The notes under the pieces were generated by a model. The model saw nothing but the letters and a program-made list of their open reading frames with translations. It had not been told where the DNA came from and made no database searches. From Varibaculum massiliense (GTDB lineage Bacteria > Actinomycetota > Actinomycetes > Actinomycetales > Actinomycetaceae): a stretch of DNA of 64,000 nucleotides. The stretch covers positions 1,612,001 to 1,676,000 of the forward strand of contig NZ_FNWI01000004.1 in NCBI RefSeq assembly GCF_900106855.1, given 5' to 3'. Shown here piece after piece: positions 1 through 64,000 of this stretch. The translations under genes and the position numbers were made by a program. Position 1 is the first letter of the stretch; the number at the start of each line of letters is the position of its first letter.

Positions 1-234
1 GTTATCAGGGCGCTGCGGTCGTCCTAGAGCCAAATTGTGGTGAAATCGAGAAAATTTCTTCTCTAGAACACATAACCAAAGCTATTGAGCTTAACTGCAG
101 GTAAAAGGTCTTTTATAGGCTTTAATGTGGACAGCAGTCTTAGGAAATCTATACCATTTTTTCGACTGACTTCCCCGAATGACACGCTTGTAGTTTATAC
201 TCTTATAGAAACCTATTTTTGCGAGGAGAATAAT
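1..234. other. Left-edge non-coding stretch upstream of whiB
   Basis: I see no convincing gene here. A possible -10 hexamer TATACT lies at 196-201, about 34 bases before the whiB start, but no good -35 element sits at the right distance. The segment probably holds the whiB promoter. Confidence 0.4.
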
Positions 235-528
235 ATGTGGAACATATTTGGCGAGGGACCCATCTCGTCTAATCCGCAGTCCTGGCAAATTGGGCAGGAT
301 GACCAAGGCCCCCTCTCCTGGCAAGAACAAGCGCTCTGTGCCCAAACCGACCCCGAAGCATTTTTCCCCGAAAAAGGTGGTTCTACTCGGGAAGCGAAAG
401 CGGTTTGTGAACTGTGTGAAGTTCGCGATGAATGCCTCAGTTATGCCTTAGAAAACGATGAACGCTTCGGAATCTGGGGCGGCCTATCAGAGCGGGAACG
501 GCGCAGACTGCGGCGCAACGTGGGTTAG
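235..528 (+). CDS. whiB: WhiB-family iron-sulfur transcriptional regulator (WhiB2/WhmD-like)
   Basis: This 97-residue protein has the four WhiB cysteines at about 35, 58, 61 and 67 in the order C, CxxC, C. The GIWGG turn is near 79-83, followed by a basic arginine-rich tail. WhiB proteins hold an oxygen- or NO-sensitive [4Fe-4S] cluster and act with the primary sigma factor. The ATG at 235 was chosen because AGGAG at 224-228 is well spaced, although the frame is open upstream. In actinobacteria a WhiB2/WhmD-type gene linked to septation and sporulation often sits beside the glycosyltransferase that follows here. The family is certain; the WhiB2 subtype rests on context. Confidence 0.9.
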   Translation: MWNIFGEGPISSNPQSWQIGQDDQGPLSWQEQALCAQTDPEAFFPEKGGSTREAKAVCELCEVRDECLSYALENDERFGIWGGLSERERRRLRRNVG

Positions 529-532
529 TGCA

Positions 533-3500
533 GTGGCTCCCGCCCCTGAAACCCCTGCCGGTTACCGGCATCCCAGCGTCCAGGTTTTCGTGGTTACGCA
601 GGGGCGTACCCCCCATCTGGAGCAAACCTTAAAAGCGCTGCGCGCCAGTCGTTACCCGATAACTTCGCTGGTGGTAGTGGATGCTGACCCCACCAGCGAC
701 CTTACCCCCTCCCTTTTGCGTCCCTATGCCCCTTTGCACTACTCGCGGGTAACCGCCGCCAACCTGGGGCAAGCAGTCAGTGCTGCCCGGGCGGATAATC
801 TGGAGGCCGTAGATTACCTGTGGCTGTTACATGACGATTCCGCCCCTGATGCCTCTTGCCTGGGGAAACTTGTCCAGGCGTTCGAGAATTCCACCACCTT
901 GGGGATTGCCGGTCCGAAAGCCCTGGATTGGGATAAACCAGAAACCCTAGCCTCGGTGGGAATCCACGCCACGCGCGGCGGTGAGCGTCTCACCCCTTTC
1001 GACCCGGGCGAAGTCGACCAGGGGCAATATGACTCCATCAGTGACGTGCTGGCGGTAGGGACTGCGGGACTGCTAGTAAAAGCCCCGCTTTGGGATCGCT
1101 TGCGCGGGACAAATCTGCTGCTTAGTCCCTTTAACGAGGCTTTGGAACTGGGGCGCCGCGTACGCATGGCGGGCTACCGGGTTTGCCTGGTGCCGGCGGC
1201 ACGGATTTACCACGCTCAAGCCGGTATCTATAGGCTGCGTGAATATCTGCAGAATCAAAACTCTGCTGCTACTGACAGCGATAAGGAAACCGATAAAGCC
1301 AGGGGGAAGGGAAATATCCAGTCTCCCGAGACGACGGAGCAGGAGGATAAGCAAGGGGAAATTCCCCTGGACTCAGAGAAAAACCTGCAAACAGAGCAAT
1401 TTTCCTCACCGCCCGTCGCCACCAGTGATGCTGCAGCCTTCGTAGCTAAAGAAGATGGTTCTCTGGAAGAGAAAAATGATATCGGTGAAGCTGACGAGCA
1501 CGAGGAAACCAAAGGGGATAGCCAGTGGCAAGATCCGGACGAGCCCGTTCCTCACCAGCCGGTTTATGTTTATGATCCGGTTCCGGTCACGCCTTTGGCT
1601 GGTAAAGCTCCGCGGGAGAAGGAAAAATCCTGGACGGCGCGACGCGCGGACAGCTATATTTATCGCGCCCTAACTATTAACTCCCTGCTGCTGCCGCTGT
1701 GGATACTGTTTCTGCCTCTAAAATCGGTGATGCTAGCCCTGTATTGGGTACTGCGTTCGCAGGGACAGCGGGCAACGGTAGAGATAAACTCCGCTAACCG
1801 GGTGTGGGGGTCATTAGGAAAGATTCTTTCAGCGCGCCGGATCGGGCGGCGGCAATCCCAGATCTCCCGGCGCGAACTTGCCCGCCTGGAAGTACCGGCT
1901 AGCAGGGTACGGGAAAACCGCCGCCTGGTTCGGCGGGTAAATCGGGAACGAGGGCAGGCAGTTCTCAAACTGGGGACGGTAGCTAAAACCCAATTGGAAA
2001 ACCATACTTGGCGTGCCCAAATAATCTTCTGGTCACTCGCCCTATTTTTCCTGGTTATAAGCCTTTTGGGGATGCGAGTGTTCCTGGGAGGAATGCACGG
2101 GGGATTCTGGAGTGTTTTGCCTGGTAACTGGCATGACTTTTGGATATTGGCAACCAACTCTTGGCGCACTCTGTCCACTGGGGTGAGCGGCCCTCCTGAC
2201 CCGATTGCCTATCCGCTGCTAGTAATCACCGCCCCTTTCGCTATTTTCGGGATAGCCCCCACCGCGGTTTTACGGTGGTTACTGATTTTGTCTCCACTGG
2301 GGGCTGCAGTTAGCGCCTGGTGGGCATCAGTGGCATTCACGCGGGTGAATTCCCTGCGGGCTTTAACCGCGCTCAGCTGGGGAGCGGCGTTACCCCTATT
2401 GGTTTCGGTGCAGGTCGGTAACCTGTCTGCCGTGCTGACACACGTATTTTTACCCCTGGCAGTTTGGGGAGTGCTTTCCTATTACAGTTTGCGCCGCCCC
2501 TACTTATTAGCGGGAGTTTTGGGTACCGAAAAGTATCAACCTAGCTATTCGCGCAGGTCTACAGCAGGTATCGGGGCGCTATGCCTTGTGATGGTCACTG
2601 CCGGTGTCCCTTGGCTATGGCTAGCGGCGTTAGTTCTTATCTTTGGCTGCTCCTTAGGGGTTGCCATTAAGAAGCATTTACCCTTCCGACGCGGTCTTGC
2701 TTATCTAGGTGGCGGGCTAGCGATACTGATACCCGCCCTGGTTACGTTGCTACCGTCTTTTATTTGGGCGCTGCGTACCCGCAGCCTGCGGGCATATCTG
2801 TTCCTGACGCCCTCCGCATTTACCCCGTTGTCAATGCGCTCGCAACTTCAAGTCATGGGGCAAGTATTGTCGGGTGTGCCCTTATTTTTAGGAATAGCTA
2901 CTTTCGTCTGCGTATTTTTGGCTGCTACCGGAGCGTTATTTACTGGTCGCCAACTGTTAGCAACCCGCGCTGCCTGGCTATTTGCCCTTTTAGGTGTCTT
3001 AATAGGGGTGTTTTCTGCGGCACAGATGGTGGCGCCGGGGCAAAGACCGTGGCCGTTGCCCGCTTTTTCGGTGCTGCTGCTGGGCCTACTAGGGGCAGCC
3101 GCCTTAGGGTGGAGCGCGGTACAACCGGCTAAACCGGGGCGCTACCTACTCGCAAGCATGCTGGCGGTGGCAATAGTGTTGCCGCTGACCACCGCAGCTG
3201 CCTGGGCAGTTCCCGCCACCAACACCCCATTGAAGGCTGGCAACGACCGCGCCCCGGTGGCCTTCTCGATTTTATCGGCCTCAGAAAAACGCACCCGTAT
3301 GCTGCTAATAGATTGGGAGGGGCGCAGCTACCAGATAGCGATGCGCCGTGACGCCGGGCCGGGGATGCTCGCCACCAACTGGGTAATCCGGACGAAATCA
3401 CTCGGTCAGATTGCTGCTCCCGAAAGTCGGGTGCTGGCGGCGCTGGTAGCTGGAAATGACCGCCGGGGTGCCACCTTATGTGCCGATTTAGCGGTTGAGC

Positions 3501-3979
3501 AGTTGTTAATCACCAAAACGGCTGGTGAGGATGGGCTAAATGCCAAACTTACCGCCTCCAGTTATTTTCATCCGGTTTCTACTAACGCCGATTACAGCGT
3601 TTGGCGCCTAGATACCTCCAGGTTTTCGCCACCGCGTTCGGATGCGCGGGTGCGAATTGCCTCTGGCAAACAACAGGAAACGGTACCGGCCGGGGTGCTA
3701 AATGGCGGAAAAAATATCTCTTCCTCCTCAAAGCCGCGCCAAGTTTTGCTGGCAGAATCCCCCTCCCCGGCATGGAAGGCTCGGATAGACGATCACCTCC
3801 TGCAACCCCAATCTGAGGGGGGACTGCAAGCCTTTACGATTCCAGCTGGTACTTCCGGGAAACTGGAAGTGTATTTCGCTAATCCGGGGCGCTATCTGAT
3901 GATAGGGCTATTTCTGCTGGTCTATCTGGGTACGGCCGCCGCCTGTCTGCCGCTAGCGAAAAGGGGGGAGCAAAAGTGA
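533..3979 (+). CDS. Large membrane glycosyltransferase, family 2
   Basis: This is a protein of about 1150 residues. The N-terminal part is a GT-A (family 2) domain with a VVTQGR strand and an acidic HDDSAP motif like the nucleotide-sugar binding DxD. A long acidic, low-complexity linker follows (about 1250-1560), then a hydrophobic part with many membrane segments and an extracytoplasmic tail. It is probably a cell-envelope glycosyltransferase. The GTG at 533 just after the whiB stop is preferred. An ATG at 458 in the same frame would overlap whiB by 71 bases and has no visible ribosome site. The end overlaps the next gene at GTGA, so the two are probably translationally coupled. The sugar and acceptor are not known. 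Confidence 0.75.
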   Translation: MAPAPETPAGYRHPSVQVFVVTQGRTPHLEQTLKALRASRYPITSLVVVDADPTSDLTPSLLRPYAPLHYSRVTAANLGQAVSAARADNLEAVDYLWLLHDDSAPDASCLGKLVQAFENSTTLGIAGPKALDWDKPETLASVGIHATRGGERLTPFDPGEVDQGQYDSISDVLAVGTAGLLVKAPLWDRLRGTNLLLSPFNEALELGRRVRMAGYRVCLVPAARIYHAQAGIYRLREYLQNQNSAATDSDKETDKARGKGNIQSPETTEQEDKQGEIPLDSEKNLQTEQFSSPPVATSDAAAFVAKEDGSLEEKNDIGEADEHEETKGDSQWQDPDEPVPHQPVYVYDPVPVTPLAGKAPREKEKSWTARRADSYIYRALTINSLLLPLWILFLPLKSVMLALYWVLRSQGQRATVEINSANRVWGSLGKILSARRIGRRQSQISRRELARLEVPASRVRENRRLVRRVNRERGQAVLKLGTVAKTQLENHTWRAQIIFWSLALFFLVISLLGMRVFLGGMHGGFWSVLPGNWHDFWILATNSWRTLSTGVSGPPDPIAYPLLVITAPFAIFGIAPTAVLRWLLILSPLGAAVSAWWASVAFTRVNSLRALTALSWGAALPLLVSVQVGNLSAVLTHVFLPLAVWGVLSYYSLRRPYLLAGVLGTEKYQPSYSRRSTAGIGALCLVMVTAGVPWLWLAALVLIFGCSLGVAIKKHLPFRRGLAYLGGGLAILIPALVTLLPSFIWALRTRSLRAYLFLTPSAFTPLSMRSQLQVMGQVLSGVPLFLGIATFVCVFLAATGALFTGRQLLATRAAWLFALLGVLIGVFSAAQMVAPGQRPWPLPAFSVLLLGLLGAAALGWSAVQPAKPGRYLLASMLAVAIVLPLTTAAAWAVPATNTPLKAGNDRAPVAFSILSASEKRTRMLLIDWEGRSYQIAMRRDAGPGMLATNWVIRTKSLGQIAAPESRVLAALVAGNDRRGATLCADLAVEQLLITKTAGEDGLNAKLTASSYFHPVSTNADYSVWRLDTSRFSPPRSDARVRIASGKQQETVPAGVLNGGKNISSSSKPRQVLLAESPSPAWKARIDDHLLQPQSEGGLQAFTIPAGTSGKLEVYFANPGRYLMIGLFLLVYLGTAAACLPLAKRGEQK

Positions 3980-5304
3980 AAAAACCGGCCTCAAAATTTG
4001 TGATTTCACTGGGATCAGCGCTGGTCATTCTCCTAGCTGCCGGTGCGCTTTCCTTGGCACTAGTGAAGAATCTCCCCGCCGCCTCTAGCGCAAACGATAG
4101 CGGTAGTGAAGTGGCAGTCCCGGCAGCTACCCAGCAAGTGGTATGCCCGGGGTTGCCGGGGGACGATGCGAAGGCCTGGGTGCAAGGGATTTCTGCAGCG
4201 GGATCGCCACCGTTAGTAGATTCTTCCGGGAGGACACTGACCGGGCAAGCCCCGCAGGCAGTGGGTAAATCCGGGTTGAACTTGCAGGTAAAACCGGTGG
4301 CGGGGAAAAATGCGGCCGCCGTGGGATACGTAAGTAGCGCCGGAAAAGAGGGCGAAAACGGGTTTTTTGCTGATTATTGTGGTGTCCCGGCAAATCGTGC
4401 CTATTTCCTTACCCCCGGAACTACCACCGGCAATGCTTCTACTTTGCATCTGGTGAACCCGGCAGGAGCGCCGGTAACTGCCCGGATTCAAATCTGGACA
4501 GAACAGGGACCGCTACCAGCCAAAGTGACGCAAAAAGTTCCCGGGAAAGGTCATGCCTCCCTAGTACTTGACGGGCAAGCGCCCGGTTTTACCCGCCTGG
4601 GAGTTTTAGTTGAATCTGACGGAGCCGGGTTGAACTCTTGGGTGAACACCACTTTGGCTACCGGAGCCCAAAAAGCGGGAGGTGCGCATTTGCCGCCCCT
4701 GGCGTCACCGAGCAATCAGGTGCTGATTCCGGCAGCCAAAATTACTGGTAAAGCTAGTTTACGGGTGCTTAATCCCAGCTTAGCGGTGGCGACCCTCCAG
4801 GTATCGTTACTGGATGCCAAGGGGGAAACCCCGGTGCCGGCTCCTAAAAAGTTGCAGGTAGCTAGGGGAGCGGTTTTTGAAATTCCGCTAGGGGGAGTTA
4901 AAGACGGGGTAGGAGCAGTTAAACTTAAATCCGATCAGCCGGTGGTGGCAGCAGTTTTCGCGGAAGAAACCTTCGCCGACAAAGGAACTTTGGCAGTGTA
5001 TCCCTCAGCTATGCCAACTACTTCAGGGGCGGTGCTGATTAACGAGGAAGCAGGGAACCTGGTATTTGCAGGTAGTAGATCCCAAAAAATTACTTTGACT
5101 TCTGGCAAAAAAACACAGGAGCTAACGGTCAAACCTGAAACGTTATCACAGGTAAAACTGGGCAGTGGTGTTTGGCAGTGGCAAAGTGAAACCGAGATTT
5201 ATGCCGGGCAGTTGGTGGGGGATCCCGCCGGCACTTTCCGCACGATTGGGATGGGGAAAGCAGCTCGGGAAATAGCCGCCATTGCGGTAAAAGTTAATCC
5301 CTAG
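3976..5304 (+). CDS. DUF5719-family envelope protein
   Basis: This is a 442-residue protein with an N-terminal hydrophobic helix (about residues 9-30) acting as signal or anchor. The rest is a beta-rich, Ala/Gly/Val-rich exported region without recognised catalytic motifs. Its GTG start overlaps the stop of the glycosyltransferase, which is the usual neighbour of DUF5719 proteins in actinobacteria. It is probably a periplasmic partner of that enzyme. The family call rests on gene order and general make-up. The function is unknown. Confidence 0.7.
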   Translation: MKKPASKFVISLGSALVILLAAGALSLALVKNLPAASSANDSGSEVAVPAATQQVVCPGLPGDDAKAWVQGISAAGSPPLVDSSGRTLTGQAPQAVGKSGLNLQVKPVAGKNAAAVGYVSSAGKEGENGFFADYCGVPANRAYFLTPGTTTGNASTLHLVNPAGAPVTARIQIWTEQGPLPAKVTQKVPGKGHASLVLDGQAPGFTRLGVLVESDGAGLNSWVNTTLATGAQKAGGAHLPPLASPSNQVLIPAAKITGKASLRVLNPSLAVATLQVSLLDAKGETPVPAPKKLQVARGAVFEIPLGGVKDGVGAVKLKSDQPVVAAVFAEETFADKGTLAVYPSAMPTTSGAVLINEEAGNLVFAGSRSQKITLTSGKKTQELTVKPETLSQVKLGSGVWQWQSETEIYAGQLVGDPAGTFRTIGMGKAAREIAAIAVKVNP

Positions 5305-5398
5305 GGTCTGTGAACCCGGATAGTCGTGGTTCAAGGGGCAGCGCAAAAATCTCTTTAACCGAATATCTAAAAACTTTTCTTAAGCCCAAAAGTTATTC

Positions 5399-5812
5399 TT
5401 AGGCGGGGAACACCTCTTCGGGCAGGCAGCCAATTTCACTGCTTAAATGCTCCGCGAGAACCGCTTTTACTGCTTGTTCGGTATCTTGTGTGGTGCGGCA
5501 ACGCCATTGGATGGGCAGCCGGTAAACTACAATTCGGGTAGCCAGTTTCCCACTTTTATCCGCAGGAAATAGCCGCCCTAAGACCGCATGCGGAGATTCC
5601 CACTCGGCCGGATCCGAAGGAGGGATATCTTCCACCCCAAATTCGATACGACCCACTTCCGGGTGTTTGCGGGCAGCTAGGGTCGCCAAGTCCACCACCA
5701 GTTGGTCAAATTTTTCCCGCCGCGTCCTCCAGGCCGGAACTACCGGTAAAAAAGTAACTCCCCGGGCGCCTCGTCCGTGGCGATCTCGCCGGTTCCCTGT
5801 CAAACCCCTCAC
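5399..5812 (-). CDS. Metallopeptidase-family protein (zincin-like, no HExxH seen)
   Basis: The protein has the actinobacterial motif RRDRHGRG near its N-terminus, then a central stretch with FD, LVVDL and VEDIPPSDP, and a RIVVYRLPI strand. This matches the small metallopeptidase-family proteins usually encoded beside DUF3499. The position of the zincin helix reads AVLAEHLSSEIG and contains no HExxH, so peptidase activity is doubtful. The frame is open back to a TTG at 5872, only two bases from the divergent DUF3499 start. The GTG at 5812 leaves room for promoters and is preferred, but the start is uncertain. Confidence 0.65.
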   Translation of the reverse strand: MRGLTGNRRDRHGRGARGVTFLPVVPAWRTRREKFDQLVVDLATLAARKHPEVGRIEFGVEDIPPSDPAEWESPHAVLGRLFPADKSGKLATRIVVYRLPIQWRCRTTQDTEQAVKAVLAEHLSSEIGCLPEEVFPA

Positions 5813-5874
5813 GAGAACGCACCCTACCGCGAGTTTGGCTTGGGTTTTATTTCCCGCGCCGCTAACGTGCAATT

Positions 5875-6351
5875 GTGCGGGTAACTAGATCATGTTCCAA
5901 AACTGGCTGCAACCAAGTGGCGGCAGCCACTTTAACCTACGTATATAAAGATTCTACGGTCGTCCTCGGCCCCCTCGCTACCCAAGCAGAACCGCACGCC
6001 TACGATCTGTGCGCCGAGCACGCCAATACTTTGACTGCCCCTAGAGGATGGCAAGTAGTGCGGCTAGCCAGCGAGTTCAGTCCGGCAGAGCCCAGTGATG
6101 ACGATTTAGAGGCCCTGGCAAACGTGGTGCGGGAAGCCTCTAAGCGTCGCCACCTTTCCACTTCAAAAGTAAATAAAAATTGGGACGGACGCCTCAGTCC
6201 GGAAGCTACCAGCGGCGGAAGTGGGCATCCGGGATGCGAATATGACGTAAATGCCAAGCAAGGAGTGCGCCCGGCACCCCACTGTGCCCCTGAGAAACGC
6301 CGCGGTCATTTGCGGCTGTTACCGGGGGGACTACCCGACCAGACAGAGTAG
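5875..6351 (+). CDS. DUF3499-family protein
   Basis: This 158-residue protein starts at GTG. Cysteines at about residues 7, 12 and 46 and the adjacent AEH form a plausible zinc site, matching the DUF3499 pattern (RxCSKTGC ... YDLCAEHA). The conserved part is the first 85 residues; the remainder is polar and probably disordered. It is transcribed divergently from the metallopeptidase-family gene, the usual arrangement in actinobacteria. The function is unknown. Confidence 0.8.
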   Translation: MRVTRSCSKTGCNQVAAATLTYVYKDSTVVLGPLATQAEPHAYDLCAEHANTLTAPRGWQVVRLASEFSPAEPSDDDLEALANVVREASKRRHLSTSKVNKNWDGRLSPEATSGGSGHPGCEYDVNAKQGVRPAPHCAPEKRRGHLRLLPGGLPDQTE

Positions 6352-6443
6352 GCGGAGCGGCAATCTAGTTACTAGATTCCGATTAATGCGAGCAGGCGCG
6401 GGCAATACCGATAAAACCGCTTCGGCATGGCACAATAGAACTC

Positions 6444-7127
6444 ATGACCGTGAAAATTTTGGTAGTGGATGACGATGAGGCACTCGCGGAAATGGTGGGC
6501 ATCGTGATGTCAACCGAGGGGTATAAATCTGTTTTTTGTCACCACGGTGACCAGGCATTTGATGTTTTCCAGGAGAGTCAACCCGATCTGGTGCTGCTGG
6601 ATGTAATGTTGCCCGGCAAAGACGGGGTGGAAATCTGCCGGCAGATTCGCGGGGTATCTGACCTGCCCATCATCATGCTCACCGCAAAATCAGATACTGC
6701 CGATGTGGTAGCCGGCCTGGAAGCGGGAGCCGATGACTATATCCCTAAGCCTTTTAAACCTAAAGAACTGATAGCCAGGATTAAGGCGCGGCTGCGGGGA
6801 CGCACCAACGAGGAGCAGGGCGAGGACGTAGACCTAGGGGATTTACGTATTGATGTGGCTGCCCACGAGGTTTTCCGCAGTGGGGAGCGCGTTGATTTAA
6901 CTCCTTTAGAGTTCGACCTGCTATTGACCTTGGCACGTTCACCTTGGAAAGCTTTTAGTCGCGAAGAGCTGTTGGAAGAAATTTGGGGTTACCGCCATGC
7001 CAACACCGATACTCGCCTCGTTAATGTACACGTGCAGCGGCTGCGAGCCAAAATCGAGGAAGACCCTGAGCATCCCAAGATTGTGCGTACCGTGCGCGGA
7101 GTTGGCTACCGTGCTGGAGGCAACTAG
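6444..7127 (+). CDS. mtrA: Response regulator MtrA
   Basis: This is a 227-residue OmpR/PhoB-type regulator. The receiver domain has the acidic cluster DDD at 9-11, the phospho-acceptor Asp53 in LLDVMLPG, and the conserved lysine in the IPKPF motif. The C-terminal winged helix ends in RTVRGVGYR. It is followed after 6 bases by an MtrB-type kinase and then LpqB, which identifies the conserved actinobacterial MtrA-MtrB-LpqB module controlling cell division, cell-wall hydrolases and osmotic responses. Confidence 0.93.
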   Translation: MTVKILVVDDDEALAEMVGIVMSTEGYKSVFCHHGDQAFDVFQESQPDLVLLDVMLPGKDGVEICRQIRGVSDLPIIMLTAKSDTADVVAGLEAGADDYIPKPFKPKELIARIKARLRGRTNEEQGEDVDLGDLRIDVAAHEVFRSGERVDLTPLEFDLLLTLARSPWKAFSREELLEEIWGYRHANTDTRLVNVHVQRLRAKIEEDPEHPKIVRTVRGVGYRAGGN

Positions 7128-7133
7128 GCGTAG

Positions 7134-9107
7134 ATGGATACGCAAACCCCAACCCATCAAACTGCGCAAATAGAAGCGCCGAGTAGTTTTTGGGGATTGC
7201 TCCGGCAAAAGCAGTGGCGGCAGAGCTTGCAGGTTCTGGGAAGTAAAATCGCGCAGTTGCCGGTTATCCGCTTTTTTCTATCCTCTATTACCGCCCGGCT
7301 AACAGCGGTAATGGCGCTGGCTACCGCGATTATGATGGTTATTTTGATTGTCTCCGTAACCGCGCATGTTTCAAACGGGATTTTTCAAAAACGCCTGAAT
7401 ATTGTTTTACAAGATGCCTCTTTGCGCAAGCAAAGTTTGCAGACTTCTTTAGATTCGCTAGTAGTCGATTCGGTGAGCGGAGTACAAGACGCGGCCTATA
7501 CCCTAATTTCGGATCAACGCGATGCCTCGGCGGGTGCCGGTGGCGTGGGGGCGATGCTACTAAAAGACCCGAATGAAAGTCGTCCCCTGGCGATTAACGA
7601 GATTATCGATCCCGAACAACGAAGCCTGATTACCAAGAGTTTGCGGAAAGCAGTCCAGCAGGAAGGAGGTATTCACTGGCAGTCGGTTTCCTTAAGGAAT
7701 TCGCAGGGAGAAAAGGTGCCCGGAATTGTGGTCGGTACCCGCGTGGTGCTGCCACTAGTAGGTAATTATGAAACCTATCTGGTCTATTCATTAGCTTACG
7801 AACAGCAAACCATTTATTTGGTTAATCAGGTGTTAATCCTGGGAACTGCGGTGCTGCTCGGGGTGTTGACAGTGCTGATGGCGGCAGTTTCCTACTCAAT
7901 TTTATCGCCAGCGCGGCGAGCTGCTAAGGCAGCACGTAAAGTCTCCGCTGGTAACCTGCAAATTCATCTGCCGGTACGGGGCACAGATGAGTTAGCTCAA
8001 CTGTCCCAAGCCCTAAATAACATGGCGACCTATCTGCGGGAACAGATTAGCGACTATGAAGAACTTTCTACTTTGCAGCAGCGTTTTGTATCCGATGTTT
8101 CCCACGAACTGCGCACCCCCCTAGCTACTATCCGGATGGCGGCAGATTTAATCTACGATGAACGTGACCAGCTTTCAGAAACCAATGCGCGATCCGCTAC
8201 AATTTTGCATCGCCAAGTGGATCGTTTCGACAAAATGTTGGCGGATCTCATCGAGATTTCCCGGATTGATGCTTCAGTGGCGCAACTTTCACTATCGGAA
8301 GTCGATATCGCCTCCCTGGTAGCAGCGGTGGTGGAGTCAAATAAGGCACTGGCAGAAAGCATGGGGGTGGAAATTGAACTGGAAACTTTCGGTGACACGG
8401 TAGCGGAAGTAGATTCCACTCGTATCACTCGGATTGCCCAGAACTTGGTGGTGAACGCGATTGAGTTCGCGGAAAGTAAACCGGTGCAGATTAGCATTGC
8501 AGGTTCAGATACGGCGGTGGCTTTCCAGGTGCGCGATCACGGCCCCGGGATGACGGACGCAGTCGCCCAACACGTTTTCGACCGCTTTTACCGCGCGGAT
8601 CCTTCCCGCAAACGCACCACCGGGGGCACCGGTCTGGGGCTGGCGATATCTGCCGAGGACGCAGCGCTGCATTCCGGGTTGCTAACGGTTTTGTCCTGTC
8701 CTCAGCAGGGATCGGCTTTCACCTTGTTACTGCCTCGCCACCAGGGGCAGGAAATCGATGATATCCCGGCGCAGGTAGAAAATCAGGATCTGGTCGCTGC
8801 CCGCCAAGTATGGGCAATCGATCACCCTGAGGACGTTATCTTATCGGAGAACCTGGAGGAATCGTCTTTGCAGGTGCATCAAGTGCGCACTGAAGTTCCT
8901 CTAGGGACCGAACCGGTAAGCAGGGAAGAGGGATTACCGCGCATGCCCGCGGAGCTGCCAGCCGAGATTTTGGAAGCTACTCCGGCACACCCCTTGCCAC
9001 GAATGCCCGAAAATGACAGCGTGATTGATATTCAGGAGCGAATCAAGAATCTAGAGGATTCCGGAACTAAAGAATCAGATAACGACCCTGCGGGAGAAAT
9101 CTCATGA
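7134..9107 (+). CDS. mtrB: Sensor histidine kinase MtrB
   Basis: This is a 657-residue sensor kinase with membrane segments near residues 55-85 and 230-258 flanking an extracytoplasmic sensor domain. A HAMP linker follows, then an H-box with His324 in SHELRTP. The ATP-binding part shows the N box (NLVVNAIEF), DHGPGM and GGTGLGL. A C-terminal tail of about 115 residues lies beyond the ATPase domain and carries two LPRMP repeats; this tail is probably disordered. The partner is MtrA upstream. The stop overlaps the lpqB start by ATGA, indicating coupled translation. Confidence 0.93.
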   Translation: MDTQTPTHQTAQIEAPSSFWGLLRQKQWRQSLQVLGSKIAQLPVIRFFLSSITARLTAVMALATAIMMVILIVSVTAHVSNGIFQKRLNIVLQDASLRKQSLQTSLDSLVVDSVSGVQDAAYTLISDQRDASAGAGGVGAMLLKDPNESRPLAINEIIDPEQRSLITKSLRKAVQQEGGIHWQSVSLRNSQGEKVPGIVVGTRVVLPLVGNYETYLVYSLAYEQQTIYLVNQVLILGTAVLLGVLTVLMAAVSYSILSPARRAAKAARKVSAGNLQIHLPVRGTDELAQLSQALNNMATYLREQISDYEELSTLQQRFVSDVSHELRTPLATIRMAADLIYDERDQLSETNARSATILHRQVDRFDKMLADLIEISRIDASVAQLSLSEVDIASLVAAVVESNKALAESMGVEIELETFGDTVAEVDSTRITRIAQNLVVNAIEFAESKPVQISIAGSDTAVAFQVRDHGPGMTDAVAQHVFDRFYRADPSRKRTTGGTGLGLAISAEDAALHSGLLTVLSCPQQGSAFTLLLPRHQGQEIDDIPAQVENQDLVAARQVWAIDHPEDVILSENLEESSLQVHQVRTEVPLGTEPVSREEGLPRMPAELPAEILEATPAHPLPRMPENDSVIDIQERIKNLEDSGTKESDNDPAGEIS

Positions 9108-10873
9108 ACTGGTTAACTGACCAGTTTGCAAAACTGGAAATGGGAAAGATATCCGCGGTGAAACTTAAGCTAGCTGCGTCCTCCGCAACAATAGATTCTC
9201 TCTATAGAGCCGGAAACAGGAGGCTTTTTAAGCAAGTTTTGCTGGGAACGCTGGGTTTAGTCTCCGCCTTTATGATGGTGGCTTGTGCGGCGCTACCCGA
9301 TTCCGGGCCGGTTCATAAAGGGGAGGTAAACATTGATTCTCGTAACCCCTTATCTCAGCTAGCCAGCGGACCGGTGGATGGGTCTAGTCCCGAAAAATTA
9401 CTGGCGGATTTTCAGCAGGCATGTGCTGCTGGTACTTACGATGACTATGGGATTGCCCGCCAATTTCTAACTTCCTCACAGCGGCGGCGCTGGAAGCCAC
9501 AAGAACAAGTCACCGTGCTCAACCCCAAGACGGAATTGAAGATAGATTTTGACTCGGAAACAAATGGGGCTACCGGTACTGGCCAGCCCAGTTTACGCCT
9601 TAACCAGGCGGGAATCAGTGAAAAATTCCGCACAGAAGAAAGCATTAGATATTCCTTAGCCAAGGAAAACGGGCAGTGGCGGATTAAGTCCCTTCCCGAT
9701 GGGGTAGTGCTTACCAGCTCGGCTTTTAAAAATGCTTTTGCAAAACGCAATGTTTACTACTGGTCTAGTGATCATCGCTTCTTGGTTCCTGATCCCCGGT
9801 GGGTTCCCCGAAAAAATGGTGCTCAGCATCTTCTACAATCTCTGTTTACCGGACCAAGTGATGATCTTGCCCCGGCGGTTAGCGCTCCGGTGACGATGAA
9901 GAAAATTCCTTCTAACCTAGTGGTTTTGCAAAGTAAAAAGGCGACAGTTGAGCTGCCGGACACTATCCATTTACGTTCTCAGCAGGAAGTAGATCAACTT
10001 TATCAACAGCTTAGAGCAACCCTATTGGATGTTTCCGGTATTGACGAGGTGGCTCTTTCGCAAGATGGTTCTGCCTTGGAAGTTTCCAGTGAGCAGCCGG
10101 CGGCTTCCCCGAAACCCATTATGTTGGGGGTAAAAAATGGCCAGGTAGTTGAGGAATCATCTTCTCGCAGCGGATTATTTACCTCGCAAATAAATCCGGA
10201 TGAGGTTATCACCTGGCCGACCCCCAGCAGTCCTGCTACCGATTTTCACGTAGCAATTCGAGGCGGAAATGAACTGGTGCGTCTGCAGCGAGGGAAAGCG
10301 CCGGTGCTGCTTTACCGTGGAAAGAATTTGCGTGCCCCACAGATAGATGCCTGGGGATGGGCTTTTACCGGCGACTCAACTCAAGAAGGTTCTTTGATAG
10401 CAGTTAATGCCCGAGGCACGGCTGTGGACGTGAAACTACCCACTGATTCCAAATGGAAAATCCCATTTTTTGCTTTGAGTTCCCCCGGCGTGCGTGGCCT
10501 GGTGGTGTGGCAGGTAGGTTACAGTTTCCAAGCACAATTGGTGACGATAGTGCGCGGGGAAGATGGGACTCCTCTGCAGATTATTCCGGCTCAAGACAAG
10601 ACCGAGGCTATGCGGGATGTTATTTCGGCAGCGTGGATAAATTCGGGGCAGGTGGCGGTCTTACAAGGTGGTGCCTCCCCAAAGGTGCAGCTTTTGGGGA
10701 TTAATTCCCCTGATGAATCTTTTGAAGCCCCCGTAAACGCCCAATACCTGGTGCCAAATCCTCCCGATGGCAATGTAGAAGTAGTTAGTGATCGCGGTTC
10801 GCGTTTGGGACATATCGAACAGTCTTGGCGGGTCGTGGGATCTGATATTTTCTATCCAGCTTATTCTTCCTGA
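9104..10873 (+). CDS. lpqB: Lipoprotein LpqB
   Basis: This protein of up to 589 residues has a lipobox ending MMVAC, with the lipidated Cys at residue 61 followed by AALPDSGPV, a start typical of mature LpqB. A GerMN-like region and a C-terminal beta-propeller-like region are expected for the family. LpqB is an extracytoplasmic lipoprotein that interacts with MtrB and modulates MtrA signalling. The 40 residues before the hydrophobic signal core are unusually long, so a start downstream of the ATGA overlap at 9104 is possible. Confidence 0.9.
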   Translation: MNWLTDQFAKLEMGKISAVKLKLAASSATIDSLYRAGNRRLFKQVLLGTLGLVSAFMMVACAALPDSGPVHKGEVNIDSRNPLSQLASGPVDGSSPEKLLADFQQACAAGTYDDYGIARQFLTSSQRRRWKPQEQVTVLNPKTELKIDFDSETNGATGTGQPSLRLNQAGISEKFRTEESIRYSLAKENGQWRIKSLPDGVVLTSSAFKNAFAKRNVYYWSSDHRFLVPDPRWVPRKNGAQHLLQSLFTGPSDDLAPAVSAPVTMKKIPSNLVVLQSKKATVELPDTIHLRSQQEVDQLYQQLRATLLDVSGIDEVALSQDGSALEVSSEQPAASPKPIMLGVKNGQVVEESSSRSGLFTSQINPDEVITWPTPSSPATDFHVAIRGGNELVRLQRGKAPVLLYRGKNLRAPQIDAWGWAFTGDSTQEGSLIAVNARGTAVDVKLPTDSKWKIPFFALSSPGVRGLVVWQVGYSFQAQLVTIVRGEDGTPLQIIPAQDKTEAMRDVISAAWINSGQVAVLQGGASPKVQLLGINSPDESFEAPVNAQYLVPNPPDGNVEVVSDRGSRLGHIEQSWRVVGSDIFYPAYSS

Positions 10874-11000
10874 TAGTTAGATATTTATTGCCCTGCAGAA
10901 CTCCCTGGTGGCAGGTTTTCCCCAGGGTGCCTCACGAAGGTTTTCCCGCTGCAATTATTTTTGAGGTCGAGGTGGGGTTTTTCTCGGGAAACATTGAGCT

Positions 11001-11744
11001 ATGGGTGCCCACGCTTTATCTTCCAGTTCCTCCGGCTTCTGGGATTGGGTTAGCGCCTCAGCTGCTAAATCGTTCCGCGACTTTTCTCGTCTGTTATTTC
11101 CGGAAACCTGCCCCGGTTGCGGGCAGCTCGACACGATGCTCTGCGACCGCTGTCGCGGTATATTTTTACATCCTCCCACCAGCGTTAATTCCGCTATTTC
11201 GGTGGGAGTGAAGCAGGTGTGGACACTGAGTCTGTACCAGGGGCGGGCGCGCGGAGTAGTGTTGGCGATGAAACATTCACGATCCTCCTATTATCAGCAA
11301 CTTCCCTTCTTTATCGGTGCGGTCTCTGGCAGAGGTCTCGCTGTTTATTCTTCTCGTCCGTTACTGGTTTGTCCCGCGCCCTCTCCCTTTCGGTTGGGCA
11401 AAACTCCGATATCTTCCACCGCCGGTAGGCTAGCTGCCGGGATTACGGCGGGATTGAATTCTCAGGGGGTAAAGGCGCGCCTTTCGGGCTTGTTGCAGCT
11501 AGAACCGGGAGCTAAGAAACAGGCGGGACGTAGTTTCCAGGAACGGTTACGAGGCCGCGCCGGCAGTATGCAGCTAGGGGCAGTGGCAGACTTGGACTTT
11601 AGTGGGGAAGTGCTGTTAGTCGATGATGTTATCACTACTGGCGCCACTATCCGGGAGGCAGTTCGGGTAATAAATGAGGCACAGGCAGAGGTAAAGGGGG
11701 TGTTCTCGCTTAGCGTAGCCGAACGCAACCTCAAAAGGGGGTAA
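11001..11744 (+). CDS. comF: ComF-family phosphoribosyltransferase-like protein
   Basis: This is a 247-residue protein. An N-terminal zinc knuckle is formed by two pairs, CPGC and CDRC. The C-terminal phosphoribosyltransferase fold carries the PRPP-binding motif LLVDDVITTGAT. ComF/GntX proteins take part in uptake of single-stranded DNA in competent bacteria, but most actinobacterial copies are uncharacterised. No strong ribosome site precedes the ATG, so the start is moderately certain. It lies between lpqB and hpf, a common actinobacterial order. Confidence 0.85.
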   Translation: MGAHALSSSSSGFWDWVSASAAKSFRDFSRLLFPETCPGCGQLDTMLCDRCRGIFLHPPTSVNSAISVGVKQVWTLSLYQGRARGVVLAMKHSRSSYYQQLPFFIGAVSGRGLAVYSSRPLLVCPAPSPFRLGKTPISSTAGRLAAGITAGLNSQGVKARLSGLLQLEPGAKKQAGRSFQERLRGRAGSMQLGAVADLDFSGEVLLVDDVITTGATIREAVRVINEAQAEVKGVFSLSVAERNLKRG

Positions 11745-11893
11745 TGGTGGGACTTTTTGGGGTAAAATTTTGTTACTTGAAAAGCCCAAAGGTGGGCGAG
11801 AGGGGGTGGTAGCTGCAATCACCGCGACCGGAATGAGCCGGTACGCATCAATCTGGGATCTTTGATCCCCCTACCGTGCCCTGGAGGACACTA

Positions 11894-12562
11894 ATGGAAA
11901 TTATCGTTGAAGCACGAAACGCCGAAATCCACCCCAATTTCCGCCAATATGCCGAGGAAAAAGTCGCTAAGGTTGAACAGTTTTATCCGCGTGTTCAGCG
12001 GGTAAATGTGGAGCTGACTCACGAACCCAATCAGCGGCAAGCAGACACCTCCGAGAAAGTGGAACTGACAGTTTTCGGTAAGGGACCGATTATTCGCGCG
12101 GAGGCCAGTTCCTCTGACCGTTACGCCTCGGTAGATATTGCTTGTGGCAAGCTTTATGAGAGACTGCGGCGCGCCCGGGATCGAGCCAAGGATCACCGCC
12201 GGCACCGTGATGCACACCGCCACGAGGAGCCCTTAAAAATCGAGGAACTTAATTTGAGGGACGCTGCCAAGGCAGTTACTCCCGAAGATGACGATTATTC
12301 TCCCGATATTCCCCGGGAACGACAAATTGGGGTAGCTGATGAAAGCCAGCTGGGTGACTCCCCAGTAATTGTGCGGCAAAAATTGCACGAGGCATCGGTG
12401 ATGACCGTTAGCGAGGCGCTTTATCAGATGGAACTGGTGGGGCATCCGTTCTTCGTGTTTATCGATTCTGAAACCATGCAACCTTGCGCGGTGTATCACC
12501 GTCGCGGCTGGACCTACGGAGTGATTCGCCTGGATGCCACGGCAACTCCCCGGGAAAGCTAA
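11894..12562 (+). CDS. hpf: Ribosome hibernation promoting factor, long form
   Basis: This 222-residue protein has an N-terminal S30AE/YfiA domain (about residues 1-105), a charged linker, and a C-terminal dimerisation domain with VMTVSEALYQMELVGHPFFVF. The length marks it as long HPF, which dimerises 70S ribosomes into inactive 100S particles in stationary phase. The ATG at 11894 is preceded by GGAGG at 11883-11887. A hairpin terminator follows. Confidence 0.92.
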   Translation: MEIIVEARNAEIHPNFRQYAEEKVAKVEQFYPRVQRVNVELTHEPNQRQADTSEKVELTVFGKGPIIRAEASSSDRYASVDIACGKLYERLRRARDRAKDHRRHRDAHRHEEPLKIEELNLRDAAKAVTPEDDDYSPDIPRERQIGVADESQLGDSPVIVRQKLHEASVMTVSEALYQMELVGHPFFVFIDSETMQPCAVYHRRGWTYGVIRLDATATPRES

Positions 12563-12598
12563 AACCAAAAAAGGGGTTAATACCTGAAAAACTGAGGA

Positions 12599-12630
12599 GG
12601 GGAGCCGCTGACGAAAGTCAGCGGCTCCCC
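12599..12630. terminator. Bidirectional hairpin between hpf and the ThrE-type gene
   Basis: A perfect 13-bp inverted repeat, GGGGAGCCGCTGA with TCAGCGGCTCCCC, flanks a 6-base loop (CGAAAG). It lies between two convergent genes, so it probably serves both. Confidence 0.85.
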
Positions 12631-12636
12631 TGTTTG

Positions 12637-14079
12637 TTATCGCATTTGGAAGTCGTGGCTGTCATCGTTCCAGCCGGTTTTTTCTAGCATTCGAGGCTGG
12701 GCGGTGTCGCGGTCAATCCGCCAGCCGGGATCAGTGAGCATCCGAGAAATTGCCAAACCTACTCCGATAGAGAGAATCACAAAGAAGACTTGTACTAAAG
12801 CGGCAGTGGCTTGGGGAATGTCACCGTTCGAAAGGTGGGTAATCGCCGCATAGAGGGGAACTCCCGGGATCATGATGACCACTGCAGGCACTGTCAGTGA
12901 AGTGCGCGAGAAACGGAAACCGCTGATCCGGGAAATAAAATGTGCCACTATCCCGATAGTAACTGCGGCCAGTCCCACTGCCGCTTGCGGTAACATGCCT
13001 TGGGCTACCAGAAACAGGCGCCCTACATTGGCGCAACCGGCAACTAAGGCAGCGCACAGCGCCACTTGCGGGCGAATGGAAAACAGTACTGCGAAACCGA
13101 AGGAAGCGACCAGTGAACACGTAAATTGCAGCAGGTAGAGAGCTATTCCGCTGACTGGGAAAGCAGTGGGCGGGTCAATATGCCACTGAAATAAAGTGGC
13201 GATTATCCACACCGAGATTCCTGCCGATATAACCAGCATTAACACGTAGGTCATGCGGGACATTCCCGCTAAGAAATCCATTCTTACCAGGTCTAATATT
13301 GCCGTTACCAGCGGGAATCCTGGTACTAAGAACAATACTGCTGAAATGATTCCCTGGGGGTGACCGACCGTGAGTAATCCCGTGAACAACAGGGCTTGGG
13401 TTATTCCCATATAGAGTAGGGAAGCTAGTAAGCCACAAAGCATCCATACCCCAAAATGGTTGGCTTTGCGCTTTAACAGCGAGCGACGCAGAATCTGTCC
13501 GCACAGCGCCGCGATTCCTACTACGCTGCATTCGACCAACCCGCCCCGGTTTAAAAAGCAGAATCCTGCACAGGCTACTCCGGAGGACAGGCAGTTGATT
13601 ACTGCCGGATAGGGTGGTTTACGGGAAATAATTTCATCGAGGCTGCGTTCGGCGTCTTCGACCAGTAAACCGGGCTTTAGAGAGCGTACAAAAAGCCGTA
13701 GGTCATCTAGGCGTGCAGCATTAGTGCCGAAAGCGCGTTGCTCATGAGATTCAGTTCGGAAAGTTCCGTGCGCATAAACCGAGGTAACTATTTCGGAAAA
13801 AGTAACTTGCGAGTGTTGGGCTTCAATCCCGATGGCATTGGCTAACCTCGCCATGGAAAATTTCACCAGGTAAGCGCTGGCTCCTGCCGCCAGCAGGGTG
13901 CGTCCCAGGCGAGTTACCACCCCAGATTGCGCCGCTAGGCGGTCGCGTAGCACGCGCAGTTCTTCATGTTCGCTGCCGTGCGGGTTAAGGACGTCCCCTT
14001 TGGAGTCGCCTAAAGCATCTTCTGAGGGCGAATCGTGTCTAGCAGCCTCGATGTTATTTTGGGTGGGTTCTTGCGTCAT
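12637..14079 (-). CDS. thrE: Threonine/serine exporter, ThrE type
   Basis: This is a 480-residue protein. Its N-terminal half matches the cytoplasmic-plus-membrane domain of ThrE (DUF1212-like), and the C-terminal half carries about five further membrane helices (DUF3815-like). The GxPLYAAI...L region near the end fits the family. Such proteins export threonine and serine driven by the proton gradient, as shown for Corynebacterium glutamicum ThrE. It is a single-gene unit bounded by hairpin terminators. Substrate specificity is inferred. Confidence 0.82.
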   Translation of the reverse strand: MTQEPTQNNIEAARHDSPSEDALGDSKGDVLNPHGSEHEELRVLRDRLAAQSGVVTRLGRTLLAAGASAYLVKFSMARLANAIGIEAQHSQVTFSEIVTSVYAHGTFRTESHEQRAFGTNAARLDDLRLFVRSLKPGLLVEDAERSLDEIISRKPPYPAVINCLSSGVACAGFCFLNRGGLVECSVVGIAALCGQILRRSLLKRKANHFGVWMLCGLLASLLYMGITQALLFTGLLTVGHPQGIISAVLFLVPGFPLVTAILDLVRMDFLAGMSRMTYVLMLVISAGISVWIIATLFQWHIDPPTAFPVSGIALYLLQFTCSLVASFGFAVLFSIRPQVALCAALVAGCANVGRLFLVAQGMLPQAAVGLAAVTIGIVAHFISRISGFRFSRTSLTVPAVVIMIPGVPLYAAITHLSNGDIPQATAALVQVFFVILSIGVGLAISRMLTDPGWRIDRDTAQPRMLEKTGWNDDSHDFQMR

Positions 14080-14146
14080 AAAATAATTATCTCCCTTGCG
14101 TCCACCGGCATCCAGGACGAAGGAAACAAACTAGGGGCGATAATTA

Positions 14147-14183
14147 TTACAATGCGCCAGTCCGGCGGACTGGCGCATTGTAA
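14147..14183 (-). terminator. Terminator of the AspT-type transporter gene
   Basis: A perfect 17-bp inverted repeat (14147-14163 with 14167-14183) has a 3-base loop. It lies 20 bases past the stop of the transporter gene and is followed on the minus strand by an AT-rich run. Confidence 0.85.
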
Positions 14184-14202
14184 AACTAAAGTATCGGGAG
14201 GC

Positions 14203-15801
14203 TTATAGACCACCAATTACTTGGGCGATTAGAATCTTTCCGACCATCGCTAACGGGTAGACCAGGGAATATCCCAAGGCCACGCGGGGATCGAAGTTAG
14301 TGCGGTTATTGGCATAGGCGAGGACGGCCGGCTGGGTTTGCGCCCCTGCCAGCAACCCAGACAGGCGGGTTCCACCCATCTTGAATCCATATCTCATCAC
14401 AAAATACAGTCCCAAACCAACGGAGAGAGTTACTGCCATTCCCACCAGTAAAATCCCGAGCCATGCCCCGGAAGTAAACGCTTTTTCGATCTGGCTACCA
14501 GCGTTGTATCCCGCCTGTGCCAAGAAGATGAGCAGCCCCAACTCTGAAAGTACCTGGCAAGCGGTGTAGGGCAGAGTCGTGGGGAAGGGGCCGATGCGAC
14601 CAACTTTTCCGAAGATTAGTCCTACTAGCAGGGTGCCGGCAGCTGAACCAATCGTGAAGTATTCCCCGGTAGGGGTGAGGATGGGGAACTCGCCAATCAA
14701 CAGGCCGAGCACCATGCCCACCCCTAAAGCCACGGGGTTAATTGAGGTCAGTCCGGTAGAGGAATCCCCAAAATACTTCGAAAGTTCCTTCAAGCTCTTG
14801 GTGGGGGCCACTACCCGCACCCGGTCACCCAGCTGTAACACCAGGTCGGGACGTCCTAGCATATCGGTATCGCCGCGGCGTACCCGAGAAACCGTAGCCT
14901 GGTAACGTTCCTCTAGTCCAAGTTCCCCCAGGGTGCGACCAGAAAGTTTGGGGTCAGAAATAGTGATCCGGCGGTAGTCCCAATCAGTGCGATCAGCGGA
15001 AAGGGAAATGGAGGAGCCGTGTCCCAGTTCGGAAACTACTTCTAGCACTAGGTTTTGGGGGCCAACCACGGTGACCAGGAAACCTTTACCCAGCTTAGTG
15101 TCGGCAGTGGGACGCACGATCGGTCCGTCCTCGGTCTTGCGAAGCCGGGAAAAACGGACGTTGCCGTCTACGTGGGCGCGAATATCGCGCACCGAGGGAA
15201 GGTCGTCGCGTTCCACCCGTACCGTGCGGGAAACCAGCGCTACCGGGCGATCTTTATCGTTTTTACCGTAGTTGAGTGCCAGGGTGGCTACGATTAGCAT
15301 CCCGAAAACCCCAAAAAGGTAGGAAATCGAATAGGCGACAGTTGCCGCCTGTTCATTACCCGCGGCCGCACCCGCTGCAGCTAGAGCAGGGGTGTTAGTA
15401 ATGGCGCCAGCGTAGGTGCCACCGATAGTGGCGGCATCCATTCCGGCAAGCTTGCCTAGTAGGTAGGCAACTACGCCCCCTCCGGCTAGGACTGCGAAGG
15501 TTGCTGCCATAATCCCTAGGGATTTCTTTAGGGAGGCAAAAAAGGAGTTTCCGGAGTTTATTCCGATGGCGAAGGCGAAGAGGGCGAGCCCCAGTTTTCC
15601 GAAAGCATGGGGGAAATTCGAAACCATATCAACGCCTGTGGAAGTACCCCAGGCGGAGATGCCAATCGCGAGGAAGAGTACGGCGGCTGCTCCCAGACCG
15701 ATTCCCTTAATGCGGAAATGCCCCAGGTACATGCCGATACCGATTAATCCGAAAAGTACGAGTACAGGTTGTTCTGCCAGATATTGGAAGACTGTCTGCA
15801 C
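14203..15801 (-). CDS. AspT/YidE/YbjL-family transporter
   Basis: This is a 532-residue membrane protein with the family layout: about five membrane helices, a central cytoplasmic region with TrkA-C (RCK-C)-like repeats (about residues 190-345), and about five more helices. Gly/Ala-rich duplicated motifs, such as GGTYAGAITNTPALAAA in the first half and GLLAGAQTQPAVLAYAN in the second, mark the two transport repeats. AspT exchanges aspartate for alanine, but many homologues have unknown substrates. It is a stand-alone gene divergent from the ilv leader. Confidence 0.85.
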   Translation of the reverse strand: MQTVFQYLAEQPVLVLFGLIGIGMYLGHFRIKGIGLGAAAVLFLAIGISAWGTSTGVDMVSNFPHAFGKLGLALFAFAIGINSGNSFFASLKKSLGIMAATFAVLAGGGVVAYLLGKLAGMDAATIGGTYAGAITNTPALAAAGAAAGNEQAATVAYSISYLFGVFGMLIVATLALNYGKNDKDRPVALVSRTVRVERDDLPSVRDIRAHVDGNVRFSRLRKTEDGPIVRPTADTKLGKGFLVTVVGPQNLVLEVVSELGHGSSISLSADRTDWDYRRITISDPKLSGRTLGELGLEERYQATVSRVRRGDTDMLGRPDLVLQLGDRVRVVAPTKSLKELSKYFGDSSTGLTSINPVALGVGMVLGLLIGEFPILTPTGEYFTIGSAAGTLLVGLIFGKVGRIGPFPTTLPYTACQVLSELGLLIFLAQAGYNAGSQIEKAFTSGAWLGILLVGMAVTLSVGLGLYFVMRYGFKMGGTRLSGLLAGAQTQPAVLAYANNRTNFDPRVALGYSLVYPLAMVGKILIAQVIGGL

Positions 15802-16016
15802 GGTGCCTCCTTAATAAGCCTTCAGACTAATTCCATGATGTCATACCACTTCTTGCCCATGTCAGACCAAAGTCCATTTAACGGTAAAAATGGCAAGGAG
15901 TTAGTCACCTTTGAGCTCCGACTCGGTTTCCCTAACTGAAACCAAACTAGAGCAAAATATCAATATTTGAGATAGGTCTGCCCGCAATGGCGCTGCCTTG
16001 TAGCGTGTAGCTTGTT
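15802..16016. other. Intergenic region between the transporter and the ilv leader
   Basis: This stretch of about 215 bases must carry the divergent promoters of the AspT-type gene and of the ilv operon. It is AT-rich, with a small palindrome AATATCAATATT near 15956-15967. I could not place a clear -35/-10 pair with normal spacing. Confidence 0.4.
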
Positions 16017-16085
16017 ATGACGAAACGAATTATTAGCCTAGTCGCCCTAGTACTGCTGGTACCAGGGAGGGCTAGACGCGTCTAA
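16017..16085 (+). CDS. ilv operon leader peptide (Ile/Leu/Val-rich)
   Basis: This is a 22-codon ORF, MTKRIISLVALVLLVPGRARRV. It contains two Ile, four Leu and four Val codons clustered at codons 5-15, just before a hairpin terminator and 95 bases upstream of ilvB. This is the layout of a classical branched-chain amino-acid attenuation leader, and the C. glutamicum ilvBNC operon is known to have one. Shortage of Ile, Leu or Val would stall the ribosome within the cluster. A convincing ribosome site is not obvious, so translation is inferred from codon content and position. Confidence 0.82.
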   Translation: MTKRIISLVALVLLVPGRARRV

Positions 16086-16137
16086 AATCGTTTCCAGACG
16101 TAGCAAGCCCTAGGTAACAGCACCTAGGGCTTTTTTA
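16045..16137 (+). promoter_or_regulatory. Transcription attenuator of the ilv operon
   Basis: The terminator is AAGCCCTAGGT (16105-16115), a 6-base loop, ACCTAGGGCTT (16122-16132) and a T run. A protector hairpin forms within the leader ORF between CCCTAGTAC (16045-16053) and GTACCAGGG (16059-16067) with one mismatch. AGGGCT (16068-16073) is exactly complementary to AGCCCT (16106-16111) inside the terminator and can form an antiterminator when a ribosome stalls on the Ile/Leu/Val codons. The mutually exclusive pairings fit ribosome-mediated attenuation. Confidence 0.82.
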
Positions 16138-16179
16138 TTTATAAAAATCGAGGAAACATCTACCAGAACGGGGATAACG

Positions 16180-17964
16180 ATGAGTAACAAGGAGCAATCA
16201 CCAGGCGAAGCTCCTCCTCCTAAAAGGATGAGCGGAGCTAAGGCCGTGGTCGCTACCCTGGAGCACCTGGGGGTGACCGATGTGTTTGGTTTACCCGGCG
16301 GGGCAATCATGCCGGTTTTCGACGCGCTCTATGACTCGCAGATTAACCAGATCATCGTGCGTCACGAACAAGCCGCGGGACATGCGGCGGAAGGTTACGC
16401 ACTGTCGAGCGGGAAAACCGGAGTAGCAATCGTGACTTCGGGGCCAGGGGCAACCAATTTGATGACCGCTTTGGCGGATGCCCATATGGATTCGGTGCCG
16501 TTGGTGGCGATCTCGGGGCAGGTGGCTGCCAGCGCGATTGGTACTGACGCTTTCCAGGAATCTGACGTGGTGGGAGTATCGATGCCGATTACCAAACATA
16601 ATTTTTTGGTAACCGAGCCGGAAGAGATTCCTGTTACTTTGGCTAAAGCCTTCCATTTGGCCTCTACTGGCCGCAAAGGACCGGTGCTGGTAGATATCGC
16701 GAAAAACGCCCAAGTCGGCGAACTTGATTTTTCTTGGCCGGTAACAGTGGATTTGCCCGGATATAAGGTGCCGCGCAAACCGCATACCAAGCAAATAAAA
16801 GCCGCTGCGAAGTTGATGGCGCAGGCAGAACGACCCGTCCTCTATGTAGGCGGGGGAGCGTTAGCTGCCGAGGCAACGGCAGAACTAAAGGAACTGGTAG
16901 AAATTACCGATTTTCCGGTGGTGCTTACCTTGACCGCACAAGGCGCGTTCCCGTCCTCGGATCCCCACTGCCTGGGAATGCCGGGAATGCACGGTTCGGT
17001 GCCGGCGGTAACCGCCTTGCAGCGCGCAGACGTGATGGTGGCGCTAGGGACGCGTTTCGATGACCGGGTAACTGGCCGTTTAGATGCTTTTGCTCCCGAT
17101 GCCAAAGTAATTCACGCTGATATTGACCCCGCCGAAATCTCGAAAAACCGGGTAGCGGACATACCGATCGTGGGAGATCTGCGGCAGACCCTACAGGGAC
17201 TACTGCCGAAAGTTAAAGAGGAAATGCAGCGTAACCCGCGGGACATTTCCGGTTGGAAACACCATTTGGATTACATCTGCGAGCGTTACCCGCTTGCCTA
17301 TGATGAACCAGATGACGGTCTCCTCCCCGCCCAATATGTGGTCAAACGGATCGGGGAAATGGTGGGTAAGGACGCCATTTATTGCACTGGCGTGGGACAG
17401 CATCAAATGTGGTCGCAGCAATTCTTGCCGCACGAAAACCCACGCGGCTTCCTCACTTCCGCTGGCCTAGGCACCATGGGGGTAGCAATTCCCGAGGCAA
17501 TCGGGGCGCAAGTTGCAAACCCCGGGGCACAAGTCTGGGCGATTGACGGGGATGGTTGTTTTCAGATGACCAATCAAGAGCTCGCGGTCGCCACCTTAGA
17601 GAATCTACCCATCAAAGTGGCGATTATTAACAACTCGGTACTGGGGATGGTGCATCAGTGGCAAGAACTGTTCTTTAACTCGCGTTTTTCGGGCACTCTC
17701 CTGCAAGACGGTGAAGGGGGCAAAGATATTCCCGACTTCGTGAAACTGGCGGAAGCCTATGGAGCGTTAGGGTTGCGGGCTCGCACTAAAGATCAGGTCG
17801 ACCAGGTAATTTCTCAGGCAATGGAAACCAATGATCGCCCGGTGGTGATTGATTTTCGAGTCTCTACCGATTCCCAAGTCTGGCCGATGGTGCCAGCCGG
17901 GGAATCAAATAGCAATGTTATCTATGCAGGCGGGCAGGGTCCGGTCTGGGAAAATGAGGAGTGA
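16180..17964 (+). CDS. ilvB: Acetolactate synthase large subunit
   Basis: This 594-residue thiamine-diphosphate enzyme makes acetolactate and acetohydroxybutyrate, the first common step of Val/Leu/Ile synthesis. Seen are the catalytic glutamate in RHEQAAGHAAEGYA, the central domain ending in AEISKNR and DIPIVGD, and the ThDP/Mg motif GDGCFQMTNQE ending in NN. The ATG at 16180 follows the attenuator. The gene is directly followed by the small subunit ilvN and then ilvC. Confidence 0.95.
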   Translation: MSNKEQSPGEAPPPKRMSGAKAVVATLEHLGVTDVFGLPGGAIMPVFDALYDSQINQIIVRHEQAAGHAAEGYALSSGKTGVAIVTSGPGATNLMTALADAHMDSVPLVAISGQVAASAIGTDAFQESDVVGVSMPITKHNFLVTEPEEIPVTLAKAFHLASTGRKGPVLVDIAKNAQVGELDFSWPVTVDLPGYKVPRKPHTKQIKAAAKLMAQAERPVLYVGGGALAAEATAELKELVEITDFPVVLTLTAQGAFPSSDPHCLGMPGMHGSVPAVTALQRADVMVALGTRFDDRVTGRLDAFAPDAKVIHADIDPAEISKNRVADIPIVGDLRQTLQGLLPKVKEEMQRNPRDISGWKHHLDYICERYPLAYDEPDDGLLPAQYVVKRIGEMVGKDAIYCTGVGQHQMWSQQFLPHENPRGFLTSAGLGTMGVAIPEAIGAQVANPGAQVWAIDGDGCFQMTNQELAVATLENLPIKVAIINNSVLGMVHQWQELFFNSRFSGTLLQDGEGGKDIPDFVKLAEAYGALGLRARTKDQVDQVISQAMETNDRPVVIDFRVSTDSQVWPMVPAGESNSNVIYAGGQGPVWENEE

Positions 17965-17969
17965 TCGTG

Positions 17970-18482
17970 ATGGATAATCGCCACACCCTTTCCATCTTGG
18001 TAGAAAACCAGCCCGGCGTGCTTGCGCGGGTAGCTGCCCTGTTCACTCGGCGAGCTTTCAACATTCATTCCCTAGCGGTCGGAGAAACCGAAGAACCATC
18101 GATTTCTCGGATAACCGTGCAGGTAGATGCAGAAGATTTACCTTTTGAGCAGGTAACTAAACAGTTAAATAAACTGGTAAACGTGTTGAAAGTGGTGGAG
18201 CTACATCCGCAGGACGCGGTCACCCGCAAGTTTGTGCTGTTTAAAGTGCAGGCGAATGCGCAAAACCGTTCCCAGGTGCTACAGATCGTGGATCTGTTCC
18301 GCGCTTCGGTAGTAGATGTTCACCGCGAATCCCTGGTTATCCAAGCTGCCGGGGTGCAATCCAAACTGGAGGCACTGATGGAGACGTTAGCGCCTTACGG
18401 TATCAACGAAATCGTGCAATCGGGTGCGGTCGCCATTGGCCGTGGCCCGCGTTCAATCACAGATCAACTAAAGGAGAAGTAA
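17970..18482 (+). CDS. ilvN: Acetolactate synthase small (regulatory) subunit
   Basis: This protein of about 170 residues has an N-terminal ACT domain ([17 protein letters not shown] ... FNIHSLAVG) and the ALS small-subunit C-terminal domain. It binds valine and other branched-chain amino acids and activates and feedback-controls IlvB. GAGGAG at 17956-17961 lies 8 bases before the ATG at 17970; an in-frame GTG at 17967 is also possible. ilvC begins 3 bases after the stop. Confidence 0.94.
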
Positions 18483-18484
18483 CA

Positions 18485-19510
18485 ATGGCTGAAATCTTTT
18501 ACGACACTGACGCGGATATGGCCGCACTTGCGGGTAAGAAAGTTGCCATTATCGGTTACGGCTCGCAAGGTCACGCTCACGCTCTAAACCTGCGCGATAG
18601 CGGGGTGGAGGTAGTCGTAGGGCTACGGGAAGGCTCGTCCTCGGTAGCTAAAGCTAAAGAGCAGGGGCTAGAGGTTAAATCGATTGAGCAGGCTACCGCA
18701 GAGGGTAACATTGTAATGGTGCTGGCCCCCGATCAGGTACAGCGGATGGTTTATGCCGAAAAAATTGCCCCGAATCTGAAACCGGATGCGGCGATTTTCT
18801 TTGCTCATGGCTTCAATATCCGTTTCGGTTATATTCAGCCGGGTGCCGGTCACGACGTATGTATGGTGGCTCCGAAAGGCCCCGGTCACAAGGTGCGTGC
18901 CTCCTATGAGGCTGGCTACGGTACCCCGGCGGTTATCGCGGTGGAACAGGATGAATCGGGTAACGCTTGGCAGGTCACCAAGGCCTATGCGAAGGCTCTG
19001 GGAGCGACCCGCGCGGGCGTAATTAAAACTACCTTTACCGAGGAAACCGAAACCGATCTTTTCGGGGAACAGGCAGTGCTCTGTGGCGGGGTATCGCACC
19101 TGATCCAAGCCGGTTTTGAGACCTTGACCGAGGCGGGGTATCAACCGGAGATCGCCTACTTCGAGGTCTGCCACGAGATGAAACAGATCGTGGATCTGAT
19201 CAACGAAGGCGGAATCACCAAGCAGCGCTGGTCATGCTCGGACACCGCCGAATACGGCGACTACGTGTCCGGTCCGCGGGTAATTACCGAACAAACTCGC
19301 GAAGCCATGCGCGGAATTTTGTCCGATATTCGCGATGGTTCCTTCGCCAAGCGTTTCATCAATGATCAAGACAACGGAGCTCAGGAGTTTAAACAGATGC
19401 GTGCAGCAGAAGAAGCCCACCCCATCGAGAAAGTAGGGCGTGAACTGCGTGCCATGTTCTCGTGGAATCAAAGTGATGATGACTATCAGGAAGGGCAGGC
19501 GCAGCGCTAA
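18485..19510 (+). CDS. ilvC: Ketol-acid reductoisomerase, class I (NADP+)
   Basis: This 341-residue enzyme converts acetolactate to dihydroxyisovalerate, and the isoleucine-branch analogue likewise. The Rossmann motif [17 protein letters not shown] is at the N-terminus. The metal-binding knotted C-terminal domain carries [12 protein letters not shown] and [13 protein letters not shown]. The length is that of the short class I form. It is the third gene of the ilvBNC operon and is followed by a structured intergenic repeat. Confidence 0.95.
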
Positions 19511-19549
19511 GGGCGGACTTCGCATGATAGCCATAGCTGCTGTTGTGGT

Positions 19550-19632
19550 CGGTTCCCGAAAAGATGTGAGAGGGGGCTTGAGCCGAGCGAAGCAAGGCTC
19601 ACCGGGGTCCCCCGAACACTTTTCGGGAACCG
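19550..19632 (+). repeat. Structured intergenic repeat, copy 1 (after ilvC)
   Basis: This hairpin-forming element of about 83 bases has a 42-base core (19572-19613). The core begins GGGGGCTTGAGCC, ends GGCTC...CCCCC, and folds on itself. It is enclosed by a perfect 14-bp outer stem, CGGTTCCCGAAAAG (19550-19563) with CTTTTCGGGAACCG (19619-19632). A second copy lies at 24031-24115 with nearly the same core but a different outer stem. It lacks a U run, so it is not a standard terminator. Confidence 0.75.
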
Positions 19633-19667
19633 GCAAGCGGTAACACGGAGGAAGGTTAGTAAGGACT

Positions 19668-20723
19668 ATGGGTAATACCATTAAGCTCGCGGTTATTCCC
19701 GGGGACGGGATTGGTAAAGAGGTAGTGGCCGAAGGGCTAAAGGTCATGGACGCTGCCTTGGCAGGTAGCGGGATTGCAGTTGATAAAACTGAATTCAACC
19801 TGGGGGCAGCTCGCTACCGGGAGACCGGAGAAATCCTGCCCGAGGCAGAACTAGACAGCATAAAAAAGCACGACGTGATTTTGCTGGGGGCGGTCGGAGA
19901 TCCCGCGGTTCCCTCCGGAGTGCTAGAACGCGGCTTGCTGCTCAAGCTACGTTTTAGTCTGGATCACTATGTGAATCTGCGTCCGGCTCGCTACTACCCA
20001 GGAGTCCCCACTCCACTGGCTAATCCAGGCGAGATTGGTTTTGTAGTAGTACGCGAAGGTACCGAGGGCTTGTACTGCGGTAACGGCGGGGCGATTCGGG
20101 TGGGGACTGATCAAGAAATCGCCACCGAAGTCTCTGTCAATACTGCTTTTGGAGTCGAGCGGGTAGTGCGTTTCGCGTTTGCGCAGGCCGCTAAGCGACG
20201 TCAGCACGTAACCCTAGTGCATAAGCACAATGTGCTGGTTCATGCCGGACATCTGTGGCGGCGAACGGTAGAGCGGGTCGCGGAAGAATACCCCGAGGTG
20301 ACTTGGGATTACGCGCATGTAGATGCCGCCACTATTTACCTGGTGCAAGACCCGGGACGGTTTGACGTAATCGTTACCGACAACCTATTCGGCGATATCT
20401 TAACCGACGAGGCAGGTGCGATTACCGGGGGCATTGGCCTGGCGGCCTCGGGAAATATCAACCCGGATCGCACCTTCCCCTCTATGTTTGAGCCGGTACA
20501 TGGCTCTGCCCCCGATATCGCAGGTAAAGGGATTGCGGATCCCACCGCCACGATTTCTTCGGTAGCGATGCTGCTAGAAAACGAGGGCGTAGGGCAGGCA
20601 GCAGATAATATCCGCGCCGCAATCGCTGCCGATATGGAGGAGCGCGCCCTCGCCGCCGAGCAAGGTCAGCCTTTGCAGCGCAGTACCAGCCAGATTGGAG
20701 ATGCGATTGCTGCCCGTCTCTAG
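19668..20723 (+). CDS. leuB: 3-isopropylmalate dehydrogenase
   Basis: This 351-residue decarboxylating dehydrogenase acts in leucine synthesis. It starts with [10 protein letters not shown] and has the substrate-binding arginines in the [15 protein letters not shown] region. The metal-binding aspartates lie in [17 protein letters not shown], and [16 protein letters not shown] is the NAD-binding loop. The short length and these motifs fit LeuB better than isocitrate dehydrogenase. It sits between ilvC and ilvE, without leuA, leuC or leuD in this window. Confidence 0.92.
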
Positions 20724-20834
20724 GGGAAACGGCCTTCGCAACTGACGACAAGAAAACTAAAGACGCGGCCACTGAGTGACCGAGAAGCAGAGTTTAGGAA
20801 CAAAAATAGGCTCCCCGGAGCCGGAAAGAACACA

Positions 20835-21995
20835 ATGATGAGCGAGAATGGTTTAACCCATGTGCCAACCCAGTTAGAGGCGGCATCGCAAGTTCCACTA
20901 CCGAGCGCGGATGAATTGGCGGGGCGCTTTACTTTGCAGCCCAACCAGCATCCAGCCAGCGACAAAGAATACCGCGAGATTATGGATTCCCTGTCTTTTG
21001 GCAGAAAGTTCGGTGACCATATGGCGGTTGCTGACTGGAAAGCCGGTGAAGGGTGGAGCGGGCATCGCGTGCAGGCCTTCGAAAACTTGAGCCTCTCACC
21101 AGGAGCCGTAGTTTTTCATTACGGACAAGAGGTTTTTGAAGGGCTGAAAGCTTACCGCCATAAAGATGGCTCTATCTGGGCTTTCCGTCCTCGTTACAAT
21201 GCTGCCCGCCTGAACGCGTCTGCGCGGCGTCTAGCATTACCGGAAATCCCGGAAGAGGACTTCGTGGCTTCGGTAGTTGACCTGGTGCGTGCCGATAAAC
21301 GTTGGGTACCAACCGCCCCCAATACTTCCCTCTACCTTCGCCCCTTCCTAATCGCAACTGAGCCTTACCTGGGGGTTCATTCCGCCAGTGAAGCGAAATA
21401 TGTGGTGATTGGTTCTCCGTCTGGCGCCTATTTCTCGGGTGGGGAAGCCAAAGGGGTCTCCATTTGGGTTGACCGCCACTACCATCGGGCTGGTCCAGGT
21501 GGTACCGGGGAAGCTAAATGTGGCGGCAACTATGCGGCCTCGTTGCTGCCCCAAAATATGGCGGCCGAAAAAGGTTACGAGCAGGTCTGCTTCTTGGATA
21601 CCACCCACACCAATCTGGAAGAACTGGGTGGCATGAACGTGTTTGTGGTGCGCAAAGACGGCTCAGTACATACTCCGCGCCTGACTGGCGTAATCCTGGA
21701 GGGTGGTACTCGCTCGGCGATCTGCCGGCTGCTGCGCGATAGCGGCACCCCGGTTTTCGAACGTGATATTTCCCTTAAGTCGCTGGTAGCAGATATTCGC
21801 TCGGGTGAAGTGAGTGAAGTATTTGCCTGCGGGACCGCGGCGGTAGTAACCCCGATTGGGCGGCTGGGTTCCGATGATTTCGAGGTGGAAGTACCTTGCG
21901 GACCGGTAACCGCCAGCATTCATCAGCGCCTGGTAGACATCCAAAATGGGGAAGCACCCGATCCTTACGGTTGGACGTATCAGCTTTGTGACTAG
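20835..21995 (+). CDS. ilvE: Branched-chain amino-acid aminotransferase
   Basis: This is a 386-residue fold-type IV PLP aminotransferase that makes the final Val/Leu/Ile transamination. Visible motifs are [25 protein letters not shown], and [15 protein letters not shown], which holds the PLP-binding lysine. EELGGMNVF and [10 protein letters not shown] follow further on. The length and motifs match the bacterial class II (BCAT2-like) form of actinobacteria. Two adjacent ATG codons (20835 and 20838) could serve as start. Confidence 0.94.
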
Positions 21996-22123
21996 CGGCG
22001 CCGAGGGCGCGTGCGGAAAAATCTGCTGCGCTCGCACTTAGGGTGCGGGCAGGAATTCCAGCTCGCGCGCCTCGTCCTCGTAACCGCACCCCGCAACCAC
22101 AGACAATTAGTTTGGGAGAAAAA

Positions 22124-23995
22124 ATGGCTTATCCACTTCGTTCAAGAACTTCCACTGCCGGTCGCAATATGGCAGGCGCGCGCTCACTGTGGCGTGCCAC
22201 CGGCATGAGTGACAGTGATTTTGGGAAACCGATTATCGCTATCGCTAACTCCTTCACCCAGTTTGTGCCGGGTCACGTACATCTAAACCAGGTATCCCCG
22301 CTGGTAGCGCAGGCTATTAAAGCTGCGGGTGGGGTGGCGAAAGAGTTCAACACCATCGCTATTGATGATGGAATCGCTATGGGACACCAGGGGATGCTCT
22401 ACTCTTTGCCTAGCCGGGAAATCATCGCCGACAGTGTGGAATATATGGTGAATGCTCATTGCGCGGACGCCCTGGTCTGTATCTCCAACTGCGACAAAAT
22501 CACTCCGGGAATGTTGATTGCCGCTATGCGGCTGAATATTCCCACTGTGTTTGTCTCGGGTGGTCCCATGGAGGCCGGACGCGGCATCGACCCCGATATG
22601 ATTGTGGGACCGTCCCAAAGCGGACACGGCAATCTGATTACCGTAATGAATGCTACCGCTGACCAGGAGATTTCTGATCAACAGCTGACCGAGATCGAAA
22701 AAGCGGTTTGCCCCACCTGTGGGTCTTGTTCGGGAATGTTCACCGCTAACTCGATGAACTGCCTGACCGAGGCACTGGGGTTGGCACTGCCCGGAAATGG
22801 TTCCACTCTGGCAACGCACGTTGCACGCCGGGAGCTATTTACCCAGGCGGGTAAGGTAATCGTACAGTTATGTGAGCGCTATTACCAGGAAGAAGAGGAC
22901 GCGGTTTTACCACGGCAAATCGCTTCCCGGGAGGCATTCCTCAACGCCATGAGCCTAGATATGGCGATGGGGGGTTCCTCAAATACGGTGTTACACCTGC
23001 TGGCAATCGCTCGCGAAGCCGGGGTGCGCTTTGACCTGGAAGATATTTCGCGTCTGGGGCGCAGCGTCCCTTGCCTGTGCAAAGCGGCGCCTAACCACAA
23101 TGATTACCACATGGAGGACGTGCATCGTGCTGGAGGGATTCCGGCATTGCTGGGAGAACTTGACCGCGCCGGGCTATTAAACCGCGAGGTAACCTCGATT
23201 CATGCGCCCTCACTAGAAAAATGGCTTGCCGATTGGGATGTGCGCGGCGGCACTGCTACTGATAAGGCTAAGGAATTATTTAGGGCAGCACCCGGGGGAG
23301 TGCGCACCACCGAGCCGTTCTCCACTGCTAACCAGTGGAAAGAGCTAGATACCGATACGGTCAGCGGTTGCATCCGCGATACTGTCCACGCTTATTCCGC
23401 CAATGGGGGACTGACGGTTTTACGGGGGAATCTGGCAGAAAAAGGCGCCATTATTAAAGCCGCCGGCATCGACAGCGACCTTTACCATTTCCGCGGTAAA
23501 GCCATCGTGATGGAATCCCAGGAAGAAGCCATCGAAAAAATCCTAGACCACAGTGTTAAGCCTGGTCACGTAGTAGTGATTCGCTATGAAGGGCCGGCAG
23601 GCGGGCCGGGAATGCAAGAAATGCTCTACCCGACCTCCTTCCTCAAGGGGCGGGGTCTAGGCAAAAAATGCGCCCTGATAACCGATGGGCGTTTTTCGAG
23701 GGGAACTTCCGGGATCTCGGTGGGGCATATTTCTCCCGAGGCCGCTGACGGGGGTCTAATTGCCCTAATCGAGGACGGCGATGAAATCACTATCGACGTC
23801 AATACTGAATCCCTAACCCTAGAGGTTCCCGAGGCAGAACTGAATCGCCGCCGCGAACGGATGGAGCAGCGTCCTCATCCGTACACTCCGCGCAGCCGCA
23901 AACGCACAGTTTCTGATGCCCTGAAACTCTATGCTGCCTGCGCCCTCAGTGCCGACCAAGGCGGCGCGCGCGATGTATCCCGCGTCACCGGGTAA
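22124..23995 (+). CDS. ilvD: Dihydroxy-acid dehydratase
   Basis: This 623-residue Fe-S dehydratase makes the 2-keto acids of Val and Ile. It shows SLWRATGM, the cluster cysteines in [11 protein letters not shown] and [17 protein letters not shown], and the C-terminal [15 protein letters not shown] and GRFSRGTSG motifs. The ATG at 22124 has GGGAG at 22114-22118 and gives the family-typical N-terminus. The frame is open upstream to 22043 but the extra residues are not family-like. It is the last ilv gene before the second structured repeat. Confidence 0.94.
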
Positions 23996-24030
23996 AGCCT
24001 TGACTAGCAGTTACTTGAGGTATTACTGAG

Positions 24031-24115
24031 CTGACTGGCAAAAAGATACTCGAGGGGGCTTGAGCCGAGCGTAGCAAGGCTCACTGGGGTCCCCCGAGTG
24101 CTTTTTGTCGGTCAG
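24031..24115 (+). repeat. Structured intergenic repeat, copy 2 (after ilvD)
   Basis: The core at 24054-24095 matches copy 1 at 19572-19613 with about two base changes. The outer stem pairs CTGACTGGCAAAAAG (24031-24045) with CTTTTTGTCGGTCAG (24101-24115). This is 15 pairs, two of them G-U type, and is unrelated in sequence to the outer stem of copy 1. Retained pairing with changed sequence suggests selection on structure. It lies between the convergent ilvD and gtrA genes. Confidence 0.75.
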
Positions 24116-24141
24116 CGGTACCCAGACCTGGCATGGTCCAG

Positions 24142-24636
24142 CTACTTACGTGCTAGGTCGTTGGTGTTTTCGGTGCCGCGGAACACTACCCACTTCCACC
24201 AGGCGAACTCGCCAATGAAGTTCAGGATCATGGTTACGCCCTTGATAATGAAATCATTGATGCCCGCGTTGTCGGCCAGCGCCCCCAGCCACATAGTGAT
24301 GGGGATAAAAAAGGCGTAGAAAACCGCGACTTTGACCATTGCGATCGGTACGTTATTGGCGGACTTAAAGGTGTAGCGCCGGTTGAGGGTGAAGTTGTAG
24401 ATCACCGACAAAGTAATGGAAATAAAGTGGGTCCAGGCGTAGGGCAGGGGAGTTAGCCACTCTAAAAGGGAGAAGCTGGCCGCCTCCACCAACCCGGCGG
24501 AGATAGATAGCAAAGTGAACTTTAGGGCTTGAATGGCAGCATCTTTACCTTTAGCAGCCTCGCCAGGCAGCGGCGCTTTTGCTGGTACTGCTGGTTCGCC
24601 CCCGGTTTCCGAGGGAAGATTTCCTTCCGAGTTCAT
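24142..24636 (-). CDS. GtrA-family membrane protein
   Basis: This is a 164-residue protein with four membrane helices in its C-terminal 130 residues and the GtrA features SAGLVEAASFSLLEWL, NFTLNRRYTF and a closing WKWVVFR. GtrA-like proteins are thought to move lipid-linked sugars across the membrane or assist glycosyltransferases. The start overlaps the stop of the FGGY kinase by ATGA, so it is the third gene of the tetR-kinase-gtrA unit. What it does in a sugar-kinase operon is unclear. Confidence 0.85.
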   Translation of the reverse strand: MNSEGNLPSETGGEPAVPAKAPLPGEAAKGKDAAIQALKFTLLSISAGLVEAASFSLLEWLTPLPYAWTHFISITLSVIYNFTLNRRYTFKSANNVPIAMVKVAVFYAFFIPITMWLGALADNAGINDFIIKGVTMILNFIGEFAWWKWVVFRGTENTNDLARK

Positions 24637-26228
24637 CGAATCGCCTCCAATTGCGCGAAAATCTTTTTATTTGCCGGATAAATATCTTTAAAAGCCGCGA
24701 ACATCTGGTCATAGCGGTCTTTATGTTCGGGATTCGGCTGATAGGAGGCAGTAACCGGAACCAGGGAAGAAGCCTCCGCCAATGAAGGGATTTCCCCTAG
24801 TCCGGCGGCTATTACTAGCGCGGCTCCTACCGCTCCTACATCTTGCGGATTGGCTACTGTGTCCACGGGTTTGCCGGTAATATCCGCCAGAATCTGGCAG
24901 GTAACCGGGCTGAGCGCCCCGCCGCCTACAAACCGCAGCCGGGGAGCAGTTTTTACTTTCTTTTCTTGAGTTTCCAGGAACCAGCGCACGTGGTAACACA
25001 CTCCCTCTGCCACTGCGCGCAGCAGCTCAGTTTTTCCGGTTTCTAAGCCAATCCCGATAAAGGCTCCCCGGGCATTGGGGTCTTCGAAGGGGCAGCGGTT
25101 ACCGTGCAGCCAGGGCGCGAATAGCACCCCACCGGCTCCGGCGGGTGCGGAGTCGATGACGGTTGACATGTATTCGTAGAGGGAATGGAACTCGCTTTCG
25201 GGATCGTCCGCCACATCTCTTTGATCCAGATAAATATGGATTTCATCTTTAGCGAGGTGGTCGCGTACCCACTCGAGGCATTTTCCGGCGGTTTCCATCT
25301 CGGCGAAATAGTTATAGTTTCCGCTGATAGCTCCCACTACGGTGGCAATCATGGCAGAAGTGTCAATCGTGATCTTGTCGGTTACGGTTTCCACCCACCC
25401 GGAAGTTCCCATGTATACGTGGGTGTCGCCCTTCCTAGCGGCACCGGCACCTACCGGGATCAGGGAAGCGTCCCCTCCTCCCGAAAAGACCGGCACTCCC
25501 GCTTTCAGACCGAGTTCGCAGGCTTGCTCCGGACGCAGAGAGCCCACAATGTCGGTAGAAGCCACGATGGCCGGCATCAGCTGCGGGTCTACCTGCAGCA
25601 TCTTCAGCATGGCGGGGCTGAAACGTTTTTCTTTTGAACGGATATCGTACAGCAGCGTAGAAAACGCGCTGTCTTCACTCATAGTAAATTCGCCGGTCAT
25701 CCGGGCAATAATCGCATCTTTAACGTCTAGCCATTTGTGAGCTTTAGCAAGTTCTTCCGGCCGGTTTTCTTTCATCCAGTGGTATTTCCAAACCGGGTCT
25801 TTCGCCGAGGCAGACACCGCGCCGGTATGGTAGAGGCTGCGCAGCAGTTTCACCAGGTTAATCCCGGCTATCCGGGGTGCCTGTCCAGCAATTTTTCGCA
25901 GCTGGGGGCCGCCGCGCTGATCCATATAGGACATTGAAGGGTGTACCGGGCGAGCGTTTTCGTCTAGCAGTACCAGGGACTGCATTTGAGAACAGAAACT
26001 GATTCCCTTGATTTGCGCCAGTTCTGCCTCGGCCTGGGCTTTTATTTGCGCGGTAGCGCTAGCCATGGCTGCCCACCAGTCATCGGGGTTTTGTTCAATG
26101 CCGCCCCCGGGAACTACTTGCAGTCCGTATCCTTCACTGGCGCTGGCCACGGGGCGTATCTGGTCGCTGACTTCAAATAAACAGGTTTTAACCCCGGTAG
26201 TGCCCACGTCGTAGGTTAAGCAATACAT
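24633..26228 (-). CDS. FGGY-family carbohydrate kinase (xylulokinase-like)
   Basis: This is a 531-residue two-domain sugar kinase. The N-terminal phosphate loop is DVGTTGVKTCLF. Substrate-region features are SYMDQRG and DVKDAIIARMTGEF, and the C-terminal ATP domain has GGGDASLIPVGAGA, MGTSGW and LRFVGGGALSPVTCQILADITGKPV. FGGY kinases phosphorylate ketoses and polyols at the terminal carbon. Xylulose is only one option. It lies between a TetR regulator and a GtrA gene, opposite a class II aldolase and an aldehyde dehydrogenase, so it may feed the aldolase with its phosphorylated product. Confidence 0.85.
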   Translation of the reverse strand: MYCLTYDVGTTGVKTCLFEVSDQIRPVASASEGYGLQVVPGGGIEQNPDDWWAAMASATAQIKAQAEAELAQIKGISFCSQMQSLVLLDENARPVHPSMSYMDQRGGPQLRKIAGQAPRIAGINLVKLLRSLYHTGAVSASAKDPVWKYHWMKENRPEELAKAHKWLDVKDAIIARMTGEFTMSEDSAFSTLLYDIRSKEKRFSPAMLKMLQVDPQLMPAIVASTDIVGSLRPEQACELGLKAGVPVFSGGGDASLIPVGAGAARKGDTHVYMGTSGWVETVTDKITIDTSAMIATVVGAISGNYNYFAEMETAGKCLEWVRDHLAKDEIHIYLDQRDVADDPESEFHSLYEYMSTVIDSAPAGAGGVLFAPWLHGNRCPFEDPNARGAFIGIGLETGKTELLRAVAEGVCYHVRWFLETQEKKVKTAPRLRFVGGGALSPVTCQILADITGKPVDTVANPQDVGAVGAALVIAAGLGEIPSLAEASSLVPVTASYQPNPEHKDRYDQMFAAFKDIYPANKKIFAQLEAIR

Positions 26229-26866
26229 TAAGACCTCTTTTCTAGGGCTGACCAGAGAATTTCCGTCATCTGTTCTGCAAATTCGTTTGGTTCCGCCACT
26301 TGGTAAAGCTGGGCGCGTCCTTTGAAATAGGGAGTAGACAGGGAATATTGCATCATTACCATGGCGTTATCTACGGTGAAGGCGAGGATTTCCGCGGGTA
26401 AATCCGTGCGGATGTCGCCGCGTTCTCGCCCCTGTTTTATCAGCTTAATCAGTCCTGCGGCGGCGTAACTTTCCAGTTCCCGAGCAATATCAACGATAAA
26501 ATCTCGATTCCCAGTAGCGGTAATTTCATGGTATAACTGCTGGTATTCGGGGTATTTTTGGCAGGCTCGCACGGTGAGCAGCATCAGTCTATGGAGTTTT
26601 TCCCGCCCGCTGATTTCAGCTTTTAGTATTGCGCCGATATCGGTCTCGATGATTCCGGCTCCCTGCTGAATCACATACCGGAACAGGTTTTCCTTGGTTT
26701 TGAAGTATTGAAATAGGGAGCCCACTGCTATCCCGGCAGCTTTGGCGATTTCGTTAGTGTTGGCCGCATCGTAGCCTTTTTCTGCAAATACACTGACTGC
26801 GGCGTCAATAATCCGTTTTGCTTTCTTCGAATCTAGCTGCTGGAAGCGCTGCGTTGCCCATTCCAT
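26228..26866 (-). CDS. TetR-family transcriptional regulator
   Basis: This protein of about 212 residues has the TetR N-terminal helix-turn-helix (IIDAAVSVFAEKGYDAANTNEIAKAAGIAVGSLFQYFKTKENLF) and a ligand-binding C-terminal domain. The ATG at 26866, preceded by AGAGG, is chosen over an open-frame start at 26923 that would lie upstream of the palindrome at 26886-26901. The same palindrome type lies before the divergent gene at 27128, so it probably represses itself and that gene. Confidence 0.88.
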   Translation of the reverse strand: MEWATQRFQQLDSKKAKRIIDAAVSVFAEKGYDAANTNEIAKAAGIAVGSLFQYFKTKENLFRYVIQQGAGIIETDIGAILKAEISGREKLHRLMLLTVRACQKYPEYQQLYHEITATGNRDFIVDIARELESYAAAGLIKLIKQGRERGDIRTDLPAEILAFTVDNAMVMMQYSLSTPYFKGRAQLYQVAEPNEFAEQMTEILWSALEKRS

Positions 26867-26885
26867 GTTTGAATGCCTCTTTCCG

Positions 26886-26901
26886 GTGAGTGAGCTCTCA
26901 C
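26886..26901. promoter_or_regulatory. TetR operator-like palindrome, site 1
   Basis: GTGAGTGAGCTCTCAC is an imperfect palindrome 19 bases upstream of the tetR start. It matches site 2 at 27092-27107 at 14 of 16 positions. The shared pattern GTGAGTnAGCnCTCAC suggests one regulator binding both. Confidence 0.75.
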
Positions 26902-27049
26902 TTATCTGGCGTGATAGTAACACGTTCTCTCGTTATACAGGCGCAATTTCGGTATCTACGCGGAATTTTCTAACATTTACGTTCACTTGACGGTCTTGTT
27001 ATCCCAGGTTATTACGGCTTTTAGGGTCTACTCACGCCGATGCTAATCA

Positions 27050-27078
27050 TTGACAGACCCGCCCCTTAAGGTTAACCT
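27050..27078 (+). promoter_or_regulatory. Promoter of the aminomutase-aldolase-ALDH genes
   Basis: TTGACA at 27050-27055 is followed after 17 bases by TAACCT at 27073-27078. The operator-like palindrome begins 14 bases further on, in the initial transcribed region, where a bound repressor would block initiation. Confidence 0.65.
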
Positions 27079-27091
27079 AGGTCACGTTGTG

Positions 27092-27107
27092 GTGAGTAAG
27101 CGCTCAC
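27092..27107. promoter_or_regulatory. TetR operator-like palindrome, site 2
   Basis: GTGAGTAAGCGCTCAC has GTGAG/CTCAC arms and lies between the promoter at 27050-27078 and the start codon at 27128. It is nearly identical to site 1 in front of tetR, on the other side of the same divergent region. Confidence 0.75.
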
Positions 27108-27127
27108 ACCGTCCAATGGGGGTCAAA

Positions 27128-28585
27128 ATGGATATTAATCGTCCAGGAGCGCGGCAAGTAACGCGCGAGCTAGATGAACTAATTAAGCAGCCGATTTATT
27201 CGATTTCTCCATCCGCTTTGCGCGAGTATGAGGACGAATATTTTGCAAAAAAGTGCACCAAATCGCGGAAGATGATCCGGGAAGCGCAGGAGGTTATCCC
27301 GGGCGGGGTGCAGCATAATCTGGCGTTTAACCATCCCTTCCCCCTGGTATTTACGGGCGCTAATGGCAATAAACTGACGGATCTGGATGGCAATGAATAC
27401 CTGGACTTCCTGCAGGCGGGCGGGCCCACAGTCCTGGGGTCGAACCCCCCACAGGTGCGGGAGAAAGTTATTGACTTACTCAATACCTGCGGTCCTTCGA
27501 CCGGGCTTTTCCATGAATACGAGTACCGCCTGGGCGCCCTGGTGCGCGACCTGATTCCTTCAGTGGATATGTTCCGGGCTTTCGGATCCGGAACTGAAGC
27601 TTGTATGGCGTCCATCCGGGTGGCGCGCCTAGCTACTAAGCATCGCCACGTCCTAAAAATGGGGGGCGCCTATCATGGTTGGTCTGACCAGCTAGCCTAC
27701 GGTATTCGGATTCCGGGATCAAAGTTTACCCAGGCCAGCGGGATTCCGTTGCGTTGCATGTCGCTAACTGACGAGTTCTTCCCCGGTGACCTCGAGGATC
27801 TGGAACGCAAGCTCAAACGCAAGAAACTGACCGGCGGCACCGCCGCGATTATGATCGAGCCGATTGGACCGGAGTCCGGTACCCGTCCGATTACCCAAGA
27901 GTTTTTACGAGGGGCGAGGGCGCTGGCCAACAAATACGGGGCGCTACTTATCTTCGATGAAGTAGTAACCGCCTTCCGGATTTCCGAACACGGTGCGCAA
28001 GGCTACTTCGGAGTGATGCCCGACCTGACCGTATTTGGCAAAGTAATCGCCGGTGGCTACCCCTCTGCTGGTGGACTGGGAGGACGCAAAGAATATATGC
28101 GCTATCTCGCCGCGGGGATCCAAACCGGAGATAAAGTTAAGAAAGCACTGGTCGGGGGAACCATGACCGCTAATCCACTGTCTTCGCTGGCCGGCTATTA
28201 CACCATTAAAGAGATTGCCGAAACCGCGGCTTGTGACCGGGCTGCCAAGATGGGGGATCGCTTAACCGATGGGCTGCGCGCCCTCATCAGGCAATATCGT
28301 CTGCCGTTCGTGGCCTTTAACCAGCGCAGCGTATGTCACCTGGAAACCGTGGGGACTATGCACTTTGCGATTAACTGGAAGAAGCCCTGGCAGATTCCGC
28401 ACGTTTTGAAAGCCACTAGTGAGCGTAAGAAGGAAATGGAACATGTAGGTGCAGCCTATATGGCCGAAGGCATTGTGACTCTGGCAGGTTCACGCCTTTA
28501 CACCTCGGCGGCCTATACCGAAGAGGATATCGACCGGGCTCTTGCCGCCTTTGAACGGGTATTCCAAAAGGTGGTAAAGCTGTGA
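27128..28585 (+). CDS. Class III aminotransferase, glutamate-1-semialdehyde aminomutase-like
   Basis: This is a 485-residue PLP enzyme. It shows VIPGGVQHNLAF at the N-terminal substrate region, GSGTEACMASIRVAR, the LIFDEVVTAFR cofactor aspartate, and the lysine in TVFGKVIAGGYPSAGGLGG. Although related to HemL, it lies in a catabolic-looking cluster without haem genes and is longer than usual HemL (about 430). It is therefore probably a transaminase or aminomutase of another pathway. The ATG at 27128 (GGGGGT just upstream) lies after the operator; the frame is open further upstream. Its stop overlaps the aldolase start by GTGA. Confidence 0.82.
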   Translation: MDINRPGARQVTRELDELIKQPIYSISPSALREYEDEYFAKKCTKSRKMIREAQEVIPGGVQHNLAFNHPFPLVFTGANGNKLTDLDGNEYLDFLQAGGPTVLGSNPPQVREKVIDLLNTCGPSTGLFHEYEYRLGALVRDLIPSVDMFRAFGSGTEACMASIRVARLATKHRHVLKMGGAYHGWSDQLAYGIRIPGSKFTQASGIPLRCMSLTDEFFPGDLEDLERKLKRKKLTGGTAAIMIEPIGPESGTRPITQEFLRGARALANKYGALLIFDEVVTAFRISEHGAQGYFGVMPDLTVFGKVIAGGYPSAGGLGGRKEYMRYLAAGIQTGDKVKKALVGGTMTANPLSSLAGYYTIKEIAETAACDRAAKMGDRLTDGLRALIRQYRLPFVAFNQRSVCHLETVGTMHFAINWKKPWQIPHVLKATSERKKEMEHVGAAYMAEGIVTLAGSRLYTSAAYTEEDIDRALAAFERVFQKVVKL

Positions 28586-29628
28586 ACTGCGACGAAGATA
28601 CCAAGCGCGCGAAACTAGTTGAGCTTTCGCATCAGCTGCTTTCTGATGGGCTAGTGGTACGCACCTGGGGTAATTTTTCAGTGCGAGGCAGCGCGGACGA
28701 CTTTTTGATTACCCCCTCGGGACGCCGCTACGAAACCATGGCTGAGGAGGAACTAGCTTTATGTACCGGCCCTAAAGAATGGTCTGGCTCTTATAAACCT
28801 TCCTCCGAGTACCCGATGCACGCCCTCACCTATCGGTTATTTCCGCAGGCTCACTGGGTGATTCATACTCACCAGCCCTACGCGTCAGCTTTATCGTTGG
28901 CGAAAAGAGATTTCCCGTTGGATGACGAGGCGCAAGCCGCGTTGGGGCAAGAGGTGCTGCCGGTGGCTCCCTACGGGTTGCCCTCGACGAAGAAGCTGCA
29001 TCGCGGGGTAGAGAAAACTTTGCAACGCACCGGGGCACAGGTGATTTTAATGAAAGCCCATGGTGCCATGATTTGGGCAGAAAGTGCTGATCAGGCACGG
29101 CGCCTGGCGAACGCTTTAGAAAAGGTGGCGAAGGATTTGTATCAGCGGGAGCTATCCTGTTTGCCGCCTTTGCCTGCGCGTTCGCTTACTTCCCGGCGCG
29201 AGGGGGAGGGGGATGACCTGCACTGGGTTGATGAACAAGGCCGTTCCACCACCCCCGATGCGGCTACGCAGGCGAATCACTTGCGGATTTATCGGGAGCG
29301 CCCCGATGTCGGCGCTATTATTACCTGCCACCACGCGCAGGTAGCGGACTTTTTTGGCGGAAAACTACCTGCCTACCTGGATGATTTCGCTCAGATTATC
29401 GGGCTGAAATCTGATGACACCACTCGCGGTAATGCGGTGTTGACCAACACGGCGGCCTATTGTCTCGGCGCGGATCTGGATGCTGCTCATAGCGCTCAGA
29501 TAGTGCTAGAGAAGAACGCCTTAGCGGCGCGTTACGCCCGCGTTTGCGGAGCAAAGCCGTTAAAAAAGGCGGAAGCACTGTTGATGCGGGAAATCTATCG
29601 CCGTAAATATTCAAAACAGGCCGGTTGA
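28582..29628 (+). CDS. Class II aldolase/adducin-family protein with an extra C-terminal half-domain
   Basis: This is a 348-residue protein. The first about 200 residues form a class II aldolase domain with TWGNFSVR, TPSG, the HTHQPYA zinc motif and a third His in KAHGAMIW. The last about 130 residues resemble a second, partial aldolase fold (RPDVGAIITCHHAQVADFF, DDFAQIIG, NAVLTNTAAYCLG), giving a tandem arrangement. Class II aldolases cleave phosphorylated ketoses to DHAP and an aldehyde. The neighbouring FGGY kinase and aldehyde dehydrogenase fit such a route. The start is GTG, overlapping the previous stop. Confidence 0.78.
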   Translation: MNCDEDTKRAKLVELSHQLLSDGLVVRTWGNFSVRGSADDFLITPSGRRYETMAEEELALCTGPKEWSGSYKPSSEYPMHALTYRLFPQAHWVIHTHQPYASALSLAKRDFPLDDEAQAALGQEVLPVAPYGLPSTKKLHRGVEKTLQRTGAQVILMKAHGAMIWAESADQARRLANALEKVAKDLYQRELSCLPPLPARSLTSRREGEGDDLHWVDEQGRSTTPDAATQANHLRIYRERPDVGAIITCHHAQVADFFGGKLPAYLDDFAQIIGLKSDDTTRGNAVLTNTAAYCLGADLDAAHSAQIVLEKNALAARYARVCGAKPLKKAEALLMREIYRRKYSKQAG

Positions 29629-29687
29629 TAGCAAAATAATAGGGAACCGGGTAGGAAGTAGGTACTTTAGGGTAGAGGGAGACAGGC

Positions 29688-31097
29688 GTGAGTGGTACTC
29701 AAGAGCAAGCTATTAGGCAGACGGTCGAGACCGCGCGTAGCTGTTTTAACCGGGGTACTACCATCCCGATATCCGGGCGACAGAAAAATCTCACTGCCCT
29801 GTTACGGGAAATAGAAAAATCGCAGGCAGAGATTTATCGCGCCCTCAAGCTGGACTTGAATAAAAGTCGCGCCGAAGCCTATATGAGCGAAATTTCCCTG
29901 GTGAAAGCGGAAATAAAACATTTACGACGTCGCCTACCCTGGCTGGCTCTGCCTCGCCCAAAACTACCTGCCCTATCCCAGCTGCCCGGGTGGCTACAGG
30001 TACAGCGCAAACCCTACGGGGTGGTGTTGGTGATGAGTCCGTGGAACTATCCTTTCCAACTCACTATGGAACCTATTTCCGCCGCTATCGCCGGCGGAAA
30101 TACGGTGGTAGTCAAGCCCTCTGCCTACACCCCGCATACCTGCGAGGTGATCGAAAAAATCTTGCGCCGCGCCCTCCCGCCCGGAATGGCGAGCGTTATC
30201 CGTGGGGGACGCGCCGAAAATACCGCCCTGTTAGAGCAGCGCTTTGACCATATTTTCTTTACCGGCGCTCCGGCGGTAGGACGGGTAGTAATGGAAGCCG
30301 CATCCCGCTACTTGACCCCGGTAACTTTGGAGCTGGGCGGAAAATCTCCCTGCTTTGTGGATCGCACCGCCAATATCGAAAAAGCGGCGCGCAGGATTCT
30401 GTTCGGAAAACTGCTTAACGCGGGGCAAACTTGCGTGAGTATTGACTATATTTATGTACACGAGGACGTGCGGGAGCAGTTAATTGCTGCTTTACAGGCG
30501 GGAATCTCGCAGGCTTTACCCAGTGAGCAATACCGGAAATCTGCGTTCGTCAAGATTATTTCTCCCAAGCACTTTTCCCGCCTGTCGGGGCTGCTCGCGG
30601 AACAAAGACTATTGGGCGCGAAGGGAGGAGGCCACGCGGAAGATTTTCTTGACCGACAAACCCAGCAGATCAAACCGGTGATTGTGGATAATCCTTCCTG
30701 GGATTCTCCGGTGATGTCAGAAGAAATTTTTGGTCCGATTTTGCCGGTTCTTCCTTTTACGGATCTGGAAGCAACTTTGGCGGACTATGAAGAGCGAGAA
30801 CACCCCCTGGCGCTTTATATCTTTACGAAAGATCGGGGCTTTGCCCGACAAGTGATGAGTAAAGTTAACGCCGGGGGAGTATGTATCAATGACACTTTGC
30901 TCCATATGAGCTCTTCGAAGGCGCCTTTTGGGGGCGTAGGTAACTCGGGGATGGGGAATTATCACGGAGACTGGTCGTTTAAGGCCATGACCCGGGAGCA
31001 AACGGTTCTCCGTAAATCTTGGCTTTTTGATATTCCGGTGCGCCACCACCCCTATGGAGAGAGGTCTTTGAAACTCCTACACACCTTGTTGCGCTAG
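29688..31097 (+). CDS. Aldehyde dehydrogenase family protein
   Basis: This is a 469-residue NAD(P)-dependent dehydrogenase of the short class-3 type. It shows MSPWNYPFQL (cofactor binding), the catalytic glutamate in TLELGGKSPCFVD, the catalytic cysteine in NAGQTCVSIDYI, and EEIFGPILPVLPF. It starts at GTG, 60 bases after the aldolase, and is probably in the same unit. It would oxidise the aldehyde from the aldolase reaction. That coupling is inferred from position only. Confidence 0.9.
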   Translation: MSGTQEQAIRQTVETARSCFNRGTTIPISGRQKNLTALLREIEKSQAEIYRALKLDLNKSRAEAYMSEISLVKAEIKHLRRRLPWLALPRPKLPALSQLPGWLQVQRKPYGVVLVMSPWNYPFQLTMEPISAAIAGGNTVVVKPSAYTPHTCEVIEKILRRALPPGMASVIRGGRAENTALLEQRFDHIFFTGAPAVGRVVMEAASRYLTPVTLELGGKSPCFVDRTANIEKAARRILFGKLLNAGQTCVSIDYIYVHEDVREQLIAALQAGISQALPSEQYRKSAFVKIISPKHFSRLSGLLAEQRLLGAKGGGHAEDFLDRQTQQIKPVIVDNPSWDSPVMSEEIFGPILPVLPFTDLEATLADYEEREHPLALYIFTKDRGFARQVMSKVNAGGVCINDTLLHMSSSKAPFGGVGNSGMGNYHGDWSFKAMTREQTVLRKSWLFDIPVRHHPYGERSLKLLHTLLR

Positions 31098-31185
31098 CGC
31101 TCAGGGCTGCAGCGGATAGGAGAGACCTTAACCTCTCACCCCTGCAGCAGATGGTGTGAAGTATTAGGGACGTGGCGGCGTCGCT

Positions 31186-31671
31186 CTATAGGGTAACTTC
31201 CCGGAGTCCTCCATTTTTGATGTCCAGGACAAAGCCGCGAACCGTACCGCCCACGAAGGGACTGTCAAGCAGTTTCTTCATACCGGCTTTAACCGATTCG
31301 TCCACGTCCTTGAACCCCCCGGGTCTCCAATCAGGACGCTGCCCGGTTTCTTTTTCGATTTGTGCGAGGAATTCTTCGTCATCGGTCCTGGACATGCCGC
31401 AATCTGTGTGTTGAATCAGCATCACGTACTCGGTTCCCAGGCTGCGTTGTGACGCAGTCAGGGTGCGGATGGTGTCTGGAGTGACCAGACCGCCAGCATT
31501 GCGGATGACGTGGATCTGTCCGGGTTCTACCCCGAGCATAGTTTCCACGTCGATCCGGCAATCCATGCAGGTTACTACGGCCACCTTCAATTGAGGCAGA
31601 TGGGGGGCTTCTCCGGGAAACTTTTCGGCGTATGCGGCTTCGTTTTCGAGTAACTGCTCAATAGGATCCAT
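31186..31671 (-). CDS. Beta-class carbonic anhydrase
   Basis: This 161-residue protein has the zinc motif CxDxR (Cys35, Asp37, Arg39) and HTDC about 50 residues on, the beta-carbonic anhydrase zinc site. It interconverts CO2 and bicarbonate. The compact length resembles Mycobacterium Rv1284-type enzymes. The ATG at 31671 is chosen. The frame is open further upstream, but only because it reads antisense through the tRNA gene. Confidence 0.9.
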   Translation of the reverse strand: MDPIEQLLENEAAYAEKFPGEAPHLPQLKVAVVTCMDCRIDVETMLGVEPGQIHVIRNAGGLVTPDTIRTLTASQRSLGTEYVMLIQHTDCGMSRTDDEEFLAQIEKETGQRPDWRPGGFKDVDESVKAGMKKLLDSPFVGGTVRGFVLDIKNGGLREVTL

Positions 31672-31822
31672 GGTCGCTCCTGTTTTTCTAGTTGATAGGT
31701 AAATCGTAATAAATCTGCCGTGATGGCGGTAGCGTAACCAAGTTATTTTTCCTGAGCGCAATCCCACAGCTTCGTGGTTTGCAAATTTGGTTGTTTCCCG
31801 CTTAGGCTTTTGAGAGTACCTA

Positions 31823-31895
31823 GGGGCTATGGCGCAGTTGGTAGCGCGTCTCGTTCGCAATGAGAAGGTCAGGGGTTCGAATCCCCTTAGCTCCA
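31823..31895 (+). tRNA. tRNA-Ala (anticodon CGC)
   Basis: The 73-base gene folds into a standard cloverleaf. The acceptor GGGGCTA pairs with TAGCTCC (one G-U), the D arm is GCGC/GCGC, the anticodon loop TTCGCAA gives CGC, and the T arm is GGGG-TTCGAAT-CCCC. The discriminator is A, with no encoded CCA. An integrase gene begins about 180 bases downstream, as at many tRNA integration sites. Confidence 0.95.
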
Positions 31896-31903
31896 CAAAT
31901 CGC

Positions 31904-31935
31904 CCCGACCAACCCCGCGTTGGTCGGGACTTTTT
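31904..31935 (+). terminator. Terminator after tRNA-Ala
   Basis: CCCGACCAAC (31904-31913) pairs with GTTGGTCGGG (31919-31928) around a 5-base loop and is followed by TTTTT. This is a good intrinsic terminator for the tRNA transcript. Confidence 0.88.
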
Positions 31936-32041
31936 CTTATTTTAACCTCTCTAACCTGCATTGATAGTCTGCTGGCAGAGTGGAAACCGAAAGGCAAGGA
32001 CGAACAAGGAAAGACAAAAAGGACTAAAACGGGTGGAATCT

Positions 32042-32061
32042 AGTGGTACTGAAGTGGTACT
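32042..32061 (+). repeat. Tandem AGTGGTACT repeat upstream of the integrase
   Basis: AGTGGTACT occurs at 32042-32050 and 32053-32061, an 11-base period close to one helical turn, just before the integrase start. It could be an arm-type binding site for integrase or an excisionase, or chance. Confidence 0.4.
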
Positions 32062-32076
32062 CGAGAGGGAATCGTT

Positions 32077-33225
32077 TTGGTGGTGATGATCGCGGGGAAG
32101 CGGCGTGGCTTTGGGTCGGCGAAGGCTTGGGAGCTGAAATCGGGCGCGCGTTCGTATCTTGCGTCATTTATTAATCCGGATACGGGTAAAAGAGTTTCGC
32201 GTTCTTTCCGCTCGAAGATGGAGGCGAACGCTTGGCTAGGGGAGCGGCGCCGCGATATCCGTTCTGGGGAGTTCCGCTCCCCAGAAGAGCATCAAGAGGT
32301 GGTTACTTTCGCTTACGCCACCCAAGAACATTTACAGCGTCTAAAGACCGCTGGACGTAAAGGCTCTACCCTTTACACCTATTCCTCGAAGCTACGCTAC
32401 CCCCTAGAAAAACTAGGGGACAAGGATTTAGGGGAGCTTTCCTGTGGCGATATTGAGGCATACTGCTCGCGGGCTTCTAAGGATATGAAGCCGGGTGCGG
32501 CTGCTAATGCCTTGAACGTAACCCGCGCGGTGCTGCGATGGGCAGCAAAGCGCGGATATATGGACGCCTCACAGCTTAACCGGGTTACCTGGCCAGTGTT
32601 CGACCCGGTAAAAGACCCAGAGCGCCGCCAGGTAGCAACCCCCAAGGAGGTCAAGGGCTTGGCTGGAGCTATGCCTGACCGGCTACGCCTAGCAGTCCTA
32701 CTGGGCGCCTGGTGCTCTATGCGCATGGGGGAAGTATGCGGTCTGCAACGCGCCGATTTCACCCACCTAGACAACCCGCCCCTGGCAACGGTGCGTATCG
32801 TCAGGCAGACCAACTCGAAAATGGGCGGGGCTTACACAGATCTAAAGACCAAGGCGGGGCGCCGCGAGATATCCATTCCGCCCGCTCTAGTGCCAGTAAT
32901 CAAACAACACCTGTCTACCTGGGTGGCAAAAGACCCCACGGCTCCCGTATTCCCCAGAACCACCGACCCGGGTGCGCCGGTACATCACAACACGGTTCGT
33001 AGCGCATTTGAACGCGCTCGCGAACAGCTAGGCATGGATTGGTTTGTGTTCCATGATTTGAGGCATACCGGGCTTACTATTTTTGCTCAGCAGGGCGCAA
33101 CGCTCGCGGAACTGCTAGAGCGCGGCGGGCATGTGGATGTAGAGGTTGCCCTGCATTATCAGCACGCGACCATGGAGCGTGACCGAGCGTTAACTGCTCG
33201 CATGGATTCGAGTGTCGAGGTTTAG
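32077..33225 (+). CDS. int: Tyrosine-family site-specific integrase
   Basis: This is a 382-residue phage-type integrase. It has an N-terminal arm-binding region (RSFRSKMEANAWL), a SAM-like core-binding domain, and a catalytic domain with Arg in SMRMGEVCGL, Lys in KTKAGRREI, HDLRHTG, GGH and the closing Tyr in ALHYQHAT. All catalytic residues are present, so it may be active. It lies directly downstream of tRNA-Ala and marks the left end of the island. TTG 32077, GTG 32080 or 32083 and ATG 32086 are all possible starts; AGAGG at 32064-32068 is the likely ribosome site. Confidence 0.9.
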   Translation: MVVMIAGKRRGFGSAKAWELKSGARSYLASFINPDTGKRVSRSFRSKMEANAWLGERRRDIRSGEFRSPEEHQEVVTFAYATQEHLQRLKTAGRKGSTLYTYSSKLRYPLEKLGDKDLGELSCGDIEAYCSRASKDMKPGAAANALNVTRAVLRWAAKRGYMDASQLNRVTWPVFDPVKDPERRQVATPKEVKGLAGAMPDRLRLAVLLGAWCSMRMGEVCGLQRADFTHLDNPPLATVRIVRQTNSKMGGAYTDLKTKAGRREISIPPALVPVIKQHLSTWVAKDPTAPVFPRTTDPGAPVHHNTVRSAFERAREQLGMDWFVFHDLRHTGLTIFAQQGATLAELLERGGHVDVEVALHYQHATMERDRALTARMDSSVEV

Positions 33226-33320
33226 GGTCGTTGGGGTTTCGCCTTCGCTAATTGGTGGGTATGCTAGGAATTAGCAGACAAGGCGCCGCGGGGCGCGACA
33301 TTTCGAGGCAAGGAGAGGAA

Positions 33321-33890
33321 GTGGCAGACAATGACGGAGAAAACCTGCGTTCGGCAAGATTCTCGGGTGAAGAGGGAAGCGACACGTCTGGGGATTCTCT
33401 CGGTGTTCGACCTGAGCGGCAAACACACTTACGCGGCGCTTCAAAATCTTCTCCCAGCTCCCCAGGTAGCATCTCCCCTGTCGATGTGGAATCGGGCGGC
33501 GAACATGAGTCAGAACGCCAGCAGATCATTCAGCAAACGGTAAATGCTGTTCTGCAAGAGATTCATCTGCATGTACCGGTTCGGGAGACCGATTTAGAAA
33601 CTTTATCCAAACTGCGTGACCAGCTACCAGAGATTTATGAGCAGCATGTAGAGAACATGCGGGCATCCCGTGAGCTAGAGGAGTTTCAAACTCATGCTCG
33701 CTATGAGATTCCTGCGAAATATGCGCACCGCGGGCAAGCTATGGGGTTAGCGGCAACGGTTGCCACTCTAGCTGTGGTGGCTTTTGCGGTGTGGGCGCAA
33801 GCCTACTGGATTGCCGGGGTGTTGGGCGTGGTTGATTTAGTAGCTATCGCTGCGGTTTTCGGTTCAAATCAAAAACCGCAAGAGCGTTAA
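33321..33890 (+). CDS. DUF2335-family predicted membrane protein
   Basis: This is a 189-residue protein. The first about 90 residues are polar and Ser/Gly/Glu-rich. A helical region follows (YEQHVENMRASRELEEF), then HRGQAMGL and two adjacent membrane helices, the layout of DUF2335 proteins found in phages and integrative elements. The GTG at 33321 is chosen for AGGAG at 33311-33315. The function is unknown. Its stop overlaps by 3 bases that of the convergent HTH gene. Confidence 0.75.
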   Translation: MADNDGENLRSARFSGEEGSDTSGDSLGVRPERQTHLRGASKSSPSSPGSISPVDVESGGEHESERQQIIQQTVNAVLQEIHLHVPVRETDLETLSKLRDQLPEIYEQHVENMRASRELEEFQTHARYEIPAKYAHRGQAMGLAATVATLAVVAFAVWAQAYWIAGVLGVVDLVAIAAVFGSNQKPQER

Positions 33891-34102
33891 GACTTTATCC
33901 AGGGCTTTAGATCGGTTCGGCTTCCGCGTCCTGGTCTGGCTGCGTTCCATTTGTCGATTGTCTCGATGGTCCAGCCTTGCACGGGGCGGGTATCGGGGCC
34001 AACTATCACATCTGGGGTGGGTAGTTTGTAGCGGGATAGGGATGCGGGTTTTACTCCGATACGGGCGGCGAACTGCATTCGGGATAGGTAGTGTTTGGTC
34101 AC
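33887..34102 (-). CDS. Small HTH DNA-binding protein, minus-strand cassette copy
   Basis: This 71-residue protein starts VTKHYLSRMQFAARIGV and continues with LPTPDVIVG, GW..ETIDKWNAARPGR. It looks like an excisionase/AlpA-type winged HTH. The GTG at 34102 is supported by a clear paralogue on the plus strand at 35027 that also starts with GTG ACT/ACC AA and shares PDVIVG...GW...TID.WNA.RP. The start overlaps the stop of the small membrane protein upstream by GTGA, as in the other copy. Confidence 0.72.
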   Translation of the reverse strand: MTKHYLSRMQFAARIGVKPASLSRYKLPTPDVIVGPDTRPVQGWTIETIDKWNAARPGRGSRTDLKPWIKS

Positions 34103-34269
34103 TTGGTTTCCCGTCCTTTCCATGCGGTACCGATAATGCTTGCACCTAGTCCTGTTCCCCATAGAGCCCAGCAGGTGCACGCCATCCAGAAGGGCATATC
34201 GCGAGAAAAAGTGAGCAGGGCTAGGAAGATAGCGGCTAGGGGGATTACTGCGCTTATTGCTTTTTTCAT
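34099..34269 (-). CDS. Small two-helix membrane protein, minus-strand cassette copy
   Basis: This 56-residue protein (MKKAISAVIPLAAIFLALL...) has two hydrophobic helices separated by SRDMP and ends in a charged KGRETK tail. It has an upstream AGAAGG ribosome site. Its stop overlaps the HTH gene start, matching the 51-residue membrane protein/HTH pair at 34879-35236. No family is recognised. Confidence 0.65.
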   Translation of the reverse strand: MKKAISAVIPLAAIFLALLTFSRDMPFWMACTCWALWGTGLGASIIGTAWKGRETK

Positions 34270-34311
34270 ATCTAGTCACCTTCTTGTTTGTAAGGTAGGT
34301 TTAGAGGTGTT

Positions 34312-34350
34312 GCGGGGGTTCAAGATACTTTCTCTATTTTGAACCCCCGC
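34312..34350 (-). ncRNA. Conserved hairpin of the micro-ORF cassette, minus-strand copy
   Basis: GCGGGGGTTCAA (34312-34323) pairs perfectly with TTGAACCCCCGC (34339-34350) around a 15-base loop. Read in the cassette sense, the loop is AATAGAGAAAGTATC. The sister hairpin at 34798-34840 has a changed stem, still perfectly paired, and a loop of the same length that begins AATA and ends AAGTATC. No U run follows, so it is probably not a plain terminator. Confidence 0.7.
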
Positions 34351-34355
34351 TGCCT

Positions 34356-34466
34356 TTAGGGTTTTCGGTGTTTACCGTTTCCCTTTTTTGACCAATTTTT
34401 GAGAAGGTCGATAATCACTATGACTGCTGTCATGGCGAATATTCCCCATTCTTTTATTTCGTCCAT
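34356..34466 (-). CDS. Micro membrane peptide, minus-strand cassette copy
   Basis: This 36-residue ORF, starting MDEIKEWGIFAM, contains one hydrophobic helix and ends KGNGKHRKP. The basic GKHRK tail is shared with the plus-strand micro-ORF at 34670, and both are preceded by ATGCCT in the same frame. AGAGG lies 8 bases before the ATG at 34466, which favours it over the ATG at 34472. Coding is inferred from the paired duplication. Confidence 0.6.
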   Translation of the reverse strand: MDEIKEWGIFAMTAVIVIIDLLKNWSKKGNGKHRKP

Positions 34467-34495
34467 AGGCATCACCTCTATTTATTTTTCAAACA

Positions 34496-34552
34496 TTGTT
34501 GGCTTTCCTTGCCAACAACACCATAATAACATAAGTAGTTAGGTTAGGTCAA
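34496..34552 (-). promoter_or_regulatory. Promoter and palindrome for the minus-strand cassette
   Basis: On the minus strand TTGACC (34552-34547), an 18-base spacer and TATTAT (34528-34523) form a near-consensus promoter. Immediately downstream, TTGTTGGC and GCCAACAA (34496-34503 and 34511-34518) form an 8-bp inverted repeat with a 7-base gap, placed like an operator. Confidence 0.65.
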
Positions 34553-34586
34553 GTGATTTAATGGGGAAAATAGGGTGAATAAAGTG

Positions 34587-34638
34587 TTGCATATAGATGG
34601 ATATCATGTTATACTTAAAGGGTGTTCGGGGGGAACAC
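34587..34638 (+). promoter_or_regulatory. Promoter and palindrome for the plus-strand cassette
   Basis: TTGCAT (34587-34592), a 17-base spacer and TATACT (34610-34615) form a good promoter. GTGTTC (34622-34627) and GAACAC (34633-34638) form a palindrome just downstream. The palindrome differs from that of the divergent cassette, as if each arm had its own regulator. Confidence 0.68.
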
Positions 34639-34669
34639 GTTGATTGATAACTAAAAAGGGATGATGCCT

Positions 34670-34786
34670 ATGAGGCTAGCCGATTGGGTGATGTCAGCCT
34701 TGATGCTTGCAAGCCTAACCCTGCAAGGGGTGGCGATATGGCAGCAGCGCAAACCACGAAAACGCGGTAAGCACCGCAAGGGCTGA
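34670..34786 (+). CDS. Micro membrane peptide, plus-strand cassette copy
   Basis: This 38-residue ORF (MRLADWVMSALMLASLTLQ...) has one hydrophobic helix and a strongly basic tail ending RKRGKHRKG. AAAGGG at 34655-34660 is the likely ribosome site, 9 bases before the ATG. ATG ATG CCT ATG repeats in frame just upstream, as in the minus-strand copy. It is the first gene after the promoter at 34587-34615. Confidence 0.62.
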   Translation: MRLADWVMSALMLASLTLQGVAIWQQRKPRKRGKHRKG

Positions 34787-34797
34787 CAAAGCTAATA

Positions 34798-34840
34798 GGT
34801 GAGGGGTTCAAAATAATCGAAGTATCTTGAACCCCTCACC
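34798..34840 (+). ncRNA. Conserved hairpin of the micro-ORF cassette, plus-strand copy
   Basis: GGTGAGGGGTTCAA (34798-34811) pairs perfectly with TTGAACCCCTCACC (34827-34840) around the 15-base loop AATAATCGAAGTATC. The pairing is kept relative to the minus-strand copy although stem bases differ, and the loop ends are the same. It lies between the micro-ORF and the small membrane gene in both copies. Confidence 0.72.
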
Positions 34841-34878
34841 GCCTAGCATCTCATGACTTACCCCTGGAAAGGAATATT

Positions 34879-35034
34879 ATGGTGACCCGAAACGTGACCG
34901 TATCGGCGCTTTCGTTGCTGATAATCGCTCTAGCGACACGGATAACCGGTTTGCGCTGGTACACCTGGCTATTCATAGCAGCATGGCTAACCCTTACCGT
35001 CGCAGGGTACCGGCAGGACAAAGCCCGTGACTAA
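34879..35034 (+). CDS. Small two-helix membrane protein, plus-strand cassette copy
   Basis: This 51-residue protein has two hydrophobic helices (VTVSALSLLIIALA and WYTWLFIAAWLTLTV) and a charged YRQDKARD tail. AAAGGA lies 5 bases before the ATG. Its stop overlaps the HTH gene by 8 bases, the same kind of coupling as in the minus-strand cassette. The function is unknown. Confidence 0.68.
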   Translation: MVTRNVTVSALSLLIIALATRITGLRWYTWLFIAAWLTLTVAGYRQDKARD

Positions 35035-35236
35035 GCAACCTAAACGGTACCTATCCGCGTTAGATGTGGCAGAAAGAATCGGGATAAAACGCGGAACCCT
35101 GTACTCGTACCGCGCAAAGAATATGCTCCCACCCCCGGATGTGATCGTTGGAACCACTACTAACGCTACTCACGGCTGGCTACCCAAAACGATAGACGAC
35201 TGGAACGCTTCCCGCCCCTCCCGCTCTAAAAAATAA
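35027..35236 (+). CDS. Small HTH DNA-binding protein, plus-strand cassette copy
   Basis: This 69-residue protein (YLSALDVAERIGIKRGTLYSYR, PDVIVG, GWLPKTIDDWNASRPSR) resembles excisionase/AlpA-type HTH proteins. It is a paralogue of the protein at 33887-34102. The GTG start overlaps the membrane-protein stop. It might be the excisionase or a repressor of the element; neither can be shown here. Confidence 0.75.
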   Translation: MTKQPKRYLSALDVAERIGIKRGTLYSYRAKNMLPPPDVIVGTTTNATHGWLPKTIDDWNASRPSRSKK

Positions 35237-35325
35237 GAGTGAAATATAAATAACATTTAGGGGTTTTAATGTTTACCGCTCTCAGCTAATGCTAGAGTAA
35301 ATAAAAACAACGGGAGGTGAACAAG

Positions 35326-35874
35326 ATGGCAAAGGCAGTCGATGTAGCTAAATATATTCTTGCCTATCGAGAAGCAAGATACCATATGACCACAGCTTTT
35401 GCGCTACAAAAACTCTTGTATTATTGCCAAGCTTGGATGCTCGTGGCTAAAGGCCACCCCTTGTTCCCCGAACAGGTTATCGCCTGGAAACACGGACCGG
35501 TTGTTACCGAGGTGTCCCCCTACTGCAAAGGTCGTCGTTATGTGTTCCCTAGGGAAATCCCGGAGGCAAACACGAATCATCTAACCCTTAGCGAACGTTC
35601 TTTAATAGATCGGGTGCTGTCAATTTTCAATAAGGAAGAAGATGAAAATCTAGGGGATACTCTTGAAGAGATGAGCCACCAGGAGAAGCCCTGGGCTAGT
35701 GTTGCTATTAATCAAGTAATATCGCCTGAAAGTATGCTTAACTTTTATTCTTCTATTCAGGCTGACCCCTCAATATCTCATAGCGCCCCGATCCCTGACT
35801 TGGCAGACATATCGGATCGTACTTTCATAAGCACCGATGACGCGGATTTCCTTGAAGCCTTTTTAGCTGAATAG
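35326..35874 (+). CDS. Panacea (DUF4065/SocA-like) domain protein, putative antitoxin
   Basis: This 182-residue protein has the Panacea pattern: VAKYIL near the start, ALQKLLYYCQAWMLV, PLFPEQVIAWKHGPVV, and LSERSLIDRVLS. Panacea domains act as antitoxins for many unrelated toxins and also occur in the proteolytic adaptor SocA. GGGAGG at 35312-35317 supports the ATG at 35326. The GNAT gene follows after 18 bases, so the two are probably an operon and a toxin-antitoxin pair. The local DNA is more AT-rich than the core genome. Confidence 0.85.
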   Translation: MAKAVDVAKYILAYREARYHMTTAFALQKLLYYCQAWMLVAKGHPLFPEQVIAWKHGPVVTEVSPYCKGRRYVFPREIPEANTNHLTLSERSLIDRVLSIFNKEEDENLGDTLEEMSHQEKPWASVAINQVISPESMLNFYSSIQADPSISHSAPIPDLADISDRTFISTDDADFLEAFLAE

Positions 35875-35892
35875 AGGAATCAAGTTATCTGT

Positions 35893-36420
35893 ATGAGCGG
35901 TGAAGCCTGGACGAGGGTCGTTAAACTTAGTTCAGATTTAAGAATTGATGGTTTTTTCAGTGGTGAACCATCAATAGATATGTGGTTTCAGCGTGACGGG
36001 CTAGATGAGCAAGAGCAAGGTGGCTGTACCGTCTATGTTGCGGTTGATGATGCTTACACAATCATCGGATTCTTCTCCTTATCGATGCACAAGCTACAAA
36101 AGAACATAGTCCCTGGCTCTGTCAAGAACGATTTAACGATATCGGGAAATATTCCCTGCGTACTCCTGGGGCGCTTAGGCATAGACCAACATTTCCGAGG
36201 GAAAACTTTTAGACAATCTGGGGGCAAATCTCAAGGCCCTTTGTTGATCAAGCAAGCGATTAAGCAGGCTCAAGGTGTTGCGGAAATGGTCGGCTGCAGG
36301 CTTATGTTTGTCCAGGCGTTAAATGATGAGCTTATCGATTTTTATTCGCGGCAAGGATTCGTTTCGTTGCCCAGTAATCCTAGAAACATGGTGCTCGATT
36401 TGAGGAAATATCCCAGCTAG
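35893..36420 (+). CDS. GNAT-family acetyltransferase, putative toxin
   Basis: This 175-residue protein shows the layout of tRNA-targeting GNAT toxins (TacT/AtaT/KacT group): FFSGEPSIDMWF near the start, TVYVAVDDAYTIIGFFSLS, IPCVLLGRLGIDQHFRGK (acetyl-CoA region) and FYSRQGFVSLP at the end. Those toxins acetylate aminoacyl-tRNA and normally pair with ribbon-helix-helix antitoxins. Here the partner is a Panacea protein. The R/QxxGxG-type loop is altered (RGKTFRQSGG), so activity is not certain. Confidence 0.8.
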   Translation: MSGEAWTRVVKLSSDLRIDGFFSGEPSIDMWFQRDGLDEQEQGGCTVYVAVDDAYTIIGFFSLSMHKLQKNIVPGSVKNDLTISGNIPCVLLGRLGIDQHFRGKTFRQSGGKSQGPLLIKQAIKQAQGVAEMVGCRLMFVQALNDELIDFYSRQGFVSLPSNPRNMVLDLRKYPS

Positions 36421-36551
36421 TTCCCGAAGATATACCTACAGGAGACGGACACATTTTCCTTATCGCCAAACACAAATCTCTCAACCCAGATCCCTCACGC
36501 AAAAGGCTCTAACTCTTCCAAATCCTCACTGGCAACCCTGCTCCTACTGAA
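36421..36551. other. Flank between the GNAT gene and the IS3 left end
   Basis: I see no gene in this short stretch. The text resembles decayed coding sequence and ends at the IS3 inverted repeat. Confidence 0.4.
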
Positions 36552-36608
36552 TGCACTGAACTCTGAAAGTTGGATGGTTATTTGTTCGGTTTTAGGGTTA
36601 GGAGTGTT

Positions 36609-37109
36609 GTGCGTTGTGATAGTTCGTTGTCGGTGGAGCAGCGTGTGGCCGCGGTTGCTGCTTTTGAGGCGGGGTATGGTTCTCGAGCGGCGGCTAGAAG
36701 GCTTGGTTTGCCGGTTCGGTCGGTGAATTCGCTTTATGACAGGTGGGTTCTTCATGGGAAAATGGCGCTTGTGGCACGTGATAGGAAATCTGTTTACTCG
36801 TGGGAGTTCAAGCGTTCGATTGTTGCTCGTTTTCTTGCTGGTGAGAGTGCGAGGCAGTTGGCGGCAGAGTTTAATTTTTCTTCGTCTGATCTTGTGTATT
36901 CGTGGGTACGCGTGTGGCGTTTGGCTGGGGATGAGGGCTTACGTCCGAAAAAGCGTGGTAGGAAGCCGAAAACGCTGATTGCTAGCCTTGATCAGGAAGG
37001 GGGCGCCAGGGTTGTAGATGCTGCGTTGATTGAGGAGAATACGCGGTTAAAAGCACAGGTAGCGTATTTGAAAAAATTACGAGATCTGAGGGATCAGGGG
37101 CAAGGCTGA
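36609..37109 (+). CDS. IS3-family transposase OrfA
   Basis: This protein of about 166 residues has two helix-turn-helix segments (EQRVAAVAAFEAGYGSRAAARRLGL and EFKRSIVARFLAGESARQLAAEF) and a C-terminal leucine-rich coil (LIEENTRLKAQVAYLKKLRDL), typical of IS150-type OrfA. An A6 run near 37070 is a possible -1 frameshift site into orfB. The start is uncertain: GTG 36609 or an upstream TTG at 36570. Confidence 0.82.
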   Translation: MRCDSSLSVEQRVAAVAAFEAGYGSRAAARRLGLPVRSVNSLYDRWVLHGKMALVARDRKSVYSWEFKRSIVARFLAGESARQLAAEFNFSSSDLVYSWVRVWRLAGDEGLRPKKRGRKPKTLIASLDQEGGARVVDAALIEENTRLKAQVAYLKKLRDLRDQGQG

Positions 37110-37117
37110 AAACTCGT

Positions 37118-37575
37118 GTGGTTGCCACTGTCAGATCTAAATACCCGTTACCGGTACTGTTACAGGTAGCGAAGCTGGCGCGATCAACGTTCTATTATCA
37201 TCTCAAGCGTATGCAGTCTCCGGATCGGCATGCTCGGTTAAAACAGGCGATTCGGGAGATTTTCGATACGAGCCATCAGCGTTATGGTTATCGGCGGGTT
37301 AGGTTCCAGCTGTTACGTGATGGTTGGAGGGTGTCGCGAAAGCTTGTCGCTAAGCTGATGAGGCAGCTCGGTTTGCGCTCTAAAACGAGGAAACGTAGGC
37401 GCTACAACTCTTAGCGCGCTGAAAGCTCGCGTCGGGCTGATAATCATTTAGATCGTCATTTTGTGACGGAAAAACCAAACCAGCAGTGGGTTTCCGATAT
37501 TACCCAGTTTCAGATATCGGGGAAGCGGCTGTATTTGTCCCCGGTGATGGATTTGTGTGATCATTCGATTCTTGC
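37118..37575 (+). pseudogene. IS3 OrfB, 5' part (amber codon, then interrupted)
   Basis: The frame encodes the OrfB N-terminus (LARSTFYYHLKRM, HQRYGYRRVRFQL) and is stopped by TAG at 37412-37414 just after RRRYNS. The same frame then continues with the rve integrase core (QQWVSDITQF, DLCDHSILAG) until the IS256-family copy begins. It carries one nonsense codon and one insertion and cannot give a full transposase. Confidence 0.85.
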
Positions 37576-39020
37576 GGGCTTGTCAAGTTTTTTGTGTAAA
37601 CGGTTTTTATTAAATAGTGGTTGGGAATCGGTCTGGGTAGTGTAGGGCTAGTTCGCCAAGTACTTTCTGCCATCCTTGGATTGCTAGTCCTTCGATTAGT
37701 TTGCCTGGTGCTTTTCGGGGGTTGCCTTTGGGTCGGCCGGCTTGTTTGGCTCGTTGCCTGGCTCGTTTGTCTTCGATATTTGTATCGCTAGCCACATGAG
37801 TTTGACAGCGGCTGCATCGGAGGGGAAATGACCTCTGGTTTTGATGATTTTACGTAACTGGTAATTCAGTGACTCGATACTGTTGGTGGTATAGATCGCT
37901 TTACGGGTAGCCGGGCCGTAAGCAAGGAACGGGATGAACCTGTCCCAGGCTCGCTGCCAAGCCGCTAGTGTGGCCGGATATTTTTGGCCCCACTGGCTTT
38001 TCTCGAAGGCATCCAGCGCCTGAAGTGCGCTGTCTTCGTTAACCGCTGTGTAGATAGGCCTTAGAGCCGCCGCGACGGCTTTGCGGTCTTGGTAGGCCAC
38101 GAATCGCATTGAGGACCGTATTAGGTGAACCACACAGGTTTGCACGATCGCCCCTGGCCAAGTCGCCGCGATAGCCTCTAGGAAACCAGTTAGCCCGTCG
38201 CAGGCGAGGATTAACACATCTTTGACGCCACGGTTGGCCAGTTCAGCGCACACACCAGCCCAAAATTTAGCGCCCTCGGCTGCTTGCACCCAAATGCCAA
38301 GCACGTGCTTTATGCCATCAAGATCGCGCCGATAGCGATATGAGCGGCCCGGGAAGTGACCCTGTTTTGATCTTTAATTTTGACTTGGATCGCATCTAGA
38401 AACATGACCGGATAAAACGCCTCTAGCGGGCGGGTCTGCCAAGCAGCTACCTCGTCTTGGACAGCTTCGGTGATATTCGAGATCGTCTCGTGAGAAATCT
38501 GGGTGCCGAAAGTGGCCTCCAGGTGATGGGCAATTTCCCTGACCGTCATGCCACCGGCATACAAAGAGATAATCATGTCATCAAGACCCGCCAAGCGCCG
38601 CTGACCCGGCGGCAACAGACACGATTTGAAGCTGCCAGCCCGATCCCTTGGCTGATTAATCTTAACCGGGCCAACCTCGGTATGAACCGTTTTAGCCGTG
38701 GTGCCATTACGCGAATTACCGCTACCATACCCGGCCCGATCATGCTTGTCGTAACCGAGATGATCCCTCAGCTCAGCCTTCATACCGCGTTCAAGAACAG
38801 CTTTAATCAACTCCGGCAAAAACCCGCCTTCACCAGTCAACTCCACGCCACGCTCACCAGAACACGCCACCAAGCGATCAAGTAAATCATCATCAATAAA
38901 CTCACGGCGCAACGCGCCAGCAGCAGAATCCTCAGCAGGAACATCAATCATATTCATAGTCATAGTAAATCCTCATTTCATTACTGAACCGACCATTTAC
39001 ACAAACTATTTGACACCCTC
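37576..39020 (-). mobile_element. IS256-family element, copy 1 (minus)
   Basis: The element is about 1445 bases. Its ends contain TGTCAAGTTTTTTGTGTAAA and, inverted, TGTCAAATAGTTTGTGTAAA, which match at 17 of 20 positions. Sequence shared with copy 2 extends five bases beyond these. The transposase reading frames are the same as those of copy 2. No 8-9 base target duplication is visible at its flanks. Confidence 0.88.
37610..38963 (-). pseudogene. IS256-family transposase, frameshifted, copy 1
   Basis: Three pieces of a mutator-type transposase lie in different frames: an N-terminal piece (38963-38310) ending at a stop after the DAIQVKIKD strand, a middle piece (38304-37696) with LGIWVQAAEGAKFW and DGLTGFLEAI, and a C-terminal piece to 37610. 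One extra base and, further on, one missing base explain the frames. Exactly the same two lesions occur in copy 2. Confidence 0.85.
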
Positions 39021-39641
39021 TTCCCGGTTAACCATTTAACGAACTGGTCAAGCTGTGCCTTTCTGGAAATATCTGGCCGGGTATTACAAAAAGAGGCCCC
39101 GCACTCGGTACAGCGGTTAGGGCTAGCTTGGAAGGAGGGTTTATTACTTCTCGCGGCTACCGGCTAGCGAAGAGCAGGCCAGCAAGCGCCAGAAGCATTC
39201 GTGATCGGACACTTGCTATAGAGTTGGCAACTATTCACGCACACAATTTTGGCGTTTATGGTATTCGCAAGATGTGGCACGCAGCCAGACGCGCGGGCTG
39301 GGATAATGGTCGTGACCAGGTCGCTCGACTCATGAAAATCGCTGGGATTGCCGGTGTTCGCCGGGGTCGTACGCCGGTCACGACCAGGGGGTCACAGGCT
39401 GTGGATCTGCGCCCGGATTTGGTGAATCGGCAGTTCACGGCCAGTAGGCCCAACGAAGTGTGGGTTGGTGATATCACGTATGTTCGAACCCTATCCGGGT
39501 TCGTGTATACAGCGTTCGTCACTGACGTGTTCTCCAGGAAGATTGTGGGCTGGGCGAGGCGATCCTCAATGAAAACCGAGGCTCTACCGCTGGAGGCGCT
39601 CGAGCAAGCCATCCAGGGAGCGAAAGAAAATCTCGTGAATC
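39021..39641 (+). pseudogene. Fragment of a second IS3-family OrfB, truncated at both ends
   Basis: A frame from 39128 encodes PASARSIRDRTLA, NFGVYGIRKMWHAARR, VARLMKIAGIAGVRRGR and the integrase core VWVGDITYVRT...FVTDVFSRKIVGW. This is a subgroup different from the outer IS3 element. The beginning and the catalytic C-terminus are missing, cut off by the two IS256-family copies. Confidence 0.82.
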
Positions 39642-41086
39642 GAGGGTGTCAAATAGTTTGTGTAAATGGTCGGTTCAGTAATGAAATGAGGATTTACTAT
39701 GACTATGAATATGATTGATGTTCCTGCTGAGGATTCTGCTGCTGGCGCGTTGCGCCGTGAGTTTATTGATGATGATTTACTTGATCGCTTGGTGGCGTGT
39801 TCTGGTGAGCGTGGCGTGGAGTTGACTGGTGAAGGCGGGTTTTTGCCGGAGTTGATTAAAGCTGTTCTTGAACGCGGTATGAAGGCTGAGCTGAGGGATC
39901 ATCTCGGTTACGACAAGCATGATCGGGCCGGGTATGGTAGCGGTAATTCGCGTAATGGCACCACGGCTAAAACGGTTCATACCGAGGTTGGCCCGGTTAA
40001 GATTAATCAGCCAAGGGATCGGGCTGGCAGCTTCAAATCGTGTCTGTTGCCGCCGGGTCAGCGGCGCTTGGCGGGTCTTGATGACATGATTATCTCTTTG
40101 TATGCCGGTGGCATGACGGTCAGGGAAATTGCCCATCACCTGGAGGCCACTTTCGGCACCCAGATTTCTCACGAGACGATCTCGAATATCACCGAAGCTG
40201 TCCAAGACGAGGTAGCTGCTTGGCAGACCCGCCCGCTAGAGGCGTTTTATCCGGTCATGTTTCTAGATGCGATCCAAGTCAAAATTAAAGATCAAAACAG
40301 GGTCACTTCCCGGGCCGCTCATATCGCTATCGGCGCGATCTTGATGGCATAAAGCACGTGCTTGGCATTTGGGTGCAAGCAGCCGAGGGCGCTAAATTTT
40401 GGGCTGGTGTGTGCGCTGAACTGGCCAACCGTGGCGTCAAAGATGTGTTAATCCTCGCCTGCGACGGGCTAACTGGTTTCCTAGAGGCTATCGCGGCGAC
40501 TTGGCCAGGGGCGATCGTGCAAACCTGTGTGGTTCACCTAATACGGTCCTCAATGCGATTCGTGGCCTACCAAGACCGCAAAGCCGTCGCGGCGGCTCTA
40601 AGGCCTATCTACACAGCGGTTAACGAAGACAGCGCACTTCAGGCGCTGGATGCCTTCGAGAAAAGCCAGTGGGGCCAAAAATATCCGGCCACACTAGCGG
40701 CTTGGCAGCGAGCCTGGGACAGGTTCATCCCGTTCCTTGCTTACGGCCCGGCTACCCGTAAAGCGATCTATACCACCAACAGTATCGAGTCACTGAATTA
40801 CCAGTTACGTAAAATCATCAAAACCAGAGGTCATTTCCCCTCCGATGCAGCCGCTGTCAAACTCATGTGGCTAGCGATACAAATATCGAAGACAAACGAG
40901 CCAGGCAACGAGCCAAACAAGCCGGCCGACCCAAAGGCAACCCCCGAAAAGCACCAGGCAAACTAATCGAAGGACTAGCAATCCAAGGATGGCAGAAAGT
41001 ACTTGGCGAACTAGCCCTACACTACCCAGACCGATTCCCAACCACTATTTAATAAAAACCGTTTACACAAAAAACTTGACAAGCCC
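39642..41086 (+). mobile_element. IS256-family element, copy 2 (plus)
   Basis: This copy is inverted relative to copy 1, has the same length and ends, and encodes identical protein fragments. Together the two copies enclose about 620 bases and form a composite-transposon-like structure and a large inverted repeat. Confidence 0.88.
39699..41052 (+). pseudogene. IS256-family transposase, frameshifted, copy 2
   Basis: The N-terminal piece (39699-40352) starts MTMNMIDVPAEDSAAGALR and stops at TAA 40350-40352. Read one base earlier, the frame continues as RDLDGIKHVLGIWVQ, so one extra base lies just before the stop. The middle piece ends near 40880, where a single missing base moves the frame to NIEDKRARQRAKQAG. 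The DDE-type catalytic region is therefore split. Confidence 0.85.
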
Positions 41087-41399
41087 CGAAGGAGTTATTA
41101 TTCATACTGATCAGGGCTACCATTATCACCACCAGTCATGGATCAGTCAGCTAGTTGAGCATCAATGCGTTCAATCTATGAGCCGTAAGGGCAATTGCTA
41201 CGATAACTCCGTGATGGAGAACTTCTTTTCTCATCTGAAAGAAGAAATGTTCAACAATGATTCCTTTACTTCCATAAACGAGCTACGCATAGCGGTTAAT
41301 CAGTACATACATTGGTACAATACCGAGCGTATGCAACAACGACTAGGGGGAATGACCCCAAACGAATACCGCCAACACGCGCTAACCAACACAGGATAG
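41087..41399 (+). pseudogene. IS3 OrfB, 3' part
   Basis: The frame resumes with EGVIIHTDQGYHYHH and SMSRKGNCYDNSVMENFFSHLKEE, holding the last catalytic residues of the IS3 DDE domain, and ends WYNTERMQQRLGGMTPNEYR. About 25 residues expected between DHSILAG (37575) and this point are missing, so the insertion came with a deletion. Confidence 0.85.
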
Positions 41400-41440
41400 A
41401 ATCACACTGTCCAAGAATTGGGGTTCAGTGCAACCCGGTG

Positions 41441-42289
41441 CTACGGAGTGGCTGTCACATTGTTGGTGGAGGACCATCGTTCGTATCGGATTAATGCTTT
41501 GGTCATTTCAACAATCAACGCCGTTTCCTCGCCGCTGATTTGAGGAGGCTCTAGCTGGCCGTGGCTAGCAAGGGGTTCTGTGTTTCTGCGCTTGTAGATT
41601 TCGAGCATCCAATCAACAACTTCTGCTGGGAGTCCTGTCTTGTTCTTGTAGCCCTCGAAGTAGGATCCGAAGGTCTCGTTCGCGACGGATGGTGTTCCCA
41701 TTGTTTCTTTGGAAATAACCTCAATAGCCTGTGCGCTGTTACCCAAAGCATCCGCATAGTCACCGCGCTTCAGTGCTGCATCCATTCGGCTCACTAGAGT
41801 TCGTAAGTTCGGGTTCGCTTCCGGATCTAGCGCCACGTTTCCGGCCAATGGCGCGATCGATACCGATATCCGACCCGATTGCTCCTTTCTGAGCTTGGCG
41901 CTCGAGTCTGCTTCGACTAGTAGGTCGTTCGCAACATCGAGCTCCAACAAATGTTCCTCGACCACATCAGCAAGAAACTCGATGAATTGCGCTGCATCTA
42001 GGCGTCTTATACAGACCTCGAACTCGCTCTCGTGCCATGCGATCTCAGCAGCTGAGTAATGGCCCCAGTAGTCAGACTCCAAGACGTAGATCGGCCTCTC
42101 GACCAGATTGTTTGCCTTGTTGATGACCCGGTTCAGAAAGCGAATGTGAGAATGGGTCTCTGGTTCATCAATTGGCAGTTGGTTAACGCTCCTGCCGAGA
42201 AGTCTTGTCAGTTTCACTCTCGCTGACGTTGGAATCAGTTCATATTCGAGTGTTTCAACATCGTCAGTGGTGAGAAAAATTGGCATCAT
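41441..42289 (-). CDS. Abi_C-like (HEPN-type) protein, putative abortive-infection factor
   Basis: This is a 282-residue protein. The N-terminal half has no recognised motif. The C-terminal half (from LRTLVSRMDAALKRGDY) has NSAQAIEVISKETMG and RRNTEPLASHGQ, with a closing helix. It resembles the abortive-infection C-terminal domain, whose HEPN-like RN...H residues can form an RNase site; here the spacing is RN-x6-H. A strong AGGAGG at 42297-42302 precedes the ATG at 42289. It stands alone on the minus strand, between the IS elements and phage remnants. Confidence 0.6.
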   Translation of the reverse strand: MMPIFLTTDDVETLEYELIPTSARVKLTRLLGRSVNQLPIDEPETHSHIRFLNRVINKANNLVERPIYVLESDYWGHYSAAEIAWHESEFEVCIRRLDAAQFIEFLADVVEEHLLELDVANDLLVEADSSAKLRKEQSGRISVSIAPLAGNVALDPEANPNLRTLVSRMDAALKRGDYADALGNSAQAIEVISKETMGTPSVANETFGSYFEGYKNKTGLPAEVVDWMLEIYKRRNTEPLASHGQLEPPQISGEETALIVEMTKALIRYERWSSTNNVTATP

Positions 42290-42326
42290 GCGAGCACCTC
42301 CTGAGAAAGTAAGATGAGTCCATTCT

Positions 42327-42818
42327 ATGGCTAAGGACGGGACAGACCGCGGAGGTCGCCGGGTGCGTGCGGGTGTGAAGCCCGATCCGTTGTACGAGAA
42401 GTTCTCTGCCGGTCGCCCAGCGACCAGGCTTGAGGATCCGCTTGCGACGTCGTTTGATTTTGAGGGTTCGGATATTCCTGATGGGGCGGTGTTGTATCGG
42501 GAGACGTGGGAGTGGCTCGACGAGCGTGGCTGTTCCCAGTTCGTGTCGAAGCGGCTGATTGAGTAGTATGCGCAGGCGTTCGCGCGTTATGTGCAGTGTG
42601 AGGAAGCGATTTCGAAGTTCGGTTTGTTGGGTAAGCATCCAACGACCGGGGCTGCGATCGCATCTCCGGTCGTGGCGATGTCTCAGAGCTTCGGTAAGCA
42701 GGCGAATGTGTACTGGTACGAGATCTACGAGATCGTTCGCGCCACCTGCACGACCGACTACTCGGGCGCAGCGCCCGGTGATGAAGTGATGGAGCGTCTG
42801 CTGCAGGGTCGCTCCTAA
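42327..42818 (+). pseudogene. Phage terminase small subunit (P27-like), amber-interrupted
   Basis: The frame begins MAKDGTDRGGRRVRAG and reads on through ETWEWLDERGCSQFV to RLIE, where TAG (42564-42566) stops it. The same frame continues YAQAFARYVQCEEAISKFGLLGKHPTTGAAIASPVVAMSQ to 42818. This is a P27-family terminase small subunit with CAG changed to TAG. It is a relic of a prophage, and no large terminase subunit follows. Confidence 0.8.
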
Positions 42819-42837
42819 CCCGTTCTTGTTCCTTTTG

Positions 42838-42867
42838 GCACCTACCCGTATCGGGTGGGTGCTTTTT
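42838..42867 (+). terminator. Terminator after the terminase relic
   Basis: GCACCTACCCG (42838-42848) pairs with CGGGTGGGTGC (42852-42862) with one T-G pair, followed by TTTTT. Confidence 0.8.
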
Positions 42868-42879
42868 CATGCCTAGAAA

Positions 42880-43266
42880 GTGAGGGTGAATACCCAACGA
42901 TTTGCCCTTGATGAAGATCGATTCATCGATGCTTTGACCAGAAACGTCATGCCTTATGAACCTAGCGCGAACATTCCTAACGACATTCACGAATACTTAG
43001 TTAGCAGGCGGGGTATCATCAGAGATAAGCCTGCGTATGACCCGTCATGGTTTAATACTGTGACGGAAACCTTAGACTGTTCTGAACAAGTACTTAGGTC
43101 TTTGGTTGATGGGTCATGTGCATACGCTGGTGTGGTTCCTCAAGCTGCCATTATAGAAGTAATTGACGACGAAGATTCGCGCTACGGGGTTGATTGGCGA
43201 CAAAGAGATCGTTATCAAAAGATCGCCAGTAAGGTTGCGAAAGAATACGGGTGGCGAGAACCGTGA
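42880..43266 (+). CDS. Hypothetical protein, 128 residues
   Basis: I do not recognise this protein. It is soluble and moderately acidic, with a possible helix-turn-helix-like stretch TETLDCSEQVLRSLVDGS and a polar tail (RDRYQKIASKVAKEYGW). The start is GTG 42880 or GTG 42886. It lies between the terminase relic and the DarT pair and is not obviously linked to either. Confidence 0.6.
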   Translation: MRVNTQRFALDEDRFIDALTRNVMPYEPSANIPNDIHEYLVSRRGIIRDKPAYDPSWFNTVTETLDCSEQVLRSLVDGSCAYAGVVPQAAIIEVIDDEDSRYGVDWRQRDRYQKIASKVAKEYGWREP

Positions 43267-43364
43267 TGATGCTATTTAATTGCATACCCTGCGGCTATTA
43301 CGGTGCCATGATGTTGGGAAACTAACCCTTGTTAAAATATTCTTTTCAGGAAGGTGACACTGAG

Positions 43365-44069
43365 ATGAGAGAAGTAGTTGAGTATCTCGAAAATAGGGGA
43401 GTCGAGCACCTCGTTCATTTTACTCCTATTACAAACTTAGGGGGTATCAAAAAACGCGGTATTCTCCCTCGGAATGAGATTGAAGGCTTCCCAGATGTCG
43501 TATTTGAGGCACTGGATGAAGTACGGCTCGATGAGCGCACAGACATGTCATGTTTCTCGATCTCGTTCCCGAACTTCTTGATGATGTACCGCTACAGAAC
43601 TAAGCTTTGGAGTCGGGAAGAGGATGTTGCACTTCTATTTATCCCGATTTCCGTGTTATCTGACCTCGAGTATGACCAAGTAGCGTTTTGTCCGTCTAAT
43701 GCTGCCTCAAGAGAGTGCAGACGTACTGATCCACAAGACTTGCGCGGTCTCGCAGCAGTCGAAAAGTTGTTCGTTGAAGAGATGACCACAAGATTTGGGG
43801 TTGTATTCTCTCGACAGAGCGAAGACTTACCAGATTTTCTAACTACGAACCCACAAGCAGAAATCCAGATTGCTGCCACGATTCCATGGGAAAAAGTGTC
43901 CTTCGTAGTTGTTAATGATTACGAAACAAAGCGATCTTTGTTGCAATCCGGAATACACAGGAATGTCTACGCCAAGTGGGCAGTCAACAATGATTCATCT
44001 TTAAATGTATTTAAGTACCCCAGTTATTGGCAAGCATGGGTGGACGCTGCGGGGGATTTACATGGCTAA
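43365..44069 (+). CDS. darT: DarT-like ADP-ribosyltransferase toxin
   Basis: This 234-residue protein carries the DarT/DUF4433 pattern: HLVHFTPITNLGGIKKRGILPRNE, MSCFSISFPNFLMMYRYR, LLFIPISVL, AFCPSNAAS and NPQAEIQIAATIPWEKV, in which the glutamate of QAE is the expected catalytic residue. DarT enzymes ADP-ribosylate DNA bases using NAD. The next gene is a NADAR-type protein, which marks this as a DarT1-like toxin-antitoxin pair. The ATG at 43365 is supported by AGGAAGG upstream. The stop overlaps the next start by 8 bases. Confidence 0.85.
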   Translation: MREVVEYLENRGVEHLVHFTPITNLGGIKKRGILPRNEIEGFPDVVFEALDEVRLDERTDMSCFSISFPNFLMMYRYRTKLWSREEDVALLFIPISVLSDLEYDQVAFCPSNAASRECRRTDPQDLRGLAAVEKLFVEEMTTRFGVVFSRQSEDLPDFLTTNPQAEIQIAATIPWEKVSFVVVNDYETKRSLLQSGIHRNVYAKWAVNNDSSLNVFKYPSYWQAWVDAAGDLHG

Positions 44070-44772
44070 GAGACCAGTCTTTCTTGTTTTGGACCGCCTG
44101 CCGTACGTTGATGAGCGGGAGACTGAATTTACGTTCCACCCCGGTTTTTCGATACAACAAAAGCAGCGTTCGATTGTTAGCCTGCATGATTCTTTTCATC
44201 TGTTGGAACCAGATCATGCGGTTTTGGAAGTCTCATCTAAAAGTCCTGACAGCCTGGGTGTTGAATTGAGCGCATTTAATCTAATGATCCATCATCCAGG
44301 CTACGGCGACTATTCAGTTGAATCGGCATTTCAAGCTTCGAAGGTATTTTTACGAGGTGGGCCTTTTGCCGACTTATTTGAGGTCTCAAGCCGTGAGTCA
44401 AAAAGCGATCCCCGCTTGAAGGATAGCGGTCAATTGATCGGCTTTCGTTTTTTCTCGCGGGATTTCCCGTTAGAGCCAAAAACTTACTTTTACGACTGGT
44501 TATACGCATCTGCTCTGATTCGTAAACCTGATTTGCTTTCAGCAGCCGTCAAGTATGATGCCTTTACTGACATCGAGTTTAATCCGAACAAATCAATTAA
44601 CTGCCAGGCACGATCGGTTGCTAAGGCTGTTGGCCTGTGGAGGCAGAATCTGCTGGCTCAAGCCCTATCTTCCCCGGAGATTTTTCTGGAAATAGGCTAC
44701 GGGCAGAAAGACTCGGACAACGGTGTTCCAAGGAAGCCCGAAGGAGTGCAGGTTCAAGATTTTCTTTTCTGA
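44062..44772 (+). CDS. DarT1-associated NADAR antitoxin
   Basis: This 236-residue protein shows LEVSSKSPDSLGVELSAFNL, SVESAFQASKVFLRGGPFADL, FYDWLYASAL, and FTDIEFNPNKSINCQARS. These are hallmarks of the NADAR-type antitoxins paired with DarT1. NADAR proteins are ADP-ribosyl glycohydrolases that remove ADP-ribose from guanine bases. The ATGGCTAA overlap with darT suggests tightly coupled synthesis. Confidence 0.85.
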   Translation: MAKRPVFLVLDRLPYVDERETEFTFHPGFSIQQKQRSIVSLHDSFHLLEPDHAVLEVSSKSPDSLGVELSAFNLMIHHPGYGDYSVESAFQASKVFLRGGPFADLFEVSSRESKSDPRLKDSGQLIGFRFFSRDFPLEPKTYFYDWLYASALIRKPDLLSAAVKYDAFTDIEFNPNKSINCQARSVAKAVGLWRQNLLAQALSSPEIFLEIGYGQKDSDNGVPRKPEGVQVQDFLF

Positions 44773-44843
44773 CCTGAGCTGAACCCAATAAATGTCGTTC
44801 AACTAATCTCATAGAACACGATAGCTCTATAGTCGGTTGGGAT

Positions 44844-44878
44844 GTTTTGCACCCACCTGTTTGGTTTTGCACCCACCT
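44844..44878 (+). repeat. Tandem 15-bp direct repeat
   Basis: GTTTTGCACCCACCT occurs at 44844-44858 and 44864-44878, a 20-base period, about 70 bases after the NADAR gene. Confidence 0.7.
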
Positions 44879-44921
44879 ACACTTCCGTATCCCTTTCAAC
44901 GTGAAGGCTACGATGAGGAGT

Positions 44922-44951
44922 CCGAACGGTGCGAAAGCCGTTCGGGTTTTC
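44922..44951 (+). terminator. Hairpin terminator downstream of the DarT-NADAR pair
   Basis: CCGAACGG (44922-44929) pairs with CCGTTCGG (44938-44945) around TGCGAAAG and is followed by GTTTTC. It is a plausible terminator for the toxin-antitoxin transcript. Confidence 0.65.
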
Positions 44952-45004
44952 GTATTAGTGAGGGTGAGGAAACGGTGCGCAACACGAAGTGTTGCTGGCA
45001 CGAT

Positions 45005-45037
45005 GGTGATACCCCGGCCTTGTGCCGGGGTATCACC
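45005..45037. repeat. Perfect 14-bp hairpin
   Basis: GGTGATACCCCGGC (45005-45018) pairs with GCCGGGGTATCACC (45024-45037) around a 5-base loop. No T run follows on either strand. Confidence 0.7.
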
Positions 45038-45118
45038 GCTTTAAGCTTTGGGATTCGAACCCGTGAGGGCTGGCGAGGGGAGGGTTCGGCGCGGGGGCTA
45101 GGTTTTTCCTCCCGTCCA

Positions 45119-45154
45119 AGAATTCGGAAAAGGTGGTGACGTTTTCCGAATTCT
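45119..45154. repeat. Perfect 13-bp inverted repeat
   Basis: AGAATTCGGAAAA (45119-45131) and TTTTCCGAATTCT (45142-45154) flank the 10-base GGTGGTGACG. It is not next to a gene end, so an operator, a recombination site or an old transposon end are all possible. Confidence 0.65.
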
Positions 45155-45395
45155 CATGCCCTTAAAGACTTATTGGTTTCTATTTTGCTGCCAGGTTTCC
45201 GAAGTTAAAGTCTCTTGATGTAAGGTCTGTCCACTCGGAAAAATCTATTCCCGCGCCCTTTCCGCTCCAAGTTTTCGCCCTCATGGGAATTCGCTGGAGC
45301 CCTTTTGGTTTTTGTTGCTGAGCATATTTAGTTCGTGCGGTACTCTGCGTAGAAGGTTGCTGATAATCGAGGTAGATGCGGGGAGTGGCGCTAGG

Positions 45396-45692
45396 ATGAC
45401 GGATATGGATTACCATGATGAGGATTTCTTGCCCAGTGAGGAAGAAATGGATGAAATCTGGGATTTCCTTATTGAGCAGACCAAGTTAGGTACTCCCTTT
45501 GGGCAAGCTGTTAAATCAGAGTTGAACAGCTTGCCTCGGGATCCTACGACCATTTTCTGGGTTTGCCTTCTCCAGGCTGTTAATAGAAAAGTCCCGGTTC
45601 CTAGAAGCATTATTGAGTATTACCGGGGCTTTATGGATAAAGACCAAATAGACCCTATGAATCTGAGCAAGCTTATTGTCGCTGACGAGTGA
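45396..45692 (+). CDS. Small acidic protein of unknown function, first of a tandem pair
   Basis: This is a 98-residue, Asp/Glu-rich protein. GGGGAG at 45380-45385 is 10 bases before the ATG. From residue 13 it aligns with the next gene: P-EEE at the start, D/E-PTT in the middle, then VP-x3-I and an acidic end. It contains no membrane segment or known motif. The size, charge and tandem duplication resemble immunity proteins or antitoxins, but nothing proves that. Confidence 0.68.
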   Translation: MTDMDYHDEDFLPSEEEMDEIWDFLIEQTKLGTPFGQAVKSELNSLPRDPTTIFWVCLLQAVNRKVPVPRSIIEYYRGFMDKDQIDPMNLSKLIVADE

Positions 45693-45748
45693 GCAAAAAA
45701 TGATTCTTAAGGATGCGGATTTTTAGCCAAGGGAGGAGGGCGTACGAG

Positions 45749-46024
45749 ATGGAGGATCGGCGTGAAGTCATGTCTGATGGTTCGGTGTATGTTGAGCCAA
45801 CTCCCGAAGAGGAAAAAGACATGGAAGATATTGCTGTCTGCTGGAAAGAGTTAGCCCCCGATTTTGCAAAGGTTGTCGATAACATTCGGATGGAAGCACA
45901 CGGCGAACCAACCACAGTCCTAGACATACTCATTGCTTATTGCTATCTGAACCAGATTGAGGTTCCGCAAGAAATACGAGATAGATGCCAGCACTATATC
46001 GACCTGGAAATCTTGCAACCCTGA
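45749..46024 (+). CDS. Small acidic protein of unknown function, second of a tandem pair
   Basis: This is a 91-residue acidic protein, a diverged paralogue of the preceding one (PTPEEEKDMEDI, GEPTTVLDILIAYCYLNQIEVPQEIRD). A purine-rich GGGAGGAGGG at 45731-45740 is a strong ribosome site for the ATG at 45749. It is the last island gene before the ribosomal cluster. Confidence 0.68.
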   Translation: MEDRREVMSDGSVYVEPTPEEEKDMEDIAVCWKELAPDFAKVVDNIRMEAHGEPTTVLDILIAYCYLNQIEVPQEIRDRCQHYIDLEILQP

Positions 46025-46387
46025 AATCTAAAGAACTACGCTACCAGTATCAACGGTAGCCAGTGCGGGTTAGTCACTCTTTCACCTAGGAGCCGGGTGC
46101 AAAACCCGGTAACTGGTGGAGGTGCCCCGCGAGTGCTTCCCCATTTCGGGCGCAGGTGAGGAAACTTACAGCATAAATAGGGCTTGGAACTTTCTTTTAG
46201 CTGCGCATCTGCACTAAGCTAAAGGGGTTGCGTTCCGCCCTGGAAAGTCACGGCAGAGACCTGGTGACCTGCAAAAGCAGAGCATTTTGAGTCTGCCACT
46301 TTCGTGTCCAACTGGGGAGCCGGCCTCGCCGGGCAACAGGAAGAAACAACCTAAGGGGTGCTTTGCGCCCAGTTTTAGGAGAACACG
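46025..46387 (+). promoter_or_regulatory. Leader region of the spc ribosomal operon with several hairpins
   Basis: No gene is seen in these 363 bases. Hairpins include GCTACC/GGTAGC around 46038-46058, and CCGGGT-GCAAA-ACCCGG near 46097-46113 enclosed by CACCT/AGGTG. Just before rplN, CCTAA (46350-46354) pairs with TTAGG (46375-46379) and GGGTGC with GCGCCC inside it. The last stem covers part of the AGGAG ribosome site (46377-46381). The promoter must lie here, but I could not fix its hexamers. Confidence 0.5.
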
Positions 46388-46756
46388 ATGATTCAACAAG
46401 AGTCGCGACTGAAGGTCGCCGACAACACGGGCGCAAAGGAACTGCTTTGCATTCGCGTGTTGGGCGGCTCCGGGCGGCGCTTTGCAGGTATCGGTGACAC
46501 CATCGTCGCCACTGTAAAAGACGCTATTCCCGGCGGCAATGTCAAAAAAGGCGAAATTGTTAAAGCGGTAATCGTGCGCACTCGCAAAGAGCGTCGCCGC
46601 CAGGATGGCTCCTACATCCGCTTTGATGAAAACGCTGCAGTTATTTTGCAGCCTAGTGGAGAACCGCGTGGCACGCGTATCTTCGGCCCCATCGGCCGGG
46701 AACTGCGCGACAAGAAGTTCATGCGCATTATCTCTCTGGCTCCGGAGGTGCTGTAA
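46388..46756 (+). CDS. rplN: 50S ribosomal protein L14
   Basis: This 122-residue protein starts [28 protein letters not shown] and ends in the L14-typical IISLAPEVL. It binds 23S rRNA at the subunit interface. It is the first gene of this ribosomal cluster. The usual upstream neighbour rpsQ and the rest of the S10 operon are absent, replaced by the mobile island. A ribosome site AGGAG lies 6 bases before the ATG. Confidence 0.97.
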
Positions 46757-47176
46757 ATGGGAGCGAAAATAAAGAAAGGCGATCTGGTAGAGGTCATTGC
46801 TGGCCGTACCAGTGACGAAAAGAAACTGGCCAAGCGCAACGAGCGTCGCGCGGAAAAAGGTCTGCCCGCCCTCAAACCGGGGGATAAGGGCAAGCAGGGT
46901 CGGGTACTAGAGGTTTACCGCTCCAGCGACCGGGTACTGGTCGAAGGCGTTAACATTCGTACTCATCACTCTCGTCAGGGTCAAAACCAGCAGGGACAGG
47001 CAACCGGCGGTATCGAATACCGCGAGGCGCCGATTCACGTTTCTAATGTGGCTCTGGTTGATCCCAAGACCAAGAAGCCTACACGGGTTGGTTTCCGTGA
47101 GGAACAGGCAGAACGCGGAGGCCGTCTGCGTACGGTTCGGGTGCGTTACGCGAAGCGTTCCGGGGAGGACATCTAA
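46757..47176 (+). CDS. rplX: 50S ribosomal protein L24 with a KOW-loop insertion
   Basis: This is a 139-residue protein, longer than the usual about 105. [11 protein letters not shown] is followed by an extra basic stretch of about 25 residues ([15 protein letters not shown]...ALKP) before [12 protein letters not shown], so the insertion splits the KOW motif. The rest ([15 protein letters not shown]) is normal. L24 initiates 50S assembly. It abuts rplN and overlaps rplE by one base. Confidence 0.95.
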
Positions 47177-47742
47177 TGGCTGAAGCAAAAACTGTGGCTC
47201 CGCGCCTAAAGGTGCGCTACCAGGAAGAAATCCGCAAATCTTTGGAGAAAGAATTCGGATATAAGAACGTTAACCAGATTCCCGGTCTGGAAAAAGTGGT
47301 TGTGAATATGGGTGTGGGCGAGGCCTCACATGACTCCAAACTGATGGAGGGCGCGATTCGTGACCTGACCGCGATTACCGGGCAAAAGCCGGTAGTTACT
47401 CGGGCACGTAAATCCATCGCGCAGTTCAAGCTGCGTGCTGGTCAGCCGATTGGCGCTCACGTGACCATCCGCGGGGATCGCATGTGGGAGTTCGTAGACC
47501 GCTTGGTCTCTACCGCTCTACCGCGTATCCGTGACTTTAGGGGACTAAGCCCCAAGCAGTTTGATGGTCGCGGAAACTACACTTTCGGTTTAACCGAACA
47601 GGCCATGTTCCACGAAATCGATCAGGATTCGATTGATCGCGTGCGCGGCATGGATATCACTCTGGTTACCACTGCTAACAGTGACGAAGAGGGGCGGGCG
47701 CTCCTGCGCGCGCTGGGCTTCCCGTTTAAGGAGGAACGTTAA
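47176..47742 (+). CDS. rplE: 50S ribosomal protein L5
   Basis: This 188-residue protein shows the L5 features NINQIP-like [19 protein letters not shown], the [16 protein letters not shown] loop and [23 protein letters not shown] at the end. It binds 5S rRNA and contacts the P-site tRNA. Its stop overlaps the rpsN start by one base (TAATG). Confidence 0.97.
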
Positions 47743-47927
47743 TGGCGAAAACGGCGCTGAAGAATAAAGCGAAGCGTAAGCCGAAGTTCAAGGTGCGTGG
47801 CTACACCCGTTGCAACCGGTGCGGTCGCCCTCGTTCGGTATATCGCAAGTTCGGACTTTGCCGTGTGTGCCTACGTGAGCTCGCTCTGCGGGGCGAACTT
47901 CCGGGCGTCACTAAGAGCAGTTGGTAA
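47742..47927 (+). CDS. rpsN: 30S ribosomal protein S14, zinc-binding type
   Basis: This 61-residue protein has two CxxC pairs (CNRCGRP and CRVCLREL), the short zinc-type S14 found in the spc operon of Gram-positive bacteria. The zinc-free longer form used in zinc limitation, if present, is elsewhere. Confidence 0.97.
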
Positions 47928-47986
47928 AACTACTACGTTGCAGGTCTGAGAAAGAAACCGCAGCGAGGAAGGGTTAGAACCCCAAA

Positions 47987-48385
47987 ATGACTATGACAGA
48001 TCCCATCGCAGATATGCTGACGCGTCTGCGTAACGCCAATGCGGCGCATCTGGACAAAGTGTCTATGCCTTCATCGAAAATGAAGGCGGGAATCGCAAAG
48101 ATTCTGGAAACTGAAGGCTATATTGCCAAAAGCGAAGTGACTGATGCCCGCGTGGGTAAGACTCTCACTTTGACCCTAAAATACGGAAGCAAACGCGAAC
48201 AGGCGATCACCGGCTGCAAGCGTGTTTCCAAGCCGGGTCTGCGTAAATACGTAAAATCTACTCAATTGCCGAAGGTCATGGGAGGCCTGGGGGTAGCGAT
48301 TCTGTCTACTTCCTCTGGTCTAATGACTGACCGTCAGGCACAGGACAAGGGTGTAGGCGGGGAAGTCCTTGCCTACATCTGGTAA
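47987..48385 (+). CDS. rpsH: 30S ribosomal protein S8
   Basis: This 132-residue protein starts [18 protein letters not shown] and ends [12 protein letters not shown]8 binds the central domain of 16S rRNA and in enteric bacteria represses the spc operon by binding its mRNA. Two in-frame ATG codons lie at the start (47987 and 47993). Confidence 0.97.
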
Positions 48386-48398
48386 GGGGGAATAAGGA

Positions 48399-48935
48399 AT
48401 GTCACGTATTGGCAGGAACCCAATCTCCCTCCCTTCCGGAGTAGAAGTAAAAATCGACGGTCTGAATGTTTCAGTTAAAGGCCCCAAGGGGCAGCTGGAT
48501 CGCACCTTTTCCGGACCGCTGAAGATTCGGGAAGAGGACGGCAATATCCTGGTGGAGCGGGAGACAGATACCCGTGAAGCTCGTTCTTTGCACGGTCTCA
48601 CCCGCTCGCTGATTTCCAATATGATTGAGGGCGTAACTAACGGTTACTCTAAAGAGATGGAAATCGTGGGCACTGGTTACCGGGTATTGACTCGCGGCAG
48701 CGACATTGAACTGCAGCTGGGCTTTTCGCACCCGGTACCGTTTAAAGCTCCCGAAGGTATCGAATTTAAGGTTAATAGCGCGCTATCTTTCACTATCTCC
48801 GGTATTTCCAAGGAGCTAGTGGGCGAGACCGCAGCGAAGATCCGCAAGATTCGTCCTCCGGAACCCTATAAGGGCAAAGGTATTCGTTACAAGGGCGAAT
48901 TCGTTCGTCGCAAGGCCGGAAAGGCGGGTAAGTAA
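48399..48935 (+). CDS. rplF: 50S ribosomal protein L6
   Basis: This 178-residue protein starts [17 protein letters not shown] and ends with the conserved [28 protein letters not shown]6 lies near the sarcin-ricin loop of the 50S subunit. rplR follows directly without a gap. Confidence 0.97.
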
Positions 48936-49307
48936 ATGTCGTATACCCCTAAAGGTAAAGGCAAATTCGTCGCTCGCAAACGCCGCCATATTCGCGTCCG
49001 TAAACGGGTATATGGCACGGCGCAGCGCCCTCGTCTGGTGGTTACTCGGTCTAACCGCCACATGGTTGCTCAGGTTGTCAATGACGATTTGGGACACACC
49101 TTGGTTTCAGCTTCCACCTTGGAGGCGGAGCAGCGAGGCGAGAAGATGAAGAAAGTTGATGCGGCTCGTCAGGTTGGCGAACGTATTGCTAAGCGTGCCC
49201 TAGAAGCAGGCATCACGGCTGTCGTGTTTGATCGCGGTGGCAACAAGTATCATGGTCGCGTCGCCGCGGTGGCTGATGGTGCCCGCGATGGCGGTCTGAA
49301 GCTGTAG
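48936..49307 (+). CDS. rplR: 50S ribosomal protein L18
   Basis: This 123-residue protein shows [34 protein letters not shown] and [26 protein letters not shown], the L18 signature. It binds 5S rRNA together with L5. Confidence 0.97.
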
Positions 49308-49322
49308 AGGAGAGGGAAAATA

Positions 49323-50012
49323 ATGGCTGAAGAAAATAAAAACGCCGATTCCCGGGAATCCCGTGGCAAAGGCCGCGAAGACCGGGGGCGTAAAGGCCGC
49401 CGCGACAATCGTCGTGAGCAGGAAAAGAATCAGTATTTAGAGCGCGTAGTTACCATTAACCGCGTTTCTAAAGTAGTTAAGGGTGGACGTCGTTTCGCTT
49501 TCACCGCGCTAGTAGTAGTCGGTGACGGTGAAGGTATGGTCGGTGTCGGTTACGGCAAGGCTAAAGAGGTTCCCCAGGCTATTTCTAAGGGCGTGGAGGA
49601 CGCGAAGAAGAACTTCTTCCAGGTGCCGATGATTGGGCGGACTATCACCCACTTGGTACAGGGTGAAGAAGCTGCCGGTGTGGTGCTTTTGCGTCCGGCT
49701 TCCCCCGGTACCGGGGTAATCGCCGGTGGTCCGGTGCGCGCAGTTATGGAATGTGCCGGTATTCATGACGTGCTGACCAAGTCTTTGGGCAGCGCCAACG
49801 CTTTGAATATCGTCCAGGCCACGGTAGCAGCTCTGAAGATGCTGCAGCGTCCGGAAGAGGTGGCGGCGCGTCGCGGACTGCCCGTTGAACGGGTAGTGCC
49901 GGAAGCGATGCTGCGGGCTCAGGCCGAAGCGCGGGCAGAAAAAGCCGAGAAAGCGAAGAAAGACGAAGCGGAGAAAGCCGCTGACGGTGTCGCTGAAGAG
50001 GTGAATGCCTGA
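49323..50012 (+). CDS. rpsE: 30S ribosomal protein S5 with acidic/basic extensions
   Basis: This is a 229-residue protein. The S5 core ([38 protein letters not shown]) is flanked by a charged N-terminal extension ([16 protein letters not shown]) and an Ala/Glu/Lys-rich C-terminal tail ([18 protein letters not shown]). Such tails are common in actinobacteria. S5 helps decoding fidelity and the mRNA entry helicase. It overlaps rpmD. Confidence 0.96.
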
Positions 50013-50194
50013 TGAGTAAGCTCAAGATCACCCAGGTTAAAGGCCTGGTTAATACCAACCAGAATCAGCGCCGCGTTATGCAGACGCTGGGTCTGCGCAA
50101 GATTCACCAGAGTGTGGAACACCAGGATAATCCGGCTGTTCGCGGCCAAATCCGCAAGGTTGCTCACCTGGTGCAGGTAGAGGAGATTGGTTAA
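50012..50194 (+). CDS. rpmD: 50S ribosomal protein L30
   Basis: This 60-residue protein ([28 protein letters not shown]...[17 protein letters not shown]) is clearly L30. The start overlaps the rpsE stop and its own stop overlaps the rplO start, so the three genes are coupled. Confidence 0.96.
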
Positions 50195-50691
50195 TGGCTG
50201 AAGATACTAAGGTAACCGAAGCAGAAGACACTGCGAAAGAGGACGTAATCCGCTTGCATGATTTGCGTCCGGCTCCCGGCTCCAATAAACGTCGCAAGCG
50301 TGTGGGGCGTGGTGAAGGCTCGCAGGGTAAGACTGCTGGGCGGGGTACTAAAGGTACTGGCGCTCGCAAGAATGTTCACCCCCGTTTCGAGGGCGGTCAG
50401 ATGCCGTTGCACATGCGCCTTCCGAAGCTGCGGGGATTCAAGAATCCCTTCGCTACTGTCTATCAGGTAGTGAATCTGGATCGTCTGCAGGAACTGTTCC
50501 CTGAGGGGGGAGCGGTCACGGTTGATGATCTAGTTTCCAAGGGAGCAGTTCGCAAGAACTCTTTGGTGAAGGTTCTAGGCACCGGGGAAATCTCGGTGAA
50601 ACTGGAACTGATAGTGGACGCCTGGTCCGCCAGTGCCAAAGAAAAGATTGAAGCTGCCGGCGGTTCGCTGAGCAAGCGGGAGCAAGATTAG
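50194..50691 (+). CDS. rplO: 50S ribosomal protein L15
   Basis: This 165-residue protein shows [38 protein letters not shown], the Gly/Arg/Lys-rich L15 N-terminus, and [10 protein letters not shown]. An acidic 25-residue N-terminal extension precedes it. L15 is a late 50S assembly protein. A strong terminator follows, closing the first part of the cluster. Confidence 0.96.
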
Positions 50692-50741
50692 TTTGCACCT
50701 GACTGCCTGATGCAGCTCAATAATCTAGATAGCTAGAGATT

Positions 50742-50780
50742 CCTGGGCGGGGAGATTTTCTCCCCGCCCAGGATTTATTT
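50742..50780 (+). terminator. Terminator after rplO
   Basis: CCTGGGCGGGGAGA (50742-50755) pairs perfectly with TCTCCCCGCCCAGG (50759-50772) around TTT, followed by the T-rich ATTTATTTTT. Transcription from rplN probably ends here, so the downstream secY needs its own promoter. Confidence 0.92.
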
Positions 50781-50851
50781 TTACCCACTGTTTCTCTAAA
50801 GTGCTGGTAGCAGCAGCGTCGACTGTGACTTTGGATAATCAGTATCGAAAA

Positions 50852-50954
50852 ACTTGACACCTGCGACCTAAAAGTATTTATACTCGTAACATATTCGTTA
50901 TGAAAACGTTATGTACCGGCTAGCTTGCTAGCGGCGCGACCGTCAGGAGATATT
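50852..50954 (+). promoter_or_regulatory. Promoter region of the secreted M15-like gene
   Basis: TTGACA lies at about 50852-50857, with TATACT 19 bases further, a slightly long spacer. Downstream, CGTTATG occurs twice around 50895-50912 next to CGTAACATA. These short repeats between the promoter and the start could be regulator sites. Confidence 0.5.
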
Positions 50955-51572
50955 GTGCGTAAAACCTGGTTGATGGCACCAATCGTGGTTATGGCGTCTT
51001 TTGGTTTAGTGGCTGCGGATTCCGTTCATCCCTCTGCTGCAGCCAGTAAACAAGGCGTCGATGTTTCTAAGATTGCCAGCACGATGTTGCAGGAAAATCT
51101 GTATAACCAAGCAGTTTCAGTCGACGATGGAGTTAAGGTTTCCTCTAACAAGGTGACCGCAGTCTCTGCGGGGGCATCTGCTGCGGTAGCAGCCAAAACG
51201 GAAACCCCTAATTGTGCTTCTCCCAGTGGGGATGCCGGTTTGCAGCCTTGGCCTCGCCAGGTACGGACGATGATTTCCCAGCGTTTCGGGGTTACCAATA
51301 TCGGGGGCTTCCGCCCCGGTGACCCGCAAGATCACGGCAAAGGCTTGGCGCTTGACGTTATGGTTCCGGTATCTAGTGCTTTGGGAGACTCGATTGCCGC
51401 TTGGGCGATTGCAAACAGCGGGGATTTAAACGTTAAATATGTAATCTGGAAACAACGTATCTGGATGCCTGGACGCAGCTGGCGGGGCATGGAAGAACGT
51501 AATTCCATCACTGCCAACCACTACGATCATGTGCATATCAGCTTCAATGGCGGCTCCGGTCGCTGCCTGTAA
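50955..51572 (+). CDS. Secreted peptidase M15-like (ARB_07466-type) protein
   Basis: This is a 205-residue protein. The signal peptide (MRKTWLMAPIVVMASFGLVAADSVHPSAAA) is followed by an Ala/Ser/Val-rich linker. The C-terminal domain has RFGVTNIGGFRPGDPQDHGKGLALDVMVP and NHYDHVHISF, whose His/Asp/His residues look like the zinc site of M15-type peptidases. It may act on peptidoglycan at the cell surface. The GTG at 50955 follows AGGAG at 50945-50949. It is inserted between the rplO terminator and secY with its own promoter. Confidence 0.8.
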   Translation: MRKTWLMAPIVVMASFGLVAADSVHPSAAASKQGVDVSKIASTMLQENLYNQAVSVDDGVKVSSNKVTAVSAGASAAVAAKTETPNCASPSGDAGLQPWPRQVRTMISQRFGVTNIGGFRPGDPQDHGKGLALDVMVPVSSALGDSIAAWAIANSGDLNVKYVIWKQRIWMPGRSWRGMEERNSITANHYDHVHISFNGGSGRCL

Positions 51573-51788
51573 GCTATTTCCTTACCCCTCCCCGCATTAC
51601 CTGGACTAGATTTTTCTCGTCACACGTCCTCAAAATTTCAAACTAGGTCGGTGCTAGGAGAGCAACACGGGGTAGCTAATGTGTGATTGACCGCTGTATG
51701 TGCGATTGAGGGGCGAAATTGTGTAGGCTACTAAGGGTTATAGAATCATCTTTTCTGTGCCGTTAAAGAACATAGTGCTGGAGGCAGC

Positions 51789-53081
51789 TTGCTTAGCGTA
51801 TTCGTACAGGCGTTTAAGACGCCGGATCTTAGGAAAAAGCTCCTGTTCACCTTGGCAATTATGGCGCTCTACCGGATTGGATCTCATATCCCCTCTCCGG
51901 GGGTTAACTATCCGAACCTGCAGGCCTGCCTAAAGAACAATGAGCAAAACGGTCTGCTTGACCTGGTGAACCTGTTTTCCGGGGGAGCGCTGCTGTCACT
52001 GTCAGTGTTCGCTATGGGAATCATGCCCTACATCACGGCCTCGATTATCATCCAGTTGATGCGGGTAGTGATTCCTCGCTTCGAGGATCTGCACCGTGAA
52101 GGGCAAGCCGGAAAAGCGAAAATGACCCAGTACACCCGGTATCTTACTATTGGACTCGGGGTATTGCAGTCGGTGACCATCATTTATATGGCGCGTTCGG
52201 GGCAGCTGCTACAAGGATGTTCCCCCAGTAAACCGATTATTCCTGACCAATCGGCGGTTAATTACCTAATTATGATGGTGACTATGACCGCCGGTACTGG
52301 TCTCATCATGTGGCTAGCCGAGCTAATCACCGAAAACGGCATCGGAAACGGTATGTCCCTGCTGATTTTCACCGGTATCGTGGCAAATATGCCCGCACAC
52401 CTGCAATCTATTGGTGCCTCCGGGGGATTCTGGAAAGTGCTGATTATTATCGGTCTAGTTGCCCTGATTACCCTGGCTATCGTGTTCGTAGAGCAAGCCC
52501 AGCGCCGCATCCCGGTACAGTACGCCAAACGGATGGTGGGCAGACGAATGTATGGTGGCTCTACCACCTATATCCCCATGAAAATCAATATGTCGGGGGT
52601 TATCCCGGTGATTTTCGCGGCCTCGCTATTGGCTATGCCGCAAATGATTTCCCGTTTCGGTAAACCTACTGCCGGCTGGGTCAAATGGATTAATGACAAC
52701 TTCCAGCACGACTCCTTGATTTATCTAATCTGCTACGCACTACTAGTGCTGGGATTCGCTTTCTTCTACACCCAAATCACTTTCAACCCCGAGGAAATCG
52801 CCGACAATATGAAGAAGTACGGCGGGTTCATTCCGGGAATAAGGGCAGGGGCTCCCACCGCGGACTATCTGCACTATGTAATCAGCCGGATTACCACGGC
52901 TGGCGCGCTCTACCTAGTGGTAGTAGCCATGGTGCCGATTGTGGCGCTGATTCCGCTGAAAGTCACCCAGATGCCATTCGGGGGAACTACCCTGTTAATT
53001 ATGGTGGGCGTGGGTCTGCAAACTGTACAGCAAATTGACGCTCAGCTTCAGCAACACCACTACGAGGGATTCCTTAAATGA
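51789..53081 (+). CDS. secY: Protein translocase subunit SecY
   Basis: This is a 430-residue membrane protein with ten helices. Seen are SHIPSPGVNY, SVFAMGIMPYITASIIIQLM, and the cytoplasmic loop VQYAKRMVGRRMYGGSTTYIPMKINMSGVIPVIFA. It forms the channel for protein export with SecE and SecG. The start is TTG with GGAGG 4 bases upstream. Its stop overlaps the adk start (ATGA). Confidence 0.96.
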   Translation: MLSVFVQAFKTPDLRKKLLFTLAIMALYRIGSHIPSPGVNYPNLQACLKNNEQNGLLDLVNLFSGGALLSLSVFAMGIMPYITASIIIQLMRVVIPRFEDLHREGQAGKAKMTQYTRYLTIGLGVLQSVTIIYMARSGQLLQGCSPSKPIIPDQSAVNYLIMMVTMTAGTGLIMWLAELITENGIGNGMSLLIFTGIVANMPAHLQSIGASGGFWKVLIIIGLVALITLAIVFVEQAQRRIPVQYAKRMVGRRMYGGSTTYIPMKINMSGVIPVIFAASLLAMPQMISRFGKPTAGWVKWINDNFQHDSLIYLICYALLVLGFAFFYTQITFNPEEIADNMKKYGGFIPGIRAGAPTADYLHYVISRITTAGALYLVVVAMVPIVALIPLKVTQMPFGGTTLLIMVGVGLQTVQQIDAQLQQHHYEGFLK

Positions 53082-53644
53082 AAAAACGCCTGTTGATTCT
53101 GGGTGCACCTGGTGCCGGAAAGGGCACTCAGGCGCGCAAGATCTGCGAACTGCTAGATATTCCTACTTTTTCTACTGGAGCGATGCTACGCAGCCAGATG
53201 AAGGCGGGAACCGAGCTGGGGAAAAAAGCTAAGGAGCTGATTGACCGGGGGGAGTTAGTACCAGATTCGGTGATTAGTTCCCTGGTAGAGGCAGAGTTGC
53301 AGTCATCGCGCTACCGCGAAGGTTTCCTGGCAGACGGCTATCCCCGCAACCTGGAACAGGCACATTTCCTGGATCAAGTACTCAAAAATATGGGTACTCA
53401 CTTAGATGCGGTCATCAACCTAGATGTTGAATTAGAGGACGTAGTAGGGCGTCTACTTAAACGCGCCGAAATCGAAAATCGCTCTGACGATACCGAACCG
53501 GTGATTCGTCGCCGTCTCCAGGTTTATAAGGAGCAAACCGAGCCCCTAGTGCGTTACTACCGCGAGGCTGGCTTGCTAATAAATATCGATGGTAACGGCT
53601 CTATTGACCAGGTTTGGGACAGTATTGCCGCTCAGCTGCGGTAA
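53078..53644 (+). CDS. adk: Adenylate kinase, short-lid form
   Basis: This 188-residue enzyme interconverts ATP, ADP and AMP. The P-loop is LGAPGAGKGTQ, with AMP binding in FSTGAMLR and DGYPRNLEQA, and RRRLQVYKEQTEPL in the hinge. The short lid without zinc cysteines is typical of actinobacteria. It is translationally coupled to secY. Confidence 0.96.
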   Translation: MKKRLLILGAPGAGKGTQARKICELLDIPTFSTGAMLRSQMKAGTELGKKAKELIDRGELVPDSVISSLVEAELQSSRYREGFLADGYPRNLEQAHFLDQVLKNMGTHLDAVINLDVELEDVVGRLLKRAEIENRSDDTEPVIRRRLQVYKEQTEPLVRYYREAGLLINIDGNGSIDQVWDSIAAQLR

Positions 53645-53678
53645 TATATCAACCGAAGCGGGAAGAAGATAAATACAA

Positions 53679-54572
53679 ATGCTATTTGGGCGTGGCATCG
53701 AAATAAAGAATCGGCAGCAGCTTGGTTATATGCGGCAGGCGGCGCTAATCGTCAATCAAATCCATGAGGCCGTCTGGGAAAATGCTCGGGCGGGGGTAAC
53801 CCCTCGCCAAATCGACGAAATCTCAGCACAGGTAATCGCGGATGGGGGCGCGCACTCTAATTTCTTGGGATATTTTGATTACCCGGCAACTATCTGTATC
53901 TCGGTTAATGACACCGTGGTACACGGTATCCCCGGTGATGTTCCCTTTCAGGTTGGTGACCTAGTAAGTTTCGATTGTGGCTGTTACCTAGAGCGAGATG
54001 GTAAACAGTGGCACGGCGATTCCGCCTTTTCCGTGATTATCGGGGAAGAACCAGCTCCCAAGCCGGATCCTACTATCGCCGCCCACTCCTATCCCATATC
54101 CTCGGAAAAAGAACAGCTGCTAGAAATTACTCGCTACAGTACCTGGGCAGGAGTGGCGGCGATAGCTCGTCCGCGCGCTCGGGTTAACGATATTGGTGCC
54201 GCGATCGAGGACGCAGTGGACTCTTTTGGCGAGCGCTTCGGATGGACGGCGGGGATCGTAGAAGAGTTTACTGGGCATGGAATCGGGACTGCTATGCATC
54301 AGCCGCCCGATGTGTTTAACTTCCGCGCCGTAGGCCGATCGGCTGCGATAAAACCGGGAATGGTGCTATGCGTGGAGCCGATACTTACTCGCGGCTCCAA
54401 TAAGGTTGCCACTATGGCAGACGAATGGACCGTGAAAACCGTAGATCACGCCCTGGCTTGCCATTGGGAGGCGCAGGTCGCGGTGTTAGCAGATGGAATT
54501 TGCGTCCTCAACCAACCTGATTTTGGTAAAGCCGCATTGGCGCCCTTCGGGGTAATACCGCTGGAGCTGTAA
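53679..54572 (+). CDS. map: Methionine aminopeptidase type I
   Basis: This 297-residue enzyme removes the initiator methionine. The metal ligands are seen in order: SFDCGCYLERDGKQWHGDSAF (two aspartates), EFTGHGIGTAMHQPP (His), VLCVEPIL (Glu) and WEAQVAV (Glu). It lies after adk as usual for this cluster. The about 30 extra residues in the middle (EEPAPKPDPTIAAHSYP) are a loop insertion. Confidence 0.95.
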   Translation: MLFGRGIEIKNRQQLGYMRQAALIVNQIHEAVWENARAGVTPRQIDEISAQVIADGGAHSNFLGYFDYPATICISVNDTVVHGIPGDVPFQVGDLVSFDCGCYLERDGKQWHGDSAFSVIIGEEPAPKPDPTIAAHSYPISSEKEQLLEITRYSTWAGVAAIARPRARVNDIGAAIEDAVDSFGERFGWTAGIVEEFTGHGIGTAMHQPPDVFNFRAVGRSAAIKPGMVLCVEPILTRGSNKVATMADEWTVKTVDHALACHWEAQVAVLADGICVLNQPDFGKAALAPFGVIPLEL

Positions 54573-54830
54573 GGGGCAAGCGCTATGCGCATGCTCTTTT
54601 TAGTTTTTGTCGTTCCAGAAAAAGGGCGTGGAAATCTACTTCTCGAAGACGTAATTTGCAACCTACGACACGCCTAGAGCGCAAAAAGTGAGTTATGCGT
54701 GACCGATTTAACCCTCTATCAGCTTTAGGTTTGTCTCGGTACTAACGTAGAGTTGAGTATTGGGTTTGTGACTAGAGGGGTATATTATATCCACTGGTCA
54801 TCCTATGTGGACAAGGTTAGTGAAGGATAG
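54573..54830 (+). other. Intergenic region before infA
   Basis: These about 260 bases hold no gene that I can support. The AT-rich GGGTATATTATATCC near 54778-54793 may carry the -10 region of an infA promoter. Confidence 0.4.
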
Positions 54831-55052
54831 ATGGCGAAAAAAGAAGGCGTTGTAGAGGTCGAAGGTACCGTAGCAGAGGCACTCCCGAATGCTTATTTCC
54901 GGGTAGAACTCGAAAATGGTCATAAAGTGCTAGCGCACATTTCGGGCAAAATGCGCCAGCACTATATCCGAATCTTGCCCGAGGATCGCGTGGTCGTAGA
55001 GCTCAGCCCCTACGATTTAACGCGAGGTCGAATCGTTTACCGATACAAGTAA
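54831..55052 (+). CDS. infA: Translation initiation factor IF-1
   Basis: This 73-residue protein has the S1-like fold ([63 protein letters not shown]). It binds the ribosomal A site during initiation. It begins the infA-rpmJ-rpsM-rpsK series. Confidence 0.98.
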
Positions 55053-55097
55053 AAAGTATTGGCGGCAGGGTAATCCGGTCGCAACTAGAGGAAAATT

Positions 55098-55211
55098 ATG
55101 AAGGTTAAACCCAGCGTTAAGAAGATCTGTGAGAAATGCAAGGTGATTCGTCGCCACGGCGTTGTCATGGTGATTTGCGACAACCCCCGACACAAACAAC
55201 GTCAGGGCTAG
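55098..55211 (+). CDS. rpmJ: 50S ribosomal protein L36
   Basis: This 37-residue protein starts [21 protein letters not shown] and continues with [15 protein letters not shown]. The CxxC...C...H zinc ligands are present. It lies 45 bases after infA. Confidence 0.97.
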
Positions 55212-55227
55212 TCAATAAATAGAATAG

Positions 55228-55316
55228 CGCGCTACCGGCATCTTTGATTTTCAAAGGTGACCCCAGGTCCGGAGGCCTGGGCCGCAGCAGCGGAAGGTAG
55301 CGCGACGGCCTCCGGA
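55228..55316 (+). promoter_or_regulatory. Candidate structured RNA leader of rpsM
   Basis: CGCGCTACC (55228-55236) pairs with GGTAGCGCG (55296-55304) and encloses CTTTG-ATTTT-CAAAG (55242-55256) and CCCAGG/CCTGGG (55262-55281). Alternatively TCCGGAGGCC (55268-55277) pairs with GGCCTCCGGA (55307-55316), just before the rpsM ribosome site. This would break the first fold. The exclusive pairings suggest a regulatory switch. Confidence 0.55.
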
Positions 55317-55336
55317 AAAATGTGGAGAGAAAATTA

Positions 55337-55714
55337 ATGGCAGCACGTATTGCCGGTGTTGATCTTCCGCGCGAGAAGCGTTTGGAAGTGGCACTTACTT
55401 ACATTTACGGCGTAGGGCGCACGCGCGCTCAAAAAACGCTGAAAGAAACCGGAGTTTCTCCGGATGTGCGCGTAAAGGATATTTCGGAAGAAGATCTGAT
55501 TAAAGTACGCGACTTTATCGAATCCAACTACAAAGTTGAAGGCGACCTTCGTCGTGAGGTCCAAGCCGATATTCGCCGCAAGATTGAAATTGGTTCCTAC
55601 CAGGGACTGCGTCACCGCTTCCATTTGCCGGTGCACGGTCAGCGGACCAAGACCAACGCGCGTACCCGCAAGGGTCCCAAGCGCACCGTTGCTGGCAAGA
55701 AGAAGGCTGTATAA
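55337..55714 (+). CDS. rpsM: 30S ribosomal protein S13
   Basis: This 125-residue protein starts [27 protein letters not shown] and contains the [33 protein letters not shown] tail of S13. It contacts the head of the 30S and P-site tRNA. The ATG at 55337 (after GGAGAG) gives the family N-terminus rather than an in-frame ATG-like start at 55322. Confidence 0.97.
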
Positions 55715-55760
55715 GTAAGCGCAGGCACCACCTGCTGGATCTGAGGAAAAGAAGGAAGAT

Positions 55761-56159
55761 ATGGCTGCTAGTTCTATAAAGAGCCGTAAGCCGCGTCGGG
55801 CTGCGCGTAAGAACGTTGTTCAGGGAAAAGCGTTCATTAAGTCCACATTCAATAACACTATCGTTTCAATTACTGATCCCTCCGGAGCTGTTATTTCTTG
55901 GTCGTCCGCCGGCCAGATGGGGTTCAAAGGATCGCGTAAATCTACGCCGTTCGCTGCGCAGATGGCCGCTGAAGCTGCTGCTAGGCGCGCCCAGGAGCAC
56001 GGCATGAAAAAAGTTGACGTGTTCGTTAAAGGACCGGGTTCAGGTCGGGAAACCGCGATTCGTTCCCTACAGGCTACCGGGCTCGAGGTAGGTACCATTC
56101 AGGACGTTACCCCGCATGCCCACAATGGTTGCCGTCCTCCTAAGCGTCGCCGCGTCTAA
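55761..56159 (+). CDS. rpsK: 30S ribosomal protein S11
   Basis: This 132-residue protein shows [30 protein letters not shown] and [17 protein letters not shown] at the end, the S11 signature. It is on the 30S platform near the E site. In many actinobacteria rpsD follows; here rpoA follows after 160 non-coding bases. Confidence 0.97.
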
Positions 56160-56319
56160 CGCGTCCTAACTAAAGCAGAAAAAAGAAGATAGTAAAACAC
56201 TTCTGTGGGTCTCCAGGCCGTCATTTGGGAGATTTCGCAGTCTTGTCTAAGAAACTGACCTCAGGTCAGAACGTTCGTTCCAGTCATATGGCGGGCTGGG
56301 CGGCAGAAAGGACAACACG

Positions 56320-57321
56320 TTGCTTATTTCACAGCGACCCGTGCTATCGGAAGAAGTGGTTAGCGATCAGCGCTCCCGCTTCACCCTTGAACCCCTAGAG
56401 CCCGGATTCGGGCACACCCTAGGAAACAGCTTGCGGCGTACCCTACTTTCCTCCATTCCCGGAGCCGCAGTTACCTCTATCCGGATTGAGGGGGTGCCGC
56501 ATGAGTTCCGCACCATCCCCGGAGTAATGGAGGACGTCTCCGAGATCATTCTAAATATTAAGCAGATTGTGCTTTCTTCCGAGAATGACGAACCGGTGGT
56601 GATGTATCTGCGGAAAGCAGGTGCTGGGCAGGTTACCGCCGGGGATATCACCCCTCCAGCGGGAGTAGAGATTCACAACCCGGATCTCTATCTGGCCACC
56701 CTAAACGAGTCTGGCAAGCTAGAAATTGAGTTAACCGTAGAGCGTGGTCGTGGCTACGTTTCTGCCGATCAGAACAAGTCGGATGGACACGAAATTTCTC
56801 GGATTCCTATCGACTCTATCTACTCTCCAGTGGTGAAAGTCCGCTACAAGGTAGAGGCTACTCGTGTCGAGCAGCGTACCGACTTTGATCGCTTGATTGT
56901 AGATGTGGAATGTAAACCGGGACTAGCTCCCCGGGATGCCCTAGCTTCTGCAGGTAAAACCCTGGTAGAGCTGTTCGGGCTGTGCCAGGAACTGAACATC
57001 GAGGCCGAAGGCATCGAGATTGGCGCTCCGCAAACCGATCAGGCGCTCGCCCAAGATTTGGCGCTCTCTATTGATGACCTGGGGTTGCAGTCGCGTTCCT
57101 ATAACGCTTTGACCCGTGAAGGGATTAATACGGTGGGGCAACTGGTTGCCCGCTCCGAGGCCGATCTTTTGGATATCCGGAATTTCGGTGCCAAGTCAAT
57201 CGAAGAAATCAAGGCGAAACTCGCCGAAATGGGGATGGCACTCAAAGATTCTCCGCTGCCCACTCCGGTCAGCCTAGATGATCTGGCTACCCCCAGTTCG
57301 CTACAATTCTCTGATGACTAA
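56320..57321 (+). CDS. rpoA: RNA polymerase alpha subunit
   Basis: This is a 333-residue protein. The N-terminal domain ([38 protein letters not shown]) drives RNA polymerase assembly. The C-terminal helix-hairpin-helix domain ([48 protein letters not shown]) contacts UP elements and activators. The start is TTG, with AAAGGA 7 bases upstream. Confidence 0.97.
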
Positions 57322-57377
57322 GTCGGGTTTTCTCGGCGCTTAAACAATAAAGTTTTTTAGAAAGTAAAGGAAGAAAA

Positions 57378-57956
57378 ATGCCTAAGCCATCTAAAGGTCC
57401 CCGGTTAGGAGCCGGCCCGGCACATGAGCGCAAAATTCTGGCGAATCTGGCGAAGTCGCTAATCGAGCATCGTTCAATTCGCACCACCGAAGCTAAAGCT
57501 CGCCGCCTGCAGCCCTATATTGAAAAGCTGATTACCAAAGCGAAGAAGGGCGATATTCACAATCGTCGTATGGTTGCCCGCAAACTGAGTACCCAGGTTG
57601 ATAAATATACCCGTGGTTTCGATGCGGTATACACCCTGTTCGACGAGGTAGTTCCGGATCTGGATCCCAACCGTCAAGGTGGATACACCCGGATTGTGAA
57701 ACTGCCGGCTCGTCGTGGGGATAACGCTCCTATGGCCGAGATTTCTTTGGTTACCGAAAAGGTAGAGGCAAAAGCCAAGGTAAAACCCGCCAAAGAAGAA
57801 GCAGCTCAGCCCGAGCAAGCTGAGGAAGCGAAGGAAGCCGAAACTACCGAGGAAACCGTGGAAGATGCGGTAGAAACTTCGGACAGTGGCGAAGAAACCG
57901 CGGAAGCTGGAAAAGCTGAAGACGCGGAAGAAGCTGCAGATTCTGAAGAAAAGTAA
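57378..57956 (+). CDS. rplQ: 50S ribosomal protein L17 with acidic tail
   Basis: This is a 192-residue protein. The first 125 residues are L17 ([37 protein letters not shown]). The remaining about 65 are Glu/Ala-rich ([18 protein letters not shown]...), an extension seen in several actinobacteria. L17 lies near the exit tunnel. A strong terminator follows. Confidence 0.96.
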
Positions 57957-57963
57957 CCCGATA

Positions 57964-57991
57964 AATACCGGCGGATAAGTTATCCGGTATT
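57964..57991 (+). repeat. Hairpin just after rplQ
   Basis: AATACCGG (57964-57971) pairs with CCGGTATT (57984-57991) 8 bases after the rplQ stop, ahead of the main terminator. It may protect the 3' end. Confidence 0.5.
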
Positions 57992-58004
57992 TAACAGCTA
58001 CTTT

Positions 58005-58048
58005 GTGCGGGCAGTTGGCAGATTGAGCCAACTGCCCGCACTGTTTTT
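58005..58048 (+). terminator. Terminator after rplQ
   Basis: A perfect 15-bp stem (58005-58019 with 58027-58041) has a 7-base loop and is followed by TGTTTTTA. It closes the infA-rplQ series. Confidence 0.92.
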
Positions 58049-58112
58049 ATCGTCAGCTTAAGAAAAACATTATCGGAATCAGCAAGTACAAATCTCCAGG
58101 TAAACTAGAAAT

Positions 58113-58883
58113 ATGGGAAAACAGCTGAAAAATTCCCTCACTTTGTCAGTTGATTGTGGGGGCGGGGGAATCAAGGCCTCGGTACTGGATCAACACGGTA
58201 CCATGGTGGCTCCCTCTCTGCGAGTGCCTACCCCTTACCCTTTGCCTCCAGAAAAGTTAATCGAAACTGTGGAAGGTTTCCGCTCTGAATTCCAAGCGGA
58301 CGCCAACCGGATTACGCTGGGAATTCCCGGAATGATTCGTCACGGGGTAGTAATCTCTACTCCCCACTACGTGTGCAAATCTGGCCCGCGTACCCGAGTG
58401 CTACCGGAAATGGTTGCGGCATGGGAAAACTTCGATCTCGCCCGTGCCTTGAAAGAACAGACTTCCCTACCATCCCTGGTTTTAAATGATGCCGAAGTGG
58501 CTGGTGCCGGGGTAATCTCTGGTACCGGCATGGAAATGATAATTACTTTGGGTACCGGATTGGGGAACTCTATCTGGGATGGGGGTCGTTTAGCTCCTCA
58601 TATAGAATTTTCGCATACGGTTGCCCGCTGGGGGCTGCTATTCGATGACTATGTAGGCGAGCCAGAGCGGGTAAGAATGGGGGATACTCACTGGTCGCGC
58701 CGTGTTCGCCGGGTGGTAGGAGTTTTACGGGAAGCAATTATGTGGGATCGGCTCTACCTGGGAGGAGGAAATTCGGCTCATATAACAGAATCGGTGCGTA
58801 AAACCCTGGGAGAAGAAGTAATCATCGTACCTAATGATGCCGGTATACGTGGCGGGGTGCGCTCCTGGGATTTGGTGACCTAA
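58113..58883 (+). CDS. ROK-family sugar kinase, polyphosphate glucokinase-like
   Basis: This 256-residue protein has the ROK ATP motif VDCGGGGIKASVLD, LGIPGMIRHGVV, the catalytic aspartate in LVLNDAEVAGAG, and a second glycine-rich motif ITLGTGLGNSIW. The stretch RVRMGDTHWSRRVRRVV...REAIMWDRLYLGGGN matches actinobacterial polyphosphate glucokinases. It lacks the ROK zinc cysteine cluster, as they do. The phosphoryl donor (polyphosphate or ATP) cannot be told here. Its stop overlaps truA. Confidence 0.8.
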   Translation: MGKQLKNSLTLSVDCGGGGIKASVLDQHGTMVAPSLRVPTPYPLPPEKLIETVEGFRSEFQADANRITLGIPGMIRHGVVISTPHYVCKSGPRTRVLPEMVAAWENFDLARALKEQTSLPSLVLNDAEVAGAGVISGTGMEMIITLGTGLGNSIWDGGRLAPHIEFSHTVARWGLLFDDYVGEPERVRMGDTHWSRRVRRVVGVLREAIMWDRLYLGGGNSAHITESVRKTLGEEVIIVPNDAGIRGGVRSWDLVT

Positions 58884-59755
58884 TGAGCGCTGTGATCCGT
58901 TTACGCCTAGACCTTGCCTATCGCGGGCAGCCTTTCCATGGCTGGGCGCGCCAACCGGGTTTGTTGACGGTTCAAGGGCGCCTAGAGGAAGCCCTATCCC
59001 TGATTACCCGCCAACCGGCGCAACTGACAGTGGCCGGACGTACTGACGCCGGGGTACATGCGCGCGGACAGGTTGCCCATTTGGACGTCTCAAAAGACTT
59101 TTGGCTTTCCCTCTCTCGAGGGCGGGAAGAAGACGATCAGTTGCGCGCTGCTCGGCTGCGCGCCCGCCTAGAAGGCTTAGCTGGACGCGGACTAAATGGT
59201 GCTTTGGCAGTTAAACAGGTCAGCGTGGTTGCTGGCGATTTTGACGCCCGGTTCTCAGCGCTGTCACGCACCTACCGTTACCTGATTTGTGATGATCCCC
59301 GGGCAGTTGATCCTTGTCGGTTAGATATCGTGCGCACCTCCTCGCCTTTGGATAACGAAAAAATGCAGCTCGCGGCGCAAGCGTTTTGTGGAGAACACGA
59401 TTTCCTTCCCTTCGCTAAACCCCGCGAGGGCGCGACCACGGTACGTACTCTCCATTCTTTTAATATTTCGCGTCCCCACGACGGAATCGTGCAGGCTATT
59501 ATCTGCGCGGATGCCTTTTGTCATTCTCAAGTGAGATTCATGATGGGAGCCTTGATCGAGATTGGGCGGGGGAAGCACGATACTAACTGGATAGCGGAAC
59601 TCTTAGCTGCCGGGGTGCGCGACCAACGAGTACCCCTCGCCGATGGAAGGGGACTAACCCTGTGGGAGGTAGCCTACCCGCCAGAGGACGAATACGCCTC
59701 CCAAGCCGCAAAAGCCAAAGTAGTGCGCACCCTACCCGAAAAATCAGCCTTGTAG
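58883..59755 (+). CDS. truA: tRNA pseudouridine(38-40) synthase
   Basis: This 290-residue enzyme modifies uridines in the anticodon stem-loop. The catalytic aspartate lies in VAGRTDAGVHARGQVAHLD. YRYLI, FCGEHDF and FCHSQVRFMMGALIEIGRG follow. It is linked to rplM-rpsI in the usual order, but separated from rplM by a 297-base leader. Confidence 0.95.
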   Translation: MSAVIRLRLDLAYRGQPFHGWARQPGLLTVQGRLEEALSLITRQPAQLTVAGRTDAGVHARGQVAHLDVSKDFWLSLSRGREEDDQLRAARLRARLEGLAGRGLNGALAVKQVSVVAGDFDARFSALSRTYRYLICDDPRAVDPCRLDIVRTSSPLDNEKMQLAAQAFCGEHDFLPFAKPREGATTVRTLHSFNISRPHDGIVQAIICADAFCHSQVRFMMGALIEIGRGKHDTNWIAELLAAGVRDQRVPLADGRGLTLWEVAYPPEDEYASQAAKAKVVRTLPEKSAL

Positions 59756-59822
59756 CCTACCTAGATTAGGCAGGTAGGCAGAGGTAACTTGGTCTATGTG
59801 TGCAGTTCAACAGGCTACTGCT

Positions 59823-59851
59823 TTGACCAGGTGCTTTCGGTTCCGTAAAAT
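59823..59851 (+). promoter_or_regulatory. Promoter of rplM-rpsI
   Basis: TTGACC (59823-59828), a 17-base spacer and TAAAAT (59846-59851) form a near-consensus housekeeping promoter. It would give an rplM leader of about 195 bases. Confidence 0.8.
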
Positions 59852-59865
59852 ACTAAATGTTGTGT

Positions 59866-59970
59866 GTCCTGGAACAATCCAAGCGGAGGTTTGTTACCTG
59901 CAGCTTTGGCAAAAACAGGACGCTAGACGGAAAGAAATGCAAAGTCGGGTGGAAAACTACGGCGGCGTCC
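59866..59970 (+). promoter_or_regulatory. Candidate structured leader of rplM
   Basis: GTCCTG (59866-59871) pairs with CAGGAC (59916-59921), enclosing AGGT-TTGTT-ACCT. GGACGC (59918-59923) pairs with GCGTCC (59965-59970). The two stems share GGAC and exclude each other. The stems are only 6 bp, so chance cannot be ruled out. Confidence 0.4.
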
Positions 59971-60052
59971 GCAACATTTTGGCACTTATCGCCACCCTGT
60001 TGCCGCGCTCTCGCAGCTTCTACCCCCAAGGAAGAAACGAAGGCTTAAGCCC

Positions 60053-60499
60053 GTGCGAACTTATAATCCGAAAGCCGGTGACACCCAAGATAAGAAATGG
60101 TATGTCATCGACGCTGAAGACGTCGTTCTCGGACGACTGGCGGCCGTAGCCGCCAAGCTGCTGCGTGGCAAGCATAAGCCGACCTACACTCCCAACGAGG
60201 ATATGGGTGATCACGTCATTATCGTGAACGCCGCCAAGGTCGGACTTACCGGCAATAAACGTGAGCAGAAACGCGCCTACCGCCACTCCGGTTACCCCGG
60301 GGGCTTAAAATCTCTAACCTACGGTGACTTGTTAGCTAAGAAACCAGAGGTAGCAGTACAAAAAGCGGTGCGCGGCATGGTTCCCCACACTCGGTTGGGG
60401 CGTGCCCAGATGAAGAAGCTGCATGTTTTCGCTGGTCCCGAACATGACCACGCGGCACAGCAGCCAGAACCTTACGAAATTAAGAAAATCGCCCAGTAG
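60053..60499 (+). CDS. rplM: 50S ribosomal protein L13
   Basis: This 148-residue protein starts at GTG ([30 protein letters not shown]) and contains [33 protein letters not shown] and [19 protein letters not shown]13 is an early 50S assembly protein. It forms an operon with rpsI. Confidence 0.97.
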
Positions 60500-60526
60500 C
60501 CCTGAGCCAAGACCCTGAGGAGAATT

Positions 60527-61018
60527 GTGGCTGATACCACCGAAAACGAAGAGCTGTTGGAGGAGAATGCCCCCAGCTCTTACACCACGGAAACCAAGTC
60601 GGAGCCGACTGGCTCCGGACAGTCCGTGACCGCTCCCGGCATTGGGCTGGGACGTCGTAAAAGCGCAGTTGCGCGTGTCCGGTTGATACCGGGCAGCGGC
60701 GAATGGAAGATTAACGGTCGGACTTTGGAAAGTTATTTCCCGAACAAGCTGCATCAGCAGCTAGTGCGTGCGCCGTTTACCCTGCTAGACCTAGAGGGAC
60801 GCTTTGACGTTATCGCTCGGGTATCCGGTGGGGGAACCTCCGGGCAAGCCGGAGCAATGCGTTTGGGCGTTGCCCGCGCGCTAAACGAAATTGATCGGGA
60901 AGCGAACCGTCCTGCCCTGAAGAAGGCAGGATTCCTGACCCGCGATTCGCGCGCTGTTGAGCGTAAGAAGCCCGGCCTCAAGAAGGCACGTAAGGCTTCG
61001 CAGTACTCCAAGCGCTAA
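60527..61018 (+). CDS. rpsI: 30S ribosomal protein S9
   Basis: This is a 163-residue protein. A 38-residue acidic Thr/Glu-rich N-terminal extension precedes the S9 core ([26 protein letters not shown]). It ends [17 protein letters not shown], whose tail reaches the P-site tRNA. The start is GTG. Confidence 0.97.
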
Positions 61019-61035
61019 ACTTCCACGCTTAGTTA

Positions 61036-61077
61036 TTTGCCCGGTAAAGACGGTTTATTTCGCCTTTACCGGGCAAA
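61036..61077 (+). terminator. Hairpin after rpsI
   Basis: TTTGCCCGGTAAAG (61036-61049) pairs perfectly with CTTTACCGGGCAAA (61064-61077) around 14 bases. It is positioned to end the rplM-rpsI transcript. Confidence 0.85.
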
Positions 61078-61213
61078 ACTGTATCTGAGTAATGGTAGTG
61101 AGGGTATAGGTAAGAAGCCCAGGAAAAATAAAAAAGCTTGCTATTGTTTGCGAACTGCTATACATGTTCTATTCTTAGTGCTAATCTCAACTCAAGAATA
61201 GGAAGGTAGTGTC

Positions 61214-61519
61214 ATGGCAAATACAGCAGCAGTCTATGCCCGTATAGATCCACAGCTCAAAGCAGACGTTGAGGATATTCTTTCTAGCTTGGGTGTTACG
61301 CCCTCCTCGGTGGTGCAAATGCTCTACAGCCAGATCAAACTGACTAGAAGTATTCCATTTGGGATTAAACTCCCTGTGAAAGCGCCTCTTTCCCTGGATG
61401 AACTTACTAGGGAGCAGCTAAATGCCGAACTGCAGAAAGGTTACGATTCCATTCTTGCGGGCAAATCGTACTCTGCAGACGAGGTCGATGAAATCATGAA
61501 CCGAGAGTATGGCATCTAA
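61214..61519 (+). CDS. relB: RelB/DinJ-family antitoxin
   Basis: This is a 101-residue protein. The N-terminal ribbon-helix-helix (AAVYARIDPQLKADVEDILSSLGVTPSSVVQMLYSQIKLTRSIPF) is typical of RelB/DinJ. The C-terminus, which wraps the toxin, is charged. Its last base overlaps the toxin start. Such antitoxins repress their own operon. An upstream AT-rich region (TTGCGA, TATTCT near 61149-61177) is a possible promoter. Confidence 0.9.
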   Translation: MANTAAVYARIDPQLKADVEDILSSLGVTPSSVVQMLYSQIKLTRSIPFGIKLPVKAPLSLDELTREQLNAELQKGYDSILAGKSYSADEVDEIMNREYGI

Positions 61520-61845
61520 TGGGTAGCTACCTCATCAAATATTCAGATGAAGCCCTGCAGGATTTGAAAAATATCTTTGAATACATTGCTATCCAGCTAC
61601 GGGAACCGGTGATAGCTGCTGCGCAAGTGAACCGGATTCGTGAGTGCATACGCAGCCTTGAGCAATTTCCGGCTCGCAACAAAGTGGTGGCTTGGGAGCC
61701 CTGGCATAGCCTCGAAATGCGACAAATTCCGGTAGATAACTTTATTGCGTTTTACACCATCGACAATGACACGTCCGCAGTTAATGTAGTTCGTGTCTTC
61801 TATGGCAAACGAGATGTTCAAAGCTACGTTCGGCAGTCATCTTGA
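61519..61845 (+). CDS. relE: RelE/ParE-family toxin
   Basis: This is a 108-residue protein with the RelE/ParE fold pattern: YSDEALQDLKNIFEYIAIQLREP, then LEQFPARNKVV, MRQIPVDNFIAFYTID and VNVVRVFYGKRDV. It is probably a ribosome-dependent mRNA interferase or, if ParE-like, a gyrase inhibitor. It shares one base with the antitoxin gene and ends 5 bases from the convergent coaA stop. Confidence 0.9.
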   Translation: MGSYLIKYSDEALQDLKNIFEYIAIQLREPVIAAAQVNRIRECIRSLEQFPARNKVVAWEPWHSLEMRQIPVDNFIAFYTIDNDTSAVNVVRVFYGKRDVQSYVRQSS

Positions 61846-61849
61846 TAGT

Positions 61850-62854
61850 TTAGACTTTGCGTAAGAACACGTTTTCTAGGCGGTGCTGGGCGTCTTTGCG
61901 CAAGATTAAAGTCGCCCGCCCTCGGGTGGGACGAATCTGTTGCTCCAGGTTGGGCAGGTTTATGGAGGTCCAAATATCAAGGGCAATTTGGCGGGCCACC
62001 GAATCAGAGATTCCCGCATATACCTGGAAGTAAGAATCCGGATTGCGGAAAGCTGACTCTTTTAATGACAGGAAACGTTCAACGAACCACCGCTCAATAT
62101 CGCGGGTTCGGGCATCAACATAAATGGAAAAATCAAAGAAATCACTGACTGCCAGAGATTTATGGTCATAGAGCCCGCTGCGTCCATCGTCCTGATCTAA
62201 CTGCTTTTCTAAGTTAGGCAGGTCTTGATGACCCCGGTAGAACCAAGCCGGTTGCAGCACGTTGATGCCCTCTAGAATCAAAATATCCGGGCTGGCAACG
62301 GTCACATATTTATCCGGCACTACATCGTAGGTGACGTGCGAATATACCGGCGCTTTTACTTCCGGCACTCCCGCTTTTACCTGGGTAACAAAGTTGAGGA
62401 GGGCGCGGCGGTTATAGGACTCTGGGAAACCTTTCCGTGCCACCAGTCCGCGCCGCTCTAACTCTGCATTCGGATACAAGAACCCATCAGTAGTAACTAA
62501 GGCGACCCGCGAGGTCTCTGGCCAGCGGCTAAGCAGATTTTGGAGGATGCGAGAAGTGGTTGATTTTCCCACTGCCACCGATCCGGCAACTCCGATAATG
62601 AAGGGGATTTTCCTCTTTTGAGGGCGACCGAAAAAATCTTGTTGATCTTGGGCGAGGGCGCGCGAATGCAAAACCCGGTAGCGCAGCAGAGCGGAGAGGG
62701 GGCGATAGACCGCGTCTGCCTCTTCTAAATCAATGGGATCTCCCAAAGCGGCCAAGGAACGCAAATCCGCTTCAGTAAGCGGCATCGGGGTTTTAGCGGC
62801 GAGGGCGCGCCAAGCATCCCGATCGAACTGTTCATAAATGGATTTAGCTGGCAT
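61850..62854 (-). CDS. coaA: Pantothenate kinase, type I
   Basis: This 334-residue enzyme catalyses the first step of coenzyme A synthesis. The P-loop is IGVAGSVAVGKSTTSRILQ. VALVTTDGFLYPN, KGFPESYNRRALL, SHVTYDVVPD and LILEGINVLQP are CoaA hallmarks. It is near glmM in the same orientation, as in many actinobacteria. Confidence 0.96.
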   Translation of the reverse strand: MPAKSIYEQFDRDAWRALAAKTPMPLTEADLRSLAALGDPIDLEEADAVYRPLSALLRYRVLHSRALAQDQQDFFGRPQKRKIPFIIGVAGSVAVGKSTTSRILQNLLSRWPETSRVALVTTDGFLYPNAELERRGLVARKGFPESYNRRALLNFVTQVKAGVPEVKAPVYSHVTYDVVPDKYVTVASPDILILEGINVLQPAWFYRGHQDLPNLEKQLDQDDGRSGLYDHKSLAVSDFFDFSIYVDARTRDIERWFVERFLSLKESAFRNPDSYFQVYAGISDSVARQIALDIWTSINLPNLEQQIRPTRGRATLILRKDAQHRLENVFLRKV

Positions 62855-62965
62855 ATCTTTTAGGCTCCGCTGGGTTGGCTCCGCTCAAAACTATTTGCGC
62901 CGATTCTGGATCCGTTTTCCCGCCAGCGCCTAGATTAAAAACGCTGGCGGGAGTAGAAAATCTCC

Positions 62966-64000
62966 TTACAGAGACAGGCGGTTCTTAACTTCACCCGCCA
63001 GGCGCTCACAAACCGCATCGGCTTGTTCTTGGGTGGCGGCCTCTACCATTACCCGCACCAGCGGTTCAGTTCCAGAGGCGCGCAGCACTACCCGGCCGGT
63101 ATCGCCTAGCTCTTCCTCGGCTTTAGCGATTTCTGCTCGCAAACCGGCATCATCGGTGCGAGCCTTGTCCACGTTTGGCACGTTAATCAAAGTTTGCGGT
63201 AAGCGCTTTACGAACTCACAAATCTTTTCTAGGGGTTGACCAGCATCTTTAACTGCACGGGCGATACACAGGGCGGTCAGAATCCCGTCCCCAGTGGTGG
63301 CATGATGGGCGTTAATTACATGACCAGACTGTTCTCCACCCAGCACGAATCCTTGCTCGCGCATTTTCTCCAGGACGTAGCGATCTCCCACCGCTGTCTG
63401 GACGGTGTTAATCCCTTTTTCTTTCATCGCCAAAATCAAACCTAGGTTCGACATAATCGTAATCACCAGGGTATTTCCGGTAAGTTCTCCCTTATCCTTG
63501 AAATAGGCAGCCAGCATTCCCATGATTTTGTCGCCGTCCACCAGGTTTCCCTGGGAGTCAACTGCCAGGCAGCGATCCGCGTCCCCATCGAAAGCTACCC
63601 CAAAGTCACAGCCGGCAGCCACTACTTGGCTCTGCAGCTGCTGCGGGTGAGTGGAGCCGCAATTGTCATTGATATTGCGCCCATCGGGGGAAGCATTAAT
63701 TACTACAGTGTCAATCCCGGCTTCTTGTAGTGCCTCCGGCCCCAGCTCGGAAGCTGCCCCATTGGCGCAATCAACCGCTACTCGCAGACCAGAAAGATCT
63801 CCAACTGCCCGTACCAGGTGTTTAACATATAGCTTCTCGGCGCTTTCGCGTTCTTCCTCGATCTCGCCGACCCCTTCGCCAATAGGGCGATCAGTTTCAT
63901 CGCCTAGGAGTTTCTCAATCTCATCCTCAATCGCATCGGGGAGTTTATAGCCGCCGCGGGCAAAAAACTTGATCCCGTTATCGGGCATGGGATTGTGGGA
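62966..64000 (-). CDS. glmM: Phosphoglucosamine mutase (5' end outside window)
   Basis: The visible about 345 residues begin at the HNPMPDNGIKFF part of the active-serine motif, right at the window edge. They include GVAFDGDADRCLAVD (metal binding), the substrate loop GGEQSGHVI and the phosphate-binding RASGTEPLVRVMVEA near the end. GlmM converts glucosamine-6-phosphate to glucosamine-1-phosphate for peptidoglycan precursors. The gene is partial: about 100 N-terminal residues lie beyond position 64000. Confidence 0.95.
   Translation of the reverse strand, partial: SHNPMPDNGIKFFARGGYKLPDAIEDEIEKLLGDETDRPIGEGVGEIEEERESAEKLYVKHLVRAVGDLSGLRVAVDCANGAASELGPEALQEAGIDTVVINASPDGRNINDNCGSTHPQQLQSQVVAAGCDFGVAFDGDADRCLAVDSQGNLVDGDKIMGMLAAYFKDKGELTGNTLVITIMSNLGLILAMKEKGINTVQTAVGDRYVLEKMREQGFVLGGEQSGHVINAHHATTGDGILTALCIARAVKDAGQPLEKICEFVKRLPQTLINVPNVDKARTDDAGLRAEIAKAEEELGDTGRVVLRASGTEPLVRVMVEAATQEQADAVCERLAGEVKNRLSL

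What the first reader, a model, noticed from the sequence alone, without database searches (positions are those of the whole stretch)
33887..35236. Inverted duplication of a three-gene micro-ORF cassette with divergent promoters
Two cassettes face away from a shared centre at 34473-34660. Each has, in order, a micro membrane peptide (36 or 38 residues) ending GKHRK, a hairpin with a 15-base loop, a two-helix membrane protein (56 or 51 residues), and an overlapping HTH gene (71 or 69 residues) starting at GTG. The proteins have diverged far but gene order, overlaps and hairpins are kept, which argues that all parts work together. I know no named system with this layout. A membrane-active micro-peptide toxin under RNA or HTH control, or a phage-like genetic switch, are possible readings.
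Basis: partly seen in the sequence, partly recalled or inferred. Interest (0 to 1): 0.8.

Follow-up and report, generated by a model that had tools for sequence, protein, structure and literature searches.

The report
Prophage membrane-peptide cassette with RNA hairpin
Two unrelated copies of a tiny virus-borne gene cassette stand back to back here; each makes a very short membrane peptide, a small membrane partner that in many relatives copies part of that peptide, and a DNA-binding regulator, a layout found in dozens of related bacteria and phages and not named in any library searched.

Summary
Two divergent cassettes lie at 33887-35236, each micro-ORF, hairpin, two-helix membrane protein, HTH. 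It is not a duplication: the HTH tree puts the copies in different supported clades, and close kin of the right copy stand alone. The layout recurs across Actinomycetaceae and actinophages. Of 62 related HTH genes, 31 have a strong-SD hydrophobic micro-ORF at one distance upstream, against 0.7% of control windows; 78% of parsed cassettes have a promoter before it. The micro-ORF is under purifying selection (pN/pS 0.17). The "15-base loop" is an A.C mismatch, 3 pairs and a 7-base loop; all 12 pairs covary. Pfam, PHROGs, PADLOC and Rfam name neither small protein nor hairpin. New here: across cassettes the peptide resembles the second helix of its own two-helix partner (p=5e-5), not the first helix (p=0.7); this is not visible in the window's own pairs. 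Cassettes lie near integrase, immunity or lysis genes of prophages and often beside tRNA genes. Best reading: a self-regulated prophage module of a membrane-active peptide and a helix-mimic antagonist, comparable to holin-like pairs or toxin-immunity modules. Toxicity and antagonism are untested. Superinfection exclusion is the main rival.

The parts
34356..34466 (-). left micro-ORF, 36 aa MDEIKEWGIFAMTAVIVIIDLLKNWSKKGNGKHRKP, predicted one helix N-out/C-in
   Evidence: SD TAGAGGTG; topology rule
34312..34350 (-). left hairpin: long stem, A.C mismatch, 3 bp, 7-base loop GAGAAAG; 5 nt after the stop codon
34099..34269 (-). left two-helix membrane protein, 56 aa
33887..34102 (-). left HTH gene (GTG start), 71 aa, phrog_597 E 8e-22
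34523..34552 (-). left promoter TTGACC-18-TATTAT with TG before the -10
34670..34786 (+). right micro-ORF, 38 aa MRLADWVMSALMLASLTLQGVAIWQQRKPRKRGKHRKG
   Evidence: pN/pS pooled with relatives
34798..34840 (+). right hairpin, A.C mismatch, 3 bp, 7-base loop ATCGAAG; 11 nt after the stop codon
34879..35034 (+). right two-helix membrane protein, 51 aa
35027..35236 (+). right HTH gene (GTG start), 69 aa; MerR-like winged-helix model, pLDDT 88.7
34587..34615 (+). right promoter, weak -35 TTGCAT, 17 nt, TATACT with TG before the -10 (read by eye; below the scan threshold)
33252..33890 (+). membrane protein related to the DUF2335-type proteins next to other cassettes; convergent with the left HTH
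32077..33225 (+). tyrosine integrase of the element
31823..31896 (+). tRNA-Ala(CGC), probable attachment site; the same tRNA precedes integrase and cassette in L061 and lies near the cassette in L072

Best explanation
Each cassette is a self-contained module carried by prophages and integrative elements. Its own promoter makes an mRNA for (1) a 25-45 aa peptide with one membrane helix, outside-to-inside, and usually a basic cytoplasmic tail; (2) a small two-helix protein whose second helix runs the same way and, in many cassettes, imitates the peptide; (3) a 70-aa MerR-like winged-helix DNA-binding protein. Proposed mechanism: the peptide oligomerises in the membrane and disturbs it; the two-helix protein co-assembles with the peptide through the look-alike helix and holds it inactive, as an antiholin or immunity protein would; the HTH represses the promoter; the hairpin just behind the micro-ORF stop codon lies under a terminating ribosome, so it can set the ratio of peptide to downstream genes. 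The module would be expressed in the lysogen and act in prophage maintenance or against other phages. Shown by computation: the layout, its recurrence, selection on the peptide, the covarying hairpin, pairwise helix similarity, the position in prophages. Inferred: toxicity, antagonism, repression, expression in lysogens.
For: Recurrence with extreme sequence drift. Peptide pN/pS 0.17, two-helix protein 0.28 over six independent pairs. Annotators of phages Eviarto, Polly, Savage and prophiGD51-1 called the same micro-ORFs as genes. Peptide resembles the C-terminal helix of its own partner: 27.3 paired against 19.9 unpaired, p=5e-5; N-terminal helix 17.8 against 18.3, p=0.72; holds within sub-groups and in a slightly different non-redundant set. 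Example L068: VGNILIGIGTILIGIGTIWN in the peptide, VGKILIGIGVILYGIGTIVN in the partner. Own-genome locus L086 has micro-ORF, hairpin, second micro-ORF, HTH. Charges: peptide N flank -0.67, C flank +4.2. Hairpin: 12/12 pairs with two-sided changes, covariation 0.81 against 0.25 shuffled, A.C invariant. Position: integrase, cassette, then convergent endolysin in L068, L078 and L140, or just behind ImmA. Four tandem divergent copies in Actinotignum urinale.
Against: No experiment. Helix similarity is not detectable in the window's own two pairs (ranks 27 and 11 of 46) and could reflect old gene duplication without antagonism. Some relatives lack the two-helix gene (L057, L067, L141-L145), so an antagonist would not be obligatory. 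Profile matches of the peptides to known toxins are at noise level. Autorepression is inferred only from a minority of promoters with long palindromes. Shared lineage can inflate both the helix pairing test and the covariation counts.
Confidence: 0.45

Rival explanations
1. Superinfection exclusion: the peptide and the two-helix protein act together in the lysogen membrane to block DNA entry of other phages, without being toxic; the HTH sets their level.
For: The position between immunity/integrase and lysis genes matches that of the exclusion gene ltp in the lysogeny module of streptococcal phage TP-J34, next to integrase and a metallo-proteinase gene (PMC3952083). Strong drift and several paralogues per genome fit an arms race.
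Against: Known exclusion proteins do not need a look-alike partner. No sequence link to any exclusion protein.
Confidence: 0.25
2. Leader-peptide attenuator: translation of the micro-ORF opens or blocks the hairpin right behind its stop codon and so controls transcription or translation of the two-helix and HTH genes; the peptide itself has no target.
For: The folded hairpin begins 0-11 nt after the stop codon in 38 of 39 cassettes, inside a terminating ribosome's footprint. The Shine-Dalgarno of the micro-ORF pairs slightly better with the segment behind its own hairpin than with others (p=4e-4).
Against: No U-tract in sense direction (0/39), no conserved arrest motif, purifying selection on the peptide, helix similarity to the partner.
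Confidence: 0.12
3. Excision control: the HTH is the excisionase (recombination directionality factor) of the element and the small genes are passengers.
For: Annotated 'excise' in phages Eviarto and Savage; close to integrases; fold similar to MerR/RacA/BldC proteins and, weakly, to the RdfS excisionase.
Against: Four tandem copies in one prophage region and two in the window; the family is also in cluster B phages where no integrase lies in the stretch seen; phrog_66 (excisionase) is a far weaker match than phrog_597.
Confidence: 0.12
4. Type I toxin-antitoxin: an antisense RNA ending at the hairpin silences the peptide.
For: The A.C mismatch is a G.U pair on the other strand; U-rich tails on that strand in 8 of 39.
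Against: Antisense promoters at chance level, 3 observed against 3.1 expected.
Confidence: 0.04

Closest known systems
LysF1a/LysF1b holin-like pair of F1 mycobacteriophages (PMC13056207)
   Same: A two-helix N-in/C-in protein and a one-helix N-out/C-in protein encoded side by side in actinophages; the one-helix protein is toxic when expressed alone.
   Different: LysF1b is 124 aa and LysF1a 88 aa, both in the lysis operon; here 25-45 and about 50-60 aa, in a separate unit with a promoter, a hairpin and an HTH gene, running against the lysis genes where these are seen.
Type I toxins TisB, Fst, Hol-Tox (own knowledge)
   Same: Very short membrane peptide, strong Shine-Dalgarno, structured mRNA.
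   Different: Protein partner and HTH gene instead of an antisense RNA; no profile match above noise.
Superinfection exclusion gene ltp of phage TP-J34 (PMC3952083)
   Same: Comparable position in the lysogeny region of a temperate phage, near the integrase and a metallo-protease gene.
   Different: Ltp is a 142-aa lipoprotein; no sequence relation.
PHROG 597 HTH family
   Same: The HTH genes of the cassette belong to it (E 1e-21).
   Different: Most distant members carry no micro-ORF, hairpin or two-helix gene.

Membership tests
PHROG 597 phage DNA-binding proteins | profile match over the HTH region | tested here: met
   E 1.5e-21 and 8e-22
MerR-like winged helix fold | fold match of the model | tested here: inconclusive
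   model pLDDT 88.7; best Foldseek E 0.03, probability 0.95-1.0 to MerR, RacA and BldC chains, TM-score about 0.5-0.57
Excisionase / recombination directionality factor | drives excision with its integrase | not testable with these tools
   only annotation and neighbourhood
Type I toxin-antitoxin | antisense RNA opposite the toxin mRNA | tested here: not met
   antisense promoters at chance; scan covers sigma-70-like sites only
Type I toxin-antitoxin | toxicity of the peptide | not testable with these tools
   needs expression
Holin/antiholin pair | opposing membrane peptides sharing a helix, topology N-out/C-in and N-in/C-in | tested here: met
   helix similarity of own pairs across the family, not detectable in the window's own pairs; charge rule
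Holin/antiholin pair | lies in the lysis operon with the endolysin | tested here: not met
   nearby endolysin mostly convergent, opposite strand, e.g. L068, L078, L140
Intrinsic terminator | GC stem followed by a U-tract in the sense direction | tested here: not met
   0 of 39
Rfam families | covariance-model match of the hairpin | tested here: not met
Known anti-phage defence (PADLOC) | profile match of the peptide or two-helix protein | tested here: not met
   only a weak HTH match to mad1

The most novel reading that the evidence does not exclude
A widespread, unnamed class of prophage modules in actinobacteria in which a membrane peptide is held in check by a partner whose own transmembrane helix copies it, with specificity kept pair by pair, and with a dedicated hairpin RNA (stem, A.C mismatch, 3 bp, 7-base loop) setting the dose: a membrane-embedded toxin-immunity or exclusion system with no described counterpart.
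Probability: 0.3. Interest if true: 0.85.

Novelty: new variant of a known kind. Interest (0 to 1): 0.66.

Why it matters
The HTH gene is annotated in hundreds of actinophage records (630 with a match), often as a plain DNA-binding protein or 'excise', while the peptide is easily missed at 25-45 codons. If the pairing model holds, it offers many natural peptide/antagonist pairs for studying helix-helix specificity in membranes, and a candidate prophage defence or maintenance system in little-studied human-associated actinobacteria. The hairpin motif can be used to find further copies without the HTH gene.

Tried and rejected
Duplication within the window: rejected by the HTH tree and lone copies. 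Antisense RNA antitoxin: antisense promoters not above chance. Intrinsic terminator: no sense U-tract. Known RNA family: none. Known peptide families: Pfam hits at noise, PHROG 3399 (no function) matches 6 of 37 peptides at best E 4e-4. Long-range pairing of the peptide's Shine-Dalgarno with the segment behind the hairpin: only a weak excess. The hairpin model is not fully specific: four hits in congeneric genomes are hairpins behind a housekeeping gene, apparently pntB. Attachment-site repeat on the far side of the element: none of 16 nt or more found, probably disrupted by insertion sequences. A first profile-based genome scan failed for lack of conserved stretches.

Full report
What is there. 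The window lies in a 2.28-Mb genome; relatives with named records are Actinomycetaceae such as Actinotignum urinale, Arcanobacterium urinimassiliense and Mobiluncus curtisii. Each has a micro-ORF of 36 or 38 codons (starts ATG 34466 and 34670, behind a Shine-Dalgarno followed by the shared ATGCCTATG), a hairpin, a two-helix membrane ORF and an overlapping HTH gene. The left promoter is TTGACC-18-TATTAT; the right one has TATACT with a weak -35. Small inverted repeats also lie near the start of each leader (TTGTTGGC/GCCAACAA and GTGTTC/GAACAC).

Surroundings. The cassettes lie in an integrated element: tRNA-Ala(CGC) 31823-31896, tyrosine integrase 32077-33225, a membrane protein related to the DUF2335-type proteins found next to other cassettes, the cassettes, then a Panacea-domain/GNAT gene pair and insertion sequences, before the ribosomal protein genes. 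The far attachment repeat was not found. In a congeneric genome the right-type cassette follows a related integrase at the same tRNA without the left one (L061).

Not a duplication. A tree of 79 HTH proteins puts the two window copies in different supported groups: the right with two lone copies of genome G011 (97% identity), the left nearest to L056 (69%) and a group that includes actinophages. The finding is therefore two old relatives placed head to head.

Recurrence. HTH relatives occur in 55 of 200 family genomes and 22 of 36 genera, and in 630 phage records, mostly Mycobacterium, Gordonia and Arthrobacter. In a fixed window upstream, 31 of 62 HTH loci have a 22-50-codon ORF with a 5/6 Shine-Dalgarno and a hydrophobic stretch, against 22 of 3259 control windows and 1 of 62 on the antisense strand. 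With a looser search 46 cassettes were parsed among 80 loci with a close HTH (over 80 bits); HTHs below 75 bits, from cluster B phages, Streptomyces and others, had none. Gordonia phages Eviarto (gp36-35-34), Polly (gp34-33-32) and Savage (gp32-31-30), and M. abscessus prophage prophiGD51-1 carry it with the micro-ORF already called as a gene. Actinotignum urinale has four tandem copies with different peptides. A promoter precedes the peptide in 78% of cassettes against 1.4% of control windows, often with TATAGT as -10.

Selection. Between close relatives the peptide changes with pooled pN/pS 0.17 (17 synonymous, 9 non-synonymous) and the two-helix protein with 0.28. Both are coding genes under constraint, though the sample is small.

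The hairpin. In the parsed cassettes it starts 0-11 nt after the micro-ORF stop in 38 of 39; a perfect stem of 9 bp or more is found in 50% against 3.2% of control windows. The form seen in the window, in 14 loci, is a lower stem, an A.C mismatch, 3 bp and a 7-base loop; among these 14 the mismatch is always A.C. On 13 distinct rows all 12 pairs show two-sided changes, 99.4% of cells pair, and the covariation score is 0.81 against 0.25 in shuffles. The conserved A.C column and the RNA-like covariation argue for a structured RNA. It is not an Rfam family and lacks a sense U-tract (0/39). A covariance model finds it in 24 of 200 family genomes, including a cassette whose HTH is missing, beside a tRNA (L171), but also hairpins behind a housekeeping gene in the genus, so it is not wholly specific.

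The helix mimic. Own peptide and own two-helix protein are more alike than mixed pairs, only through the second helix: 27.3 against 19.9 (p=5e-5; 33 non-redundant cassettes), first helix 17.8 against 18.3 (p=0.72). The signal holds inside the glycine-rich group (p=2.5e-4) and outside it (p=7e-4), and in a slightly different non-redundant set that adds five hand-read cassettes and drops close peptides. Charges predict that the peptide and the second helix cross the membrane in the same direction. In the window's own pairs the similarity is not visible. Variants lack the two-helix gene, or replace it by a second micro-ORF, as in the window's own genome at L086.

Place in prophages. In L068, L078 and L140 the order is integrase, cassette, then a convergent endolysin; in others the cassette follows an ImmA-type peptidase gene. 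tRNA genes lie close by in several loci, tmRNA and SRP RNA genes in others. This suggests expression in the lysogen, but no expression data were available.

Mechanism. Peptide, look-alike partner, regulator and hairpin together fit a self-regulated membrane-active peptide with a built-in antagonist. The closest described topology is LysF1a/LysF1b of F1 mycobacteriophages, a two-helix N-in/C-in protein and a toxic one-helix N-out/C-in protein (PMC13056207), but those are lysis-operon genes. The HTH model is a winged helix nearest to MerR, RacA and BldC, with the RdfS excisionase further down the list, which fits either a repressor or an excisionase. Toxicity, antagonism and repression are inferred. 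Superinfection exclusion without toxicity, a leader-peptide attenuator and excision control remain open.

Limits.

Noticed in passing
L168:1419-1630, L185:1420-1660 (G171:C6) and L169 (G165): Inside what looks like a CRISPR array (61-nt period) sit stretches of roughly 160 nt that hold the end of a micro-ORF (GKHRK and stop), the A.C hairpin and the start of the next gene: cassette fragments several times longer than a spacer, twice in one array.
   Followed up: partly
window 35317-36420: Panacea-domain gene followed by a GNAT gene, a likely toxin-antitoxin pair directly behind the right cassette.
   Followed up: no
window 33252-33890; L050:7135-7686; L051; L065; L089: DUF2335-type membrane proteins recur next to cassettes, convergent with the HTH gene in the window, L050, L051 and L065.
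   Followed up: partly
L086 (G000:C4:2193300) and L153: Simpler cassette in the window's own genome and a congener: micro-ORF, hairpin, second micro-ORF, HTH.
   Followed up: partly
L083, L053, L063, L068 upstream of the micro-ORF: In a minority of cassettes the promoter is nested in a long inverted repeat (arms up to 20 bp) whose sequence differs from cassette to cassette: candidate operators.
   Followed up: partly
L156, L172, L173, L184: A hairpin of nearly the same shape lies behind a housekeeping gene (apparently pntB) in genomes of the window's genus.
   Followed up: partly
window 37696-38963 and 39699-40966: Two inverted copies of one transposase, with the reading frame split in both, around fragments of another insertion sequence.
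   Followed up: no
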